From the NCBI GenBank assembly GCA_028485475.2, contig CP144143.1, forward strand, positions 930,001 through 994,000: a stretch of 64,000 bases of DNA, in the 5' to 3' direction. This document shows, piece after piece, positions 1 to 64,000 of this stretch. Source of the stretch: Chitinophagaceae bacterium C216 (GTDB lineage Bacteria; Bacteroidota; Bacteroidia; Chitinophagales; Chitinophagaceae). The notes beneath the pieces were generated by a model. It worked only from the letters and a program-made list of their open reading frames with translations. It was not told the origin of the DNA and made no database searches. Position 1 is the first letter of the stretch. Every line of letters starts with the position of its first letter. A program made the position numbers and the translations under genes.

Positions 1-1191
1 CAAGAGGATTTCGGAGATGTTTCTTTAATCAGTCGTCTCGAATCTGAAGGATATACACCAGAAGTATATAATTTGTTCAAACGCAGCCTAGAGGAACTCG
101 CACGGTTACAGGTGACGGGAGATCAGGGACTGGATTATAATAAATGCCTTACTAATAAGGAATTTGGCAAACAGGCTATTATGGCCGATTTGCTATATTT
201 TAAATATTATTTTCTGGATGCATTGCGCAAGCCTTATGATAAACAGAAGTTGATCGACGATTTTGAAGCGCTGAGTAATTATCTCACACATACCGATCAT
301 AAATTTTTTATGTTTCGGGATTTTCAAAGTCGCAATATTCAGGTGATGCCTGATAATTCTGTGCATTTCATAGATTATCAAGGAGGCATGAAAGGTGCAC
401 CTCAGTACGATGTAGCATCTTTGCTGTGGCAGGCACGTGCCGCATTACCCGAAGATTGGAAGCATAATCTGCTGCAGGACTATATGAATGCGCTTGAGCC
501 CTTATTAAACAAGCCTTTGAATAAGCTTACCTTCGTAAGTCAGTACTATGGTTATGTATTAATAAGATTGCTGCAGGTATTAGGGGCTTATGGTTTCAGA
601 GGACTTTTTGAAAGAAAAGCCCATTTCCTTACCAGCATTCCTCTGGCATTAAAGAATTTAAAAGCTTTTTTGCAAACCTATCCTATGAGTATTGCATTGC
701 TGGAGTTTGAAAAAGTATTGCAGATATGTGTGGATGATGAGATTATCCAGCAGTTTACTCCGGTACAAGCTACACACGAAACACCCTTGGTGGTGAAGGT
801 TTGCAGCTTTTCTTATAAAAAAGGATTACCTGTAAAAGATGAAGAAAATGGCGGAGGATTTGTATTTGACTGCCGCGGTATATTAAACCCCGGTCGCATT
901 GAAAGCATGAAAAAACTCACAGGTCGTGATAAAGAAGTGATACAGTTTTTGGAGCAGCAGACCAAAATGCCGGAGTTCTTACATAGTGTGTTTGATGTAG
1001 TGGATATTACTGTAGAGGATTTTATAAAACGTGGATTTACTAGTCTACATGTAAGTTTTGGATGTACTGGTGGACAACACCGCAGTGTATATGCCGCCGA
1101 TGCGCTAGTACGTCATCTTCGCAACAAGTTTAAAGTAAAAGTACAATTGAATCATTACGTACAGGAAGAGAAAAACTGGATTAACGAATAA
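1..1191 (+). CDS. AmgK-like sugar kinase fused to a RapZ C-terminal domain (5' partial)
   Basis: The frame is open from the first base of the window, so the gene starts upstream and the TTG at 73 need not be its start. The first part resembles the aminoglycoside phosphotransferase (APH) fold: a Brenner-type catalytic loop FRDFQSRN lies at 313-336 (Phe replaces the usual His) and the metal-binding FIDYQGG at 367-387. This family includes AmgK, the anomeric kinase of MurNAc/GlcNAc. From about 790 the protein switches to a RapZ C-terminal domain, with its hallmark GCTGGQHRSV near 1060-1089. In E. coli this domain of RapZ senses glucosamine-6-phosphate. The next gene, 24 bases on, is a MurU-like nucleotidyltransferase, which supports an amino-sugar substrate. 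The substrate and a sensing role for the fused domain are inferences. Confidence 0.8.
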   Translation, partial: QEDFGDVSLISRLESEGYTPEVYNLFKRSLEELARLQVTGDQGLDYNKCLTNKEFGKQAIMADLLYFKYYFLDALRKPYDKQKLIDDFEALSNYLTHTDHKFFMFRDFQSRNIQVMPDNSVHFIDYQGGMKGAPQYDVASLLWQARAALPEDWKHNLLQDYMNALEPLLNKPLNKLTFVSQYYGYVLIRLLQVLGAYGFRGLFERKAHFLTSIPLALKNLKAFLQTYPMSIALLEFEKVLQICVDDEIIQQFTPVQATHETPLVVKVCSFSYKKGLPVKDEENGGGFVFDCRGILNPGRIESMKKLTGRDKEVIQFLEQQTKMPEFLHSVFDVVDITVEDFIKRGFTSLHVSFGCTGGQHRSVYAADALVRHLRNKFKVKVQLNHYVQEEKNWINE

Positions 1192-1215
1192 GGTGTAGAG
1201 GCATAAGCAATAGTT

Positions 1216-1965
1216 ATGACAAATATTTCTTCAACTTTTGGAGTATCTCAGGCAATGATATTTTGTGCAGGGCTGGGCACTCGCTTTAAACCCTGGACGG
1301 ATCAACATCCGAAAGCCCTTGCTATTATTAATGGTAAATCCTTGTTGCAACGTAATGTGGAGTATTTGCTGCAATATGGTATTAAGGATATTATTGTTAA
1401 TGTACATCATTTTGCCGATCAGATAGAGGCTGCGGTAAAACAATACAACGGTTGGGGGGCTAATATTGTGATTAGTGATGAGCGGTCCGAAGTACTCGAA
1501 ACTGGAGGCGGATTACTTCATGCTAAGCATTTATTTCGACGGGGAGAGAGGTTTATAACCTGCAACGCCGATATTTTGACGGACTTGAAAATGGATCAAT
1601 TGCTGACATTTCATGAGCAGCAGGCCCCATTGATATCTTTTGCGATAAGCGATAGAAAGACATCGCGAAACCTGTTGTTCGACGAGAATAATATTTTATG
1701 CGGATGGCGTAATAATAGTACCGGAGAAGAAAGAATTGCGGTTTCGGGTAAACAATTATTCCCTAAAGCCTATGACTGTGTGGCCGTTTTTGAATACGGG
1801 GTGTTTGATCATATTCGTTTTACAGGAAAATTTTCGTTGATTGATTTATACTTGGATTTAGCACCCCATCATAAAATTATGGGCTTTGAGCATCATGATG
1901 ATCGTTGGATTGATGTGGGAAAGCCGGAGAGTGTGCCTATTGCGGAAAGTATGTTTAACGAATGA
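1216..1965 (+). CDS. murU: MurU-like sugar-1-phosphate nucleotidyltransferase
   Basis: A 249-residue protein of the nucleotidyltransferase (RmlA/GlmU N-terminal) fold. The signature GLGTRFKPWTDQHPKAL is close to its N-terminus, DERSEVLETGGG follows at about residue 90, and the metal-binding NADIL lies near residue 115. Length and motifs fit MurU, which makes UDP-MurNAc from MurNAc-1-phosphate and bypasses de novo synthesis. It probably forms an operon with the kinase just upstream, which would supply the sugar-1-phosphate. A second ATG at 1255 would give an N-terminus closer to other family members, so the start is uncertain. It could instead be a GDP-mannose or glucose-1-phosphate enzyme; the kinase neighbour favours MurU. 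Confidence 0.72.
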   Translation: MTNISSTFGVSQAMIFCAGLGTRFKPWTDQHPKALAIINGKSLLQRNVEYLLQYGIKDIIVNVHHFADQIEAAVKQYNGWGANIVISDERSEVLETGGGLLHAKHLFRRGERFITCNADILTDLKMDQLLTFHEQQAPLISFAISDRKTSRNLLFDENNILCGWRNNSTGEERIAVSGKQLFPKAYDCVAVFEYGVFDHIRFTGKFSLIDLYLDLAPHHKIMGFEHHDDRWIDVGKPESVPIAESMFNE

Positions 1966-1988
1966 GGATTTACAAATTGTAATAAAAC

Positions 1989-2022
1989 AAAAAGGTTGAT
2001 AAGCTAACTTATCAACCTTTTT
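1989..2022. terminator. Bidirectional intrinsic terminator
   Basis: A perfect 15-bp inverted repeat (arms 1989-2003 and 2008-2022) around a 4-base loop, with A-rich and T-rich ends. It sits between the convergent nucleotidyltransferase and M1 peptidase genes and can stop transcription from both sides. Confidence 0.9.
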
Positions 2023-2044
2023 GTTTGGCGTCGTTAGTGTTATA

Positions 2045-4417
2045 TTATTGGGCTAATTGCATCGGATTTTTGCCGGTGTTTTTACTACGGCGGCGGCCAG
2101 GAGCTTCTACTTCTTGTGAGTAAGCCTTAAATCTGGTAGGTGCTGGCATGGTACGCCATGAGTTATTGGTGACATCAATGTCGGCGGTTTCCTGATAAGG
2201 ATCGAGTTGTATAGATACTACCTCCTTATTCTTAACGAAGAATTTCTTCACCTTTTCTTCATTTAAGCGCCAGATTTGAGCTGGAATACGGTCAATTTCT
2301 TTAGTTCCATCTTTAAATGTCCACTCTATAATAATAGGCATAACCAGTCCGCCTTTATTGCTAAAACTAAGTTCGTAGAAATAACTGTTAGCAAACTTCT
2401 CTTTTGCTTCTGGTGTGAGTGCGGTAATGGTCATAGGGATTTCTACGGGGAATGTGTGCGAGGTGTCTATTTTTTCCAGTCCTCTTGCATAACGCCAGTA
2501 GAAATCACGGGCGGCGGTATCTATATCGGTGTAAAATTTGATATTCTTATCCTCGCGGTTGCGAATTTTAGAGATATCGTCATAAGGGTTAGTAGCCGGA
2601 GGATCTACTTTTCTTTGTATAGTGTAGGGTTTTGGCACTTCACTATTCAGCTCCGCTTTAGCATATTTTACGGTATCCAACGAAATATCTACAGGGTCAA
2701 TACCGTAGAACCAGCCTCTCCAGAACCAGTCTAAGTCTTCACCACTAGCATCTTCCATAGTGCGGAAGAAATCTGCAGGGGTGGGGTGTTTAAAGGCCCA
2801 GCGACGAGCATACTCTTTAAAGGCAAAGTCGAATAGTTCGCGTCCCATGATGGTTTCGCGTAAAATATTTAATGCCGTAGCTGGTTTTGTATACGCATTC
2901 GGACCAAAGCGAACGATATTTTCAGAATTGGTCATGATGGGTTCCAGTTGATCTTTGGGCAGCTTCATATAATCTACAATTGCGCCAGCCCATCCTTTTT
3001 TGGTAGGAAATTTATTATCCCAAAGCTCTTCTGTCAGATATTCTACAAAGCTATTCAGCCCTTCATCCATCCAACTCCATTGGCGCTCATCACTGTTTAC
3101 AATCATAGGGAAGAAGTTGTGTCCCACTTCGTGAATAATAACGCCGATCATTCCGTTCTTAATGTTTTCGCTATAAGTGCCATCTTTTTCAGTACGGCCA
3201 TAGTTAAAACAGATCATGGGATACTCCATGCCGTTTTCAGCTTCCACGCTTTGTGCTACAGGATAAGGATAAGGGAAGGTGAAATCGGAATATGTCTTGA
3301 TAGTATGAGCTACTACACGTGTAGAGAATTTTCTATATAAGCCATAAGCTTCTTTGCCATAAAAGCTCATGCACATCACTTTCTTTCCGTTAATCATTTG
3401 AGGCATACCATCCCAAATGAATTTTCGGGAAGAGGTCCATGCAAAATCTCTGACGTTTTCAGCTTTAAATATCCAGGTTTTCTTTTTAGTGCTTTTGGAT
3501 TTTTCAGCTGCGATGGCTTCATCCAAGGTTACGATTTCTACAGGTTCTTTAGCATTAGTGGCCGTTTTGTAACGGGCCAATTGTTGCGGTGTTAGTACTT
3601 GCGGATAGTTCTGACATTCACCTGTGGCAGCTACGATGTGATCGGCAGGCACCGTCATTTGTACATTGAAATTTCCGAATGTGAGTGCAAATTCTCCGCG
3701 ACCGGTATACTGATGATGCTGCCAACCCTGAAAATCGCTGTATACGCAAACACGAGGATACCATTGAGCCATGGTATACAAGTTATTGCCATCTTCAGGA
3801 AAATGTTCATAACCCCCGCGTCCACCGTATTTCATGCGATCGGTGATTCGATAAGACCAGTCGATCTTTATCACATAACGTTGTCCTGGTTTGAGTGGTG
3901 TGGGAAGGTCCACACGCATCATGGTTTTATTGATAGTATATTGTAAAGGATTGCCTGTTGCATCGGTTAATTTTTTTATTCTTACACCATAGCCATTATC
4001 TACCTTACCGGTGGCTTCTATCATGGATGCCAGCATTTCATCGGTCATAGCTTGTGGCATGGTAGAAGCGTTTTGGTAATTGGCGTTATTGATATTGCTG
4101 TGTTCGTTTTCGTCCAGCTGAAACCATATATAGGTAAGCACATCGGGCGAATTGTTGAAGTAGGTTACCGTTTCGCTACCTGTTAGCACATTATTATTTT
4201 CGTCCAATTCGCACTGAATGTCATAATCTGCGCGTTGTTGCCAGTACTTGGGACCAGGAGCTCCGCTAGCCGTACGGTATTCATTGGGTGTGGGTAAAAT
4301 CGTTCCTAGCTGTTCGAATTTATTACCATGGTTGCTGTGCGGATTATTGCGAATGTCCTGCGACCATGCGGTCACAAACAGGGTACAGGCAATGGCCAAT
4401 AATGAAAGGTGTTTCAT
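2045..4417 (-). CDS. M1 family zinc metallopeptidase, secreted
   Basis: A 790-residue protein with a signal peptide (about residues 1-19, ending AWSQ). The zinc site is HEVGH at 429-433, with the third ligand Glu452 eighteen residues later in WMDEG, exactly the M1 (gluzincin) spacing. GMEYP at 396-400 replaces the usual GxMEN substrate motif, as in many Bacteroidota M1 enzymes. It is predicted to act in the periplasm or outside the cell on peptides. It is a paralogue of the M1 gene at 5885: both have the N-terminal block ASGxPGPKYWQ and the same zinc-site context. The extra roughly 145 residues lie mostly after the catalytic domain. The substrate is unknown. Confidence 0.93.
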   Translation of the reverse strand: MKHLSLLAIACTLFVTAWSQDIRNNPHSNHGNKFEQLGTILPTPNEYRTASGAPGPKYWQQRADYDIQCELDENNNVLTGSETVTYFNNSPDVLTYIWFQLDENEHSNINNANYQNASTMPQAMTDEMLASMIEATGKVDNGYGVRIKKLTDATGNPLQYTINKTMMRVDLPTPLKPGQRYVIKIDWSYRITDRMKYGGRGGYEHFPEDGNNLYTMAQWYPRVCVYSDFQGWQHHQYTGRGEFALTFGNFNVQMTVPADHIVAATGECQNYPQVLTPQQLARYKTATNAKEPVEIVTLDEAIAAEKSKSTKKKTWIFKAENVRDFAWTSSRKFIWDGMPQMINGKKVMCMSFYGKEAYGLYRKFSTRVVAHTIKTYSDFTFPYPYPVAQSVEAENGMEYPMICFNYGRTEKDGTYSENIKNGMIGVIIHEVGHNFFPMIVNSDERQWSWMDEGLNSFVEYLTEELWDNKFPTKKGWAGAIVDYMKLPKDQLEPIMTNSENIVRFGPNAYTKPATALNILRETIMGRELFDFAFKEYARRWAFKHPTPADFFRTMEDASGEDLDWFWRGWFYGIDPVDISLDTVKYAKAELNSEVPKPYTIQRKVDPPATNPYDDISKIRNREDKNIKFYTDIDTAARDFYWRYARGLEKIDTSHTFPVEIPMTITALTPEAKEKFANSYFYELSFSNKGGLVMPIIIEWTFKDGTKEIDRIPAQIWRLNEEKVKKFFVKNKEVVSIQLDPYQETADIDVTNNSWRTMPAPTRFKAYSQEVEAPGRRRSKNTGKNPMQLAQ

Positions 4418-4503
4418 GTATTTATATTTCTTTATAGCTGTTCATATTGTTATAGGAAAATATTTTATGACGGCCTTTACAAGGAGCACGGTAATAAAAT
4501 ATT

Positions 4504-5085
4504 TTATCCAAAAGACGGTATTCGTTCTATTGCCATTTTTGCAGCAAAGACCAGCACGACGGCTGAGATTACGAAAATATAAATTCTTTGAGGAATTTTG
4601 ATGATATCTAGCAATAATTTGCCAATCAGCAGTATGATGAGTACAACTACAATTTGGCCCACTTCAAGACCTACATTGAATCCAAATAAGCCCCATCCTA
4701 GAGACTGATCACTGGCCAACATCATTCTTATCGAATTGGCAAACCCCAAGCCATGTATCAGTCCAAAGAACAAAGCCAGAAAATAATTGGTATTGACGTT
4801 TTTTACGGGTTTTCCATTGATAATATTCCATAGTGATGTTAGTACAATGGTAATAGGAATCAAAAATTCCACCCAGGAAGAAGGCAGCCTGATAATATCC
4901 AGCACACTAAGAGCCAGTGTGAGTGAATGCCCAATGGTAAAAGCAGTTACCAGTACGAGCACTTTCTTCCAGTCTGAAAATGTATAAACAACAGCCAATG
5001 CCAGAATGAAAAGCTGATGGTCCAGAGCATCTGTACTGACAATATGTTTCCAGCCCTCAGTAAAGTAAAAACTGAAATCCGTCAT
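4504..5085 (-). CDS. HupE/UreJ-like multi-pass membrane protein
   Basis: A 193-residue very hydrophobic protein with about six transmembrane segments. Recognisable elements are GWKHI and DHQLF near the N-terminus, GHSLTLAL around residue 55 and GLIHGLGFAN around residue 110, which match the HupE/UreJ_2 family. Characterised relatives are linked to nickel or cobalt transport for hydrogenase and urease. No such enzyme is encoded here, so the role in this organism is open. It is transcribed divergently from the DUF6702 gene at 5281. In my recollection, the two often occur side by side in Bacteroidota. Confidence 0.8.
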   Translation of the reverse strand: MTDFSFYFTEGWKHIVSTDALDHQLFILALAVVYTFSDWKKVLVLVTAFTIGHSLTLALSVLDIIRLPSSWVEFLIPITIVLTSLWNIINGKPVKNVNTNYFLALFFGLIHGLGFANSIRMMLASDQSLGWGLFGFNVGLEVGQIVVVLIILLIGKLLLDIIKIPQRIYIFVISAVVLVFAAKMAIERIPSFG

Positions 5086-5280
5086 AAAAGCAGGTTATGG
5101 GATATATTGTATTTTGTTTAATGCAAAAAATGACCGGTAGAATTGTTAGCATATGACGCTTTCCACTCACCCTTGCAATACAAATATGCTGTTTTTTTAA
5201 TAATCCGCCTGATTTTTCAGCTAATTTAGTAGCGTGAATTACGTGAGCGGTATAGAGGCTCAATAATCTGTGATTAAATT

Positions 5281-5793
5281 ATGTCAGTGGTATTTTTCGT
5301 ACATAAGTTGCTATTAAGCTTGTATTTTTGGGGGAATAGTATGCATCCTTATCATGTAAGTGCTACGGAGTTGGAGTATGAGCCTCAGCATAAGCGTTTA
5401 GAAATCAGTACGAAAATATTTACGGACGATTTTGAGCATATTCTCTCCAAAACTTACAAACAGAAAGTAGATCTAACGCGTGAGGATTGGAAGCCTCAGA
5501 TGACCAAGCTTATTACACATTATATAGTTACACATCTTAGCATTAAAAACAACAACCGGCAGCTGTCCTTAAAATTATTTGGATGGGAAATTGATCATGA
5601 AGCCGTATATGTATACCTGACAGCCGATGCACCTTCTTTTGATCCAGCACAAATAATTGTAGAAAAAAGCGTGCTATATGATTTGTTTGATGATCAAGTG
5701 AATATTATTCATTTTATTTACAATAAAAAACGGATCAGTACCAAATTGGCTTATCCTGAGAAAAAAGCTATAATATCCTTTACCGGAAATTGA
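5281..5793 (+). CDS. DUF6702 family protein
   Basis: A 170-residue protein with a hydrophobic N-terminus (about residues 4-18) that may export it, followed by MHPYHVSATELEY, typical of the start of the mature domain in the DUF6702 family. The function is unknown. It lies between the HupE-like gene (divergent) and the second M1 peptidase (same strand, 91 bases downstream). The family assignment rests on the HPYHVS start, the alternating beta-rich pattern and this context. ATG 5281 is used because it includes the export-like segment; ATG 5341 is an alternative that would remove it. Confidence 0.68.
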   Translation: MSVVFFVHKLLLSLYFWGNSMHPYHVSATELEYEPQHKRLEISTKIFTDDFEHILSKTYKQKVDLTREDWKPQMTKLITHYIVTHLSIKNNNRQLSLKLFGWEIDHEAVYVYLTADAPSFDPAQIIVEKSVLYDLFDDQVNIIHFIYNKKRISTKLAYPEKKAIISFTGN

Positions 5794-5884
5794 TGCAACC
5801 TACCAATCATAAAATTTTTAATAATACATATACAGTAAGTATATAATTTTAGTTCTTTGTTGTAAACAGTAAAAGTTTTTATAC

Positions 5885-7822
5885 ATGAAAAACAAGTTTA
5901 TCCTAACGGCATTGTTGTTTACGCTGTCTGTATCACTATTGGCCCAGAGCTCGAAGTATAATGCTAAGGAAGCATTTAATCCACATTTTTATCCTTACCC
6001 GGGAACTGAGTATCGTAGTGCATCCGGTGAGCCGGGACCGAAGTATTGGCAGAACCGGGCCGATTATAAAATTGAATGTACCATCGATACTGTCCAGCAT
6101 GAAATTCGTGGTAAACAAGAGCTTACTTATACCAATAACAGTCCTGATCAGCTAAAATTCCTTTGGTTACAACTAGATCAAAACATTTATAAGGAAGATT
6201 CAAGAGGAACGGCAACTACTACAGCATCTGGTGGGCGTTGGGCGAATCGAAATTTTACGGATGGACATGTTATCAAGTCTATTACCGTAGAAGCAAACGG
6301 TAAGAAATATAAGCCTCAGTATCAGATTACCGACACCCGTATGCAGGTATGGTTACAGGAAGCGTTGAAGAGCGGTACTAAGGTGAAATTGCATATTGAA
6401 TTTGCATTCACCGTGCCCACATACGGAACCGATCGCATGGGACGTCTGCAAACCAAAAACGGATGGGTATACGAAATTGCTCAATGGTATCCACGCATGT
6501 GTGTGTACGATGATCTACAGGGATGGAATGTATTACCTTATTTAGGTCAGGGTGAGTTTTATTTAGAGTATGGTGATATCGAATTTACCGTTACTGCACC
6601 GGCAGATATGATTGTAGTAGGTTCCGGAGAATTGTTGAATCCGCAAGAATGTTTTACTGCAACCGAAGCTAAAAGATATGCCGAAGCCAAAAACAGCGAT
6701 AAAACGGTTATTATTCGCAGTGCCGATGAAGTAAATAAGGGTATTAAACCTTCGAAAGCTACCAATACTTGGAAGTTCAAAATCCAGAATACCCGTGATG
6801 CGGCTTGGGCTGCTTCGAAAGCTTTTATTTTGGATGGAGCTAAAATCAATTTGCCTAGTGGTAAAAAGGCCTTAGCTCTGAGTGCATATCCGGTAGAATC
6901 GGATACTCCTGATGCTTGGCGACGCAGTACAGAATTTACCAAAGCTTCAATAGAATATTATTCTCAAAAATGGTATGAATATCCATATCCTGCTGCTGTA
7001 AACGTAGCCGGTATTGTAGGTGGTATGGAGTACCCGGGTATTGTGTTCTGTAGCTACAGAGCCAAAGGTGCTAGCCTGTGGGGTGTAACAGATCATGAGT
7101 TCGGCCACATCTGGTTCCCCATGATTGTGGGCAGTAATGAAAGAAAATATGCATGGATGGATGAGGGCTTCAATACCTTCATTAATGATTTGTCTACAGA
7201 AGCCTTTAATAACGGTGAATTCAAGGATCAAGCTATTGTGCCTGAGAATGCAAAAAAGGCACAGTTTGGAGATAATATAGATGAGTTATTCAATACGCCC
7301 GATGTGATACAGCAACGCAGCTTGGGAGTATCCGCTTATTTTAAACCCTCACAAATGTTGCATGCTTTAAGAAATAATGTGTTAGGAGCTGAAAGATTTG
7401 ACAGAGCACTGAAAGAGTATATTCAGCGTTGGGCATACAAACATCCATCTCCGTGGGACTTCTTCCGTACTATAGAAAATGTAGCAGGTGAGGATCTGGC
7501 TTGGTTCTGGAGAGGATGGGTATTTAATAATTGGAAAATAGATCAAGCTGTTAAAGATGTAAAGTATAGAGACAATGTTCCTGCCAATGGAGGCTTGATT
7601 ACTATCGAAAATCTTGAAAAAATGCCCATGCCTGTAACTGTACTGATAAAAGAATCGAACGGAAAAACGCACAATCTGAAATTACCAGTTGAAATCTGGC
7701 AGCGGGGTAGTATATATACTTTCCCTGTGGGTACTACCAGCGAGATTACAGAAGTAACGCTGGATCCGGATAAAACACTTCCGGATTGGGATCGTTCCAA
7801 CAATAGCTGGCTGAAAAAATAA
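5885..7822 (+). CDS. M1 family zinc metallopeptidase, secreted (second paralogue)
   Basis: A 645-residue protein with a signal peptide ending SLLAQ (about residue 21). The zinc site is HEFGH at 404-408 and Glu427 in WMDEG. GGMEYPG at 379-385 is the substrate-binding motif. It shares the [16 protein letters not shown] region and the WFWRGW segment with the minus-strand M1 enzyme 1.5 kb upstream, and so is an old tandem or inverted duplicate. It is about 145 residues shorter, mainly in the C-terminal part. It probably hydrolyses peptides in the periplasm; specificity is unknown. A strong terminator follows directly. Confidence 0.93.
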
Positions 7823-7842
7823 AAATTACGATTATCGTGATA

Positions 7843-7870
7843 TTATCCCCGCAAATTTTTGTGGGGATTT
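7843..7870 (+). terminator. Intrinsic terminator after the M1 peptidase
   Basis: Hairpin ATCCCCGC / GTGGGGAT (one G-T pair) around an AAATTTTT loop, followed by a run of T. It begins about 20 bases after the stop codon of the M1 gene. Confidence 0.8.
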
Positions 7871-8053
7871 TTTTATGGAATTTTTTCATGTGGGTTTCTA
7901 ATAAGTAAATACAACAAGATGGCACAGATGGATAATGCGCAGGCTGTGAGCCGCCACCAAAGAGGTTTTGCAATAACGCGTAAAAAATTTTCAATCAGAA
8001 TTGATATGACACCAATGGAGAATTTGGAATATCTGCCGATTACGTCCTGTTTT

Positions 8054-8310
8054 CTGCAATGGATATTCCAAAATGAGTAAGGGGTATTAAAGGTTTTTAA
8101 AACGGCTTCTTGTTGTTCGTTGTTGACGATAATAATTGCTGCATTTGGGTTGGATATGGGTGGTTTTGTTTGAACCGTATAGATTGATTTAAGTATTTCA
8201 ATGGTTTTATTGGGCGATAAGCCGGTGTGCTTTTCTTTAAAGATTCTTTCCATCTCTTTATAGATTTTATTGCTGCAATAGCACTTGCAAGCTACACGTG
8301 TGCGGTAGGA
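8054..8310 (-). pseudogene. Possible transposase C-terminal remnant (IS1634/IS4-like)
   Basis: On the minus strand the segment NKIYKEMERIFKEKHTG, then LSPNKTIEILKSIYTVQTK and a final NNEQQEAVLKTF, has the layout of the C-terminal end of IS1634-like transposases (a KVYKELERLL helix, a long linker, a terminal LF). No catalytic DDE residues, no 5' part and no terminal inverted repeats are visible. The frame runs on to 7873 with an unrelated hydrophobic stretch, so any reading frame annotated there is probably a chimera of the remnant and neighbouring DNA. This is recognition of a weak pattern only. Confidence 0.4.
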
Positions 8311-8534
8311 TTAAGCGATACAATCTCGTAGCACCTTAAAGGTTTAGGTGGTTCGTATAGATATAGAAATTAAATGGGTATTGTGAGCCATAGGAATTTC
8401 ATAAACGTTAGTGAGGATTCGTTAATGATTATTGGTGGCGGAGCTTACCTGCTGCTACTACAAATTAAACAGAGCAATAAGTGGTTTTGATACTAATGCG
8501 TGGTTGTGTTCTAATCTCTATTTTATACAGCTAA

Positions 8535-9139
8535 ATGAAACCTCTTAATACAGAATTACTCTACATTCGCAAGCTGGTATTTTTTCGGTAATAATTGGGT
8601 TTATTATTGTATTACCCTACTTTACCAATTACGCTTTTTATAACGAAACAGTTTTTTACAATACCTATTCCAGCCAGTTAGCTTTTGAGAAAATGCAGGA
8701 AATTTTTGCCAGCCAGCAAAAAATATAATTGGCTCGGTTATTTGTTCTTACCACTTCTGTTTTATATAAAAGTACTGTACAATACCTGCGTTGTTGTCAC
8801 GGGTTCTTTGTTAAGCGAGTCAAAAGTCTGTTTCAAAAGCAATTTTAATGTGAGCCTTAAAGCCGAGTATGTTTTTATTGTTATGCTGTTTGTAAAGTTT
8901 TTGGTGTTAGGCTTTTTAAGGAGGTAAATACACTGGAAGATTTAGGCTTTTTGCCGGGGTCGCTGGCCAATTTGTACAGCCTGAGCGATTTGCCCAAATG
9001 GGCGGTATATCGTTTGCAAGCATTAAATATATGGGAGTTGTTGTTTTGCTGGGAGGGTACGACCTAGTATGCTTTGCAGTTTGGTGTTTCTAAATCGGTG
9101 GCTTTTCAACGTTTTTGCATACCCTATCTTCTTAATTGA
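8535..9139 (+). pseudogene. Frameshifted membrane protein, probably of a peptide-export locus
   Basis: A coherent protein can be read only by changing frame several times. ATG 8535 gives 18 codons (MKPLNTELLYIRK...) to a stop at 8589. The frame beginning at 8591 then continues as IIGFIIVLPYFTNYAFYNE. After a run of six A near 8720, one base fewer restores YNWLGYLFLPLLFY. Near 8925 another shift leads to EDLGFLPGSLANLYSLSDL. An in-frame TAG stands at 9065, after which ALQFGVSKSVAFQRF runs to TGA 9139. The product would be about 200 residues with several membrane segments. An ABC exporter tail follows 30 bases later, which suggests an accessory protein of a bacteriocin or RiPP exporter. The number of lesions makes it a dead gene rather than a sequencing slip. 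Confidence 0.72.
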
Positions 9140-9168
9140 TCCGGAGGGCATTGTATAGAAAACCATAA

Positions 9169-9336
9169 TTGTTAATTTTAGATGAAGCTACCTCAGGCAT
9201 GGATAGAAATAGTGAACAGTTTGTTTTACAACTATGGAATAGTTTAAAAAAGCAAATGGCTATAATTTTCATTACTCACCGTCTGCACGTTTTAAAATTA
9301 TTTTGTGATAGGATATATTTGCTTGAAGATGGGTAA
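9169..9336 (+). pseudogene. C-terminal fragment of an ABC exporter ATPase
   Basis: Fifty-five codons read LLILDEATSGMD, then a helix, then IIFITHRLHVLK and IYLLEDG before TAA 9336. These are the Walker B and D-loop (LDEATSGMD) and the H-loop His (THR) of an ABC ATPase, in the form usual for peptide and bacteriocin exporters (ABCB/PCAT type). Everything upstream (Walker A, signature motif, membrane domain) is missing, and an in-frame TAA directly precedes the fragment at 9166. It is the remains of a deleted exporter gene and lies in the same orientation as the frameshifted membrane protein. Confidence 0.8.
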
Positions 9337-9501
9337 CATCATCTGGCCATCATAAGGAACTAATATCATCTGATAACCTTTATAGCAGGTATTGGAAGGA
9401 TATACAAGCAGTAGGTTTATCCGTGTAATAACATAATTATCCAACTATTGCACCGATGCCCAAGAAGCTTTAATTTCGCTGCACAAACAAAGTATTAGCA
9501 C

Positions 9502-10161
9502 ATGACATTACATCGCGAAGGGAAAGGCTCCATTATTATAGCCGTAATTTTATTTCTATTGATTAACAGTATTACTTGTAAATTTCTACTGCCTCATCAT
9601 ACATTTATTTTTTATTTGTTGTTAGCAGTAACTTTCGCGTTGCTGGTATTGGTGGTTTCTTTTTTTCGTGTGCCTGCCAGAACTTATACGATTAATGAAA
9701 ATTCGGTGATTGCTCCCTGCGATGGAAAAGTGGTAGTAATTGAAGAGGTGCAACCAGATGAATATTTTTCCGACAGAAGGCTACAGATATCTATATTTAT
9801 GAGCCCGCTGAACGTACACGTGAATCGTAATCCGGTGAGTGGAGAAGTGGTGTACAGTCAGTATCATAAAGGAAAATATTTGGTAGCCTGGCATCCTAAG
9901 TCTTCTACCGAAAACGAACGTCACACCAACGTATATCGCACTAAAAACGGTAAAGAGGTATTGACAAAACAGATTGCCGGTGCACTGGCTAAGCGTATTG
10001 TAAATTATCTACCGGTAGGTGCCAATGTACAACAGGCTGACGAAATGGGCTTTATTAAGTTTGGTTCACGTGTAGATGTATTATTGCCTTTGGATGCCAA
10101 AGTGCAGGTGAAAATTGGTGATATTACTAAAGGAGGTGTGACTGTACTGGCCCACTGGTAA
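9502..10161 (+). CDS. psd: Phosphatidylserine decarboxylase proenzyme (short type)
   Basis: A 219-residue protein with two N-terminal membrane segments (about 8-28 and 35-55) and the processing motif FGSRVDVLLP at 187-196. Self-cleavage between Gly188 and Ser189 would create the pyruvoyl cofactor on the small alpha chain. The catalytic region NVHVNRNPVSG at 104-114 is also conserved. It converts phosphatidylserine to phosphatidylethanolamine at the inner membrane. Length and the FGS (rather than LGS) site fit the short Psd type common in Bacteroidota. No phosphatidylserine synthase gene is adjacent. Confidence 0.93.
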   Translation: MTLHREGKGSIIIAVILFLLINSITCKFLLPHHTFIFYLLLAVTFALLVLVVSFFRVPARTYTINENSVIAPCDGKVVVIEEVQPDEYFSDRRLQISIFMSPLNVHVNRNPVSGEVVYSQYHKGKYLVAWHPKSSTENERHTNVYRTKNGKEVLTKQIAGALAKRIVNYLPVGANVQQADEMGFIKFGSRVDVLLPLDAKVQVKIGDITKGGVTVLAHW

Positions 10162-10221
10162 TTACTTTCTTGCCTAATACGAAGTTTACCTTATTTAATG
10201 AACCTTAAAAAAATTATATAC

Positions 10222-10650
10222 ATGAAATACCTGTTTTTGCTCACTATGCTGATCAGTTCTTCTTTGATATATGCGCAACGTAGTTATGTGGAGCAGGTGG
10301 AGAAAGCTGTAGCTAGATTTACCAAAGCGATGGAAGACAGTGATATCAAAACACTGAGCAGGATGACATCACCTAAACTTACCTACGGACATTCGAGCGG
10401 CAAAGTGGAAACTAAACAGGAGTTTTTGCAAACTTTTAAATCTGGAGCTACGGATTTTGTAAAAATCAATATTACTGGTCAAACTATTGATGTATCAGGA
10501 ACTACCGCTATTGTGCGTCATCTTTTGGATGCAGATACCAACGATAACAATAAACCCGGGCACGTAACTTTAAAAGTAATGACGGTATGGCAAAAGCAAG
10601 ACGCCGGCTGGGTGTTATTGGCTAGGCAAGCGGTAAAACCAGCTCATTAA
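10222..10650 (+). CDS. Secreted NTF2-like (SnoaL/DUF4440) protein
   Basis: A small exported protein: ATG 10222 gives a compact signal peptide MKYLFLLTMLISSSLIYAQ; an upstream ATG at 10198 adds eight residues. The mature part of about 120 residues begins with a helix (VEKAVARFTKAMEDSDI), followed by LSRMTSPKLTYGHSSGKVETKQEFLQ and a final VWQKQDAGWVLLARQ, the pattern of the NTF2-like fold in the DUF4440 group. No catalytic residues can be assigned. It is 60 bases from psd and converges on the BatC-like gene with one base between stop codons. Confidence 0.72.
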   Translation: MKYLFLLTMLISSSLIYAQRSYVEQVEKAVARFTKAMEDSDIKTLSRMTSPKLTYGHSSGKVETKQEFLQTFKSGATDFVKINITGQTIDVSGTTAIVRHLLDADTNDNNKPGHVTLKVMTVWQKQDAGWVLLARQAVKPAH

Positions 10651-10651
10651 G

Positions 10652-11245
10652 TTACCAGTCCTTTCCTGCACTACCCATATTTTGCCTTTTTTGAGAAGAG
10701 AGCTTACTCTGTGTGTTTTTTTCTTTTTGTTCCAGTCTTTCTAACTGTTGTTGAGCCTGGTTCTTATTGAGCTTGGAGGAAGAAGGCTGAGGTCTGTCGT
10801 TGTTACTGCCACCACCGCTTTTGTTTCGTTGCGATAGTGCTTTCTGCAGGTTCTCCCGGGCATTATGGTCTTGCGCATTGAGACGTAAGGCATTTTTATA
10901 AGCTTCGATGCTTTCTTCAATTTTTTCCTGATTACTGTATACTACCCCCGTATTGTAATAAGCGCCGGAACGAAGTTCAGGAGCAGCATCAGGTGCGGTG
11001 CTCACCTGCTGATATACTTTTAAGGCCTCATCATATTTTCTTAATTTATACAATGCAGTGCCTTTATTGAGTAAAGCTGTGTAACGGAGACGTTCATCCG
11101 TTACCTTATCATATTCGGCTATTGCTTCCAACAGCATACCTTTTTTGAAAAACTCATTTCCTTCTTTGATATGAGTTTCCTGTTTCTGAGCAAGGGAGAT
11201 GAGGGGGAGCATCCCAAAAGATAATATGATAATTATTGGCTTCAT
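10652..11245 (-). CDS. batC: BatC-like TPR protein
   Basis: A 197-residue protein with a signal peptide (ending ISLAQ, about residue 20) and three or more tetratricopeptide repeats between about 25 and 140 (EGNEFFKKGMLLEAIAEYD, YDEALKVYQQV, IEESIEAYKNALRLN). The C-terminal 55 residues are Gln/Lys/Ser-rich and probably disordered or coiled coil. It lies 31 bases downstream of the VWA gene on the same strand, the order seen in Bat (aerotolerance) operons of Bacteroidota. It is probably a periplasmic scaffold for the Bat complex. Confidence 0.78.
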   Translation of the reverse strand: MKPIIIILSFGMLPLISLAQKQETHIKEGNEFFKKGMLLEAIAEYDKVTDERLRYTALLNKGTALYKLRKYDEALKVYQQVSTAPDAAPELRSGAYYNTGVVYSNQEKIEESIEAYKNALRLNAQDHNARENLQKALSQRNKSGGGSNNDRPQPSSSKLNKNQAQQQLERLEQKEKNTQSKLSSQKRQNMGSAGKDW

Positions 11246-11276
11246 TTAATCTGGAAGCATCTTTATATGATGGATG

Positions 11277-12290
11277 TTATGAACTTCGCCGTATTTTCCC
11301 GTCCGGCAATAATTGTTCCACAATAAGTAGTACCAACATAAGCCCCACGAATATCCAGAAATAATAAGTAAAGCTCATGAGTTTGGTATCACCGGTTACA
11401 CGTGTGGCGATTTGCGATAAGTTATCACGAATTGTTTCAACAGCATGGTCAATATTTTCCAGACGTACATATACGCCCTTTGTGTTTTTTGCTATCTGCT
11501 GCAGTTCTTGTTCGTTCAGCCGCGATATAATTTCCATGCCTGTTTCCACATCGATCTTTCGGCCGCCGCTTACACTGTCGTCTGGAATAAAACTTCCCAT
11601 AGGTGAACCAATACCTACTGTATTCACCATTAATCCGCGAGAAGCTAGTTCTTTGGATATGTCCAGCGCTTCTTCATCATGGTCTTCTCCGTCCGATATC
11701 AGTATTACGGCCCGATATTTTGTATCTCTTTCCCCAAAGGCATTTAGGCTTTCCTTTAATGCATCACTGATCACGGTACCTTTCATAGGTACGGCATCGG
11801 GCGAAGCTTCCTGCACAAACATTTGAGCAGCGCCATGATCGGTACTTAACGGCATTTGTACATAAGCTTTTCCGGCAAACCATATCAACCCTATACGACT
11901 ATCGGGCATAGCATCCATCATGCGGCCGATAAACTGCTTAGCTCTTTCTAATCGGGAGGGTTGAATATCTTGCGCCAACATACTTTTACTCACATCCAAT
12001 GCAAATACCAAATCAATCCCCTCACGCTGAATACCATCATTGCCACCGGGTTTACGCAGATTCATTACTGCTATTACGCCTGCAAGAAAGGCTAAGCATA
12101 ATATTATAAACTTAAACACAAAACGTCGGGGACTATAATGCCGCATCATGGCACGTACCAATTGTGGCTGACCGATTCTTTTGGTAACGCGCTTTTTCCA
12201 TTTTAAAACATAGGCAAACAGCAACAGCAAGATCACCAGGGCTGTAGCAGCCCATACAAAATAAGGATATTGAAATTGCAGTTCGCTCAT
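11277..12290 (-). CDS. batB: VWA-domain protein of the BatA/BatB type
   Basis: A 337-residue protein with two N-terminal membrane segments (about 10-29 and 60-77), a von Willebrand A domain (about 92-290) and a C-terminal membrane segment (about 306-326). The MIDAS metal site DVSKS is at 99-103 and ISDGEDHDEEA lies near 195. This arrangement matches BatA/BatB; the BatC-like gene downstream favours BatB. BatA is not present here, and a BatD-like gene lies 27 kb away. Upstream on the same strand, 27 bases away, is the class D beta-lactamase, which may share its transcript. Confidence 0.88.
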   Translation of the reverse strand: MSELQFQYPYFVWAATALVILLLLFAYVLKWKKRVTKRIGQPQLVRAMMRHYSPRRFVFKFIILCLAFLAGVIAVMNLRKPGGNDGIQREGIDLVFALDVSKSMLAQDIQPSRLERAKQFIGRMMDAMPDSRIGLIWFAGKAYVQMPLSTDHGAAQMFVQEASPDAVPMKGTVISDALKESLNAFGERDTKYRAVILISDGEDHDEEALDISKELASRGLMVNTVGIGSPMGSFIPDDSVSGGRKIDVETGMEIISRLNEQELQQIAKNTKGVYVRLENIDHAVETIRDNLSQIATRVTGDTKLMSFTYYFWIFVGLMLVLLIVEQLLPDGKIRRSS

Positions 12291-12317
12291 GATTTTTTTT
12301 ACATTGTTTAAGGGTTA

Positions 12318-13259
12318 TTACATTTTACCCTCGAAAAAGCCGTATTCCTTCAAGATGTCTTTTAGTATTTTCAATCGTACGGTGCTCATATCATAATTCG
12401 GGTCGGGCGATTCCACATTCAGAACGAAGAAATATGGGTGTTTATTTTCTTCAATCCATCCAACAATCCAGCCGAGTGCGTGATTTTCATCGGTACGCGC
12501 CCATCCGGTTTTGTAGGCCAATCGGTAGTTTGCGTTGTTTTCAAATAACATCGCATTTTTAACCTTTTCTTGGTTGATTTTGAAGAAAGGCAATTCGTTG
12601 AAGTAGAGTTTTTTGACAACACCCAAATTTTGGTCGGGTGTAATTTTGAGTGAATTATCCAACCAAAAAGTATCAATTTGTGTAATCTTATAAAGCTTTT
12701 TGTTTTTGTCTGCTCCATACTGTAAACTATCCAGCCAAAACTGCATTGTATCTTTCCCAATACGGCGTGCTACTTCTTGATAGTAAGGAACAGATGATAC
12801 GCGGAAGGCCTCGTACATAGGGAGGTCTTTGTTCCACTCGTCAATAGACCTTTGTACACCATCCCAGGGAATCACCATACTATCACTGGAGATGACGCCG
12901 GTTTGCAAGCCGATGAGTGAATTAATAATTTTAAAGGTAGATGCAGGCAGATAGGTACTATCGCGATAACGTTTCAGATTGTAAACAGTGAATTGTCCAG
13001 TGCCGTTATTATAAAGAGCGAAACATCCATAAAGGTTGTGTTCATCAAAATATTTCTTCAATCCTTCATCTTCTTTCACATTGTTGAGCTTGCAGGAAGA
13101 TAGCAAACTCACTACTGCAATTACTGCAAGCATACAAATGATCAAAGACGAGTGCTTTTTGTGTTTAATAGTAGTACTGTTGCTGAACGGAGCGTCGCAA
13201 TTACGTTTCATAGAATTACTAAAGCTGGGGTCATTATTAAATGTATTCATATCATTCAT
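12318..13259 (-). CDS. bla: Class D (OXA-type) beta-lactamase, lipoprotein
   Basis: A serine beta-lactamase with all class D motifs: the nucleophile box STFK at 107-110 (Ser107, Lys110), SSV at 155-157, YYQEVARRIG just after, and KTGWA at 250-254. It hydrolyses beta-lactams in the periplasm. A hydrophobic segment at about 38-52 ends in a lipobox LLSSC (Cys56), so the mature enzyme is probably a lipoprotein. The first 37 residues before this signal are unusually long and Asn/Ser-rich; ATG 13211 (Met17) would shorten them. It looks like a resident chromosomal enzyme: no mobile element is adjacent. A penicillin-sensor role (BlaR-like) is less likely because there is no partner repressor. Confidence 0.92.
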   Translation of the reverse strand: MNDMNTFNNDPSFSNSMKRNCDAPFSNSTTIKHKKHSSLIICMLAVIAVVSLLSSCKLNNVKEDEGLKKYFDEHNLYGCFALYNNGTGQFTVYNLKRYRDSTYLPASTFKIINSLIGLQTGVISSDSMVIPWDGVQRSIDEWNKDLPMYEAFRVSSVPYYQEVARRIGKDTMQFWLDSLQYGADKNKKLYKITQIDTFWLDNSLKITPDQNLGVVKKLYFNELPFFKINQEKVKNAMLFENNANYRLAYKTGWARTDENHALGWIVGWIEENKHPYFFVLNVESPDPNYDMSTVRLKILKDILKEYGFFEGKM

Positions 13260-13395
13260 GTGTTCTGCAAAAATAAGTGTAGTGGAACGGATAGGCTAGT
13301 TTTAGAGTTTTTTTAACGTATGCAAAATTAGCCCCGTGCTGCGGAAATGGAGGATTTTACCACAGCCATGAATTTGAAAATATTAGAAAGAAGTG

Positions 13396-14556
13396 TCAAA
13401 CCTTGATATAGATCTTCTTTTTGTCTAGCCACCAGCAAATAAACCACATAAAGATGATGATGCACACGGCATACATTAGCGAGCCTAGGCGTGGATCACC
13501 GGGAAGATGCATCCAAACTTTCTTGTAAAGAAAATTCCAGAAAGTGGTACCGTCTTGCGCTTTAAAAAGCGATGCAGTTTTGGGTAAGAAGGCGCTCAGC
13601 GCAAAAATGAATAAAGGATTTTTGCCAAATACTTCAAAAAAACGCGTAGGGAAACCTTTGTACTGCTTTACTTCTACGAAGTAAATCATAGTGGCCAGTG
13701 TAATCATCGCCAGCCCTGAAGTGTACACGGTAAAAGAGCTGGTCCATATTTTTTTGTTGATGGGGAAAAGCATGTCCCAGCAAAAACCGGTTACTAAGAG
13801 CGCCACGCCGGCGATGAATAAACCGGTAAGTGTTTTATAAATGGCATTCGGTTCGGTACTGGAAGCATTATTTCTGATATAGATACCCGTAAAATAGCCG
13901 AGAATTACCTCTACAATTGCCGATAATGTACTTAAAATACCCTCCGGGTCGAAAGGTACACCTTCGCCTTTGTACATGTGGGGTACGTGTAGAATAGCTT
14001 TATCAACCTGTGTGCCCCACCACCCTTCCAGACTGTAGGGGTCGGCAGGGTTCGCTATCAAACAAATGCACCAATAACCCAGCAATAATAAAAGTCCGGT
14101 AAGGAAGGCGGCTTTGGGTTTTAAATAATAAACGATAACCGAAGCAAAAAAATAACAAAGTGCGATGCGTTGCAGTACGCCTAAAATGCGCACACCACGT
14201 TCAGGGTTGCTCTGACTGACCCAGCCAATGGGCTCCAATACGCCTTCGTGCCATCTTACAAAAGGATACCAATTTAGAAATAGCCCAATACCGAAAATCA
14301 TTAATGTTCTTTTGATCACCTTTCTCCAAAAGGCCGCATCACCACCCTCTTGTAACCTCGGCATTACAAAAGCCATGGCATTACCCACTGCAAATAAAAA
14401 GAACGGAAATACTAGATCAGTAGGAGTGAGGCCATGCCATGCGGCGTGCTTTAATGGAGGATAAATATGGGACCAACTGCCGGGATTATTTACTAATATC
14501 ATTAAGCATACTGTGGCTCCTCTGAAGATATCAAGAGATTGATAACGTACTTTCAT
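13396..14556 (-). CDS. nagX: NagX-like membrane acyltransferase (DUF5009, HGSNAT-related)
   Basis: A 386-residue protein with about ten transmembrane segments. It starts with YQSLDIFRGATV, followed by HAAWHGLTPTDLVFPFFLF, the signature of bacterial relatives of heparan-alpha-glucosaminide N-acetyltransferase; the His in HAAWHG is probably functional. Members in Bacteroidota and Shewanella sit in N-acetylglucosamine or glycan catabolism loci and are called NagX. Here no catabolic genes are adjacent. A role in acylating or moving amino sugars across the inner membrane is an inference from the family. Confidence 0.82.
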   Translation of the reverse strand: MKVRYQSLDIFRGATVCLMILVNNPGSWSHIYPPLKHAAWHGLTPTDLVFPFFLFAVGNAMAFVMPRLQEGGDAAFWRKVIKRTLMIFGIGLFLNWYPFVRWHEGVLEPIGWVSQSNPERGVRILGVLQRIALCYFFASVIVYYLKPKAAFLTGLLLLLGYWCICLIANPADPYSLEGWWGTQVDKAILHVPHMYKGEGVPFDPEGILSTLSAIVEVILGYFTGIYIRNNASSTEPNAIYKTLTGLFIAGVALLVTGFCWDMLFPINKKIWTSSFTVYTSGLAMITLATMIYFVEVKQYKGFPTRFFEVFGKNPLFIFALSAFLPKTASLFKAQDGTTFWNFLYKKVWMHLPGDPRLGSLMYAVCIIIFMWFICWWLDKKKIYIKV

Positions 14557-14676
14557 GAAACGAAGGCTTCAGCTATTATAAATTAAGGGATGTCGGTTTT
14601 AAAATTACATAACTTTATTGAGCCATAGTAAAAATTGCTATAGGACTATTAATTTCCCCGAACAATAACATACAAC

Positions 14677-14684
14677 TATCTTTG
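14677..14684 (+). promoter_or_regulatory. Bacteroidota -7 promoter element for rfbB
   Basis: TATCTTTG fits TAnnTTTG and lies 20 bases before the rfbB start codon. No clear -33 TTTG is visible at the expected distance. Confidence 0.5.
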
Positions 14685-14704
14685 TCATTTAAAGTGTGAA
14701 CTAA

Positions 14705-15793
14705 ATGTATCAAAGAACCGTATTTATTACAGGAGGTGCGGGCTTTATAGGCTCTCATGTAGTGAGGTTATTTGTGAATAAGTATCCGAATTATAAAATT
14801 GTCAATTTGGATGCTTTGACCTATGCAGGTAATCTGGAGAATTTGAAGGATGTTGAAGATAAGCCGAATTATGTGTTTGAGAAGATAGATATTGTGGATG
14901 CGGCTGCCGTTAATGAATTATTTAAAAAGTATCAGCCGGACGGAGTAATTCATCTGGCTGCAGAAAGTCATGTGGACCGCTCCATCCATTCTCCTCTGGA
15001 TTTTGTATACACCAACGTCATCGGAACCGTAAATCTGCTCAATGCAGCAAAGGATTTGTGGTTGGGTACAACGCACCCTTCGGGAGGAACTTGGGAGCAA
15101 GCACGGTTTCATCATGTATCCACGGATGAGGTGTATGGCTCATTAGGCGAAACGGGTTTCTTTACTGAAGCAACACCTTATGACCCCCATTCACCCTATT
15201 CAGCATCCAAAGCGGCTTCGGACCATTTTGTAAAAGCTTATGCCGATACTTATGGCTTGCCAATAGTGATTACTAATTGCTCTAATAATTATGGACCTAA
15301 TCATTTTCCGGAAAAGCTTATTCCGTTAATGATTCATAATATCATTCATAATAAACCGCTCCCCGTATATGGTGACGGGAAAAATACGCGCGACTGGTTA
15401 TACGTAATTGATCATGCAAGAGCTATCGATCTTGTGTTTCATAAAGGACGTAATGGTGAGAAATATAATGTAGGAGGTTTTAATGAGTGGAAAAATATAG
15501 ATCTAGTAAAGCTGTTGTGCAAACTAATGGATGAGAAACTGGGCCGCCCCGCCGGTACCAGTGAGCAGTTGATTACTTTTGTTAAAGATCGCCCGGGGCA
15601 CGATTTGCGTTATGCTATTGATGCTACAAAAATTCACAAAGAACTGGGCTGGTCTCCCTCGGTAACTTTTGAGGAAGGATTGTCACAGACTATAGATTGG
15701 TTTCTTAATAATCAGGAGTGGTTGAATCATGTAACTAGTGGAGAATATCAGCAGTACTATAAGAAACAGTACAATTTGGATGCACCAAAATAA
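14705..15793 (+). CDS. rfbB: dTDP-glucose 4,6-dehydratase
   Basis: A 362-residue extended short-chain dehydrogenase. The NAD-binding GGAGFIGSH is at about 10-18, the catalytic TDEVYGS at about 140 and YSASKAASD at about 165 carry the Thr, Asp/Glu and Tyr-Lys residues of RmlB. It converts dTDP-glucose to dTDP-4-keto-6-deoxyglucose, the second step of dTDP-L-rhamnose synthesis. It heads a nucleotide-sugar operon with rfbA, ugd and uxs, but rfbC and rfbD are not present here. Confidence 0.95.
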   Translation: MYQRTVFITGGAGFIGSHVVRLFVNKYPNYKIVNLDALTYAGNLENLKDVEDKPNYVFEKIDIVDAAAVNELFKKYQPDGVIHLAAESHVDRSIHSPLDFVYTNVIGTVNLLNAAKDLWLGTTHPSGGTWEQARFHHVSTDEVYGSLGETGFFTEATPYDPHSPYSASKAASDHFVKAYADTYGLPIVITNCSNNYGPNHFPEKLIPLMIHNIIHNKPLPVYGDGKNTRDWLYVIDHARAIDLVFHKGRNGEKYNVGGFNEWKNIDLVKLLCKLMDEKLGRPAGTSEQLITFVKDRPGHDLRYAIDATKIHKELGWSPSVTFEEGLSQTIDWFLNNQEWLNHVTSGEYQQYYKKQYNLDAPK

Positions 15794-15856
15794 TGTCTAC
15801 TGTAGTATGGTAGTATAAAAAATGTGTGGGTTTGCAGGATATTGTGGTATAATTTT

Positions 15857-15890
15857 AGCCTGTAGTGGTAATATCTAATAACAGGCTTTT
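15857..15890 (+). terminator. Terminator-like hairpin between rfbB and rfbA
   Basis: AGCCTGT (15857-15863) can pair with ACAGGCT (15881-15887) across a 17-base loop, followed by TTTTAAAATTT. The loop is long and the T-run short, so it may only attenuate or protect the upstream message. Confidence 0.4.
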
Positions 15891-15910
15891 AAAATTTAAA
15901 GTATATCGAA

Positions 15911-16771
15911 ATGAAAGGAATTATACTCGCCGGAGGCTCTGGCACTAGACTTTATCCTATTACAAAAGCAATCAGCAAGCAGTTAATGCCGATATACGAC
16001 AAGCCTATGATTTATTACCCATTATCGGTGTTGATGATGGCCGGAATTCGTGAAATACTAATTATTACTACACCAGAGGATCAGGCAGGGTTTCAGCGGC
16101 TACTGGGTGATGGGTCGAGAGTGGGATGTAGCTTTAGTTATGCTGTGCAGGAAGTCCCCAATGGTCTAGCTCAGGCGTTTGTAATTGGCGCCGATTTTAT
16201 AGGCAATGATAAGGTTGCCCTCATACTAGGTGATAATATTTTTTATGGTACTGGCTTAGGCACACAACTAAAAAAGCTTACTGATATTGACGGGGGATAT
16301 GTATTTGCTTATCCCGTAAGTGATCCTCAACGCTATGGCGTGGTAGAGTTTGATGAGAATATGGTGGCAGTGTCTATTGAGGAAAAACCGCAGTACCCCA
16401 AATCTAATTATGCGGTACCGGGCTTATATTTTTATGATAATTCCGTAGTGGATATTGCTCGTCAACTAAGGCCGTCTGCGAGGGGGGAATATGAAATTAC
16501 CGATGTCAATAAAATTTACTTAGAACAAGGGAAATTACACGTGGCTGTATTAGATAGAGGTACTGCCTGGCTGGACACCGGAACTTTCGATTCACTCACC
16601 GATGCGTCGGAGTTTGTGCGCGTTATTGAGAAACGTCAGGGTTATAAGATAGGATGTATAGAAGAAATTGCCTGGCGTAATGGGTTTATCACTAAAGAAC
16701 AACTCAATGCTTTGGGTGACGAACTTATTAAAAGTGGATATGGTGCCTATTTAAAGAATCTGAATAAATAA
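15911..16771 (+). CDS. rfbA: Glucose-1-phosphate thymidylyltransferase
   Basis: A 286-residue protein with the RmlA N-terminal signature [18 protein letters not shown], the metal-binding GDNIFYG near 110, VVEFDE near 150 and [13 protein letters not shown] near 160. It makes dTDP-glucose from dTTP and glucose-1-phosphate, feeding the dehydratase encoded just before it. Length is normal for the family. Confidence 0.96.
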
Positions 16772-16780
16772 AAAATATTG

Positions 16781-16814
16781 AGAGAGGAAAGCGTACAACT
16801 TAAACGCTCCTCTT
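16781..16814 (+). terminator. Hairpin between rfbA and ugd
   Basis: AGAGGAAAGCGT can pair, with one bulge, to ACGCTCCTCT, followed by TTTACT. This is a weak terminator or processing hairpin in the 65-base gap. Confidence 0.4.
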
Positions 16815-16836
16815 TACTATAAATACATCACACGAT

Positions 16837-18159
16837 ATGAAAATAGCTGTAGTTGGAACAGGCTATGTTGGCTTGGTAACAGGAACCTGCTTTGCAGAGA
16901 CGGGAAATATAGTACATTGTGTAGATGTGGATGAAAAGAAAATAGCTCTTCTAAAGAAAGGAAAATCGCCTATTTATGAGCCGGGTTTAGAAGTGCTGTT
17001 GCATAGAAATCTTAGAGAAAAACGTATTGTTTTTACCACGGATTTAAAGCTGGCAGTTGATAAATCCGATATCATCTTTCTCGCACTTCCTACACCCCCA
17101 GGCGAGGATGGCTCCGCCGATCTAAAATACATTTTAGAAGTAGCACAGAAACTAGCTACGATAATTACCAAGTATAAGATAATTGTTAATAAAAGCACGG
17201 TCCCAGTAGGAACTGCTGACAAAGTAACTGCGATACTGGCAGAGAAGTTACCGCGGGAACTGTTTGATGTAGTATCCAATCCTGAGTTTTTACGGGAAGG
17301 AATTGCAGTGGATGATTTCTTAAAGCCTGACCGTGTAGTTATTGGTACTACTTCCGAAAGGGCAAAAACTATCATGCATGAGCTGTATCAGCCGTTCGTG
17401 AGGCAAGGCAATCCTATATACTTCATGGATGAACGTAGCGCCGAGATGACTAAATACGTTGCCAACTCTTATCTGGCTATGCGTATTTCATTTATGAACG
17501 AAGTGGCTAATCTTTGTGAACGTACGGGTGCTAATGTGGATCTTGTAAGAATTGGCATTGGCAGCGACAGCAGAATTGGTAAGCGTTTTCTTTTTCCAGG
17601 AATCGGATATGGCGGGAGTTGTTTCCCCAAAGATGTAAAGGCGTTGCATTATACCGCTAAAGCCAATAAGTATAACTTCAAATTGCTGGACACTGTTATG
17701 CAGGTTAATGCCCAGCAGAAGAAAATTCTTTTTCAGAAAATAAAAAAATACTATAAAAATGACTTGAAAGGCAAGCAGTTTGCCATTTGGGGGCTGTCTT
17801 TTAAGCCTGAGACAGATGATATCCGAGAAGCCCCCTCTCTAGAACTGATACAGGACTTGTTGGATGCCGAGGCTAAAGTATCTGTTTATGATCCTGTGGC
17901 GATGGGGAATGTCAAAAAAGTTTTCGGTAGTAAAGTTAAATACCAAAAAAATCAATATGAGGGATTAAAAAATGCCGATGCATTGGTGATTGTTACGGAA
18001 TGGAGCGAATTCAGAAATCCTGATTATGAGCGTATGGTAAAATATTTGAAATCGAAAGTTATATTCGATGGCAGAAATGTTTATAGCCTAGAGAAGATGG
18101 AGGAGCTGGGATTTTATTATAACAGCATTGGTAGAAGAACTATCCACGGTAAACAATGA
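16837..18159 (+). CDS. ugd: UDP-glucose 6-dehydrogenase
   Basis: A 440-residue protein: N-terminal Rossmann motif [10 protein letters not shown], central domain with the catalytic loop [12 protein letters not shown] (active Cys near residue 263), and a C-terminal UDP-binding domain with [17 protein letters not shown]. It oxidises UDP-glucose to UDP-glucuronate using two NAD. It overlaps the next gene by four bases (ATGA), which implies translational coupling with the enzyme that uses its product. Confidence 0.96.
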
Positions 18160-19145
18160 GCATGAAAAAGCGGGTGTTAATTACCGGAGCCGCCGGTTTT
18201 TTGGGATCACATTTGTGTGACAGATTCATCCAGGAGGGGTATTCTGTCATAGGGATGGATAATCTTATTACGGGGGATCTCAAAAATCTAGAGCACTTGT
18301 TTCCGCATCCCGACTTTGAGTTTTATCATCACGATGTAACCAAGTATATTCATATATCTGGTAGACTGGATTATATCCTACATTTTGCTTCACCGGCTAG
18401 TCCTATTGATTATATGCGCATTCCTATTCAAACCCTCAAAGTAGGGGCGATGGGCACGCACAATTGTTTGGGACTGGCAAAAGCAAAAGGGGCCCGCATT
18501 CTCGTTGCTTCCACCAGCGAAGTGTATGGCGATCCGCTGGTGCATCCGCAGTCCGAAGAGTACTGGGGGAATGTCAATCCGGTTGGTCCAAGGGGTGTGT
18601 ACGACGAGGCTAAACGATATCTGGAGTCCATCACTATGGCGTATCATTCTTTTCACAAGGTGGATACGCGTATCGTACGCATATTTAATACATATGGCCC
18701 ACGTATGCGGCTCAATGATGGCAGGGCGCTGCCCACCTTTATTGGACAGGCGCTCCGTGGAGAGAACATTACGGTATTCGGCGATGGTTCCCAAACTAGA
18801 AGTTTTTGTTATGTCAGCGATTTGGTTGAAGGCATTTACCGGCTGCTCCTAAGCGATTATGTGTATCCTATCAATATTGGTAATCCCGATGAAATTACAT
18901 TGAAGGATTTTGCCGAAGAAATTCTGAAACTTACAGGCAACACCGTAAAAATTGTATTTAAACCCTTACCTCCCGAAGATCCCAAGCAAAGAAAGCCGGA
19001 TATTACTAAGGCCAGAACCATCTTAAACTGGGAACCCACGGTAAGCCGAGCCGAAGGACTACGAAAAACCTACGAATATTTTAAATCCCTTCCTCCCGAA
19101 GAATGGTATAAGCAACCAAAAGAATTTCAATCTCGTCAGGAGTAA
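18156..19145 (+). CDS. uxs: UDP-glucuronate decarboxylase (UDP-xylose synthase)
   Basis: A 329-residue extended SDR with [14 protein letters not shown] at the N-terminus, the STSEVYGDP loop near 125 and YDEAKRY (Tyr-Lys) near 150. These features, plus [15 protein letters not shown], match UDP-xylose synthase, which decarboxylates UDP-glucuronate to UDP-xylose. The four-base overlap with ugd supports coupled supply of UDP-xylose for surface glycans. A 4-epimerase is the main alternative, but the [10 protein letters not shown] context favours UXS. Confidence 0.93.
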
Positions 19146-19349
19146 AGAAAAGAGGCCGGTTGACATCTTTTCCAGATCACATGTAATTCCTGATTGGTGG
19201 CAGTGTGTACTTATTGTCATGTATGAGGGTTTATTTTGGCATAGTTGAGAGGCGGTTTCGCCTGTTTTATGCAGTAATGGCATATCTCCCCAATCGGTAA
19301 AGTTTTTGTAATATTTTTCGCGGTCGAGATTTACTTGGTATTTAAACAG

Positions 19350-19357
19350 TAATTTTG
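19350..19357 (+). promoter_or_regulatory. Bacteroidota -7 promoter element for the ECF sigma gene
   Basis: TAATTTTG fits TAnnTTTG and lies 32 bases before the start codon at 19389. The upstream -33 box is not clear. Confidence 0.45.
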
Positions 19358-19388
19358 GCCCTCATTCTTCACCCCTTAAACAGGCAGC

Positions 19389-19892
19389 ATGGAAAAAGAA
19401 AAGGAATTCAGTGAGTTGTTGGTTGACAATGCCGGTTTTTTAAAACCTTTCGCTATTAATCTTACGAAGAATAACGAAACAGCCAACGATCTGTACCAGG
19501 AAACCCTCTACAAAGCCCTGGCAAACAAGGAAAAATACAATTCTGGTACCAATATTAAAGCATGGTTATTTACAATCATGCGAAATATCTTTATCAATGA
19601 CTACCGACGTAATGCAAAGCGTAAAACCGTATTTGATAATACTCCGGAAGATTATCTCATTAACATGCGTCAGGTATCTGTCTCCAACTCTGCAGAAAGC
19701 ACGTTAAGGTTAAAGGAGATTGAAGCTGCCATCGAGAATCTGCCGGAAACCTTTAAGGTACCTTTTCGTTTGTATTATGAAGGTTATAAGTATCAGGAAA
19801 TTGCGGAGTATTTGGATGAACCTCTGGGTACGATTAAAAGTCGCATTCACTTTGCCCGTAAGCTACTGAAAGAACAAATCAATCGATATTAA
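19389..19892 (+). CDS. ECF-type RNA polymerase sigma factor
   Basis: A 167-residue sigma-70 family protein with region 2 (ANDLYQETLYKAL, IKAWLFTIMRNIFINDYRR) at about 35-80 and region 4 (LPETFKVPFRLYYEGYKYQEIAEYL, then PLGTIKSRIHFARKLL) at about 115-160. The divergent DYRRNAKR context is typical of the stand-alone ECF factors conserved in Chitinophagaceae. No anti-sigma gene is adjacent, so its control is not evident. A terminator follows. Confidence 0.92.
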   Translation: MEKEKEFSELLVDNAGFLKPFAINLTKNNETANDLYQETLYKALANKEKYNSGTNIKAWLFTIMRNIFINDYRRNAKRKTVFDNTPEDYLINMRQVSVSNSAESTLRLKEIEAAIENLPETFKVPFRLYYEGYKYQEIAEYLDEPLGTIKSRIHFARKLLKEQINRY

Positions 19893-19900
19893 GATATTCT

Positions 19901-19926
19901 ATCCCGCCCCTGTGCGGGATTTTTTA
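19901..19926 (+). terminator. Intrinsic terminator after the ECF sigma gene
   Basis: ATCCCGC / GCGGGAT stem around a CCCTGT loop, then TTTTTATT, 9 bases after the stop codon. Confidence 0.88.
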
Positions 19927-20099
19927 TTAATTGCTACAACAAATTTGTGTGCGGAAAGGCAATGCTCAGAGCCTTTTTATGATGTATACCAATTAAATTC
20001 GCAGTTCTTAATAGGGTATTCATCATCGCGCCGAGTAATAACATATTATCCAGTCCCATTGTCTACCTCAAGGGGGTAGGGCCTCAGCGTGCCGAGCTT

Positions 20100-22157
20100 T
20101 TGCAAAAAGAGCTCAATATCTTTACTTTTAATGACTTATTGCATCATTTTCCGTATAGGCATGTGGATAAGACCAAGATTACTACTGTCGCCGAAGCGGA
20201 GTTTATGCTACATTCCGGAGGCAAGCAAGATGCCTATGCTCAATTTGTAGGTGTATTGGGGCCTTTTGAAGTGATAGGAGAGAAAAGAGCGCGTAGACTG
20301 GTATCTTACCTTAAAGATAAGACGGGAACCATAGAGCTTGTATGGTTTAGTGCCATTCATCTTATTCAGAAGATTTTGCGTCCTGGTACACCTTATATTG
20401 CCTATGGGAGGTTAAGTTCATTTCAAAATAAAGTACAGATCGTACATCCCGAAATGGAGTTATGGGCACCAGAAAAACTGGCCGGTAAAAGTTATTTGGA
20501 GCCTATTTATCCATCTACCGAAAAACTAAAAGCCAAAAATCTGGGAGGCAAGCAAATTGGAAATCTTATACAGGCACTCTTGCCTCAGCTTACTCCCAAT
20601 GATCTTCCCGAAAATCTTCCTGCGAATGTCATCAACAACCTGAAACTCATTTCTCGATTCGAGGCCTATCAGTATATTCATTTTCCTCCTTCTCAGCAGC
20701 ACTATTTGGCTGCCCTACGGCGCCTCAAGTTTGAAGAAATTTTTATGGCTCAGATGCGGCTGAATTTATTGCGCTCGCAACGTCATCGTTTTTCAAAGGG
20801 GGTGGTGTTTGAAATCGTAGGACATTATTTCAATACTTTTTACAAAAATCATCTGCCTTTTGAACTTACCGGAGCCCAGAAACGTGTATTGAGAGAGATT
20901 CGAAACGATACAGCTCGCGGGCGACAGATGAACCGTTTGTTGCAGGGCGATGTGGGTAGTGGTAAAACCATTGTAGCCTTGTTGAGTATGCTTTTGGCTG
21001 CCGACAATAACTATCAGTCGGTAATGATGGCACCTACTGAAATTCTCGCCCGACAACACTTTCAAGGAATTGCAGATCTGCTGAAAGATATGGATATTAG
21101 GGTAGCGTTGCTTACGGGTTCGGTAAAAGGTAAGGAACGTAAGAGCATCCTGCAAGGTGTTTCGGATGGGAGTATTCAACTACTTATCGGTACCCATGCA
21201 GTGATTGAAGATGCTGTACAGTTTAAAAACCTAGGTTTGGTGATTATTGATGAGCAACATCGCTTTGGGGTGGCTCAACGGGCGCGTTTGTGGGAGAAAA
21301 ACGAAATTCCACCTCATGTACTGGTAATGACGGCTACCCCAATACCGCGAACGTTAGCTATGACAGCTTACGGCGATTTAGATTATAGCGTCATCGATGA
21401 GCTGCCTCCGGGGCGACAGCCGGTGCATACCATACATCGGTATGATCATGAACGTAGCTTGGTGATGGATTTCTTAAAAGCGGAGATAGCCAAAGGCCGT
21501 CAGGTGTACATTATTTTCCCGCTCATTGAGGAAAGCTCCAAGCTGGATTACGAAAACTTGATGCGTGGTTATGAAGAAATCAAAACTTATTTTCCCGAAC
21601 CGCAATACTGGATAAGTGTGGTGCATGGCAAGCAACCTGCAGCTCAGAAAGAAGAAAACATGCGACGGTTTGTAGTGCATGACACACAAATCATGGTATC
21701 TACTACGGTGATAGAAGTAGGTGTAAATGTGCCTAATGCCACCGTAATGGTTATAGAAAGTGCTGAAAAATTCGGTTTATCCCAGTTGCATCAGCTGCGG
21801 GGGAGAGTGGGGCGCGGCTCTGAAAAAAGCTATTGTATCTTGCTGACAAGTCGCAAATTGAGCAATGATGCCCGTGAGCGCATGAAGATTATGACAGCTA
21901 CTACCAACGGTTTTGAGATTGCCGAAAAAGACCTAGAACTACGAGGGCCCGGCGATATCGAAGGCACCCGCCAAAGTGGTATGCTAAACTTTAAACTGGC
22001 GAATATCGTCAATGACAGAAGCATGGTAGATGCAGCAAAAAAAGTCTGCGAGGACTTATTAACCGATGATCCCGACCTTATGAAGCCCGAAAATGAGCCT
22101 CTAAAACTTTATTTGCAGTCGCAGAAAGGAAAAACCATCTGGAGTAAGATCTCATAG
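20100..22157 (+). CDS. recG: ATP-dependent DNA helicase RecG
   Basis: RecG reverses stalled forks and migrates branched DNA. Visible motifs are Walker A GDVGSGKT, the DEQH box (IIDEQHRFG), TATPIPRT (motif III) and QLRGRVGRG (motif VI), plus the N-terminal wedge domain. The only conventional start in frame is TTG 20100, but the frame is open from 19983 and the 20 or so codons before the TTG encode SSPIVYLKGVGPQRAEL, a conserved RecG wedge segment (KGVG). The true start is therefore probably an unusual codon such as ATA 20043 or ATC 20022/20025, or an ATG lost by mutation. From 20100 the product is 685 residues, slightly short. Confidence 0.95.
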   Translation: MQKELNIFTFNDLLHHFPYRHVDKTKITTVAEAEFMLHSGGKQDAYAQFVGVLGPFEVIGEKRARRLVSYLKDKTGTIELVWFSAIHLIQKILRPGTPYIAYGRLSSFQNKVQIVHPEMELWAPEKLAGKSYLEPIYPSTEKLKAKNLGGKQIGNLIQALLPQLTPNDLPENLPANVINNLKLISRFEAYQYIHFPPSQQHYLAALRRLKFEEIFMAQMRLNLLRSQRHRFSKGVVFEIVGHYFNTFYKNHLPFELTGAQKRVLREIRNDTARGRQMNRLLQGDVGSGKTIVALLSMLLAADNNYQSVMMAPTEILARQHFQGIADLLKDMDIRVALLTGSVKGKERKSILQGVSDGSIQLLIGTHAVIEDAVQFKNLGLVIIDEQHRFGVAQRARLWEKNEIPPHVLVMTATPIPRTLAMTAYGDLDYSVIDELPPGRQPVHTIHRYDHERSLVMDFLKAEIAKGRQVYIIFPLIEESSKLDYENLMRGYEEIKTYFPEPQYWISVVHGKQPAAQKEENMRRFVVHDTQIMVSTTVIEVGVNVPNATVMVIESAEKFGLSQLHQLRGRVGRGSEKSYCILLTSRKLSNDARERMKIMTATTNGFEIAEKDLELRGPGDIEGTRQSGMLNFKLANIVNDRSMVDAAKKVCEDLLTDDPDLMKPENEPLKLYLQSQKGKTIWSKIS

Positions 22158-22257
22158 GCTTTATCTGTCTTTTAAATTTGCCCAATCCAGTTCTTTAGTT
22201 TAAATTTAATACTGATAACCTTGTTAAGCCATTTGAAATAACCTAAAACCTTGAGTT

Positions 22258-22650
22258 ATGAAACTATCTGAATTAAAGCCCGGAGACTGGGTATTATTGA
22301 ACGACGAAGGCGTAGAAAGAGAAGGTACTGTTATAGAAGTTAGCAAAGAAGACAATAAAGTGTTGGTACACAACGGTATACAGGAATTTTGGTATGAAAT
22401 TGAAAACATCAGTCCTGTACCGTTGTCCGAGGAGCAACTTCTAAAATTGGGTTTTGAAAGAATGCCCTATGAGGGCGGTGCCAAGTATGGAAAAGGGCCT
22501 TTTAGAGTGGTAGTGCCGGCACCTGATGATTTCTCTAAGGTTGAGGCATGGTATCGGGAGGATAAAAGATATTTTGATCATCCCATTATGGTACATCATC
22601 TACAAAATATTTACCTAGATATGACCAAGGTACAATTGCAGGCAAATTAA
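22258..22650 (+). CDS. Conserved protein of unknown function
   Basis: A 130-residue soluble protein with no signal peptide. It begins with KLSELKPGDWVLLNDEGVEREG, a small beta-barrel-like pattern, followed by FWYEIENISPVPLSEEQLLKLGFERM. The phrase 'PVPLSEEQLLKLGFE' recalls short proteins found in Bacteroidota genomes and prophages that carry a KOW- or SH3-like N-terminal fold. No catalytic residues stand out. It is about 100 bases downstream of recG on the same strand. The function is not known. Confidence 0.7.
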   Translation: MKLSELKPGDWVLLNDEGVEREGTVIEVSKEDNKVLVHNGIQEFWYEIENISPVPLSEEQLLKLGFERMPYEGGAKYGKGPFRVVVPAPDDFSKVEAWYREDKRYFDHPIMVHHLQNIYLDMTKVQLQAN

Positions 22651-22749
22651 GTATAAGATATTGAAAGGATTGATGATATGAATTAAATAATTTTTCAATC
22701 AATAATATTTCAAGGATAATTTTAGTCTAATTATTTTTGTGCTTATAAT

Positions 22750-22788
22750 ACCTGCTCTGATAATTTTAGGGCGGGTTTTTTGTTTTTA
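22750..22788 (+). terminator. Intrinsic terminator upstream of infA
   Basis: ACCTGCTCT can pair with AGGGCGGGT (two G-T pairs), followed by TTTTTTGTTTTT. It separates the unknown gene at 22258 from the ribosomal operon. Confidence 0.65.
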
Positions 22789-22800
22789 ACATTTTATCCC

Positions 22801-22808
22801 TATCTTTG
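22801..22808 (+). promoter_or_regulatory. Promoter element of the infA-rplQ operon
   Basis: TATCTTTG fits TAnnTTTG. A TTTG at 22779-22782 lies 18 bases upstream, close to the preferred -33 spacing. The infA start codon is only 13 bases further, so the leader is very short. A second TATTTTTG at 22732 could be an additional upstream promoter. Confidence 0.65.
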
Positions 22809-22821
22809 CAGCCCTAAATTT

Positions 22822-23043
22822 ATGGCTAAACAACCCTTAATAAAACAAGACGGTGTTATTTTAGAGGCCTTGTCCAACGCTATGTTCAGGGTAAAACTGG
22901 AAAATGGGCATGAAATACTCGCCACAATTTCCGGTAAAATGAGGATGCACTACATCCGCATATTACCTGGCGATAAAGTTGGATTAGAGATGTCGCCATA
23001 CGATTTAACCCGCGGGCGCATCAATTTTAGGTATAAAAATTAA
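22822..23043 (+). CDS. infA: Translation initiation factor IF-1
   Basis: The start at ATG 22822 gives [17 protein letters not shown], the usual IF-1 N-terminus; an upstream in-frame ATG at 22780 would add 14 residues and overlap the promoter. The 73-residue S1-like OB fold ends with [15 protein letters not shown]-1 binds the A site of the 30S subunit during initiation. It is the first gene of the alpha operon here. Confidence 0.97.
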
Positions 23044-23069
23044 AAGCTTCAAATCTTAAAACAAAAAAG

Positions 23070-23186
23070 ATGAGAGTAAGAGCATCCATAAAGAAACGTA
23101 GCGCGGACTGCAAAATTGTACGCCGTAAAGGGAAACTGTACGTGATTAACAAAAAGAATCCCCGTTTCAAACAAAGACAGGGATAA
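23070..23186 (+). CDS. rpmJ: 50S ribosomal protein L36
   Basis: A 38-codon gene reading [20 protein letters not shown] and ending NPRFKQRQG, an unmistakable L36. It has only one Cys, so it is the zinc-independent (C-) form. It lies 26 bases after infA and 34 bases before rpsM, the conserved order. Confidence 0.97.
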
Positions 23187-23220
23187 TTAAGAACATAAAA
23201 ATTCTAAATTAAAAATCAAT

Positions 23221-23601
23221 ATGGCGCGTATTGCCGGTGTAGACTTACCAAAAAACAAAAGAGGTGAAATAGGCCTGACCTATATTTATGGAATCGGCCT
23301 TTCTACGGCGAGGTATATTCTGGACAAGAATAACATAGACCGTAACAAGAAAGTAAGTGAGTGGGACGATGACGATCTGAACGCCATTCGTACTACTATC
23401 ACTGAAGAACTGAAAGTGGAAGGTCAGTTGCGTAGCGAGGTGCAAATGAATATCAAGCGTTTGCTGGATATCGCTTGCTATCGTGGTCTTCGTCACAGAA
23501 AAGGTTTGCCGGTTCGTGGGCAGCGTACTAAAACCAACAGCCGCACACGTAAGGGTAAACGTAAAACAGTTGCCGGTAAGAAGAAAGCTGCTAAGAAATA
23601 A
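23221..23601 (+). CDS. rpsM: 30S ribosomal protein S13
   Basis: A 126-residue S13 with the N-terminal [21 protein letters not shown], the helix-hairpin-helix [13 protein letters not shown] and the C-terminal [19 protein letters not shown] that binds 16S rRNA near the head of the 30S subunit. It ends in a Lys-rich tail. It is followed by an unusually long gap of 156 bases with hairpins before rpsK. Confidence 0.98.
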
Positions 23602-23608
23602 TTTAGCG

Positions 23609-23645
23609 AAAGCCTGGAGTGTCCTTACTTCAAGGCTTTTTCTAT
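23609..23645 (+). terminator. Terminator-like hairpin after rpsM
   Basis: AAAGCCTGGAG can pair (one mismatch) with CTTCAAGGCTTT, followed by TTTCTATT. It starts 7 bases after the rpsM stop codon, inside the operon, so it is either a partial terminator or an mRNA-processing or regulatory structure. Confidence 0.5.
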
Positions 23646-23706
23646 TGCACCATATAATCACCAAATCAATTACGGAAGCTAGGTGCAGGACTAGGGTTGA
23701 TTTGGG

Positions 23707-23737
23707 TTCCGCTAAGAGCGGAATTATTTATTTTTTA
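23707..23737 (+). terminator. Second hairpin before rpsK
   Basis: TTCCGC / GCGGAA around a TAAGA loop (23707-23723), followed by TTATTTATTTTTT. It resembles a weak intrinsic terminator 21 bases before the rpsK start codon. Confidence 0.45.
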
Positions 23738-23757
23738 AAGATTACCTAATTAAGAAA

Positions 23758-24159
23758 ATGGCAAAAGCACAATTAAGCGCAAAAGCAGCAGCAAAGAAAA
23801 GAGTCGTTAAAGTGGACGCCTACGGTGATGCCCACATTGCTGCAACTTTCAACAACATTATTATCAGTCTTACCAATAAAAGCGGTCAGGTAATTTCATG
23901 GAGTAGTGCCGGTAAAATGGGTTTCCGTGGTTCTAAGAAAAATACTCCATATGCTGCTCAAACTGCAGCTGCCGATGCGGCTAAAGTAGCAGTAGATGCA
24001 GGACTGAAAAGAGTGGATGTATATGTGAAAGGTCCTGGTTCGGGTAGAGAAAGTGCGATTCGTTCTTTAGCTCAGGCCGGACTGGAAATTGTGATGATTA
24101 AAGACGTAACTCCGCTGCCACACAACGGATGTCGTCCTCCCAAGAAAAGAAGAGTTTAA
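23758..24159 (+). CDS. rpsK: 30S ribosomal protein S11
   Basis: A 133-residue S11: [41 protein letters not shown] and the C-terminal [18 protein letters not shown] are all diagnostic. S11 forms part of the 30S platform at the mRNA exit. The N-terminus carries an Ala/Lys-rich extension of about 18 residues. Confidence 0.98.
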
Positions 24160-24325
24160 ACTATAGCAGACAATGGTTGTTGTACGCCTTTGTGTCAGCG
24201 GCCATTGTTTATATTTTTAAGCCAATTGCATTTCATTTTAAAAAAGGGTACACAATTAATTTTTTCCAAGGCTTTTTAATGATTGCTGTACCGGTTTCTA
24301 AAAAAGCCTAAATGAAAGTATAATT

Positions 24326-24931
24326 ATGGCACGTTACACAGGTCCTAAGACCAAAATCTCCCGCATTTTCGGAGAGCCTATTTTAGGTAATGGTAAGTGG
24401 TTGGGTAAAAACAGCAACCCTCCCGGTCAACATGGTGAAAAGCGTAAACGCAAGACTTTAGGTGAATACGCTTTGCAATTGCGTGAAAAGCAAAAAGCAA
24501 AATACACATACGGTGTATTGGAAAAGCAATTCCGCAAAACTTACGAAGAAGCTAACCGTCGTAAAGGTGTTACCGGTGAAAACCTTATCAAGTTACTTGA
24601 ATCTCGTTTGGACAACACTGTTTTCCGTTTAGGTCTTGCTCCCAGCCGTCCGGCTGCACGTCAGTTAGTAAGCCATAAACACATTGAGGTAAATGGCGAG
24701 GTGGTTAATATCCCTAGCTATTTGCTGAAACCAGGAGACGTGATTACATTAAAAGAATCCAGCAAAAATCGTAGCTCTATTACCAGCAACGTAAAAGGTA
24801 AGAATCCTAAATTCACTTGGCTGGACTTTAATGAATCTACTTTTACCGGTACTTTCATCACCTATCCCGAAAGGGAAATGGTTCCTGAAAACATCAGAGA
24901 ACAGTTGATTGTTGAATTGTACAACAAGTAA
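24326..24931 (+). CDS. rpsD: 30S ribosomal protein S4
   Basis: A 201-residue S4 beginning ARYTGPKTKISRIFGEPI, with the S4 RNA-binding domain (LESRLDNTVFRLGLAPSRPAARQLVSHKHI) at about 93-122. It nucleates 30S assembly. In E. coli S4 represses its own operon through the mRNA ahead of rpsM; whether the hairpins in this operon serve that role is not known. Confidence 0.98.
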   Translation: MARYTGPKTKISRIFGEPILGNGKWLGKNSNPPGQHGEKRKRKTLGEYALQLREKQKAKYTYGVLEKQFRKTYEEANRRKGVTGENLIKLLESRLDNTVFRLGLAPSRPAARQLVSHKHIEVNGEVVNIPSYLLKPGDVITLKESSKNRSSITSNVKGKNPKFTWLDFNESTFTGTFITYPEREMVPENIREQLIVELYNK

Positions 24932-25040
24932 TAAGGATATGGGTTGAAGGGGCAGTTGGTTATGGGCTGGATATGTTCATAAGCATCTATCAACTGTAAA
25001 CTTACATCGTTACTTACCATTCACTCTATAAAAATAAAAT

Positions 25041-26039
25041 ATGGCAATTTTAAATTTCCAGAAGCCTGATAAGATAATCTTACAGAAAGCCTCTGACTTT
25101 GAAGCCCAGTTCGAGTTTGCTCCATTAGAACCAGGTTATGGTGTTACTATCGGAAATGCGCTGCGCAGGGTTTTACTGAGCTCTTTGGAAGGTTATGCTA
25201 TCTCGGCTATCAAAATAGAAGGCGTTGACCACGAGTTTGCTACCATCAAAGGCGTTAGTGAAGACGTGGTGGAAATTATTCTCAACTTAAAGCAGGTTCG
25301 TTTCAAGAAAATTGTGGAGCATGAAGCTGCTAATGAGAAAATTTCTCTTTCTATTAAAAATCAAACCCAGTTTACTGCAGGTATGATTGGCGAAGGCACT
25401 CAGTCCTTCCAAATAATGAATCCGGATTTGCTGATTTGCACGCTGGACTCCTCTGCAAAACTGGATATCGAGTTAACTATTAGCAAAGGCCGCGGATATG
25501 TTCCTGCTGAAGAAAGCGCAGTGAAAGATGCTCCTGCTGGTCTGATCCCAATAGACTCCATCTTCACACCTATTAAAAACGTAAAATACAGCGTTGAAAA
25601 TACCCGTGTGGAACAGCGTACCGACTACGAGAAGCTGATTATGGAAGTTGTAACCGACGGTACCATCCATCCGGAAGAGGCTGTTAAGCAAGCCAGCCGT
25701 ATCTTGATCCAGCATCTGATGATTATTACAGATGAAAACATCACCTTCGATAATAAAGAAGAGAAGAAGGAAGATCTGGTGGACGAATCAACCTTACAGT
25801 TGCGTAAGATTCTGAAAACTCCGCTAGAGGATCTGGATCTGTCTGTACGTGCGTTCAACTGTTTGAAAGCCGCTAAGATTAACTCTCTGAGCGAGCTGGT
25901 ACAATACGAACAGGAGGATTTGATGAAGTTCAGAAACTTCGGTCAGAAATCACTTGCTGAAATCGAGCAGGTACTGAACGAAAGAGGACTGCACTTCGGA
26001 ATGGATTTGCAGAAGTTGGGAATTGAAAAGGAAGATTAA
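25041..26039 (+). CDS. rpoA: RNA polymerase alpha subunit
   Basis: A 332-residue protein: N-terminal dimerisation domain (FEFAPLEPGYGVTIGNALRRVLLSSLEGYA at about 25-54), a linker around 235-250, and the C-terminal domain (LDLSVRAFNCLKAAKINSL, then FRNFGQKSLAEIEQVL) that binds UP elements and activators. It lies between rpsD and rplQ as usual in the alpha operon. Confidence 0.98.
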   Translation: MAILNFQKPDKIILQKASDFEAQFEFAPLEPGYGVTIGNALRRVLLSSLEGYAISAIKIEGVDHEFATIKGVSEDVVEIILNLKQVRFKKIVEHEAANEKISLSIKNQTQFTAGMIGEGTQSFQIMNPDLLICTLDSSAKLDIELTISKGRGYVPAEESAVKDAPAGLIPIDSIFTPIKNVKYSVENTRVEQRTDYEKLIMEVVTDGTIHPEEAVKQASRILIQHLMIITDENITFDNKEEKKEDLVDESTLQLRKILKTPLEDLDLSVRAFNCLKAAKINSLSELVQYEQEDLMKFRNFGQKSLAEIEQVLNERGLHFGMDLQKLGIEKED

Positions 26040-26146
26040 TCGTTTATTCTAATTTTTATAAGTAGGCTGTAATTCCTGACACGGTACAGCCGAATTTATT
26101 AACCGGTCTGCCCGGTTTACCGGGTTGAACCTCAAATTATCATGTC

Positions 26147-26746
26147 ATGCGTCACGGAGACAAAATCAAAAATTTAAGTCGCACTAAAGCACACAGAGAT
26201 GCTTTATTAGCTAATCTTTCTTGTCAGTTGATCAAGCACAAGCGTATTGTGACTACGCTGGCTAAAGCTAAAGCACTGCGTGTGTTTGTTGAACCGCTGA
26301 TTACAAAGAGTAAAGAAAACACAACTCATCAGCGTCGTGTAGTATTCAGCCGTCTACAGGATAAAGAGGCTATTAAGGAACTGTTTGGTACTATTGCACC
26401 GAAAGTTGCTGGCCGCCCAGGTGGTTATACACGTATTATTAAACTGGGATTCCGTCCTGGGGATGCTGCTGAAAAAGCGATGATTGAGTTAGTTGACTTT
26501 AACGAAATTTACGGTAAAGGTGTAGGTGAAGACAAAACCACCACTACCAAACGTACACGTCGTCGCGGCGGTAAGAAAAAAGCTGAAGCTACTGAAGCAG
26601 CTCCTGCTGCTACAGAAACAGCAGTGGCTGAAGAAGCAAAACAAGAAGATGCAGCACCTGCTCCTGAGGCTCCTGCACAAGCAGAAGCACCAAAAGATGA
26701 AGCCGGTGAAGCAAAAGAAGAAGGTAACGAAGAAGCAAAGGCTTAG
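26147..26746 (+). CDS. rplQ: 50S ribosomal protein L17 with an acidic tail
   Basis: The first 120 or so residues are standard L17 ([47 protein letters not shown]). From about residue 125 a basic patch ([11 protein letters not shown]) and then an Ala/Glu/Pro-rich low-complexity tail of about 60 residues follow. Such tails are seen in other Bacteroidota L17 proteins; the role is unknown. It is the last gene of the operon and is followed by a strong terminator. Confidence 0.97.
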
Positions 26747-26767
26747 TTCGTTCTTTCATAAAAAAAC

Positions 26768-26797
26768 TAAAGCCTCGCAATTTGCGAGGCTTTTTTT
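26768..26797. terminator. Bidirectional intrinsic terminator
   Basis: AGCCTCGC / GCGAGGCT stem with an AATTT loop, A-run before and TTTTTTT after. It ends the ribosomal operon and, read on the minus strand, the metal-binding cluster that converges on it. Confidence 0.92.
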
Positions 26798-26799
26798 AT

Positions 26800-27609
26800 T
26801 TACAAGGCTTCAAAAAAAGTTTTTTCTAGACTTATAAGAAAACTATTGCGTGCCATACGTGTCATATCTCCTCCCAATTGAAAGCGGTATCCCAAATTAA
26901 GCTTGGTATTGCTATTAAAAATCAGCTGTGCTGCAGGAGCCAGATCGATATAATATCTTTTTTTGTCGAGCGTTTGCTGTGCTAATAATTCGGCATATAG
27001 ATTGAGATTGGTTTGCTGGTAGCTTTCATATTTGAGGGGCAACAGTAGGTAGCCTGCCGATAAAGCGTAGTTCATAGCCTGATAGGGTCGCTCGTAATCG
27101 ACACCTTTTTCAAACCGGGATTTATCCAATACTTGAGTATGGCTTACTGTACCACTGATAGCCAATTTGTGGATTAACTGTGTAGCTACAAGTCCGGCTT
27201 CCGCACCGCTTTTATCGCCCATCAACGCAATTTCTTCGTAACGGTAGGGAGACCTGCTGATAGACCCGTCAGCAAATATAGCCATGCGGAAATGCTTGTG
27301 CGCCTCATCTTTTGATAGGAAACGATATTTTCCATATAAGGAGAAAGACTCGTAGCGAAAATAAGAGGTATTCATATCCGCAAAAGTGGCCGCAGCTTTC
27401 AACATTATGTTTTTAGAAAGCCCTAGGTATATGGCCGGCGTGTAACGCTGAGCTATGTTATTGTCCATTTTTTCGGCATAAGTGGCCGTGAGTTTGGCAC
27501 TAAGTGCTTTGGCGGGGATATTGGATGCTGGTTCGGTATATATGTATAGCTCCTGAGCAAATGCAATCATTCCTTGCATTGCTAAAGCTAGCAGAAATAT
27601 GTATTTCAC
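26800..27609 (-). CDS. Predicted outer-membrane beta-barrel protein
   Basis: A 269-residue protein with a signal peptide (ending IAFAQ, about residue 19). The mature part has many alternating hydrophobic strands (IAQRYTPAIYLGLSKNIML, FRYESFSLYGKYRF, NLNLYAELL, TKLNLGYRFQLGGD), consistent with a barrel of about ten to twelve strands. No family is recognised. It is the last gene of a minus-strand cluster with two HMA-domain proteins and an HYC_CC_PP protein, so a link to metal handling at the outer membrane is an inference. Confidence 0.65.
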   Translation of the reverse strand: MKYIFLLALAMQGMIAFAQELYIYTEPASNIPAKALSAKLTATYAEKMDNNIAQRYTPAIYLGLSKNIMLKAAATFADMNTSYFRYESFSLYGKYRFLSKDEAHKHFRMAIFADGSISRSPYRYEEIALMGDKSGAEAGLVATQLIHKLAISGTVSHTQVLDKSRFEKGVDYERPYQAMNYALSAGYLLLPLKYESYQQTNLNLYAELLAQQTLDKKRYYIDLAPAAQLIFNSNTKLNLGYRFQLGGDMTRMARNSFLISLEKTFFEAL

Positions 27610-27666
27610 GAGGTAATAATTAAAAAGGTTTCACACTACGAAAGCAGTGCGAAACCGGGTTAAACA

Positions 27667-28209
27667 TTATATAGTGACATGATAAATGCGTGAGCCTGTA
27701 ACAACATCAGGGCAACAGTGCGAAGCCTTACCGGTTTGTACACACGCTTTGTTGCTATAGGATTTTACAACCTTATAGAATTTATCGGAGACAAAGTTTT
27801 TATCAACGATGGTAATGGTTTTTTCTCCGTGTAGAACTTGATCCTTAATATTTAAAAAGTGGTAGTTGGCATTTCCTATTCTGATATGCTGATCATTTTG
27901 CACTTTCAGATTTTGAAAGTTCCCGGTAAGCTTTAAACTACCAATAGAAAAGCCCGCATTTTCTACGGCCGTTTTCAAAGCATCTACATTTACCTCGCTG
28001 CCTGATTTAAAACGGATATTGAAAGCGGTATTTTTAATGTCTGACTGAACAGACTCCACAAACGGTAGTTTTCCCAGTGCTTTATTAATGGCATTGCTAC
28101 AGAGGGCGCAGGTAAGCCCGGTAGCTTGTAATGTCGCTTTTGAAAATTGTGCTTGTATATTAGAGCCGAAGCATAGAACGGAGATTATTAAAATAATAAA
28201 ACGATTCAT
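27667..28209 (-). CDS. Exported HMA-domain metal-binding protein
   Basis: A 180-residue protein with a signal peptide (about 1-20) and one heavy-metal-associated domain (about 25-92) whose metal loop GLTCALCSNA supplies a CxxC pair (CALC). The remaining 85 residues include a basic and polar region and HCCPDVVTGS near the C-terminus, a possible second metal site. It probably binds copper or a similar soft metal in the periplasm. It lies between the beta-barrel gene and another HMA protein on the same strand. Confidence 0.83.
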   Translation of the reverse strand: MNRFIILIISVLCFGSNIQAQFSKATLQATGLTCALCSNAINKALGKLPFVESVQSDIKNTAFNIRFKSGSEVNVDALKTAVENAGFSIGSLKLTGNFQNLKVQNDQHIRIGNANYHFLNIKDQVLHGEKTITIVDKNFVSDKFYKVVKSYSNKACVQTGKASHCCPDVVTGSRIYHVTI

Positions 28210-28304
28210 TGTTGTAATGATTTAAATAATGAGATAGAAGATAAATGCATATCCCGAAGGATACACATTTATCTGAATATATCTAACAAAACGGAGGACG
28301 CTAC

Positions 28305-28733
28305 TTAATTTTTTGCGGCGGATTTTTTGTCTTTACAACAGTCTGCCTTACCGTCTTTGCAACAGGCCTCGCCTTTTTCGCAGCAATCGGCATCTGCGTT
28401 GGCTGCTTTTCTTTCGTATTTGCAGCAAGCATGCAGTTTATCATAAGCGGCATCAGAAGCTGTGGCTCCGGCATTATCGTAGCCCGCAAGAGCTATTTTT
28501 TGCTGAATTTTTTCAACTGAAGTTTTATTATTGAAATGTACGGTAAGCTTTTTGGCATCCATATCCCAGTTGGCATAGGAAGCTCCTGCAGATTTAGCAG
28601 CTTTTTCGATTGTCTTTTTGCACATGCTACAATTGCCTGAAACATCAAAAGTGGCAGTCTTATTTTGTGCAAATCCTACAAAAGAAATCAAGGAGCATAT
28701 AATAGAAAGGGTAAATAATCTAAATGTTTTCAT
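28305..28733 (-). CDS. Exported HMA-domain protein with a Cys-rich tail
   Basis: A 142-residue protein: signal peptide ending GFAQN (about 22), HMA domain (about 25-92) with the loop GNCSMCKK, then a tail of about 45 residues rich in Cys and Lys (ACCKYERK, CCEKGEACCKDGKADCCKDK). Five CC pairs in so short a stretch look metallothionein-like. The HMA part could pass a soft metal to the tail. The metal is not shown by sequence; copper is most likely from family knowledge. Confidence 0.85.
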   Translation of the reverse strand: MKTFRLFTLSIICSLISFVGFAQNKTATFDVSGNCSMCKKTIEKAAKSAGASYANWDMDAKKLTVHFNNKTSVEKIQQKIALAGYDNAGATASDAAYDKLHACCKYERKAANADADCCEKGEACCKDGKADCCKDKKSAAKN

Positions 28734-28851
28734 GTTATAAGTGATTTAGAATGTTTTTTGGAAAGAAATTCACGGAAATAATAATTATCAGGCTGAAAAG
28801 AGCTTCTACTTAAGCATGTAGCTTAAGCGCATCTAATTGCCGTAAAACATT

Positions 28852-29241
28852 CTATATTCGGAAAACATTATTTTTCAGATAAACTTCGTTATCCGGTAAG
28901 GGTGGGGAAATGTCAATATATTCTGGCTTATAGAAGCCGTTGAATAAAGAAGTGAGTAGAAAATCAGTAGTTAATATCGGCAACTTTTGTAGGGGAGGTA
29001 ATTCCAGTACTACAAAAGAAGTTTTATTATGGTCGGTTTCCAGCTTAATGAAAGCTTCTTGGTCATTACAGCAGGCGTGCTGTTCTTTTTCCATACCACA
29101 TTTGCCACATTTTTTATCAGATCTAGAGACAAAAAGTGAAACGGAGGCTAGTCTGTCCATACAATAATGCGAGATAGCCACCACTCCGGTGGTCATCATA
29201 ACATAGCATACGAGTAATATGGACAAAATCGCCTTTTTCAT
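28852..29241 (-). CDS. HYC_CC_PP family protein
   Basis: A 129-residue protein with an N-terminal hydrophobic segment (about 4-24). It carries the three elements that name this family: HYC (in ISHYCMD), CC (in HACCNDQEAFIKLE) and PP (in LELPPLQ), plus KCGKCGM. The function is unknown; in Bacteroidota such genes sit near copper or heavy-metal genes. It is the first gene of the minus-strand cluster that continues with two HMA proteins. Confidence 0.8.
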   Translation of the reverse strand: MKKAILSILLVCYVMMTTGVVAISHYCMDRLASVSLFVSRSDKKCGKCGMEKEQHACCNDQEAFIKLETDHNKTSFVVLELPPLQKLPILTTDFLLTSLFNGFYKPEYIDISPPLPDNEVYLKNNVFRI

Positions 29242-29314
29242 TACATGGCAAAATTAGAAATAATTAATAATTCGTTTTTGTTAAAAAGCAATCAATTTTC
29301 TTGAAATTTGTTAA

Positions 29315-30835
29315 GTGGTGATTTTGAATAAAAAATATAATGTAATTGTTGTAGGAAGTGGTATCGGAGGGCTCTTGTGCGCCGCCTTACTTGCTCGTAA
29401 AGGCATGAAGGTGTGTGTGGTAGAAAAAAATAAGCAACTGGGGGGAAATCTGCAAACCTTTGCACGCGACAAGCAGTTGTTTGATACGGGCGTACATTAT
29501 ATTGGCGGGCTGGAAAAAGGACAGAATCTTTATCAGATTTTCAAATATGTGGGGCTCATGGAGGAGCTGAAGCTCGAGCGGATGGATGAATGTTTTGATA
29601 AAATTCTTATTGGAAACGATCCCACCGTTTACTGCCAGTCGCAGGGATATGATGCTTTTGTGAATACTCTTGCCGCATCTTTTCCCCAGGAACGGGATAA
29701 TATCATTGCATACTGCAATAAGGTGAAAGAGGTTTGTGCTTCTTTTCCCTTATATAATCTGAGGCTAAGGGGGGAGGAAGCGCATGAATATAAAGGCAAT
29801 AATGAAAGCGCCCAGGAGGTTATAGCGTCTTTTACAACTAATAAAAAACTGCAAGCAGTACTGGCAGGAAATAATATTTTATATGCTGGAGATGGTAATA
29901 CCACTCCTTTCCACATGCATGCACTTATCGCTAATAGCTATATTGAAAGTAGTTGGAAATGTGTAGGGGGTGGCTCGCAAATTGCGAAAATACTGGGTAG
30001 GATTATTAGAAACCATGGTGGGGATATTCTTCGAAATAGTGAAGTAACGGCTATGGTAGAAGAAGCTGGAGTTATTACCCATATTGAACTGGAAAACGGC
30101 GATTGCCTATATGGGGATTATTTTATTTCTAATATTCATCCGGCTGTAACATTGAAAATTACCCGCTCCCGTCTTATAGGAGAGGTATACAAAAAACGTA
30201 TAACGGAGTTATCTGGGGGCATATCTTCTTTTTCGTTGCATATGGTACTGAAGGAAGGTACTGTCCCTTATGAAAAATGCAATTATTACTACCACAAAGA
30301 AGGTGAATTGTGGAACATAAATAATTATATGCTCCCAAATTGGCCACTAGGTTACGGTTTATATTTCGCGGAAGATAAAAATCGTAAAGGATATGCCGCA
30401 ACGGTTTCGGTTTTAACGCCTATGCGGTACGAGGAGGTAAGCCCCTGGGTACATACCTATAATCGGGTAGGAAAAGAGGGATTTCGCGGGGCGAATTACG
30501 AAGCGTTTAAAAAGCAAAAAGCAACAGCATTAATGAATTTGGTGGGTGATCGATTTCCGCATATTGTGCAGAATATAAAAAGCTATTATACTTCCACCCC
30601 GCTCACGAATCGTGATTATATTGGGGATCCTACAGGAAGTATGTACGGTATTTTAAAGGATTATCATGACCCCCTCAAAACAATGATAAGTCCGCGGACG
30701 AAAATTCCTAATCTTTTTTTAACGGGCCAAAACATAAATTTGCACGGTATATTGGGTACATCATTAAGTGCCACACTTACTTGCATAATGTTATTGAAGG
30801 ATTCTTCAATTATAGATAATATTAGAAATGCATAA
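29315..30835 (+). CDS. FAD-dependent oxidoreductase of the phytoene desaturase/retinol reductase type
   Basis: A 506-residue protein starting at GTG 29315, with the dinucleotide-binding motif VVGSGIGGLLCAALLA at about 11-26 and the NLQTF and DTGVHYIGG region that follows. A C-terminal FAD motif (NLFLTGQNINLHGILGTSLSAT) is also present. It belongs to the CrtI/CrtISO/RetSat group, which desaturates or isomerises polyene or isoprenoid chains. Its stop overlaps the start of the C45 gene by eight bases (ATGCATAA), so the two are probably co-translated. The substrate is unknown; carotenoid synthesis genes are not nearby. Confidence 0.86.
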   Translation: MVILNKKYNVIVVGSGIGGLLCAALLARKGMKVCVVEKNKQLGGNLQTFARDKQLFDTGVHYIGGLEKGQNLYQIFKYVGLMEELKLERMDECFDKILIGNDPTVYCQSQGYDAFVNTLAASFPQERDNIIAYCNKVKEVCASFPLYNLRLRGEEAHEYKGNNESAQEVIASFTTNKKLQAVLAGNNILYAGDGNTTPFHMHALIANSYIESSWKCVGGGSQIAKILGRIIRNHGGDILRNSEVTAMVEEAGVITHIELENGDCLYGDYFISNIHPAVTLKITRSRLIGEVYKKRITELSGGISSFSLHMVLKEGTVPYEKCNYYYHKEGELWNINNYMLPNWPLGYGLYFAEDKNRKGYAATVSVLTPMRYEEVSPWVHTYNRVGKEGFRGANYEAFKKQKATALMNLVGDRFPHIVQNIKSYYTSTPLTNRDYIGDPTGSMYGILKDYHDPLKTMISPRTKIPNLFLTGQNINLHGILGTSLSATLTCIMLLKDSSIIDNIRNA

Positions 30836-32492
30836 AGGCAATAAAATTTTACGAAGTTTTTTATGGGTGATAGGTATTATTGCCTTCATCTTGGCGCTGT
30901 TTATCATTTACCTATTACGTGTGTCCAAAGTCAGGCCGCCGGTAGTAGAAGGAAATTATTCTGAACTAAAATTGCAACGGGCGCAATTGGATTCTGGATT
31001 TTATGTTATTAGAAATAACTGGTTTCGGAAAAATAAAGCGGGTCTGTATGAGATGTATATTGAAGGACAACCCTTTGAAAGGGGCGTCATAAATGGCAAA
31101 TTAAGTGAAGAGTTGGTAAAGGAGCAGGAATCGTATTTTACTGCTCAAATTCATAAAATGATTCCTTCCCCGTTGTACCTGCGTTTTCTGCGGTACTTTA
31201 TCGGCTGGTTTAATAAGGAACTGCCTCAATATGTGGATTCGGAGTATCAGCAGGAGATTTATGGGGTGTCGTTTTCCGCATCGGATGAATTCCGGTATAT
31301 CGGGTCCAATTATCAGCGTATTTTAAATTATCATTCAGCACATGATATAGGGCATGCACTTCAAAATATGAAGCTGGTGGGATGTACCTCCTTTGGTACC
31401 TGGGGAAGCGCATCAGAAGACAGCACGCTTATTATCGGCCGTAATTTTGACTTTTGGGTGGGTGATGATTTTGCAAAAAATAAGATCATTGCTTTTGTTA
31501 ACCCATCTGAGGGATACAAGTTTGCGAGTATTACTTGGGCTGGGTTTGTGGGGGTAGTATCCGGTATGAATGAAAAAGGACTTACAGTAACCATCAATGC
31601 CGCCAAGAGTAAAATTCCATCTGGAGCTGCGACTCCTGTGAGTCTGGTCGCCCGAGAAATTATTCAGTATGCCAAAAATATTTCAGAGGCAGTAGCTATA
31701 GCCCGAAGCCGGAAAATGTTTGTAAGCGAATCGTTTTTAGTAGGGTCGGCAGCGGATAATAAGGCGGTGATTATTGAAAAAACTCCCGATTCCATAGCGG
31801 TATATGACCCCAATCAAAATGAAATTTTCTGTACCAATCATTTCCAGAGTAATGAATTCCGAAATAGCGAGCTCAATGTAAAGCAGATTGAGAATAGTGC
31901 ATCTGCCTACCGCTATCAAAGACTCACACAGCTAGTACGCCAGAACGGAAAAAATTCGGTGCAGAAAACCGTAAATGTTCTTAGAGATTATAAAGGATTG
32001 GATGATGCGGACATTGGTTTGGGCAATGAAAAAGCCATTAATCAGTTTATCGCACATCATGCGGTAGTTTTTCAACCGCAAGAGCTTAAAATGTGGGTGT
32101 CTACCTCACCTTGGCAGCTGGGTGAATTTGTGTGTTACGACTTGAAAAAAGTTTTTGCTCAACAAGGTCTGAAAGAAAACAGGGAGATTTGTGATACAGC
32201 CCTCACTATTCCTGCAGACAGTTTTATCACCACAGAGACCTTTAGACGCTACGCATCTATTCGAAATAAAGAGTCTAAATTACTTGAGGAGGGAAGCCTT
32301 GCTCCCGATAGTATTATCGCCATTAACCCCAACTTCTATAATAGTTATATAATAGTGGGGGATTACTGGTTTAAGAGAAAAGAATACGCTAAAGCCCTTC
32401 CTTATTACCAACAGGCGTTGCAAAAAGAAATTGCTACTGTGGAGGAAAGAAAGCGCATCGAGGAGCTGATTGCTGAATGTCAGCAACCATAA
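30828..32492 (+). CDS. C45-family autoproteolytic acyltransferase/peptidase, membrane-anchored
   Basis: A 554-residue protein with an N-terminal membrane segment (about 9-30). The C45 (acyl-CoA:6-APA acyltransferase-like, Ntn-hydrolase) motif KLVGCTSFG places the nucleophile at Cys186, with self-cleavage expected between Gly185 and Cys186. GRNFDFW near 205 and SGMNEKGLTVTINAAKS near 245 are also family features. The C-terminal 60 residues (NPNFYNSYIIVGDYWF, ALPYYQQALQKE) resemble a TPR. It probably hydrolyses or transfers an acyl group on the product of its FAD-enzyme partner, an inference from the gene overlap. Confidence 0.83.
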   Translation: MHKGNKILRSFLWVIGIIAFILALFIIYLLRVSKVRPPVVEGNYSELKLQRAQLDSGFYVIRNNWFRKNKAGLYEMYIEGQPFERGVINGKLSEELVKEQESYFTAQIHKMIPSPLYLRFLRYFIGWFNKELPQYVDSEYQQEIYGVSFSASDEFRYIGSNYQRILNYHSAHDIGHALQNMKLVGCTSFGTWGSASEDSTLIIGRNFDFWVGDDFAKNKIIAFVNPSEGYKFASITWAGFVGVVSGMNEKGLTVTINAAKSKIPSGAATPVSLVAREIIQYAKNISEAVAIARSRKMFVSESFLVGSAADNKAVIIEKTPDSIAVYDPNQNEIFCTNHFQSNEFRNSELNVKQIENSASAYRYQRLTQLVRQNGKNSVQKTVNVLRDYKGLDDADIGLGNEKAINQFIAHHAVVFQPQELKMWVSTSPWQLGEFVCYDLKKVFAQQGLKENREICDTALTIPADSFITTETFRRYASIRNKESKLLEEGSLAPDSIIAINPNFYNSYIIVGDYWFKRKEYAKALPYYQQALQKEIATVEERKRIEELIAECQQP

Positions 32493-32498
32493 CAAAGT

Positions 32499-33203
32499 TT
32501 ATTCGGTGTATTTATATCCAACACCTCTTACTGAGTGAAAATAGCGTGGATTGCGGCTGTCTTTTTCGAAGTATTTCCTGAAATTGAGAATGAAATTATC
32601 AATAGTACGGGTGGTGGGATATACGTTATACCCCCACACATACTGTAGAATCTTTTCCCGGGGAACCACTTCGTTTTTATTTTCAATAAGCAGCTTTAAA
32701 AGCATGGTTTCTTTCTTGCTTAGCTGGACCTTACCGGCATATTTCGTAGTGGCTTCCTGAGCTTTAAAATCGATAATATTCCCTCCAAAAGAGTATGTAT
32801 TGCCGAGAGTGCTCTTCTCTTGCAGTTTTTGATTTTTTTCAATCAGTTTTTTTATGCGAAGTAGTAATTCTTCTAGATTAAAGGGTTTGGTGATATAATC
32901 ATCGGCGCCTTTTTTCAATCCCAGCACCTTATCGGCGCTGGTATTTTTGGCACTGAGCATTAAAATTGGCACTTCGTTGTTGTTCAAACGGATGGTTTCG
33001 GCTACCGCAATGCCATCCATTTCGGGCAGCATTACATCTAGTATGATGAGGTCGAAATATTCGTTTTTTACAGCTTGAAGTGCTTCGTTGCCATCATAAG
33101 CAGAGGTGACCTGGTAGCCTTCCAGCTCCAGATTCAGTTTTAAAGCCTCATGAAGGTTTTCCTCGTCTTCTACCAAAAGAATATTTGATGGTCTTTCTTC
33201 CAT
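32499..33203 (-). CDS. OmpR-family response regulator
   Basis: A 234-residue regulator: receiver domain with phosphorylated Asp56 (ILDVMLPE) and the conserved Lys in ITKPF near 107, followed by a winged-helix DNA-binding domain (about 135-232, ending VRGVGYKYTE). It is encoded 30 bases after its histidine kinase on the same strand. Its stop codon is 6 bases from the stop of the convergent C45 gene. Confidence 0.95.
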   Translation of the reverse strand: MEERPSNILLVEDEENLHEALKLNLELEGYQVTSAYDGNEALQAVKNEYFDLIILDVMLPEMDGIAVAETIRLNNNEVPILMLSAKNTSADKVLGLKKGADDYITKPFNLEELLLRIKKLIEKNQKLQEKSTLGNTYSFGGNIIDFKAQEATTKYAGKVQLSKKETMLLKLLIENKNEVVPREKILQYVWGYNVYPTTRTIDNFILNFRKYFEKDSRNPRYFHSVRGVGYKYTE

Positions 33204-33233
33204 TCTGCTCTAGATTTGTCAAAGGGCTGAAAT

Positions 33234-34226
33234 TCAGCTATTGAATTTGACTGCAAAAATACTTCCCTTTGGATTGTTATTTGTCATTAAAATGTCTGCA
33301 TTGTGATCTTTAGCAATTTTCTCACACAGGTATAACCCCAGACCCGTTCCTTGTTTTTTACGGGTGGCTTCATTACCCACACGGTAAAACTTTAAAAAAA
33401 TCTTGCTCCGCTCTTCTTCTGCAATACCGATGCCTTCGTCCATTACCCGCATAACCACCGCATCATTTTCCTTGCGCAGTGTGACGGTGACGGGGTCCTT
33501 TCTTTCTGAGTATTTTAACGCGTTTTCTATTAAATTGTTTATCAATATTTGCAATAGCAGGGGATCTCCCAAAACATCAATTCCGTCTGATATATCGCTG
33601 TGAATAATTCTATCGGGGAAACGTTGAGAAAATTCCGACACCCGGTCCTTTAAGAGCGAGGAAAAGTCGATCTCCTCTTTATTTAATTTATAATTTTTGT
33701 TCTCCAATTGGGAGGATACCAAAATATTGTTGGTTAAAAAATCCAGGCGTTTGGTTTCCTCCAGCGACATCTGTATTAGTTTCCGCTGTTTCTGCTCATC
33801 CAGTTGATGCTTGAGTAAGGTTTCCAGATTCAGTTTTGCAATGGCAATGGGGGTTTTTAATTCGTGAGTAACCGCCATTACGAAGTTTTCTTGCTGCTCT
33901 TGTAAAAGAATTTGTTGTTTAATAGAGCGAAATACATAGGCGGCACCTAAGAGGATCAGTCCTAAAAATACGACACCCTCACCTGCGTATTTAATGGTAT
34001 TGCGATGATGCCCTTCGCGGATACGTGCCAGCTCAGCATCATACAAACTGGGTTGCTGCTCTCTAGATACGGTTGTTTCTAGATGGTATAACTGAAGGGA
34101 GTACATTTGGCGGTTTTGCAGCTCCAAAGCCACAAACCACCATACCAAAGCGGCTACTACATAGATTAGCAGTAGCCAAAAAAGGCGTGTAGCTCTTTTT
34201 AACCGGGTTTTGAGATCCTTTTTCAT
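33234..34226 (-). CDS. Two-component sensor histidine kinase
   Basis: A 330-residue kinase with two membrane segments (about 14-34 and 82-100) around a short periplasmic loop of about 45 residues, no clear HAMP domain, then the dimerisation box FVMAVTHELKTPIA (His121), N box NLIENALKYS, G1 MDEGIGI and G2 GTGLGLYL. The small sensor loop gives little idea of the stimulus. Its neighbours on the same transcript are gldH (6 bases upstream) and the response regulator. Confidence 0.94.
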   Translation of the reverse strand: MKKDLKTRLKRATRLFWLLLIYVVAALVWWFVALELQNRQMYSLQLYHLETTVSREQQPSLYDAELARIREGHHRNTIKYAGEGVVFLGLILLGAAYVFRSIKQQILLQEQQENFVMAVTHELKTPIAIAKLNLETLLKHQLDEQKQRKLIQMSLEETKRLDFLTNNILVSSQLENKNYKLNKEEIDFSSLLKDRVSEFSQRFPDRIIHSDISDGIDVLGDPLLLQILINNLIENALKYSERKDPVTVTLRKENDAVVMRVMDEGIGIAEEERSKIFLKFYRVGNEATRKKQGTGLGLYLCEKIAKDHNADILMTNNNPKGSIFAVKFNS

Positions 34227-34232
34227 ACAAGT

Positions 34233-34706
34233 TTAACGAGGGGGTGTATTGTCGATCCGTTCCAGTGCAATGCCAGCATTTAAAATATAGGGTAGGGTGG
34301 AATCTCGCATCTGATGCTCCAGTACGAAGCGGTGTATACCGGGCGTTAGATGAACCGGTTGTAACACCTTGATTCGCTGATAATACAAATCGTCCATTAC
34401 ATCACCTGCCCAATTTCCAGAACTATCGGTTAAAGGAATGGTGAGGTCGTAGGATGAAAGTATGTGTTTGGCCGAATTCTGAATTTCCAGTTTGGCCAGC
34501 AATTTATTGTAGGGGAATTGATATGTATGCCGCATCACAAAGTATAGCTGATAGTCGGCACTATCCGGTATATCATACCGCACTACAGCCCGGATATTTT
34601 TAGGCCATTCGTGTAAAGGAAAGTCTGCCAACTTTTCGTCTACAACAACTTCTTTGCACGAAATAATGGTTACTGCAAGTGAAAGAAATAATAAAATGTA
34701 ACGCAC
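34233..34706 (-). CDS. gldH: Gliding motility lipoprotein GldH
   Basis: A 157-residue lipoprotein (lipobox TIISC, about residue 17) with the GldH pattern: an early W and basic region, DSADYQLYFVMRHTYQFPY, then SGNWAGDVMDDLYYQ and a terminal EHQMRDSTLPYILNAGIAL. GldH is an accessory of the Gld gliding and type IX secretion machinery in Bacteroidota. It stands between yicC and a two-component pair on the minus strand; other gld genes are not in the window. Identification is by pattern, not by a single motif. Confidence 0.78.
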   Translation of the reverse strand: MRYILLFLSLAVTIISCKEVVVDEKLADFPLHEWPKNIRAVVRYDIPDSADYQLYFVMRHTYQFPYNKLLAKLEIQNSAKHILSSYDLTIPLTDSSGNWAGDVMDDLYYQRIKVLQPVHLTPGIHRFVLEHQMRDSTLPYILNAGIALERIDNTPPR

Positions 34707-34747
34707 TTTTCTTATTTATTGCAAAGTTATGCCAAGTTGTGGAGTTG

Positions 34748-35623
34748 CTACAATACATTCAACACCTGTTCTTTGGCTTTTTCTAGTTCGTCTTTCATCA
34801 TTACAACAATTTTCTGAATGGCAGCATCGTAAGCTTTGGAACCGGTAGTATTGATTTCTCTGCCTATTTCCTGCAAAACAAAGGAGAGCTTTTTCCCTTT
34901 GATGTCGGTATTTTCTGCAAGTATTTCCATGAAATAGTTGCAATGATTCTGGAGGCGAACCATTTCTTCGGTAATATCGATTTTTTCGATATAATAAATC
35001 AATTCCTGTTCCAAGCGATTTTCATCATAGTTATCCTTTCCCACCTTTTCTTCCAAGAGTTTTACAATACCATCTCGAATATTTTCTTGGCGCTGGGCAT
35101 CAAGAGGAGTGATTTCGGTTTGCAAGGAAAGAATATTCTCAATTCGTTTACGTAATTCCTGTTCTAGAATACTGCCTTCATTTTCCCGGTGCTTATTCAA
35201 ATCTGCAACTGCCTCTTTTATGAGTCCTTGTAACTCTTGCCACTCATCATCGGAAAGCGTTTCACTACTGGGGGTAATTACTTCGGGCAACTTAATAATC
35301 GCATTTAGAATGTTGGATGTGTCCATACCCAACTCTTTCGATAATCCCTCCAAGGTATGATAATAAGCTCTTGCTAAATCTGTGTTGATAACCACAGGTG
35401 TGGCATCTCCTGTTTCTTTCAGGCTTATGGTACAATCCACACTTCCTCTATTCAATCCTTCTGCCAGAGTCTTTCTGATGTCGAACTCAAACGGTTTTAC
35501 GAGTGCCGGTAAACGTAATGATAAATCAAATTGTTTGCCATTTAAAGACTTGATATCGATCAGAAATGTTTTTCTTCCAATAGCTCTTTCTGCACGGCCA
35601 AAGCCTGTCATTGATTTCAGCAT
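34748..35623 (-). CDS. yicC: YicC-family endoribonuclease
   Basis: A 291-residue protein starting MLKSMTGFGRAE, the family N-terminus, and ending with FVLQEIGREINTTGSKA, AAIQKIVVMMKDELEKAKEQ, the conserved C-terminal helix. Central EGSILEQELRKRI and LEQELIYYIEKIDITEEMVRL also match. YicC proteins are hexameric endoribonucleases acting on small RNAs in some species. It is the first gene of the minus-strand group yicC-gldH-kinase-regulator. Confidence 0.95.
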   Translation of the reverse strand: MLKSMTGFGRAERAIGRKTFLIDIKSLNGKQFDLSLRLPALVKPFEFDIRKTLAEGLNRGSVDCTISLKETGDATPVVINTDLARAYYHTLEGLSKELGMDTSNILNAIIKLPEVITPSSETLSDDEWQELQGLIKEAVADLNKHRENEGSILEQELRKRIENILSLQTEITPLDAQRQENIRDGIVKLLEEKVGKDNYDENRLEQELIYYIEKIDITEEMVRLQNHCNYFMEILAENTDIKGKKLSFVLQEIGREINTTGSKAYDAAIQKIVVMMKDELEKAKEQVLNVL

Positions 35624-35713
35624 AACTATGTTTTAATGTAAAGATAACGTTTGCATATGGCTTGTACACAAATTTAATGAGTGGAGTAAGTTTCAATCGT
35701 TGGCTTATAGTTG

Positions 35714-35743
35714 AAAAAAAATCCCTTCAAAGGAAGAAGGGAT
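35714..35743 (-). terminator. Minus-strand intrinsic terminator upstream of yicC
   Basis: ATCCCTTC / GAAGGGAT stem with a 7-base loop. On the minus strand it is followed by a run of T. It would stop a minus-strand transcript made from the 35744-36259 gap before yicC, although no gene is visible there. Confidence 0.65.
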
Positions 35744-36237
35744 ATTTATATTGATGGGTTAGTAAGTACGGGAAACAAATTTCCCAACACAATATTAAAT
35801 ATTATTTTAACGATATAAAAATAATTTGACAAAAATTTTATTAACAAATAATAAGAGTGATTGTGGATATCATCCCGCTTCTATACGGCACAATCATGTA
35901 TGATGAGTAAGAACGTTTTTATTGCATGTATATTAAGTTTCTGAAACATGCATGAATAAAGCGTTTCAGAAGATAGGTTAGTGACCGTTTATAAATTGTT
36001 TAGATGAATAAGCTAGTATAGTATCCATACTACTAGTATCATATCGTCGGGATTTTTTTATTGAAAAAAAAACAATGTATTACTGCATCCGTGCGTTGTT
36101 TTATGGTAAATGTAGTTTTCTATTATTTGTTTAGTGAGGTGATACTACGCTATTCATTAGAATGTTGAGGATATATTGCTGCAAATGAAAATAAGTGGAT
36201 ACTGTTAAGTACTATACTCGTGATGCAAAATTTTCTG

Positions 36238-36245
36238 TACGTTTG
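36238..36245 (+). promoter_or_regulatory. Bacteroidota -7 element before the lpxD-like gene
   Basis: TACGTTTG fits TAnnTTTG and lies 14 bases before the start codon at 36260. No good -33 box was seen. Confidence 0.45.
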
Positions 36246-36259
36246 ATAAAACGTTTTTT

Positions 36260-37228
36260 ATGAAATTCGAACAACCTGTAGCGTTAAAAGAAATTGCCCG
36301 CCTTATAAATGCAAGATTAGTTGGTAATACCGAAGCCTATGCTACCGGTATTAATGAAATTCATATGGTGGAAGAAGGGGATCTGGTATTTGTCGATCAT
36401 CCAAAGTATTATGAAACTTGTATAAAGTCTGCAGCTAGTTTTATCATCATCAATAAGGAAACCGACTTTCCCGAGGGGAAAGCCTTACTGGTTACCGATG
36501 AACCATTTGAGGCCTATTTGAAAATAGTAGAACAGTACCGTCCATTTAAGCCTTCTATGGATCTTGTTGCAGCGTCGGCAGTTGTTGGGGAGGGATCTGT
36601 AGTGATGCCTAATGTGTATCTGGGAAATAATGTAGTAATAGGAAAAAACTGTGTTATTTATCCCAATGTTACCATATTAGACCATTGTGTTATCGGTGAT
36701 CATGTAATTATTCAGAGTGGTACGGTAATTGGCGGTGATGCGTTTTATTATAACAAGAAAACCAATCGAGAAATCCATTATAAAAAAATGACCAGCTGCG
36801 GACGTGTGGTTATTAAAGATTTTGTAGAGATTGGCGCCGGCTGTACGATTGATCGAGGGGTTACAGGTGATACCGTGATCGGAGAGGGCACTAAAATAGA
36901 TAATCAGGTACATATAGGACATGATACCGTTGTGGGAAGAAACTGCCTGTTTGCCGCACAGGTAGGTATAGCAGGTGCTGTGGTCATAGAAGATGAGGTC
37001 ATTTTGTGGGGACAGGTAGGTATTAGCAAAACGCTTACTATCGGAAAAGGCGCAGTAATCAATGCACAAAGTGGGGTTCCTTCTTCTCTAGATGGGGGTA
37101 AAATATATTTTGGTACACCGGCACTCGAAGCGCGCACTAAAGTAAAAGAGCTTGCCTGGATAAAACGCATTCCCGAAATGTGGGATAAACTGAAAGCATT
37201 GTCTTCCGGTACGGTAAATGAAAAATAA
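36260..37228 (+). CDS. LpxD-like acyltransferase (UDP-3-O-acyl-glucosamine N-acyltransferase family)
   Basis: A 322-residue protein with an LpxD N-terminal uridine-binding-like domain (about 1-95) and a left-handed beta-helix of hexapeptide repeats (about 105-270). The expected catalytic His is His221 in VHIGHDTVVG, matching the active-site loop of LpxD. The region that is GDGFGF in classical LpxD reads GGDAFYYNKK here, so it is probably the second, shorter LpxD paralogue of Bacteroidota. Whether it acts in lipid A synthesis or on another surface sugar is unclear. DUF72 follows 23 bases later. Confidence 0.82.
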   Translation: MKFEQPVALKEIARLINARLVGNTEAYATGINEIHMVEEGDLVFVDHPKYYETCIKSAASFIIINKETDFPEGKALLVTDEPFEAYLKIVEQYRPFKPSMDLVAASAVVGEGSVVMPNVYLGNNVVIGKNCVIYPNVTILDHCVIGDHVIIQSGTVIGGDAFYYNKKTNREIHYKKMTSCGRVVIKDFVEIGAGCTIDRGVTGDTVIGEGTKIDNQVHIGHDTVVGRNCLFAAQVGIAGAVVIEDEVILWGQVGISKTLTIGKGAVINAQSGVPSSLDGGKIYFGTPALEARTKVKELAWIKRIPEMWDKLKALSSGTVNEK

Positions 37229-37251
37229 CCTACAAGCTAAAGTTAGCCACT

Positions 37252-38157
37252 ATGAAGTTTGGACAGGTGCCACACCCACAAAGTATTGACTTTTCTATTC
37301 CTAAAGATCCTCCAGCTACCACAACCATACTACAACGTGCGAAGGGTAAGCGCTTTGAGGTATATGTGGGTTGTGCCAAATGGAATAAAACCGATTTGAA
37401 AGGATTTTATCCTCGAGGAGTAAAGGATGAGTTAGCTTATTATGCCCAGCATTTTAATAGTATAGAGCTGAATGCCACTTTTTATAACATGCCTTCAGTG
37501 GAACAGGTAATTAAATGGAAAGAAAAAACACCTGGAGGTTTTAAGTTCTTCCCTAAAATTACCAATAGTATTAGCCACTATAAAAGATTACTGGATGGAA
37601 GAAAGCTTACGGAAACCTACTGTAATGCGGTGGCAAATTTTGAGAAAAAGCTAGGCATGATTTTTTTGCAACTACATGATAACTTTTCTCCTAAGGAATA
37701 CGAAAAACTAGAGATCTTTATTAAGGAATTTCCGAAAGGAATGCCGCTGGCAGTAGAGGTGCGCAATGAAAGTTGGTTTAGAGACGCTGCCGTGTGGGAA
37801 CAGTTTTGTACGCTGCTAGAGAAACATAAAGTGACAAATATTATTGTAGATACGGCGGGTCGCAGAGATATGATGCATATGCGATTAACTACTCCTGTAG
37901 CATTTGTTCGCTATGTGGGCTGTAACGACGATACTATCGATCGAAAGCGGCTGGATGATTGGATATTGCGCTTGAAGAAATGGCATAGGGAAGGACTGAA
38001 ACAACTATACTTTTTCGTTCACCAGAACGTGGAGGTTTCGTCTCCACTTTTATCCGCATATTTTATTGAAAAATTGAATAAAGCCCTAAAACTGGAGCTG
38101 AAGGTACCACATATGCCAGAAGCTGGCACAGCCGACAAACAAGCAAAGCTTTTCTAA
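37252..38157 (+). CDS. DUF72 family protein
   Basis: A 301-residue TIM-barrel-like protein with the family features YVGCAKWNKTDLKGFYP, YYAQHFNSIELNATFYNMP, FFPKITNSISH, LQLHDNFSPKEY and a C-terminal FFVHQNVE. The biochemical function of DUF72 is not established. It overlaps the convergent HAD gene by four bases at the stop codons. Confidence 0.9.
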   Translation: MKFGQVPHPQSIDFSIPKDPPATTTILQRAKGKRFEVYVGCAKWNKTDLKGFYPRGVKDELAYYAQHFNSIELNATFYNMPSVEQVIKWKEKTPGGFKFFPKITNSISHYKRLLDGRKLTETYCNAVANFEKKLGMIFLQLHDNFSPKEYEKLEIFIKEFPKGMPLAVEVRNESWFRDAAVWEQFCTLLEKHKVTNIIVDTAGRRDMMHMRLTTPVAFVRYVGCNDDTIDRKRLDDWILRLKKWHREGLKQLYFFVHQNVEVSSPLLSAYFIEKLNKALKLELKVPHMPEAGTADKQAKLF

Positions 38158-38849
38158 AAAATCTCTTTGAGTTCCTTCAGGCATTTTACTGTATAGGTAG
38201 GTGTAAAGTCAGGCTGTTTTCCAATATGATTGATGAATACCTGGTCCATACCTACATTACTGGCACCCATGATATCGGCCACGAGGTCATCACCCAGCAT
38301 TATGCTCTCTTTAATGTGCGCTTTTGTGGTAGACAATGCAAAATCAAAAATTTCTTTATTGGGTTTAAGACTGTTACTAGCCTCAGAAGTGATTACTTTG
38401 TCAAAATAATGATGTATGTTGGAGTTGACAATTTTTTGATGCTGTACCTCTTCAAAACCATTAGTGATTAAGTGTAGCTGATAATTTTTATTTTTCAAAT
38501 ATTCTAGTACTTCCACCGTATGAGGAAACAATGCCTTACGTGTGGGTAACATTTCCAAAAAGCGCTTACTCATCGTCTCAGCCAGCGCTTCGTCTCCGAT
38601 TTTGAAATCCAACAATGTGAGCCGCATTCTTTTGATGCGCAATTCGGCCTGTTTTATGAAGCCATTACGATATCTTTCCCATAACTTCATGTTATGGTGG
38701 AGGTAATTTTGATAAAATTTTTCAAAATCATCCACTCCTTTTCGTTGAAGATCAAGCGTTTCATAAAGCTCTTGCAGCGTAAGCTTGGCGTTCGTGTCAA
38801 AATCCCACAACGTATGATCCAAATCGAAAAACAAATGCTTATACTTCAT
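38154..38849 (-). CDS. YjjG-type HAD family pyrimidine nucleotidase
   Basis: ATG 38849 gives MKYKHLFFDLDHTLWDFDTN, the typical N-terminus with nucleophile Asp in DLDHT; an upstream ATG at 38903 would add 18 residues. Further HAD motifs are LITNGFEEVQHQK (motif II Thr), the Lys of LKPNKEIF and GDDLVADIMGASNVG (motif IV). About 231 residues. YjjG enzymes dephosphorylate non-canonical pyrimidine nucleotides as a house-cleaning step. Confidence 0.88.
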   Translation of the reverse strand: MKYKHLFFDLDHTLWDFDTNAKLTLQELYETLDLQRKGVDDFEKFYQNYLHHNMKLWERYRNGFIKQAELRIKRMRLTLLDFKIGDEALAETMSKRFLEMLPTRKALFPHTVEVLEYLKNKNYQLHLITNGFEEVQHQKIVNSNIHHYFDKVITSEASNSLKPNKEIFDFALSTTKAHIKESIMLGDDLVADIMGASNVGMDQVFINHIGKQPDFTPTYTVKCLKELKEIF

Positions 38850-38935
38850 ATGCCGTAAAAGTAAAAATTCTAATTCTGAAATTCGGTAATTTGTACGGTA
38901 CATTTATTGCATAAAAAGAAAAAGAGTCGTGTAAT

Positions 38936-39637
38936 ATGAAGAATGTTGTAATTACCGGTGCTTCTCGCGGTATAGGTTATGCTATCGCAGATATTTTTGC
39001 CCGGAACGGATATAATCTATATCTGACATCAGTCAATGAAATGAATTTGTACAAGGCACTGGAGCGCCTACTTACTAAATACGATAATATCGAAGCCCAC
39101 GCCAAGGCTTTTGATTTATCCGATAAGAAACAAGCTGTGGATTTCGGCAAATGGGTGCTGGATCAAGCGGTTCCTGAGGTGTTGATCAATAATACCGGTG
39201 TATACGAACCGGGCACCGTATGTGATGAACCCGATGGCACACTCGAAAGATTAATGGCGACCAATTTATATTCCGCGTATCATGTAACCCGTACGCTGGT
39301 TCCTGCCATGAAGTTGCAGGGGAGGGGACATATCTTTAATATTTGTTCGATTGCGTCTTTACAGGCATATTCCAACGGTGGTGCATACAGCATCAGCAAA
39401 TACGCATTACACGGCTTTAGCAAGAACCTGCGTGAAGAATTAAAATCTTATAATATTAAGGTAACCTCGGTGTTCCCTGGTGCCGTACTTACGGATTCGT
39501 GGGGAGACTTTGATAATAGGGATCACAGAATAATGGCAGCCTCGGATGTTGCCAGCATGATATTTACTGCTGCTCAGCTTTCCATTGGGGCTTGTGTAGA
39601 AGATATTGTTTTAAGACCGCAGCTGGGCGACCTTTAA
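38936..39637 (+). CDS. Short-chain dehydrogenase/reductase
   Basis: A 233-residue classical SDR: TGASRGIGYAIA (cofactor motif) at about 6-17, NNTG near 88, catalytic Ser in SIAS and YSISK (Tyr-Lys) near 155. The substrate cannot be told. The downstream BatD-like gene begins 15 bases after its stop, so they may be co-transcribed. Confidence 0.9.
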   Translation: MKNVVITGASRGIGYAIADIFARNGYNLYLTSVNEMNLYKALERLLTKYDNIEAHAKAFDLSDKKQAVDFGKWVLDQAVPEVLINNTGVYEPGTVCDEPDGTLERLMATNLYSAYHVTRTLVPAMKLQGRGHIFNICSIASLQAYSNGGAYSISKYALHGFSKNLREELKSYNIKVTSVFPGAVLTDSWGDFDNRDHRIMAASDVASMIFTAAQLSIGACVEDIVLRPQLGDL

Positions 39638-39652
39638 GCTGCATCATCATTT

Positions 39653-41035
39653 ATGAAGTATTGCGCTTACATAATACTATTACTGCTGCCTATTTTTTCG
39701 GTTTACGGTCAAAATGACGACTATGTTCCTTTGGATGAAAGGATCAAAAGCAATCTTTTCATAAAGGTAGAAGCCAGTAATACCGATTGTTTTGTTGGCG
39801 AGCCTATCATTGTTACTTATAAGCTGTATAGTGCACTCAACTCAGAGTCATCTGTCATAAAGAACCCTTCTTTTAAGGGTTTTGAAGTGAAAGACCTCAA
39901 AACAGATGCAGACGCTGTTCCATCTAGAGAAGCCGTAGATCGAATTCCATTTGATGTACACACCGTGCTAAAGGTGCAGTTGATACCACAGCGATCGGGA
40001 AAGTTGGTTCTAGATGAGTTGGTGATGCATAATAATGTCAAATTGATAGATGCTAATGGTCGCAAAGATCCTTTACTGAGTGGTGTAAAGGAGTCTTATT
40101 CATTAAGCAATGGCTATTATAGCCTTAATATAGCTTCAGTCCCGCTAACAATATTAGCGACCGGAGTGCCTAGTTCAGCTTCTCCTAACGCATCCGAAAT
40201 TGTAGGCAATTTTAGGATGGACGTACAGCTCTCAAAAAAGATGTTAGTGCCGCAAGAAGAAGCTGCGCTAATCATCACCCTAACCGGAGAAGGGCATTTT
40301 GATAAAATCAAAATGCCGGAAGTTAAATGGCCAGAAGATGTACAAGCTTTTCCACCTAAGATTGATAAATCGAATGTGGATGGTAGCGGATATATAACCT
40401 ATACGATTCCGTTTAAGACCTTAAAGCCCGGTAGGTATATAATCCCTTCTATTAAGTTTTCTTACTACGATATAGTGGATTACCGGCATAAAACTATCAC
40501 CAACATTCCAATTGCCTTTATGGTAACTGAAGAAAATGGCCAAGCGGTGCATGAGGTTATTGCTACTGATGCTAGTGAACAAGTTAAAGGATGGCTTGTT
40601 GGAGGGGTACTGTTGATTTTATTGCTCATTGTTGTCTTGTTCATCAGATATAATCAACATAAAAAACGAATAGTCTCGCTTAATAGTTCGCAGAAATATT
40701 CATCAAGAGAGCATATTGTTCTAGAGCAATTATCAGTGGATGATTTCTTAAAACCGGCTTTTGACAGGCTGAATAATGGAGGGATTGATTTCTATATAAC
40801 ACTAAAGCAGTGCATTATTCGATACTTTGAGAAGCGCTTCGGATTGCCTGTAGCGTTGTTTACGAAGGATGCTCTCCGAGACATAATGCAAAAAGAAAAG
40901 ATTGCCGATGCTCGCCAAACTGCAATCCTTCACCTGCTTACCGAGTTGGATATTCATATCTATAGCATAGCAGGTGCCGAAACAGATAGGCATACCTTGC
41001 TTCAGAAAGCACGCGAGCTGCTTTTACACTTATGA
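39653..41035 (+). CDS. batD: BatD-like protein
   Basis: A 460-residue protein with a signal peptide (about 1-19), a large extracytoplasmic beta-rich region (LFIKVEASNTDCFVGEPIIV, EKSYSL-like blocks, ILATGVPSSASPNAS, NFRMDVQLSKKMLVPQEEA, YTIPFKTLKPGRYIIPSIKF), one membrane segment (about 306-326) and a cytoplasmic tail. The order and the repeated 'V(P/G)...Y.IPF.P..PG.Y.IP' pattern fit BatD of the aerotolerance operon. It stands 27 kb from the batB/batC-like pair, so the Bat genes are split in this genome. Confidence 0.8.
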   Translation: MKYCAYIILLLLPIFSVYGQNDDYVPLDERIKSNLFIKVEASNTDCFVGEPIIVTYKLYSALNSESSVIKNPSFKGFEVKDLKTDADAVPSREAVDRIPFDVHTVLKVQLIPQRSGKLVLDELVMHNNVKLIDANGRKDPLLSGVKESYSLSNGYYSLNIASVPLTILATGVPSSASPNASEIVGNFRMDVQLSKKMLVPQEEAALIITLTGEGHFDKIKMPEVKWPEDVQAFPPKIDKSNVDGSGYITYTIPFKTLKPGRYIIPSIKFSYYDIVDYRHKTITNIPIAFMVTEENGQAVHEVIATDASEQVKGWLVGGVLLILLLIVVLFIRYNQHKKRIVSLNSSQKYSSREHIVLEQLSVDDFLKPAFDRLNNGGIDFYITLKQCIIRYFEKRFGLPVALFTKDALRDIMQKEKIADARQTAILHLLTELDIHIYSIAGAETDRHTLLQKARELLLHL

Positions 41036-41057
41036 CGGATAACGATCTTGTGCCGAA

Positions 41058-42257
41058 TTAAATAAAGTCAAGCATGTCGTAATGGGCTCCAAGAATTTTA
41101 TCGGCATCGGCATTTAACCATCTTCTAAGAATTGTTGCGTATACGCTTTTGAAGTCAATTTTAAATTTTAAATCGCCTTCATTCAGATCGGTGAGATCGG
41201 GTAGGTCGTTGAGAATGCCTTTTTGTTTCAGCCCACCACTTATTAAAAACATATTGTTAGCAGTACCATGATCAGTACCATTGCTGGCGTTTTGAGCAAC
41301 TCTTCTTCCAAATTCCGAAAAAGTAAATAATAGTACATCTTCAAAACGATTATTTTTCTTGAGGTCGGCAGTAAAAGCTTTTATGGCATCGCTCATTTGT
41401 GTGAAAAGCCTTGTTTGCTGCGCATCCTGCCCCACATGTGTATCAAAGCTCCCCAGAGAGATATAATACACTTTAGTATTGATATCGGAATAAATAAGTG
41501 AGGCTATCGTCTTGAAGCCATTGCCTAGTTCGGTTTTAGGATAAGAAGCATTAGTAGGGTGTAACCTGCTTTGTTTGAATATGTAATCAGCCGATGATAA
41601 CGTTTGTGCCATGGTTTTATACAAATATTCTACCGGCTCTTCATCATGATGGTCTTTATGATTTTTCAGGACTTCTCTAAAGAACTTTTCATTGGCTGTA
41701 CCGTATAGTCTTTTGGGATCTTTAACTGCAATAGCATTGGCCTGACTCCCCTTTAGTGCTAAGCTCAATACATCATCTACTTCAAGCGCATAAGTAGGTT
41801 TATCGCAACCACTGCATTGGGCATCCAGATAACGACCAATCCATCCTGTATTCCAGTATTGATCGCTTTGACTTGCAGAATGCCAGATATCCATGCTTCT
41901 GAAATGAGAGCGATCAGGATTAGGATACCCTACATTATTGAGTATAGCCATATGGCCTTCATCGTACAGCTCTTTTAGTGCTGTAAGTGCTGGATGCAGG
42001 CTAGCTTCATCGGTAAGCTTGAGAGTTTTCTCCCGTTTAACACCCAGAGTAGGGCGTAGCTTATAATAGATGTCGTTCCGCACGGGAATAATTGTGTTCA
42101 ATCCATCGTTACCCCCGCTTAACTGCAGCACTACAACTACCTTGTTGCCCGGAGGAACGAGTGCTGGAGATTCAAATGCTTTTAAAAATTTGGGTAGCAT
42201 CATGGATGCTGTGGCCAGCGAGCCTATTTGTAGAAATTCTTTGCGCTTGATTAACAT
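41058..42257 (-). CDS. DUF1501 family secreted protein
   Basis: A 399-residue protein with an N-terminal segment KRKEFLQIGSLATASMM resembling a Tat signal. VVVLQLSGGNDGLNTIIP near 40, SHFRSMDIWHSAS near 120, and SFDTHVGQ and FSEFGRRVAQNASNGTDHG in the C-terminal half are hallmarks of DUF1501, an alkaline-phosphatase-like fold. It is encoded just downstream of its usual partner DUF1800 (31 bases). The pair is common in Bacteroidota and Planctomycetota; the function is unknown. Confidence 0.9.
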   Translation of the reverse strand: MLIKRKEFLQIGSLATASMMLPKFLKAFESPALVPPGNKVVVVLQLSGGNDGLNTIIPVRNDIYYKLRPTLGVKREKTLKLTDEASLHPALTALKELYDEGHMAILNNVGYPNPDRSHFRSMDIWHSASQSDQYWNTGWIGRYLDAQCSGCDKPTYALEVDDVLSLALKGSQANAIAVKDPKRLYGTANEKFFREVLKNHKDHHDEEPVEYLYKTMAQTLSSADYIFKQSRLHPTNASYPKTELGNGFKTIASLIYSDINTKVYYISLGSFDTHVGQDAQQTRLFTQMSDAIKAFTADLKKNNRFEDVLLFTFSEFGRRVAQNASNGTDHGTANNMFLISGGLKQKGILNDLPDLTDLNEGDLKFKIDFKSVYATILRRWLNADADKILGAHYDMLDFI

Positions 42258-42288
42258 AGTTCTATTTTTTAAGGGCTATCGTTATTCC

Positions 42289-43743
42289 TTAACACATCTG
42301 ATATTCGGGAGTACTCATCAGCTGAATGGTCGCTGTTTTTATGAAAGCCTCCCTTGAGGATGTATCAATATTTTTGGCTACTACGTTTTTAACTTTTGAA
42401 GCATCAGTCTGAAACAAATTAGAGGCAATCGTATCCAGTAGCATCTCTCTTTTAATCTTGTTATATTGAGCCGTGTATTTTGCCCAGTTGATCTTTGCGT
42501 TGATGGCTCCGTAAGGTTTTCTTACTGGGGTGGGTACGGCTGCCGTGCCGTCAGCCTTTCTACCCATCATGATGTCATCATCCTGTTTGGGCGATACATT
42601 CAGCTCGTCTTTATCATAAAACATTTGAGGTATACGTAAGCGCATCATCAGAGTGCTACTATCAATCCACGATTTTCCTCCGGGCCATCCAGCCACATTG
42701 GGTGGATATAGCAATTGCTGACCCAGTATCCGCTGTAGATTTAGCAAGGCATTATCATTATCCAGCTGCATGGGTATCATGCGTTGAATGCCTGCAAGTA
42801 ATTCTATCGGTGATTTGATCTTTGTGCCGATATTTTGCGGGTTATAGAACCAATCACTTGTAAAAATTGTTTCCATCAATGCTGCGATATTATAACCGGT
42901 GTTGTAGAACTGTTCGGCAAGTTGGTTAACGATATTTTCATCCACATTATCGTTTACAAAGAATGTGTATATTTTGCGGGTTATAAACCTGGCAGTTTGT
43001 TTGTGGTTAAGCAAAATGTCTAAAATATCATCACCTGTATAATTACCGGTTTGTCCTAAAACCGTCTTTTTGCCCATATCATGCAAGCTCTTTTTAAAGG
43101 CAAAGGCTCCCTGGCGGTCTGCAGTCCATCCAGTGAACGCACGGGCGGCTTCTTTTACGTCTTTTTCGGTATAATGTCCGCGTCCTAGTGTAAATAACTC
43201 CATTAGCTCACGTGCAAAATTCTCGTTGGGTCTTCCTTTACGATTTTGTTGATTATTCAGAAAGTAAAGCATGGCAGCGGACTTCGAAACTTCTTTCAGC
43301 AAGGTGCCGAAGTCGCTTAAGCTGTATTGGCGAAAAACGTGCAGTAATAACTGATTGTAGAAAACATTGTTGTTTCTACAGGCAAGATGACAATGCCAGA
43401 AAAAGGCCATTTTTTCTCGCAGCTGTGCTTGTGTGGTCACCATCTCCTTAAACCAGCGAAGATTCAGCTGTCGTATGGCTGCCAGTTGCATTCTGTTTAC
43501 GTCACGCCGCTGCATTTCGCTATACTCTTTTCTTTTTTCGGGGTCCTGCAAGTCTTCATAAGCTTTAATTAGGGCATCGTCGGCTACACTAATGAATGCA
43601 GGTTCTTTTTCGGAGGCTTTAACAAGGGTTTTGTAGTATTTCTGGGGGGTAAGCCGGGTCAAATCGCCTAATTGCTCTGTTGTTGGACCAAAGCTTGCTC
43701 GCCAGAGTAAGTGCAGATTTTTCAGTTTATTGGAGGTATTCAT
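42289..43743 (-). CDS. DUF1800 family protein
   Basis: A 484-residue protein with LHLLWRASFGPT at the N-terminus, KMAFFWHCHLACR (the FWH..H region) near 120, NENFARELMELFTLGRGHYTEKDV near 175, AARAFTGWTADR and PPNVAGWPGGKSWI near 335. These are the conserved blocks of DUF1800. No signal peptide is evident. It forms an operon with the DUF1501 gene. The biochemical role is not known. Confidence 0.92.
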   Translation of the reverse strand: MNTSNKLKNLHLLWRASFGPTTEQLGDLTRLTPQKYYKTLVKASEKEPAFISVADDALIKAYEDLQDPEKRKEYSEMQRRDVNRMQLAAIRQLNLRWFKEMVTTQAQLREKMAFFWHCHLACRNNNVFYNQLLLHVFRQYSLSDFGTLLKEVSKSAAMLYFLNNQQNRKGRPNENFARELMELFTLGRGHYTEKDVKEAARAFTGWTADRQGAFAFKKSLHDMGKKTVLGQTGNYTGDDILDILLNHKQTARFITRKIYTFFVNDNVDENIVNQLAEQFYNTGYNIAALMETIFTSDWFYNPQNIGTKIKSPIELLAGIQRMIPMQLDNDNALLNLQRILGQQLLYPPNVAGWPGGKSWIDSSTLMMRLRIPQMFYDKDELNVSPKQDDDIMMGRKADGTAAVPTPVRKPYGAINAKINWAKYTAQYNKIKREMLLDTIASNLFQTDASKVKNVVAKNIDTSSREAFIKTATIQLMSTPEYQMC

Positions 43744-43808
43744 GCAAGCAATTTTTGCCTATGACGAAATTTAGTAGTTTAAGTTTAATAACAGCGACAA
43801 TAATTATA

Positions 43809-43841
43809 CAAAAAAATAGTCCGGAGAGGGAATTTCCGGAC
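43809..43841 (-). terminator. Minus-strand terminator after the cytochrome gene
   Basis: AGTCCGGA / TCCGGACT stem (43817-43824, 43834-43841); on the minus strand it is followed by T-rich sequence, about 30 bases after the cytochrome stop codon. Confidence 0.82.
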
Positions 43842-43868
43842 TTATGAATCATATCTAATTTAAAATAT

Positions 43869-44177
43869 TTACTTTTTAGCATTGGCTTTAACAAATGCTA
43901 TCAAATCGGCTGTTTCCTGTTCGGATAACTTTGCACGCTTTGCCATTCCTAAAATTACTTTTTCTTGCTCTTCGAAAGTATGCTTTGGCACATACCCGGA
44001 TTTGTCCTTATGGCACTTCGTACATTTTTCGGACTTGATTATGGTCGCTCCGGCTTTAGCAGATCCTTTAATAGCTTCTGCAGCAGCCTGTGGTGCGGCA
44101 GAACTCTTAGATGACTTAGGAGAACAGGCAATCAACACAGATGTGATGACTGTCAATGTAACGACAATTTTTCTCAT
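43869..44177 (-). CDS. Small c-type cytochrome-like lipoprotein
   Basis: ATG 44177 gives MRKIVVTLTVITSVLIACSP, a lipoprotein signal with Cys18; an upstream ATG at 44186 adds three residues. The mature part has one haem c motif, CTKCH (CxxCH), near residue 57, and C-terminal helix QETADLIAFVKANAKK. About 102 residues. It probably carries or stores electrons at the periplasmic face. It sits 12 bases after the serS stop codon on the same strand. Confidence 0.78.
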   Translation of the reverse strand: MRKIVVTLTVITSVLIACSPKSSKSSAAPQAAAEAIKGSAKAGATIIKSEKCTKCHKDKSGYVPKHTFEEQEKVILGMAKRAKLSEQETADLIAFVKANAKK

Positions 44178-44188
44178 ATGGAACAAGT

Positions 44189-45463
44189 TTACTTTGTTAT
44201 AGATGGTTTTCCAAAGTATGAATGTAAAACTTTAGGAAGAACTATTTCATTTTCTCTCTGATTATTTTCGAGCAAACAGGCCACGATTCGAGGTAAAGCC
44301 AATGCACTGCCGTTTAAGGAATGCACGAGCTGAGTCTTATTGTTCTCGTCCTTAAAACGAATTTTCATCCGATTGGTTTGATAGCTTTCGAAGTTAGAAG
44401 TAGAGCTTACTTCCAGCCAGCGGTCCTGTGCTGCACTATACACTTCAAAATCATAAGTGAGCGCTGAGGTAAAGCTCATGTCGCCTCCGCAAAGTTTTAC
44501 GATGCGATAGGGCAGTTCCAGGGAGCTCAATAGCTTTTCTACATGAGCTACCATTTCTTCTAGGGCTTCATAGCTTTTCTCCGGATGTACCAGCTGTACA
44601 ATTTCTACTTTTTCGAATTGATGTACCCGATTCAGGCCACGCACATCTTTACCGAAGCTACCGGCTTCTCTTCTGAAACAAGGAGAATAAGCCGTCATTT
44701 TAACAGGTAATTGTTCTGGTTTCAGAATGACATCTCTGTATATATTGGTAACCGGAACCTCGGCAGTAGGTATTAGATAGAAGTTGTCCAATTGCATATG
44801 ATACATCTGTCCTTCCTTGTCTGGTAGCTGGCCTGTACCATAAGCAGAAGCTTCGTTTACCATAAAAGGAGGCAGGTATTCAGTATAGCCTGCTTCGGTA
44901 TTAAAGTCTAAAAAATACTGTACTAATGCACGTTGCAATTTGGCACCCGCTCCCTTATATAAAGGAAAGCCGCTACCGGTAAGTTTGGCGCCGGTTTCGA
45001 AGTCTACAATATCGTATTCCTTAATCAGGTCCCAATGAGGTTTAGCCCCGGCAGGTAGAACCGGCTTGGAACCTCCTTCGCGTACTACTACGTTATCCGC
45101 AGCACTATCGCCTTTGGGAACAAGTGAAGAAGGTAAATTGGGCAATTGAACCAATACCTCATGTAAGGCTGCTTCGGTTTGGGCCAATTGTTCATTTATG
45201 GGTTGTATTTTGGCTTTAAGAGTTCCTACTTCCTGTTTTTTGGCTTCTGCGGCTTCTTTTTCACCCTTTGCCATTAACATTCCTATTTCCTTTGAAGCAC
45301 TGTTGATGGAAGCCTGAGTAGTATCAAACTCTAATTGTAACTTCTTACGTTGGTCATCTAACTCAAGTACTTTATCAACCAGATCCAGGTTTTTAAAGTT
45401 TTTAACTGCAAGACGATCTTTTGCCTCCTGCACATTTTGCCTGATCACATTTACTTGTAACAT
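44189..45463 (-). CDS. serS: Seryl-tRNA synthetase
   Basis: A 424-residue class II synthetase: N-terminal coiled coil (about 1-100) that binds the long variable arm of tRNA-Ser, motif 2 PCFRREAGSFGKDVRGLNRVHQF near 255-275 and motif 3 GSALALPRIVACLLENNQ near the end. Length is normal. A -7 element TATTTTTG lies just upstream. Confidence 0.97.
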   Translation of the reverse strand: MLQVNVIRQNVQEAKDRLAVKNFKNLDLVDKVLELDDQRKKLQLEFDTTQASINSASKEIGMLMAKGEKEAAEAKKQEVGTLKAKIQPINEQLAQTEAALHEVLVQLPNLPSSLVPKGDSAADNVVVREGGSKPVLPAGAKPHWDLIKEYDIVDFETGAKLTGSGFPLYKGAGAKLQRALVQYFLDFNTEAGYTEYLPPFMVNEASAYGTGQLPDKEGQMYHMQLDNFYLIPTAEVPVTNIYRDVILKPEQLPVKMTAYSPCFRREAGSFGKDVRGLNRVHQFEKVEIVQLVHPEKSYEALEEMVAHVEKLLSSLELPYRIVKLCGGDMSFTSALTYDFEVYSAAQDRWLEVSSTSNFESYQTNRMKIRFKDENNKTQLVHSLNGSALALPRIVACLLENNQRENEIVLPKVLHSYFGKPSITK

Positions 45464-45480
45464 GCTGAACGAATTTTTCG

Positions 45481-45488
45481 CAAAAATA
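45481..45488 (-). promoter_or_regulatory. Bacteroidota -7 element for serS
   Basis: On the minus strand TATTTTTG lies 17 bases before the serS start codon. A -33 box is not clear. Confidence 0.5.
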
Positions 45489-45555
45489 AAACCATTGCCA
45501 CAGTATGACAGTTTTTTTTCGGAAAGAGGCTTGATATGGCTAATATTTCCTCGAA

Positions 45556-45590
45556 ATAAAAAAGTGCGGTTTTCAATACCGCACTTTTCA
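45556..45590 (-). terminator. Terminator between carB and serS
   Basis: AAAAGTGCGGT / ACCGCACTTTT stem with a 7-base loop and A/T-rich flanks, about 20 bases after the carB stop codon. Confidence 0.88.
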
Positions 45591-45610
45591 TTTTTATATT
45601 AAGAAGCCGA

Positions 45611-48463
45611 TTATTTATTGCTTAGGAACATGCTTCTATTCTTATACAGTTGTCTGAAATAAGGATCTTTTAGGTCTTTTATGAAGCGGATAGCTTCACC
45701 CGTACTTTTCATTTCTGGGCCCAGCTCCTTGTTCACACCCGGGAATTTGTTAAAGCTAAATACGGGCTCTTTTATGGCATAACCTTCCAATTTCTTTTCG
45801 AATTTGAAATCGGTCAGTTTTTTTACGCCAAGCATCACCTTAGTGGCAATATTCAAATAAGGAATTTGGTATGCCTTGGCGATGAACGGTGTAGTACGTG
45901 AAGCACGCGGATTGGCTTCTATCACATACACTTTTCCGTCTTTAATAGCAAACTGAATGTTGATAAGCCCTTTAATATTGAGTGCTCTTGCGATTTTCTC
46001 GGCGTAATGCTCCATAGTAGTTACTTCCATGGGCGATAGGTTAAATGCTGGCAACATGGCGTGGCTGTCTCCACTATGAATACCGGCCGGCTCAATATGT
46101 TCCATTACACCCATTACGTGAAAGTTTTCGCCGTCGAAAATAGCATCCACTTCTGCCTCCTGACAACGATCCAGGAAGTGGTCGATCAAAATCTTATTAC
46201 CGGGGATATGTTTCAGCAGGCTTACCACAGCTTTTTCCAGCTCTTCGTCGTTAATCACAATTCGCATTCTCTGTCCGCCCAATACGTAAGAAGGACGTAC
46301 TAGCACCGGATAGCCTACACGGTTCGCTACTTCAATAGCCTCGTCTACATTAGTGGCCGTACCATAGTCGGGATAAGGAATCTCCAGTTCTTTCAGCATA
46401 TCACTGAAGCGTCCGCGATCTTCGGCAATATCCATATCATCGAAAGAGGTTCCGATGATTTTTACACCCATATCCTTAATCTTCTCAGCGAGCTTCAGGG
46501 CGGTTTGTCCTCCCAGCTGAACAATTACACCTTCCGGTTTTTCATATTCAATGAGTTCTCGCACGTGCTCCCAATAAACAGGCTCGAAGTATAGTTTGTC
46601 GGCCATATCGAAGTCGGTACTTACCGTTTCGGGATTACAGTTCATCATAATGGCTTCGTAGCCGGATTCTTTAATCGCCATTAAGCCGTGAACGCAGCAG
46701 TAGTCGAACTCGATCCCTTGCCCAATGCGGTTGGGGCCGCTACCCAGTACGATGATTTTTTTCCTGTTTGAAACTTTGGATTCGTTGTGTACTAGGGTGC
46801 TTTCGCCCAGGGAGCTGCTGGGAGCATCGAAGGTACTGTAGAAATAAGGCGTTTTTGCCTCAAACTCTGCACTACAAGTATCCACCATTTTATACACGCG
46901 ATGGATGCCGAGAGTTTTTCTTTTTTCGTACACCTTGTCTTCGGTAGCTCCTATCAGTACTGCAATCTGAGCATCGCTGAAGCCGTTTACTTTAGCTTCG
47001 CGGAGTATCTCGACCGTTAAGGTATCTAAAGTCAGTTCGCTGAGTTTTTTCTCTATAACACATAGCTTTTGTATTTCGGAAAGAAACCATTTGTCGATAC
47101 CATTGGTAGCTTTGGAGATGGTGCTTACCGAAATGCCCGCCATCAGCGCATCTTTGATTCGGAAAATTCTATCCCATTTGGGAGTTTTGATATATTCCAA
47201 CAACTCTTCGGCGTGCATCAGGCTTTTGCCATAGTACCCCAAGCCTATTGCATTATTTTCAAGGCTCTGACAGGCTTTTTGTACGGCTTCGTTAAAGCTG
47301 CGTCCGATAGCCATTACCTCACCCACGCTTTTCATCTGCAGCCCTAGTGTATCATTAGCACCTTTAAATTTATCGAAGTTCCAACGCGGAATTTTTACGA
47401 TTACGTAATCCAGTGCTGGTTCGAAGTAAGCCGAAGTGGTTTTGGTAATCTGATTTTCCAGTTCGTCCAAGTTATAACCGATGGCCAGTTTGGCCGCAAT
47501 TTTAGCGATAGGATAACCCGTGGCCTTGGATGCCAGCGCTGAAGAACGGCTTACGCGAGGGTTGATTTCGATAGCTATGATTTCCTCAGTAACGGGGTTC
47601 ATAGCAAATTGTACGTTACAGCCGCCGGCGAAGTTGCCTAGGTCGCGCATCATTTTGATAGCGGTATTTCGCATCAGCTGCATACCTGTATCACTTAGCG
47701 TCATCGCCGGAGCTACGGTGATAGAGTCGCCGGTGTGTACCCCCATGGGGTCGAAATTTTCTACTGTACAGATGATACACACATTATCGGCATTATCGCG
47801 TAGCAGTTCTAGCTCAAATTCTTTCCATCCCAGTACAGCTTGTTCTACTAGTACTTCATGAATAGGAGATGCTTGTAAACCGCGGTTTAGGGCTTCATCG
47901 AGCTCTTCTTTACTATGTACAAACCCTCCACCGGTACCACCCAATGTAAAGGAAGGACGAATTACCAGCGGGAAGCCGATTTCTTGTGCAAATTCCTTTC
48001 CTTCGAGGAAAGAGTTTGCGGTTTTAGCTTTTGCCACCGGTACTCCCAGTTCAATCATCCACTGACGGAATTTCTCGCGGTCTTCAGCTTTATCAATCGC
48101 TTTAATGTCTACACCAATCAGGCGCACATTATATTGTTCCCACAGCCCCATATCTTCGGCTTCTTTTGCCAGGTTGAGGGCTGTTTGACCACCCATTGTA
48201 GGTAGTACCGCATCAATATCATTTTCTTTTAATATTTGTTCGATACTTTCTACGGTTAGAGGAAGCAGGTACACTTTATCAGCCATCATGGGGTCTGTCA
48301 TGATGGTAGCGGGGTTGCTATTGATCAGAATAACTTTAATACCTTCTTCTCGTAAACTGCGAGCGGCTTGAGTGCCAGAGTAGTCAAATTCGCATGCTTG
48401 TCCTATAATAATGGGGCCTGAGCCAATGATTAGTACTGATTTAATGGAAGGATCTTTAGGCAT
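45611..48463 (-). CDS. carB: Carbamoyl-phosphate synthase large subunit lacking the allosteric domain
   Basis: A 950-residue protein with two homologous ATP-grasp halves: the first starts at [22 protein letters not shown], the second near residue 570 at [21 protein letters not shown]. Both carry NPR-type metal sites ([27 protein letters not shown]). It makes carbamoyl phosphate from bicarbonate, ammonia and two ATP for pyrimidine and arginine synthesis. It stops after [12 protein letters not shown], without the MGS-like C-terminal domain (about 130 residues in E. coli) that binds UMP and ornithine. carA is not adjacent. Confidence 0.96.
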
Positions 48464-48501
48464 TTTACTTTTTTCCCTTTTTCTAAAAAAAACAAATTGC
48501 G

Positions 48502-48509
48502 CAAAAATA
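48502..48509 (-). promoter_or_regulatory. Bacteroidota -7 element for carB
   Basis: On the minus strand TATTTTTG lies 38 bases before the carB start codon. Only a weak -33 match is present. Confidence 0.45.
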
Positions 48510-48726
48510 GTGGATTGACACTAAAAGCGCGGTAGGTTTTTTAAATTATTTTAAGAGAAGGGGAGATTTTTTTGCATGGGGGGGGTAGCTGCAGAACGTT
48601 TGTTTGTTGGCTCTTGTGGAAGATATTTTTGTTCAGTTTTCATCACATAAAATATTGGCCCCATTGAATTTATTGTTAAAAACGGGGCATAGATAGATAC
48701 TGTCGCGTTATCAATTTTCAATTGCC

Positions 48727-48734
48727 TATTTTTG
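48727..48734 (+). promoter_or_regulatory. Bacteroidota -7 element before the M23 gene
   Basis: TATTTTTG ends only 4 bases before the ATG at 48739, so the transcript would be leaderless or nearly so. Confidence 0.5.
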
Positions 48735-48738
48735 GCAC

Positions 48739-50727
48739 ATGTCGAAGAAGTTTTTTTTGTTATTCGCTTATTTACTGACAGGTGTTGTAGCTTTTGGCCA
48801 ATTATACCAAAAACCTAAATATCCTCAGAACTATTTTAGATGGGTAACCGGCTTAAAGCCCGACATCGTAGCAAATATGGGAGAGCTGCGTCCCAACCAC
48901 TGGCATATGGGATTAGATGTGCGTACCAATCAGGTAGTAAACCAGAATGTGTATGCGGCTGCAGACGGTTATATTTCATTTGTGGGGATAGAACCGCTAA
49001 GCTGGGGAAGATGGATTATTATTGATCATCCCAATGGATTGTCTACCCTATACGGCCATCTGAACGACTTCAGAGACGATTTGGAAAAATATGTAACCGA
49101 GCATCAATATAAAACCGAATCCTGGGTAACACATTTGAAAATTCCGCCGGGACGTTTTCCGGTTAAGAAAGGTGATTTTATTGCCTTCAGCGGAACTACT
49201 GGTGGTTCGGGAGGTCCTCATGTGCACTGGGAAATTATTGACACCAAATCGGGGAAACGACTGAATCCAACACTATTTGGAACCCCTATAGTGGATAATA
49301 TTCCGCCTACCATTGTAAGAATTGCGATGTACGATAGAAGCAATTCTGTCTATGACCAATCGCCTGCGATTTATCCATTATCAAAATCCAGCGGCGCTTA
49401 CACAGTAGCGGGCGGCGTTATCAATACCAATTTTACTAAACTAAGTTTTGCCATTCAAGCCTATGATACCCGAAATGGAACCAACAATCAGGATGGTATC
49501 TACAGTGCCCGTCTTTTTATGGATGGTAAAGAAATATCCAGTTTTTATATTGACAGCGTGGATTATGTAGATACCCGTTACATGAATGCTCATATTGATT
49601 ATAAAATGCAAAGTACGGGTGGCAGCTGGATGCAACATGTGTCCAAACTGCCTGGCGACCTAAGCGGCGTTTATTATGACATAGGCAATAATGGTATAAT
49701 TGAATTGAAGGATACTGACCCTCACGATATTAAAATTGAAGTAGCCGATGCAAATGGCAATCTGTCTACTATAAGTTTTAAAATCAAAAACAATGGCGGT
49801 ACGCCACCCTCAGTGAAAAATTATGAATGGCTGCCGGGCAGAACCAATACGCTAGTGAAAAGTCATTTTTCGGTAACACTGCCCATGAATGCCTTATATG
49901 ATAAAATGAATCCGAACTATTCCAGTTCCACGTCTGCTGCACTCAATAGCGTATCGGCCACCCACAAAATAGGAGAAACCTATATTCCGGTACATAGCAA
50001 TTTTGAAGTAAAAATTAAACCGAACAAACCTATAGCTCCGGAAAACCGCGACCGGATTGTAATTAAGAGGACAGGTAAAAATACTACGGTAAAAAAAGCG
50101 GAATGGAAGGGCGAGTGGTTGGTGGCGCAGTTCAGGGATTTCGGCACATTTGAAGCTTTTGTGGATAATGTTCCTCCGTCGATTAATTCTTTAGGTTCGG
50201 GAAGTGTGATTAATTTGAATAATGTAAAGCGTATCACGTTTACGCCTACTGATAATTACGGAATAGCTGATTTCAGGGCAGAAGTGGATGGTAAATGGAT
50301 AAGATTTACCAATGATAAGGGGCGCACTTGGATTTATAATTTTGACAATCGCATCAAACCCGGTGAACATACTTTGACAGTGACCGTTACAGACATTGCC
50401 GGTAATATAACAAAACGTAGTTGGAAATTTGTTCGCGGCGTTCCGGCTCCAGCGGGAGCTACTGCTCCATCCGGTGCGAAGAGCGCTACATCGACTAAAA
50501 AAACTACTACGCCATCAAAAAGTGCTACATCTAAAACCACGGGAAGTAAAACCAGCAAGACAACTAGTAAGACTTCGGCATCTAAGACTACTTCCTCAAA
50601 AACAACGGCATCGAAAACCGGAACAACCACCAAAAAAACCACCACCACCTCGAAGTCTGCAGCGAGCAGCAAGTCTTCAGGAAAAAGTACATCTAATAAC
50701 AAAACAACCACTCAAAAAAAGAAATAA
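48739..50727 (+). CDS. M23 family metallopeptidase with a basic low-complexity tail
   Basis: A 662-residue exported protein (signal about 1-20). The M23 (LytM/lysostaphin) domain lies at about 40-185: NHWHMGLD at 53-60 gives the zinc ligands His56 and Asp60, and GPHVHWEI near 162 the last His. It probably cleaves peptidoglycan cross-bridges or acts as an activator. The middle region (about 200-570) is beta-rich, with PSINSLGSGS and TVTDIAGNITKRSWKF suggesting Ig-like folds. The last 90 or so residues are almost only Ser, Thr, Lys and Ala, basic and probably disordered, possibly for binding the envelope. Bcp follows 17 bases later. Confidence 0.9.
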   Translation: MSKKFFLLFAYLLTGVVAFGQLYQKPKYPQNYFRWVTGLKPDIVANMGELRPNHWHMGLDVRTNQVVNQNVYAAADGYISFVGIEPLSWGRWIIIDHPNGLSTLYGHLNDFRDDLEKYVTEHQYKTESWVTHLKIPPGRFPVKKGDFIAFSGTTGGSGGPHVHWEIIDTKSGKRLNPTLFGTPIVDNIPPTIVRIAMYDRSNSVYDQSPAIYPLSKSSGAYTVAGGVINTNFTKLSFAIQAYDTRNGTNNQDGIYSARLFMDGKEISSFYIDSVDYVDTRYMNAHIDYKMQSTGGSWMQHVSKLPGDLSGVYYDIGNNGIIELKDTDPHDIKIEVADANGNLSTISFKIKNNGGTPPSVKNYEWLPGRTNTLVKSHFSVTLPMNALYDKMNPNYSSSTSAALNSVSATHKIGETYIPVHSNFEVKIKPNKPIAPENRDRIVIKRTGKNTTVKKAEWKGEWLVAQFRDFGTFEAFVDNVPPSINSLGSGSVINLNNVKRITFTPTDNYGIADFRAEVDGKWIRFTNDKGRTWIYNFDNRIKPGEHTLTVTVTDIAGNITKRSWKFVRGVPAPAGATAPSGAKSATSTKKTTTPSKSATSKTTGSKTSKTTSKTSASKTTSSKTTASKTGTTTKKTTTTSKSAASSKSSGKSTSNNKTTTQKKK

Positions 50728-50744
50728 AGTATAAGTAGAGTACT

Positions 50745-51212
50745 ATGGCTACACATCTTAAGGAAGGACAGAAAGCTCCGGCTTTCTCAGGAAAAGATCA
50801 GAATGGCAATAAGATATCGTTGGCACAATATAAAGGTAAAAAACTGGCATTGTACTTTTATCCGCAAGACTTCACACCTACCTGTACGGTGCAGGCTTGC
50901 AACCTCAGGGATCATTTTTCTGTATTAAAACAACATGGTATAGAAGTGGTAGGTGTAAGCCCTGATGATGCACAGAAACATAAAAAATTTGAAGAGCGCA
51001 ACAACCTACCTTTCCCGCTCATTGCAGATACAGAGCATACAATTTTAGAAAAGTATGGTGTATGGGGCGAGAAGCAGATGTTTGGTCACAAGTATATGGG
51101 AGTGCATCGCACCACTTTTCTCATCGACGAGCAAGGCCGCATCAAAAAAATTATTCTGAAACCCAAGACCAAGCAGCATGCCGAGGAGATTATCGCAGGT
51201 TTTCAGAACTAA
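50745..51212 (+). CDS. bcp: Peroxiredoxin, Bcp/PrxQ type
   Basis: A 155-residue thiol peroxidase. FTPTCTVQAC places the peroxidatic Cys47 and resolving Cys52 five residues apart, as in atypical two-Cys PrxQ enzymes. It reduces hydroperoxides using thioredoxin in the cytoplasm. Length is normal. It converges on asd with a shared terminator. Confidence 0.95.
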   Translation: MATHLKEGQKAPAFSGKDQNGNKISLAQYKGKKLALYFYPQDFTPTCTVQACNLRDHFSVLKQHGIEVVGVSPDDAQKHKKFEERNNLPFPLIADTEHTILEKYGVWGEKQMFGHKYMGVHRTTFLIDEQGRIKKIILKPKTKQHAEEIIAGFQN

Positions 51213-51253
51213 GCCGTAGCTGCGGATAAATAAGTGTTTCCTGTTCCAAACAT

Positions 51254-51288
51254 AAAAGCCCTTTTCAGTTAAGAAAAGGGCTTTTATT
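51254..51288. terminator. Bidirectional terminator between bcp and asd
   Basis: AAAAGCCCTTTT / AAAAGGGCTTTT stem (51254-51265, 51274-51285) with an 8-base loop, followed by T on both strands. Confidence 0.9.
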
Positions 51289-51305
51289 ATTTTTTTATTT
51301 TTTGC

Positions 51306-52298
51306 TTATACGAGATTGTTAGATATAAGGTATTCCGCAATCTGTACCGCATTGGTAGCTGCTCCTTTGCGCAGGTTATCGCTCACAATCCACATGTTTA
51401 AGGTTTTGGGTTGCGTATCGTCTCTGCGAATACGTCCTACGAAAACCTCATCTTTTTCGTGTGCGTTCAGTGGCATCGGGTAGATTTGATTAGCAATATC
51501 ATCTTCTACCACAACACCCGGAGCTGATTCAAGCAGACTTCTCACTTCTTGAAGGTCGAACTCGTTTTCAAACTCTACGTTTACGCTCTCACTGTGTCCT
51601 CCCATTACCGGAATGCGCACCGTAGTAGCGGTAACCTTGATGTTATCATCACGCATGATTTTTTTGGTTTCGTTAACCATTTTCATTTCTTCCTTGGTGT
51701 ATCCGTTTTCGGTAAATACGTCAATCTGCGGAATAACATTCAGGTCAATGGGGTATTTATAAGCCATGGGATATTCGGTATTTTTATTTCTTTCTCCCAT
51801 TAATTGCTCCACAGCTTTTGCGCCGGTACCTGTTACACTCTGATAGGTAGATACGACGATGCGTTTGATTTTATATTTCTGATGCAGCGGATTTAGTGCT
51901 ACTACCATTTGTATGGTAGAGCAGTTGGGGTTCGCAATGATTTTATCATTGGTAGTTAATACATCGGCATTAATTTCGGGTACCACCAATGGTTTAGTGG
52001 GATCCATTCTCCAGGCCGATGAGTTGTCGATTACAGTGGTACCCACTGCAGCAAACTGAGGAGCCCACTCTGTAGAGGTACCGCCTCCTGCGGAAAATAA
52101 AGCAATCGTTGGCTTGGCAGCAATAGCATCCTGCATGCTTACCACTTTATATTTTTGGCCTTTGAAATTGATTTCCTTTCCTACGCTCTTTTCAGAAGCT
52201 ACAGGAATCAGCTCTGTAACAGGAAAATTTCTCTCGGCAAGTACTTCTAAAATTTTGGTGCCTACAAGGCCGGTGGCACCTACTACTGCAACTTTCAT
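51306..52298 (-). CDS. asd: Aspartate-semialdehyde dehydrogenase
   Basis: A 330-residue protein with VAVVGATGLVGTKILEVL at the N-terminus, catalytic Cys126 in NPNCSTIQ, QSVTGTGAKAVEQL near 155 and GGHSESVNVEFE near 232. It reduces aspartyl phosphate to aspartate semialdehyde, the branch point to lysine/diaminopimelate, threonine, methionine and isoleucine. Upstream is a leader with a small ORF and a terminator (52341-52504) that looks like an amino-acid attenuator, so expression is probably raised when aspartate-family amino acids are scarce. Confidence 0.97.
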   Translation of the reverse strand: MKVAVVGATGLVGTKILEVLAERNFPVTELIPVASEKSVGKEINFKGQKYKVVSMQDAIAAKPTIALFSAGGGTSTEWAPQFAAVGTTVIDNSSAWRMDPTKPLVVPEINADVLTTNDKIIANPNCSTIQMVVALNPLHQKYKIKRIVVSTYQSVTGTGAKAVEQLMGERNKNTEYPMAYKYPIDLNVIPQIDVFTENGYTKEEMKMVNETKKIMRDDNIKVTATTVRIPVMGGHSESVNVEFENEFDLQEVRSLLESAPGVVVEDDIANQIYPMPLNAHEKDEVFVGRIRRDDTQPKTLNMWIVSDNLRKGAATNAVQIAEYLISNNLV

Positions 52299-52340
52299 TT
52301 TTTATACTGTTTTTTTAAGATACCCTGTGGGTTTTGTTAT

Positions 52341-52368
52341 AAAAAAAGCCTTCCGATCGACGGAAGGC
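52341..52368 (-). terminator. Attenuator terminator in the asd leader
   Basis: On the minus strand GCCTTCCG (52368-52361) pairs with CGGAAGGC (52355-52348), followed by seven T (52347-52341). It is 43 bases before the asd start codon, so it would cut off asd unless prevented. Its 5' arm can also pair with the segment 52415-52407 (see leader peptide). Confidence 0.82.
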
Positions 52369-52401
52369 CTGTTCAATTTCTTTTATATACGTATACAAAA
52401 A

Positions 52402-52467
52402 TCACAGCCTTCCGTGAAGAACGCGTTTCATCTTTGTATGCTTCTTTATGGTGATGTTGATAATCAT
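52402..52467 (-). CDS. Leader peptide of the asd attenuator
   Basis: A 21-codon ORF starting at ATG 52467: MIINITIKKHTKMKR followed by VLHGRL and TGA 52402. Ile (4), Lys (4), Thr (2), Met (2) and Asn make up most of the first 14 residues, all products of the aspartate pathway. The last codons contain ACGGAAGGC (52415-52407), exactly complementary to the 5' arm of the terminator. A ribosome stalled at the Ile/Thr/Lys codons would leave it free to form an antiterminator, whereas a ribosome at the stop codon would cover it and let the terminator form. The start is only about 6 bases after the promoter element, so it may be leaderless. Translation is not proven. Confidence 0.68.
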   Translation of the reverse strand: MIINITIKKHTKMKRVLHGRL

Positions 52468-52473
52468 GGGTCG

Positions 52474-52504
52474 CAAAAATAGAGCGATGATTTAAATCAA
52501 CAAA
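52474..52504 (-). promoter_or_regulatory. Consensus Bacteroidota promoter of the asd leader
   Basis: On the minus strand TTTG (52504-52501), a 19-base spacer and TATTTTTG (52481-52474) match TTTG-N19-TAnnTTTG perfectly. It lies downstream of the terminator of the previous minus-strand gene, so the leader has its own start site. Confidence 0.85.
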
Positions 52505-52535
52505 ATATTTTTTGATTTCTGCTCGGATTAGTTGC

Positions 52536-52567
52536 AATAAAAAACTCCCGTCTCGGTATACGGGAGT
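52536..52567 (-). terminator. Terminator after the small membrane protein
   Basis: ACTCCCG / CGGGAGT stem (52544-52550 and 52561-52567); read on the minus strand it is followed by TTTTTTATT. It ends the transcript of the gene at 52590-52892, making the next terminator (in the asd leader) independent. Confidence 0.85.
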
Positions 52568-52589
52568 AACTATAACCATTTTATTATGC

Positions 52590-52892
52590 TCACTTTGCTT
52601 GCACAGAAATAATACTTGCCTCTTTACTGGCTTTAACTTTATGGGTTAAAAACCACATAATCGTGAATGTGGGAATAATATCCATTCCAGGCATTACTTC
52701 TTCAATAAAGTTGAATATACCACCGGCTATTCCTTTTACGCCACCAAAGGTTTTCGCCAGAATGATAGCTGAAATGGGTGCCCAAATAACATCGGAAAAC
52801 TCTCCTACTCCGGGAATTGTGAAGGAAAGCATGCCGATGACATCCATAATGATGCAAAATAGCAGGGGTGGGGATTTTTGTGTTTGATTCAT
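52590..52892 (-). CDS. Small conserved membrane protein
   Basis: A 100-residue protein with two or three hydrophobic segments (about 10-27, 35-55 and 66-85). FCIIMDVIGMLSFTIPGVGEFSDVIWAPI is distinctive and recalls short membrane proteins found in Bacteroidota, of unknown function. A terminator follows. It is not related to the adjacent metabolic genes in any obvious way. Confidence 0.7.
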   Translation of the reverse strand: MNQTQKSPPLLFCIIMDVIGMLSFTIPGVGEFSDVIWAPISAIILAKTFGGVKGIAGGIFNFIEEVMPGMDIIPTFTIMWFLTHKVKASKEASIISVQAK

Positions 52893-52987
52893 TTTTTACG
52901 ATTTGTTTATTAAAGGAGTTCAAATCCCATGCAAACGTTGTATCCTGTTTCGTTATTTACCGACTTTTTTTGTGCATTTACCGATAT

Positions 52988-53021
52988 AAAAAAGGCCTTA
53001 TCTGTGTTGATAAAGCCTTTT
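52988..53021 (-). terminator. Terminator after the PfkB kinase gene
   Basis: AAAAGGCCTTATC pairs, with one bulge, to GATAAAGCCTTTT. On the minus strand T-rich sequence follows. It lies about 30 bases past the kinase stop codon. Confidence 0.7.
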
Positions 53022-53049
53022 GGGATGTAAGATATTGTAAATATGATTA

Positions 53050-53964
53050 TTAAGATTGATAATGTGTTAGTTCGCGAAACTGTTGTATGCGATGGCTAAT
53101 ATCGTCCTTTGTAATTTCTTTGAGACGTGTGGTTCCGAATTTCTCCACACAGAAACTAGCCAGTGCGCTTCCTGCAATTACGGCAGTTTTCATGTTGTCA
53201 AAGGAAATATCGCCGGTCTGTGCTAGATAGCCGATAAAACCTCCGGCAAAGGTATCTCCAGCGCCGGTAGGATCGAAGACTTCTTCTAGCGGAAGGGCAG
53301 GAGCAAAGAATACTTTATTGCTGTCGAAGAGCAACGCTCCGTGTTCTCCTTTTTTGATAACAAGATATTTGGGCCCCATGGACAATATTTTTTTGGCAGC
53401 TTTCGCCAGCGAGTATTCGGCAGTAAGCTGACGAGCCTCACTGTCGTTTACCAACAGCACATCAATTTGGCTGATCACTTCCTCCAGCTCGGGCAGTGCC
53501 ACATCCATCCAGAAGTTCATGGTGTCTAAAACAATCAATTTGGGGCGATTCTTCAGCTGATGGATTACGCTTAACTGTATGGAAGGAGCTAGGTTGCCTA
53601 GCATTAGAAACTCGGCGCCTTGATAGCTGTCGGGAATTACAGGTTTGAAATCGGCCAACACATTGAGCTCGGTTACCAATGTATCGCGGGTGTTCATATC
53701 CAGATGATATCTGCCAGCCCAGAAAAAAGATTTTTTGTTGGAAACAATTTCCACGGCTGCAGTATCTACCCCGCGGCTACGCATCTCTTCCAATTCTTCG
53801 GCGGGAAAGTCGTATCCCACCACGGATACCTGTTGTACGGGTTTTATAAAATTGGCAGCTGCATACGCTATATAAGTGCCCGCACCGCCCACGATTTTAT
53901 TGGATTTTCCAAACGGGGTTTCAATATCGTCAAAGGCCATAGAGCCTACTACTATAACAGACAT
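53050..53964 (-). CDS. PfkB family sugar/nucleoside kinase
   Basis: A 304-residue ribokinase-like protein. The PfkB signature DPTGAGDTFAGGF near 250 contains the catalytic Asp, and GGAGTYIAYAAANF near 26-39 is the first substrate-binding signature. MSVIVVGSMAFDDIETPFG is the typical start. The substrate may be a sugar, adenosine or a nucleoside; the sequence does not decide. Confidence 0.88.
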   Translation of the reverse strand: MSVIVVGSMAFDDIETPFGKSNKIVGGAGTYIAYAAANFIKPVQQVSVVGYDFPAEELEEMRSRGVDTAAVEIVSNKKSFFWAGRYHLDMNTRDTLVTELNVLADFKPVIPDSYQGAEFLMLGNLAPSIQLSVIHQLKNRPKLIVLDTMNFWMDVALPELEEVISQIDVLLVNDSEARQLTAEYSLAKAAKKILSMGPKYLVIKKGEHGALLFDSNKVFFAPALPLEEVFDPTGAGDTFAGGFIGYLAQTGDISFDNMKTAVIAGSALASFCVEKFGTTRLKEITKDDISHRIQQFRELTHYQS

Positions 53965-54102
53965 ACTTTGTTTTTGATATTTATTAAAACTTATTAAGTA
54001 TAATTATTATGGCTGCAAACTTAGTATTATTTGATAAACCCCAATTGATTTTGGTACGGTTCCGTAATGACCGAAGTCATTTTTTTAAATCGGGAAAATA
54101 AT

Positions 54103-55602
54103 TTATACCAACTCTTTTCTGAGTCGGGCTACAGGAATATTGAGTTGTTCGCGATATTTGGCCACGGTACGGCGTGCGATGTTATAACCTCTTTCTTGTA
54201 GTAATTCAGTAAGTTTTTCATCACTCAGCGGATGTCTTTTGCTTTCTGCCTGAATCATATCGCTCAGAATTTTCTTCACTTCGCGTGTAGATACTTCTTC
54301 ACCACTATCGGTGCTCAGAGATTCGCTGAAGAAGAACTTGAGACGATAAGTGCCGAACTCCGTTTGTACAAATTTGCTGTTAGCCACGCGACTTACCGTG
54401 GAAATATCGAGTCCGGTTTTTTCGGCAATATCTTTTAAGATCATTGGTTTGAGAGTTGTTTCATCTCCGGTGAGGAAAAACTCTTCTTGATGCTGCATAA
54501 TAGCATTCATAGTTTCCAGCAATGTATGCTGTCTTTGCTTAATGGCATCGATAAACCATTTGGCGGCATCTATTTTCTGCTTGATGAAAAGTACTGCTTC
54601 TTTTTGTTGCTTGTCTTTTTTTGATCCGCGGCTGTATTCTTTCATCATGTCTTTATACGACTCGCTGATGCGCAGCTCGGGTGCATTGCGACTGTTGAGC
54701 GTGAGTTCCAGCTTACCATTGTTATTCATGATGAAGAAATCGGGTACCACATAGCTTTCGGCTTTATTCACAGAGCCTATATTGCTACCCGGTTTGGGAT
54801 TGAGCTTTACAATCTGCTGAATCACTTCTTTTAATTCATCTTCGGTAAGATTAAGGCCGCGTTGTATCTTTTCGTAATGCTTTTTAGTAAACTCATCGAA
54901 GTATTTTTCGATGGCGAGTATAGCAGTATCAACATCTTTACCCTCTTGTTTCAATCTTCTTAATTGCAGCAGGAGGCACTCCGGCAAATCTCTTGCACCC
55001 ACACCGGGTGGATCGAACTGCTGAATTAAGCCGATGATTTTATCTACTTCCTCCACATTTGTGTCAATGTTTTGTCGGAAGGCAAGGTCGTCCACCAATG
55101 CCTGTGAATCTCGGCGCAGGTATCCGTCTTCGTCAATACTACCAATAATATGTTCAGCTATTTTTCTTTCAGTGTCGGATAAGGATAGCATTCCGAGTTG
55201 CGAAACCAGGGTATCGTAAAAACTGGCTTCTGTTCTAATAGGAATTTGACGACTTTCGTCATCATCTTCACCATAATTTTCGTCGCGGGTTTTATAATCC
55301 GCAATTTCTCCATCGTCATCATGCAAATATTCAGTAACGTCGATGTTTTCATAATCTTCGACACTACCATCCTGTTCCTCATAGGTGTCCGCTTCTTCTT
55401 CCTGCGAGGCGAACTCATCATTAAATTCATCTTCGTCCTTATGGTGTCCCTCATCAAGTTCCAAGGCTGGGTTGGCTTCCAACTCTTCTTTTATTCTTTC
55501 TTCCAGATTAGCAGTAGGAACTTGCAGCAACTTCATGAGCTGAATTTGCTGTGGGGAAAGTTTCTGTAATAGCTTTTGTTGTAATGTTTGTCCTAATGCC
55601 AC
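54103..55602 (-). CDS. rpoN: RNA polymerase sigma-54 factor
   Basis: A 499-residue protein: Gln/Leu-rich region I (LGQTLQQKLLQKLSPQQIQLMKLLQ, about 3-28), a long acidic region II (about 50-125), the core-binding region, and the RpoN box ARRTVAKYRE near the C-terminus, which binds the -24 element. The SxxxVSRVANSKFVQT helix-turn-helix region is near 405. It is the single sigma-54 here; no enhancer-binding protein is adjacent. Confidence 0.97.
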   Translation of the reverse strand: MALGQTLQQKLLQKLSPQQIQLMKLLQVPTANLEERIKEELEANPALELDEGHHKDEDEFNDEFASQEEEADTYEEQDGSVEDYENIDVTEYLHDDDGEIADYKTRDENYGEDDDESRQIPIRTEASFYDTLVSQLGMLSLSDTERKIAEHIIGSIDEDGYLRRDSQALVDDLAFRQNIDTNVEEVDKIIGLIQQFDPPGVGARDLPECLLLQLRRLKQEGKDVDTAILAIEKYFDEFTKKHYEKIQRGLNLTEDELKEVIQQIVKLNPKPGSNIGSVNKAESYVVPDFFIMNNNGKLELTLNSRNAPELRISESYKDMMKEYSRGSKKDKQQKEAVLFIKQKIDAAKWFIDAIKQRQHTLLETMNAIMQHQEEFFLTGDETTLKPMILKDIAEKTGLDISTVSRVANSKFVQTEFGTYRLKFFFSESLSTDSGEEVSTREVKKILSDMIQAESKRHPLSDEKLTELLQERGYNIARRTVAKYREQLNIPVARLRKELV

Positions 55603-55655
55603 AGGTCGTTAGTTTTTAAAAAGAAGGTCGTATTTACAAAAATCAAGCCGATTTG

Positions 55656-55663
55656 CAAATATA
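55656..55663 (-). promoter_or_regulatory. Bacteroidota -7 element for rpoN
   Basis: On the minus strand TATATTTG lies 53 bases before the rpoN start codon. Confidence 0.45.
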
Positions 55664-55817
55664 CACACTCTCAACGGGATTGGTTTGCGTTATTGCCTTA
55701 TAATTTAGCTATTAAGATGTTAATATAATTTAACTCGGACGCGGCAATCCGCCATTTTTAAAGATGTCACAATGAAATGTTAAAAAGGTGTACCTTTATA
55801 AAATATTTTAGATTGCT

Positions 55818-56417
55818 ATGCTGGAGAAAGGTTTAAAGGTAGAGGCGGAGGGGTTATTAAAACTGATTGATAGGGGTGATGAAGCCGCTTTCGCAAAGCT
55901 ATATACATTGTATAGTAAGCGACTGACTGCTTTTTCTATTTCCATACTGCAATCTTCGGAGATGGCTGAGGAAGTGGTGGAGGATGTTTTTGTGAAGTTG
56001 TGGAATAAACGTGGCTCATTAGTGAGCATTGATAATATATCCGTATACCTATATATTGCTACCAAAAATCAAACGCTCAGTTATTTGTCCGATAAAGCCA
56101 AGAAGTTGATTACAGCTCCTTTCGATGATCTTAATACATCTATCGAGGCGATACATCAGGACCCACACTCCTTATTAATTTCTTCCGAGATGCTGGCTCG
56201 TGTAAACGCAGCCATAGAGGCATTACCACCCCGTTGTAAAATGATTTTCAAGCTTATCAGGGAAGATGGACTAAAATATAAAGAAGTTGCAGCTATATTA
56301 AATATATCCGTCAATACGATTGATGCACAGATGGCTATAGCTGTTAAGCGTATCTGTCAGGCTATGGGTATTTCAAAGAATGCAATAAAGTTTCCTCGAG
56401 AAAAAGAAACTCTTTAA
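55818..56417 (+). CDS. FecI-like ECF sigma factor
   Basis: A 199-residue sigma factor: region 2 (FAKLYTLYSKRLTAFSISIL, AEEVVEDVFVKLWNKR, YLYIATKNQTLSYL) and region 4 (IEALPPRCKMIFKLIREDGLKYKEVAAILNIS, then VNTIDAQMAIAVKRI). The KYKEVAAILNIS and NTIDAQM pattern is typical of sigma factors controlling SusC/D loci in Bacteroidota. It is followed by its anti-sigma (FecR-like) gene and a SusC with an STN domain, so transport of a glycan is probably signalled to it. Confidence 0.95.
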   Translation: MLEKGLKVEAEGLLKLIDRGDEAAFAKLYTLYSKRLTAFSISILQSSEMAEEVVEDVFVKLWNKRGSLVSIDNISVYLYIATKNQTLSYLSDKAKKLITAPFDDLNTSIEAIHQDPHSLLISSEMLARVNAAIEALPPRCKMIFKLIREDGLKYKEVAAILNISVNTIDAQMAIAVKRICQAMGISKNAIKFPREKETL

Positions 56418-56480
56418 AAAACTTTTTTTTGCCTTTAGTAGATTTTCTGTTTTCCCCAGTCTTTATAGTATAAGGGATGA

Positions 56481-57548
56481 TTGTACATGAACAATACTGA
56501 GGACATATGGGGATTAATGGCCAGATGCGCTTTTAATGAGGCTACTAATGAAGAGCGAGATTTGTTGCAACAATATCTGCATGAAAACCCGCATTTGCAG
56601 CAACAGTATGCCTGGTTATTACAAATATTAGAAAGTAAACAAGAATTCGATAGCCAACATAAAGAGCCCGAGATCCGTACCGTACAGAGGATACTGGAAA
56701 AGGCTTCCCGCGAGCAAGAGCATAATGTTTTAAGAATAAGAAAAATTCGGGCTAAGAGAGTTTGGGCAGCAGCTGCCAGTGTTTTAATCATTATAGGCCT
56801 AGGCTATTTCTTAAAACTAGGCAGTGGGGAGCGGGAGCCTATTACCAGACCCATTGTTACTAATGCCGCACCTATGACCGATCCTGTGATGTTGGCAGAT
56901 GGTAGTAAGGTGTGGTTGAATTCAGATTCCAAGCTATTTTTTGAAAGTGATTTTAATGGAGCTACCAGAGAGGTAAGATTGGTAGGAGAAGCGTTTTTTG
57001 ATATTGTCAGGGATACCCTCCGGCCTTTTATTGTTCACGTCAATGAGCTTAATATTAACGTACTGGGCACGGCATTTAATGTGAAAAGTTATGAAGAGGA
57101 CACGGAAATTCAAACGACCCTGTATCGGGGACTAATAAAAGTGACCAAAGATAAGGATGATCGCTTTCATCCAATTATGATGTATCCCAACCAAAAAATG
57201 GTAATTCCGAAAAAAGTACTGACAAAAGAGTATATATCGGTTTTAAATAATGTGGACGTTATTTCGTTAATATCTGTAGACAGTACGATTCAGGAGGAGG
57301 AACGTGTTGAGACAGCTTGGATTTACGGCCGTATTGATTTTAAAAGCGAATCGCTGGAGCAGATTGCTCGAAAAATGGCGCGCAGGTACAAGGTTAAGTT
57401 TGTATTTGAAGATGATGCGGTAAAGCAATTAAGTTTTACAGGATCATTTAAGAATGAATCTTTGGAAGCGGCACTTCGAGCATTGCAAATGGCCAAATCT
57501 TTTAGCTATAAGATAAAGGCTGATGAAGTTATCATTAGTTCTAGATAA
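56481..57548 (+). CDS. FecR-like anti-sigma factor
   Basis: A 355-residue single-pass membrane protein: cytoplasmic N-terminus (about 1-90) that would hold the sigma factor, membrane segment (about 93-112), FecR domain (LADGSKVWLNSDSKLFFESDF near 140, VRLVGEAFFDIVRD) and a C-terminal DUF4974 domain (about 270-355, ALRALQMAKSFSYKI). It should interact with the STN domain of the SusC protein encoded next. Confidence 0.95.
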   Translation: MYMNNTEDIWGLMARCAFNEATNEERDLLQQYLHENPHLQQQYAWLLQILESKQEFDSQHKEPEIRTVQRILEKASREQEHNVLRIRKIRAKRVWAAAASVLIIIGLGYFLKLGSGEREPITRPIVTNAAPMTDPVMLADGSKVWLNSDSKLFFESDFNGATREVRLVGEAFFDIVRDTLRPFIVHVNELNINVLGTAFNVKSYEEDTEIQTTLYRGLIKVTKDKDDRFHPIMMYPNQKMVIPKKVLTKEYISVLNNVDVISLISVDSTIQEEERVETAWIYGRIDFKSESLEQIARKMARRYKVKFVFEDDAVKQLSFTGSFKNESLEAALRALQMAKSFSYKIKADEVIISSR

Positions 57549-57673
57549 TACGATGAAAGAAACTTTTACTGTAAATGGAAGCACACTTCGATATAGTTAA
57601 GGTTAATAAAAACTAAGGCCGAAAAACGATTTCGATAGAATGCTACTTCCATTTGAGAGCAGGACTTGCTAAT

Positions 57674-60600
57674 ATGAAACTAACGCTTGCATTGATACTT
57701 ATGTGTATGCTGTATCTGCCCGTAGAAATCATCGGGCAGGAACGTATCAATTTGCAGGTAAAAAAGATGCCGATTGCTGAAGTATTAGCTTCCATAGAAC
57801 AGCAGACAGGTTATCGATTCTTATATAGTGATGATTTGCCGGCTTTGAAAAACAAGATAACGTTGAATGCCAAAAATGCCAATATCAATCAGGTGCTGGA
57901 AGAATTGGTAATGCACACTCCGTTGACCTTTAATAGTTTGCCGGATAAGCTCATTGTGATTAAAGAGGATCCGGCAAAAAAAGATATTAAAGTAACAGGA
58001 TTGGTGTATAATGAAAAAGGTATACCTATTCCCGGAGTATCAGTGCAGGTAAAAAACACCACCATAGGAACCGCTACCGATTCGGTCGGAAGATTTTCAC
58101 TTATAGTGCCCGACGGGAATGTTGCCCTAATTTTTACATCTATAGGATATAACTATAAAGAAGAAGCGCTTAATAATAGGAGAGATCTTAATATATCACT
58201 GGTTACGGCGGCACAAAGTTTGGAAAAGGTAGTAGTAATAGGATACGGTACACAGCGCAAGAGAGATTTAACAGGCACCATTACTTCAATAGGAGGAGAC
58301 GATATTGCAAAAATGCCCAATACTAATCCCATTAGTTCTTTACAAGGAAAAGTTGCGGGACTTACAATTGTTAATAGTGGTCGGGCGGGAGCTGCGCCTA
58401 CCGTGCGTATTCGTGGGGTAAACAGCACAGGGAACTCCGATCCGTTGTATGTGGTGGATGGAGTATTTCAAACCAATATCGACTATCTGAATCCCGGAGA
58501 TATTGAAAGTATCGAAGTATTAAGAGATCCTTCTTCTATAGCCATCTTTGGATTACAGGGAGGAAACGGGGTGATTATCGTAACTACCAAAAGAGCTGCC
58601 AAAGGTCAAACCAGAGTTTCATTCCAGAGCTCAGTGGGTATACAGAAAGTAGTGAACAAAATAAAACTTACCGACGCTGAGGGATTTAAAAAGCTTTACG
58701 ACATGCAGTTGCAAAACCTCAATGCGCCTGCATTTGATTATACTAATTACACAGCTAACACAGATTGGCAGGATCTCATTTTTCAGCATGCACGTATTAA
58801 TAATAATACGCTTACAGTAGCGAATAGCAGTGAAAAGTCTGCTACGTTATTTAGTCTGGGATACAATGTGCAGGAGGGGGTGTTGAAATATGATAAGTAT
58901 AAAAAATTAATAGTTCGTCTTAATCAAGAGCTACGTATTACCGATAATATTAAAATAGGTGGAGATGTTACAGGATTTTACTGGAAGGAAGATGCGCCTA
59001 CCACGGATGTAATCAGTTATGCATTAAGAGCGGCGCCGATTGTTCCGGTGCAAGCCGACGAAGATTTATATTATAGCATGCCAAGCTTTCAACGGGCTCA
59101 GATTGCTAATCCTGTTGCAAGAATTAATCAGTTTAAAAATAATGTGATAAGAGATGGCTACAGGGCTGTCGGAAATATTTTTGCAGAAACAAAAATCTTA
59201 AGAACATTTACGTGGCGTTCTTCATTCTATGCCGATTTGGGCTTTGATAACTTAAGAGGTTATACACCGTTGCCATATCGGTATATTAATCTGGGAGAAA
59301 AGGGAGGCGCTACGGATACAACGTTTAATAATCTTGCAAGAACCTCAGTAACGCAAGAACAGGTACAAACGAGAAAATTTCAACAGGATCATACACTCAC
59401 TCTTTTTAAGAAAGTAAACAAACAGCATATTACAGGATTAGTTGGTTTTACTACCTTGTTTATAGGTAGTACAAGAGTGGGGGGAAGTAGAACCGATACT
59501 ATTTTGAATATTCCGCGCGATCCTGACTTTTGGTATCTCGATATCGTAAACCCCAATAATCCATTGTCTAATCTTGGCAATGGAACTGAAGAAGCTTTCA
59601 TGTCTTTTTTTGCCAGAGTCAACTATTCCTATGCCAATAAGTATCTGCTAAATCTAAGTTATAGACGCGATGGGAGCTCAAAGTTTTCCAAGGCCAACCG
59701 GTGGGGTAATTTTGGCAGTATAGGACTCGGCTGGGTCCTCAGCGAAGAAGCGTTTTTAAAGAAGATATCAAGTATTGATTTTTTGAAATTGCGTGGTGCA
59801 TGGGGTACGGTGGGTAGCGGTATGGGATTGCCACCTCATCTATACTTGCCAGGGGTTACTATACGTAGTTCAGGCGTTTTTGGAGATCGGGTTTATCCGA
59901 GTGTTACACCCGAATATGTTCCGGATCCCAATCTGCATTGGGAGGTAGTGAGAGGTATCGATGTTGGAATAGATGCTAGATTGTTGAACAATCGTCTATC
60001 ATCTGAGATTACTTTTTATGATCGTACCACCAAAGATATAATTACGAACATTACGCTTCCAGGAACTGCAGGCAATTATACGTACAAAACCAACTTGGGA
60101 ACTATTGCTAACAAAGGACTTGAGGTTACCATAGGCTGGAGAGATAAAGTGGGAGATTTTCGTTACGGTATATCGGCTAATTACAGTTATAACAAGAATA
60201 AGGTTACATCTATTGGCGATAATATCAATTTTGAAATATTAGGGAATAATGGTGCAAACAGAACTGCTACAGGGCTGTCCATTGGATATTTTTACGGATA
60301 CCGTCAGATAGGTATATATCAGACTGCATCGGATTTGGAACGAATGCCTGTTCTTCCTACATCCAGAGTGGGCGATATCGCATTTGAAGATGTAAATAAT
60401 GATGGCCTTATTGATTCGGATGACAGAGTTTATCTGGGAACTCCTTTTCCTCCTCATAACTTCGGAGGTGCTCTGAATGTGGGTTATAAGGGATTGGATG
60501 TATTAGTGGAAGCACAGGGTGTTGCGGGTAATAAAGTGTATGTTCAAAGACGTACCGCCACTTTTGCAATACTTAATTATGAGGTGAACCGATTGAATGC

Positions 60601-60931
60601 CTGGAATGGGCCAGGTAGCACCAATGTAGAGCCTATATTGGATGCATCCCGCGGGAACAACTATCTGTTTAGTAGCTACTTTCTGGAGCGGGGAGATTAT
60701 TTACGCGTCAGGATGCTGCAGATAGGATACAATATACCTCAGAAACTGTTGCAGAAAGCAACTATTAAACAGTTGCGGGTATATATAAGCGGACAGAATA
60801 TTGTTACGTTTTCAAAAACTACAGGATATACACCGGAAGCTCCATTAGGCGATCCTATTGCTGCAGGCGCTGATAATGGATTGTATCCTGTGCCTGCTGT
60901 GTATTCTGTAGGATTGAATGTTGCATTTTAG
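57674..60931 (+). CDS. susC: SusC-like TonB-dependent transporter with an STN domain
   Basis: ATG 57674 gives a good signal peptide; TTG 57653 adds seven residues. The domains in order are an STN domain (about 30-95, LQVKKMPIAEVLASIEQQTGY), a CarboxypepD_reg-like domain (about 107-185, GIPIPGVSVQVKNTTIGTATDSVGRFSL), a plug starting GYGTQRKRDLTGT near 195 and a 22-strand barrel to the C-terminal F. About 1085 residues. It imports oligosaccharides across the outer membrane with SusD as a lid. The STN domain shows that it also signals to the FecR/FecI pair. Confidence 0.96.
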   Translation: MKLTLALILMCMLYLPVEIIGQERINLQVKKMPIAEVLASIEQQTGYRFLYSDDLPALKNKITLNAKNANINQVLEELVMHTPLTFNSLPDKLIVIKEDPAKKDIKVTGLVYNEKGIPIPGVSVQVKNTTIGTATDSVGRFSLIVPDGNVALIFTSIGYNYKEEALNNRRDLNISLVTAAQSLEKVVVIGYGTQRKRDLTGTITSIGGDDIAKMPNTNPISSLQGKVAGLTIVNSGRAGAAPTVRIRGVNSTGNSDPLYVVDGVFQTNIDYLNPGDIESIEVLRDPSSIAIFGLQGGNGVIIVTTKRAAKGQTRVSFQSSVGIQKVVNKIKLTDAEGFKKLYDMQLQNLNAPAFDYTNYTANTDWQDLIFQHARINNNTLTVANSSEKSATLFSLGYNVQEGVLKYDKYKKLIVRLNQELRITDNIKIGGDVTGFYWKEDAPTTDVISYALRAAPIVPVQADEDLYYSMPSFQRAQIANPVARINQFKNNVIRDGYRAVGNIFAETKILRTFTWRSSFYADLGFDNLRGYTPLPYRYINLGEKGGATDTTFNNLARTSVTQEQVQTRKFQQDHTLTLFKKVNKQHITGLVGFTTLFIGSTRVGGSRTDTILNIPRDPDFWYLDIVNPNNPLSNLGNGTEEAFMSFFARVNYSYANKYLLNLSYRRDGSSKFSKANRWGNFGSIGLGWVLSEEAFLKKISSIDFLKLRGAWGTVGSGMGLPPHLYLPGVTIRSSGVFGDRVYPSVTPEYVPDPNLHWEVVRGIDVGIDARLLNNRLSSEITFYDRTTKDIITNITLPGTAGNYTYKTNLGTIANKGLEVTIGWRDKVGDFRYGISANYSYNKNKVTSIGDNINFEILGNNGANRTATGLSIGYFYGYRQIGIYQTASDLERMPVLPTSRVGDIAFEDVNNDGLIDSDDRVYLGTPFPPHNFGGALNVGYKGLDVLVEAQGVAGNKVYVQRRTATFAILNYEVNRLNAWNGPGSTNVEPILDASRGNNYLFSSYFLERGDYLRVRMLQIGYNIPQKLLQKATIKQLRVYISGQNIVTFSKTTGYTPEAPLGDPIAAGADNGLYPVPAVYSVGLNVAF

Positions 60932-60948
60932 TTTTTTATCAGTATCGT

Positions 60949-62502
60949 ATGAAATCTTATATAACATATACTTGCTTTTTAAAACTGATGATGTGTCTCT
61001 TAGTGACATCGTTGGTTTGTGCAGGTTGTAAAAAAGGATTTCTGGATCGTAACCCACAAGGAAAATATACCAGTGATACTTATCCTTATCCGAGTGGTAC
61101 GGGCCCCTATGATACTTATCTATTTGCAATATACGCGGAGCTACGAAGCTTTAATGTGCATAGTCAGGCGTTCATTTGTGCTACAGGAATAAGAAGCGAT
61201 GATGGCGATAAAGGAAGCACCCCTTCTGATGGCGGTGCTGATGCTATTGATATGGATAATTTTCCCGTACAACCCAACAATATTTTTGTGAATACGCTTT
61301 GGGTGGGATATTATAATCTAATTAACAAGGCTAATATTGCCATTAGTCAGATAAGGAATAGTAACACCGTCAATGCTTCTGAAGAAATTAAAAAACAATC
61401 AGAGGGTGAAGCAAGATTTTTAAGAGCGTATGGCTATTTCATGTTGGTGCGCTTGTTTGGTAGAGTGCCATTGATCGATCAAGTGTTTGATGATCCTGCA
61501 GCGCAAAGTAATGTACCCCAAAGCAGCCCAGAGCTGATATACGCTTTTATTGAAGAAGACTTGAAATTTGCCGCACAACACTTGCCTCTTACTTGGGATG
61601 CGGAAAAGTTTCCTGGTAGACTTACAAAGGGCGCAGCTAACGGTTTGCTGGCAAAAGTTTATTTAACTCAAAAGAAATGGGCTCAGGCAATGGCTACCGC
61701 GGACCTGGTAATGAAATCCGGTCAATACAATTTGAATACTCCGTACGACAAAATCTTTACCGAAGAAGGTGAAAACAGCTCCGAGTCTGTATTCGAGGTA
61801 CAAGCTACAGCAAGTTTTGTAACTCCCACTGCCAATGGTGTGCAATACGCATCCATTATGGGTGTACGAGGTACTGGTAATTGGGATATGGGTTGGGGGT
61901 GGTATACGCCCAGTCGCAACTTGGATACTTCGTATGAGGCCGGAGACCCGCGTAGAAGAAGAACAATATTGTATACAACCGGCGATAGTGCCATATCCCT
62001 ATATGGAGAAATTTTACCAGCTGGTTTACCTAACCTCATGTATAATCATAAAGTACTGACCAGTCCAGTAATGAGAAGAACCGTAGGTTCCTTATCAGGT
62101 AATTGGATGAATATTAGGATACTTAGGTATGCTGATGTGGTATTGATGTATGCGGAGGCAGCCAATGAACTGGGAGGCGCGGCAAATATCGCTGCTGCAC
62201 GTACTGCTTTGAACACAGTAAGAACACGTGCACGAGGCGGCAACAATAGTATATTACCTGATATTACTACCGATAATCAGGCTGAGTTACGTGAGGCTAT
62301 TCGGCGAGAACGTAGGGCCGAACTTGCTATGGAGCATGATCGATTTTTCGATTTAGTTCGATGGGGCATTGCTGAACAAACTTTGCATGCTGTGGGGAAA
62401 ACCAATTTTCGTAATGACAGGGATGTATTGCTACCGATACCCAGAACCCAGATTGACTTAAGTAAGAACGTATTGACACAAAATCCGGGCTACCCGAATT
62501 AA
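60949..62502 (+). CDS. susD: SusD-like substrate-binding lipoprotein
   Basis: A 517-residue RagB/SusD protein with a lipobox SLVCAGC (Cys27). Conserved elements are FLDRNPQGKYTSDTYP near 30-45, EARFLRAYGYFMLVRLFG near 148-165 and the C-terminal RRERRAELAMEHDRFFDLVRWG. It binds the glycan at the cell surface and caps the SusC barrel. It starts 17 bases after susC. Confidence 0.96.
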   Translation: MKSYITYTCFLKLMMCLLVTSLVCAGCKKGFLDRNPQGKYTSDTYPYPSGTGPYDTYLFAIYAELRSFNVHSQAFICATGIRSDDGDKGSTPSDGGADAIDMDNFPVQPNNIFVNTLWVGYYNLINKANIAISQIRNSNTVNASEEIKKQSEGEARFLRAYGYFMLVRLFGRVPLIDQVFDDPAAQSNVPQSSPELIYAFIEEDLKFAAQHLPLTWDAEKFPGRLTKGAANGLLAKVYLTQKKWAQAMATADLVMKSGQYNLNTPYDKIFTEEGENSSESVFEVQATASFVTPTANGVQYASIMGVRGTGNWDMGWGWYTPSRNLDTSYEAGDPRRRRTILYTTGDSAISLYGEILPAGLPNLMYNHKVLTSPVMRRTVGSLSGNWMNIRILRYADVVLMYAEAANELGGAANIAAARTALNTVRTRARGGNNSILPDITTDNQAELREAIRRERRAELAMEHDRFFDLVRWGIAEQTLHAVGKTNFRNDRDVLLPIPRTQIDLSKNVLTQNPGYPN

Positions 62503-62650
62503 AGTAGAAGACTGTTAGCGTTTTTTAAAATATAAGGAAATGATTTTTTGTAGTGAATGGTTACTGTTGTTGATATATAAGAATGCGATAAATCGATAAG
62601 CCATTGCAATTTAAAACTGATAAGTATAGAAAAATATTTGGGAGAGTATA

Positions 62651-64000
62651 ATGATGCATATGTATAAGAGATTTGAAAATAGTATTGTTTGTTGCATGCT
62701 TATTGCATCATTGCTTGTTTATTCCTGCGGGAGTAAGAGTGATGTTGTAGCGCCGCCGCCCTCAGTCGACCCAAAGGTGCCCACCCTTAACAATGTTACT
62801 GTTGATGGTGTAAATCTTAATAACGCTCGTTACAACATTAGTCTGAAACCTCAGATTAAATTGAGCTTTTCGCAACCATTAGCAGCCTCATCTCTGAATG
62901 CCGTATCATTAGTTACTGCAACAGGCTCTATGGTATCTGTTAATAAAGCTCTTTCTAATAATGATTCGGCCATCATTTTACAGCCGGTAAATAATCTGTC
63001 ATTCCTGACCCGGTTTAATATCATCGTAAATCAGGATGTTCAGTCTGTATCAGGTGGAACTATGACTGGAGGTTTCACAGGTAGTTTTGTAACCAAGATG
63101 GATTCTTCGCGCAAGTTTCCGAAGATTTCAGATGAAGCTTTATTCGATACCGTTCAGCGCAGAACGTTGAAGTACTTCTGGGACTTTGCACATCCTGTTT
63201 CCGGCCTAATACGTGAAGGTACTAAGCATGATTCTAAGATTGTCACCACTGGAGGCTCCGGGTTTGGAATTATGGCTTTGCTTGTTGCAGCAGAGCGAGG
63301 TTTTAAAACCAAAGCCGAGGTGCTACACCGATTGCAGACCATGATTGCTTTTTTGAAAAATACGGCACAGCATTTTCATGGGGTGTATCCACATTGGCTA
63401 GACGGTAGTACAGGCGAGGTGATTCCTTTCAGTTCCAATGATAATGGCGCCGATCTGGTAGAAACTGCTTTTTTGGTGCAGGGATTATTGTGTGCTCGAC
63501 AGTACTTTGATGGCATGACGGCAGAGGAGGTACAGTTGAGGGACGATATCAATACTATTGTCAACAGAGTACAGTGGAACTGGTTTCAGAAGGAAAACGA
63601 TAATGTGTTATACTGGCACTGGAGTCCTACTGTTTCATGGGCAATGAATCTTAAAATTCAAGGGTGGAATGAATGTTTGCTTACCTATGTGTTAGCTGCC
63701 GGTTCAGAAAATTATAGTATCGCCAAGTCGGTATACGATAATGGTTGGGCGCAAAACGGAGGTATCCGAAACGGTACTATTTATTATGGTTATACTTTGC
63801 CCTTGGGACCTAATTTAGGCGGGCCGCTATTTTTCGCGCATTATTCATTCTTAGGATTAAAGCCTTATGAACTTAGCGATGCCTATGCTGATTATTGGAC
63901 GCAGAATCGCCATCATACGTTGATCAATTATAATTATTGCAAAGCCAATCCTAAAGATTATTACGGCTATAGTGATTCGGTGTGGGGATTGACGGCTAGT
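62651..64000 (+). CDS. GH144-like glucanase lipoprotein (glycoamylase-like domain), 3' partial
   Basis: The frame is open from ATG 62651 to the last base of the window (450 codons), so the gene runs on. A lipoprotein signal ends LVYSC (Cys25). Residues about 40-155 form an Ig/Big_5-like domain (ISLKPQIKLSFSQPL, FNIIVNQDVQSVSGG). From about 175 the glycoamylase-like domain begins (TVQRRTLKYFWDFAHPVSG, NGADLVETAFLVQGL, NWFQKE, GWNECLLTYVLAA, GPLFFAHYSFLG). This pattern fits GH144 endo-beta-1,2-glucanases, whose founding member is from Chitinophaga. With SusC/D upstream it suggests a beta-1,2-glucan locus. The family assignment is by pattern and lacks a database check. Confidence 0.8.
   Translation, partial: MMHMYKRFENSIVCCMLIASLLVYSCGSKSDVVAPPPSVDPKVPTLNNVTVDGVNLNNARYNISLKPQIKLSFSQPLAASSLNAVSLVTATGSMVSVNKALSNNDSAIILQPVNNLSFLTRFNIIVNQDVQSVSGGTMTGGFTGSFVTKMDSSRKFPKISDEALFDTVQRRTLKYFWDFAHPVSGLIREGTKHDSKIVTTGGSGFGIMALLVAAERGFKTKAEVLHRLQTMIAFLKNTAQHFHGVYPHWLDGSTGEVIPFSSNDNGADLVETAFLVQGLLCARQYFDGMTAEEVQLRDDINTIVNRVQWNWFQKENDNVLYWHWSPTVSWAMNLKIQGWNECLLTYVLAAGSENYSIAKSVYDNGWAQNGGIRNGTIYYGYTLPLGPNLGGPLFFAHYSFLGLKPYELSDAYADYWTQNRHHTLINYNYCKANPKDYYGYSDSVWGLTAS

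Follow-up and report, generated by a model that had tools for sequence, protein, structure and literature searches.

A candidate ribosome-mediated attenuator with lysine and threonine/isoleucine codons upstream of asd in Chitinophagaceae

A short leader region upstream of asd in the genome of Chitinophagaceae bacterium C216 raises the question of how transcription of this gene is set. Aspartate-semialdehyde dehydrogenase, the asd product, is common to the synthesis of lysine, threonine and methionine, and dapA encodes the enzyme that opens the lysine branch. Peptide-leader attenuation is textbook knowledge for a handful of enteric operons, among them his, trp, thr, leu, ilv and phe, and the original prediction for this locus had proposed an attenuator of that kind. 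The window analyzed here is a stretch of 64,000 nucleotides (contig CP144143.1, positions 930,001 to 994,000), and the genome that it comes from is referred to below as the window genome. In the window, the following features were assigned to the asd locus.

52501..52504, minus strand: -33 element TTTG, from sequence reading
52474..52481, minus strand: -7 element TATTTTTG, separated from TTTG by a 19-nt spacer
52402..52467, minus strand: predicted leader ORF of 21 codons plus TGA, MIINITIKKHTKMKRVLHGRL, with ATG at 52467 and TGA at 52404-52402
52431..52440, minus strand: segment 1, CATACAAAGA, within the leader ORF; partner of segment 2b
52407..52415, minus strand: segment 2a, ACGGAAGGC, predicted antiterminator 5' arm; partner of segment 3
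52391..52401, minus strand: segment 2b, TTTTTGTATAC; partner of segment 1
52360..52368, minus strand: segment 3, GCCTTCCGT, terminator 5' arm and predicted antiterminator 3' arm
52341..52370, minus strand: intrinsic terminator, stem-loop 52370-52346 plus T-run
51306..52298, minus strand: asd, aspartate-semialdehyde dehydrogenase, 330 aa, by NCBIfam, with ATG at 52298
52544..52567, minus strand: terminator-like hairpin of the preceding gene (52892-52590), separating two transcription units

The promoter, the ORF, their coordinates and the nine-base complement that had been claimed upstream of asd are correct base for base, and ACGGAAGGC and GCCTTCCGT are complementary at 9 of 9 positions in the window copy. 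The claim that this is a separate leader also holds, as the preceding gene has its own terminator-like hairpin at 52567-52544. One pairing was absent from the original prediction, namely the helix 52440-52431 : 52401-52391 (1:2b), which is the third helix required by a classical attenuator. The identity of asd is given by NCBIfam model TIGR01296 (441 bits against a cut-off of 324), and its ATG lies 43 nt downstream of the modelled element. A 68-codon ORF in another frame, at window positions 52373-52579 on the minus strand, overlaps the leader unit.

To assess conservation, upstream DNA was gathered for 110 asd loci, 30 of them from 59 related genomes and 80 from genome records. A terminator filter was passed by 47 of the 110, and 46 were kept after removal of L060, which carries an unrelated hairpin. 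The ORF and its complement recur in close relatives, with 28 of the 30 relatives' loci retained and the helices co-varying; the other 18 retained loci, out of 80, include those of Niastella, Flavihumibacter and Filimonas. None of the asd loci of Mucilaginibacter, Pedobacter, Sphingobacterium, Spirosoma, Hymenobacter and Flavobacterium passed the terminator filter, and those on three Chitinophaga pinensis contigs failed it as well. The filter missed L023, L032, L036 and L037, where a leader ORF was found by regular expression or by eye. The conserved layout consists of the promoter, a leader ORF right behind the -7 box, a K-H-T-K-x-T/I-K-K block, a GGAAGG arm at the stop codon, the terminator and the gene.

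After three near-duplicates were set aside, a covariance model, R1, was built on 43 of the 46 asd leaders. At E<=0.01 the model matched 241 of the 294 family genomes, a count that includes false matches; at E<=1e-5 it matched 186 of them (manual count). From 92 model matches, three on the opposite strand and one duplicate (L154) were removed, and the 88 further copies lie before asd (70), dapA (14) and hisG (4), with none elsewhere. Together with the 46 copies that precede asd by design, 134 copies were extracted, 16 of which were removed as identical in sequence. In the window genome, R1 gave 31 matches at E<=10, 30 of which score below the asd match, at no more than 37 bits; the seven of these 30 that were inspected resemble ordinary terminators or hairpins. 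The hisG and thrA leaders of this genome, described below, were found by searches other than R1.

Outside the family the model is less selective, and scores of about 43-50 bits mix real leaders with ordinary hairpins. In the order, 80 of 348 genomes matched at E<=1e-5, 77 of them within the family; the other three matches look like ordinary hairpins or terminators. The class search added 24 matches outside the family, of which 23 were examined (all but G705). With the three order matches, these 26 comprise eight asd cases, all from the class search (G803, G778, G752, G583, G735, G697, G702 and G638), one hisG case (G644), two aspartokinase/thrA cases (G835 and G602), two Met/Cys-rich ORFs and 13 ordinary terminators. 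The G803 element is identical to L039, a member of the model alignment. Two further matches from the phylum search look ordinary. The spread beyond the order is thin but real, with Lys-rich leaders before asd in eight class genomes.

The promoter is part of this conserved layout. Of 114 distinct asd/dapA copies, 103 have a TAnnTT[TCA][GC] box 2-12 nt upstream of an in-frame leader ATG, the box ending 4-11 nt ahead of it, compared with 5.1 expected in shuffled upstream DNA, where the shuffle control used one ATG per copy and the observed count admitted later in-frame ATGs. TTTG, TTGG or TTTC is found 16-24 nt upstream of the box in 99 of these 103 copies, counted without a shuffled control. In Flavobacterium psychrophilum, the -7 box is placed at -12 to -5 in the text of PMC9723704. 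Given this spacing, the window transcript is predicted to start near 52469, with a 5' UTR of about 2 nt, and lengths of 0-7 nt are expected across copies. Such a length is short by the standards of the phylum, in which 5' ends of this kind are a small minority: 3.7% of the 5' UTRs of Bacteroides thetaiotaomicron are reported as shorter than 10 nt (PMC7366714), and leaderless mRNAs are given as 5.5% in F. psychrophilum (PMC9723704).

The reading frame behind this promoter is constrained at both its end and its codons. The first in-frame stop ends between -6 and +16 nt relative to the start of segment 2a in 57 of 59 non-redundant copies, and the same placement occurs in only 1/59 and 2/59 when the two other frames are read. 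With codons numbered from 0 at the model start, 45 of the 53 non-redundant asd leaders carry Lys at codon 8; within this subset, Thr or Ile precedes it at codon 7 in 38 leaders and a further Lys follows at codon 9 in 37. In a base table of 40 copies, which were selected for Lys at codon 8 as the first K of K-K and are not evidence for that Lys, the first base of codon 7 is always A and its third base is nearly free (1.89 bits). Codons 3-5 (His, Thr and Lys), which make up segment 1, are each written mainly with one or two codons, in keeping with a constraint from RNA pairing on this segment. The His of KHTK is written CAT in 28 of 29 His codons, and this His codon is more likely structural, reflecting the pairing constraint. 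Judged by the frame-specific stop placement and the third-base freedom, the leader ORF is real.

Co-variation of the alternative helices was evaluated as the duplex energy of each segment with its own partner versus partners from other copies, using non-redundant copies and 20000 permutations. Across 57 copies, the own partner was better for 1:2b (z -12.8), 2a:3 (z -6.4) and 3:4 (z -10.5), each with 0/20000, and the outcome was similar in a smaller set of 34 copies (1:2b z -7.9). Unpredicted pairings in the 57 copies showed no own-partner advantage (1:2a, +1.1; 1:3, 0.0; 2b:4, -0.1; 2b:3, -0.6), and a control pairing of upstream DNA with 2b was weakly positive (z -1.9, 602/20000; nearest-neighbour p 0.035). 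When the partner was taken from the most similar other copy, the own partner was favoured for 1:2b (p 2.7e-05) and 3:4 (p 3.1e-06). In the same swap, no advantage was seen for 1:2a (0.58) or for 2a:3 (p 0.36), the latter because GGAAGG/CCTTCC barely varies among neighbours. An RNAalifold consensus of a MAFFT alignment of 43 copies recovered the terminator hairpin; 1:2b was not recovered from these 43 aligned copies, probably owing to the shifting position of 2b relative to segment 1 among the aligned sequences.

The segments follow one another in the order 1, 2a, 2b, 3, so that 1:2b crosses 2a:3, and 2a:3 competes with the terminator 3:4 for segment 3. This crossing, together with the common segment 3, gives the three-way exclusion known from classical attenuators. 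For the best 7-nt stretch complementary to the terminator arm, the mean score is 15.3 in the leaders and 6.9 in shuffled leaders (59 non-redundant copies), and at least five T of eight stand at the end of the terminator in 106 of 114 copies.

Behind the terminator, the gap to the gene is at most 70 nt in 90 of 114 copies. No -7 box occurs between terminator and gene in 113 of 114 copies, and the TAnnTT[TC]G box, the one promoter type sought in this comparison, is absent from all 90 short gaps; the window gap before asd likewise contains no second box of this type. These counts bear on whether the terminator could simply close a small RNA or peptide gene, transcribed constitutively as a short transcript, with asd served by another promoter. 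Action of the leader peptide in trans is conceivable, as described for peTrpL of Sinorhizobium meliloti (PMC7298713), but the short gaps free of this box weigh against such an arrangement and the conserved 2a:3 alternative would be purposeless in it; we regard it as highly improbable.

The attenuator reading was pursued further by folding the RNA of 57 copies at the moment when segment 3 has just emerged. The mean probability of the antiterminator, P(2a:3), is 0.17 without a ribosome versus 0.91 when one occupies the best Lys codon, the latter being the best value among several Lys codons with stalls computed on Lys codons only, and the gain exceeds 0.1 in 53 of 57 copies. With a ribosome at the stop codon, P(2a:3) is 0 by geometry, as 2a is covered, and not as an outcome of folding. 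The last Lys codon upstream of 2a starts 12-20 nt before 2a in 50 of 57 copies, so a ribosome held there would mask segment 1 and just free 2a.

In the mechanism that we propose, RNA polymerase would initiate roughly 2 nt upstream of the leader ATG, and a ribosome would load on the near-leaderless RNA. When charged tRNA is ample, the ribosome would reach the stop codon and mask 2a, 3:4 would form, and transcription would terminate ahead of asd. A shortage of Lys-tRNA, and for most copies of Thr- or Ile-tRNA, would stall the ribosome in the T/I-K-K block, masking segment 1 and leaving 2a free to pair with segment 3, which would block the terminator and allow asd to be transcribed. With no ribosome on the RNA, 1:2b would form in most copies and impede 2a:3. 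Any stall before 2a would antiterminate, and the specificity for particular amino acids would rest on codon content alone. That a ribosome-mediated transcription attenuator controls asd, as the original prediction had it, is given a probability of about 0.85 on the strength of the leader ORF with its frame and stop position, the co-varying alternative helices and codons that match the gene; from these features we infer the start site, leader translation, stalling and read-through.

The window copy itself has a reduced codon block, K-H-T-K-M-K-R, and its stop lies behind 2a; in its nearest relatives (L002-L006) the leader ends with KKHP-stop just before 2a. Its P(2a:3) is 0.94 even without a ribosome, which implies a weak 1:2b guard. 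This copy is slightly worn and, according to the folding model, may be less well guarded when untranslated, and it should still terminate once the ribosome reaches the stop codon.

Which amino acids the leader reads was addressed by comparing the codon block with the gene that follows. At least three Lys codons are present in 99 of 100 distinct asd leaders, and among 53 non-redundant asd leaders Lys accounts for 25.6% of non-start residues. Among leaders that align there, Thr or Ile stands immediately before K-K in 74 of 90 from asd and in 0 of 11 from dapA, which have Val (8) or Ser (3) at this position; the naive p of this contrast, 8e-8, takes no account of relatedness. Thr makes up 12.5% of non-start residues in the 53 asd leaders versus 6.1% in 14 dapA leaders, the latter forming only 4 non-redundant clusters. 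All 14 dapA leaders contain 3-6 Lys, as in MQLIKKHTKQVKKHSMYGEG and MNLIKKYSSKKNISEREDA, and the leader is not general before dapA in the family, being recognized by eye at 4 of 30 dapA loci. Upstream of hisG, a His-pattern search found an ORF with three to seven His codons at 28 of 30 loci, including the window genome, where the leader (L263) reads MKRNNIHTHHHFAYF from an inner ATG. A Thr/Ile-rich ORF is present at 13 of 25 thrA loci; in the window genome, the thrA leader (L308) is MQVTYTHTTAIILVVSTTTTTTITTTR and is followed by a long aspartokinase gene with an open frame of 822 aa. Gene assignments were made with NCBIfam, in which asd, dapA and hisG each score above the cut-off of their own model. 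The thrA query, a 523-residue fragment, scores above the aspartate kinase cut-off, and its best model is the bifunctional aspartokinase/homoserine dehydrogenase, at a score below that model's cut-off.

The codons thus track the gene, with Lys and Thr/Ile before asd, Lys and Val/Ser before dapA, His before hisG and Thr before thrA, and within one genome, that of the window, the hisG, thrA and asd leaders each carry codons of their own pathway. Because the codon block changes with the gene, the asd leader would read Lys and, in most of the family, Thr/Ile. From this codon content, we conclude that Lys is the main control codon of the asd leader and Thr/Ile the second. Sensing of Ile, Thr, Lys and Met had been claimed; the counts above favour the Lys and Thr/Ile parts, and Met as a separate input is possible but doubtful. 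The same attenuator might alternatively read Lys alone, with Thr, Ile and Met present by chance or for RNA pairing, given that Lys is the residue common to asd and dapA leaders and that asd leaders outside the order are Lys-rich, mostly with Met or Cys and with few Thr. This is hard to square with the prevalence of Thr/Ile before K-K in asd leaders, with a nearly free third base in the 40-copy table, and of Val/Ser in 11 of 11 dapA leaders, or with the higher Thr share before asd, and we consider it unlikely. In asd leaders outside the order (L281, L283, L284, L285, L286, L290 and L292), Met and/or Cys stand beside the Lys block, for example in MKMICSKKCMKKPVR, replacing Thr/Ile; judging from these sequences, the second input of the asd leader may differ between families.

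Segment 1 (AAACATACAAA) and the terminator are strongly conserved at the RNA level, a pattern that would also suit a metabolite- or protein-binding RNA switch, riboswitch-like, with the short ORF as an accident. Such a switch would not account for the frame-specific stop placement, the third-base freedom or a codon block that varies with the gene. Searches for known RNA families point the same way: the lysine riboswitch (RF00168) was detected in 0 of 117 family genomes, the window genome included, in a search whose controls were positive in 4 of 14 genomes (Escherichia coli, Bacillus subtilis, Thermotoga maritima and Lactococcus lactis), and none of 4227 Rfam families, T-box models included, matched the window at gathering score. 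An RNA switch of this kind appears extremely improbable. A loose-threshold Rfam run gave seven sub-threshold matches. Phe_leader (26.9 bits, cut-off 55), over the terminator half of the L009 element, and DapZ (26.8 bits, cut-off 56), in the L263 hisG leader region, were taken as chance. Two others from this run, to the threonine operon leader RF00506, fall at the 3' end of asd in L001 and at that of dapA in L149, off the leaders.

As a mechanism, the predicted system is the known peptide-leader attenuator of the trp, his and thr leaders. It shares with enteric leaders the promoter, a control-codon ORF, a stop at the antiterminator arm, three alternative helices, a terminator and a gene of the same pathway. 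It differs from them in its genes (asd and dapA), its amino acid (lysine), a predicted 5' UTR of 0-7 nt, the antiterminator arm 2a and guard arm 2b being separate segments, and the lack of an Rfam match at gathering score. The threonine operon leader RF00506 likewise belongs to the aspartate family and combines Thr and Ile codons with a terminator, whereas Lys is the main codon here and no RF00506 match at gathering score was found in the window.

A comparative study by Vitreschak et al. from 2004 reportedly mentions attenuators outside Proteobacteria. In the text of a 2010 survey, the only leader-peptide system outside Proteobacteria and Actinobacteria was the survey's own Firmicutes case (PMC2965389). 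For Flavobacterium psychrophilum, leader-peptide attenuation was proposed before amino-acid operons, with conserved 5' elements before hisG and pheA; these structured 5' regions are from the same phylum, and neither asd nor dapA is mentioned in the text consulted (PMC9723704). Short ORFs reminiscent of leader peptides are also mentioned for B. thetaiotaomicron (PMC7366714). In S. meliloti, the 5' UTR of an ‘aspartate dehydrogenase’ gene contains SEP5, a small ORF that is translated and has six codons for Thr and three for Lys; SEP5 was suggested to be a leader peptide and described as conserved only in Sinorhizobium (PMC10117765). The leaders described here resemble SEP5 in placing Thr/Lys codons before an aspartate-pathway gene; SEP5, however, is alphaproteobacterial, and its account in PMC10117765, as far as consulted, gives no alternative helices. 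The S. meliloti trp leader is given there as a leaderless mRNA (PMC10117765). The lysine riboswitch (L-box, RF00168) likewise controls lysine-pathway genes, in other phyla, and senses free lysine by an aptamer; control by lysine is usually assigned to it (PMC1262725). Apart from the SEP5 suggestion, no report of asd/dapA peptide-leader attenuation or of a lysine-reading leader was found in the open-licence literature, and within the literature searched the new features are the controlled genes, lysine as the amino acid, the reading of two branches and a start that is nearly leaderless.

Taken by its codons and helices, the asd leader most likely senses lysine and threonine supply via the ribosome and so sets asd transcription. 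Beyond this, we tentatively suggest, at somewhat less than even odds, that in Bacteroidota one near-leaderless module was copied among asd, dapA and hisG and re-aimed by swapping the codon block, the asd copy being a two-input sensor (Lys and Thr/Ile) and the dapA copy reading Lys alone, and that this module, along with the Thr leader before thrA, takes the place of the lysine riboswitch of other phyla. If this is true, the absence of the riboswitch would be made good by a Lys-reading leader at asd and dapA across much of one family, and a branch-point enzyme would answer to both branches by codon choice alone. Pairs of asd and dapA leaders within the same genomes would constitute a natural codon-swap experiment, and an RNA starting nearly at its AUG would allow leaderless initiation to be tested cleanly in bacteria that lack Shine-Dalgarno sequences.

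Several other leader-like arrangements were observed in these genomes. On the minus strand of L301 (about 1638-1752) and of L296 (75-189), ORFs ending in ...NRPMMCCMMCI and ...NNTMMCCMMCI precede a GGAAAGCC/GGCTTTCC terminator, as if each were a Met/Cys-reading leader; the next gene in L301 resembles aldo/keto reductases, scoring below the cut-off of every matching model. In the window genome, the hisG leader contains a GTAAGCC/GGCTTAC/GTAAGCC arrangement, and a hairpin ACAACCC/GGGTTGT spans the stop codon of the thrA leader. In the same genome, near position 1748497, L114 contains a sequence that by eye resembles an S-box (SAM) riboswitch.
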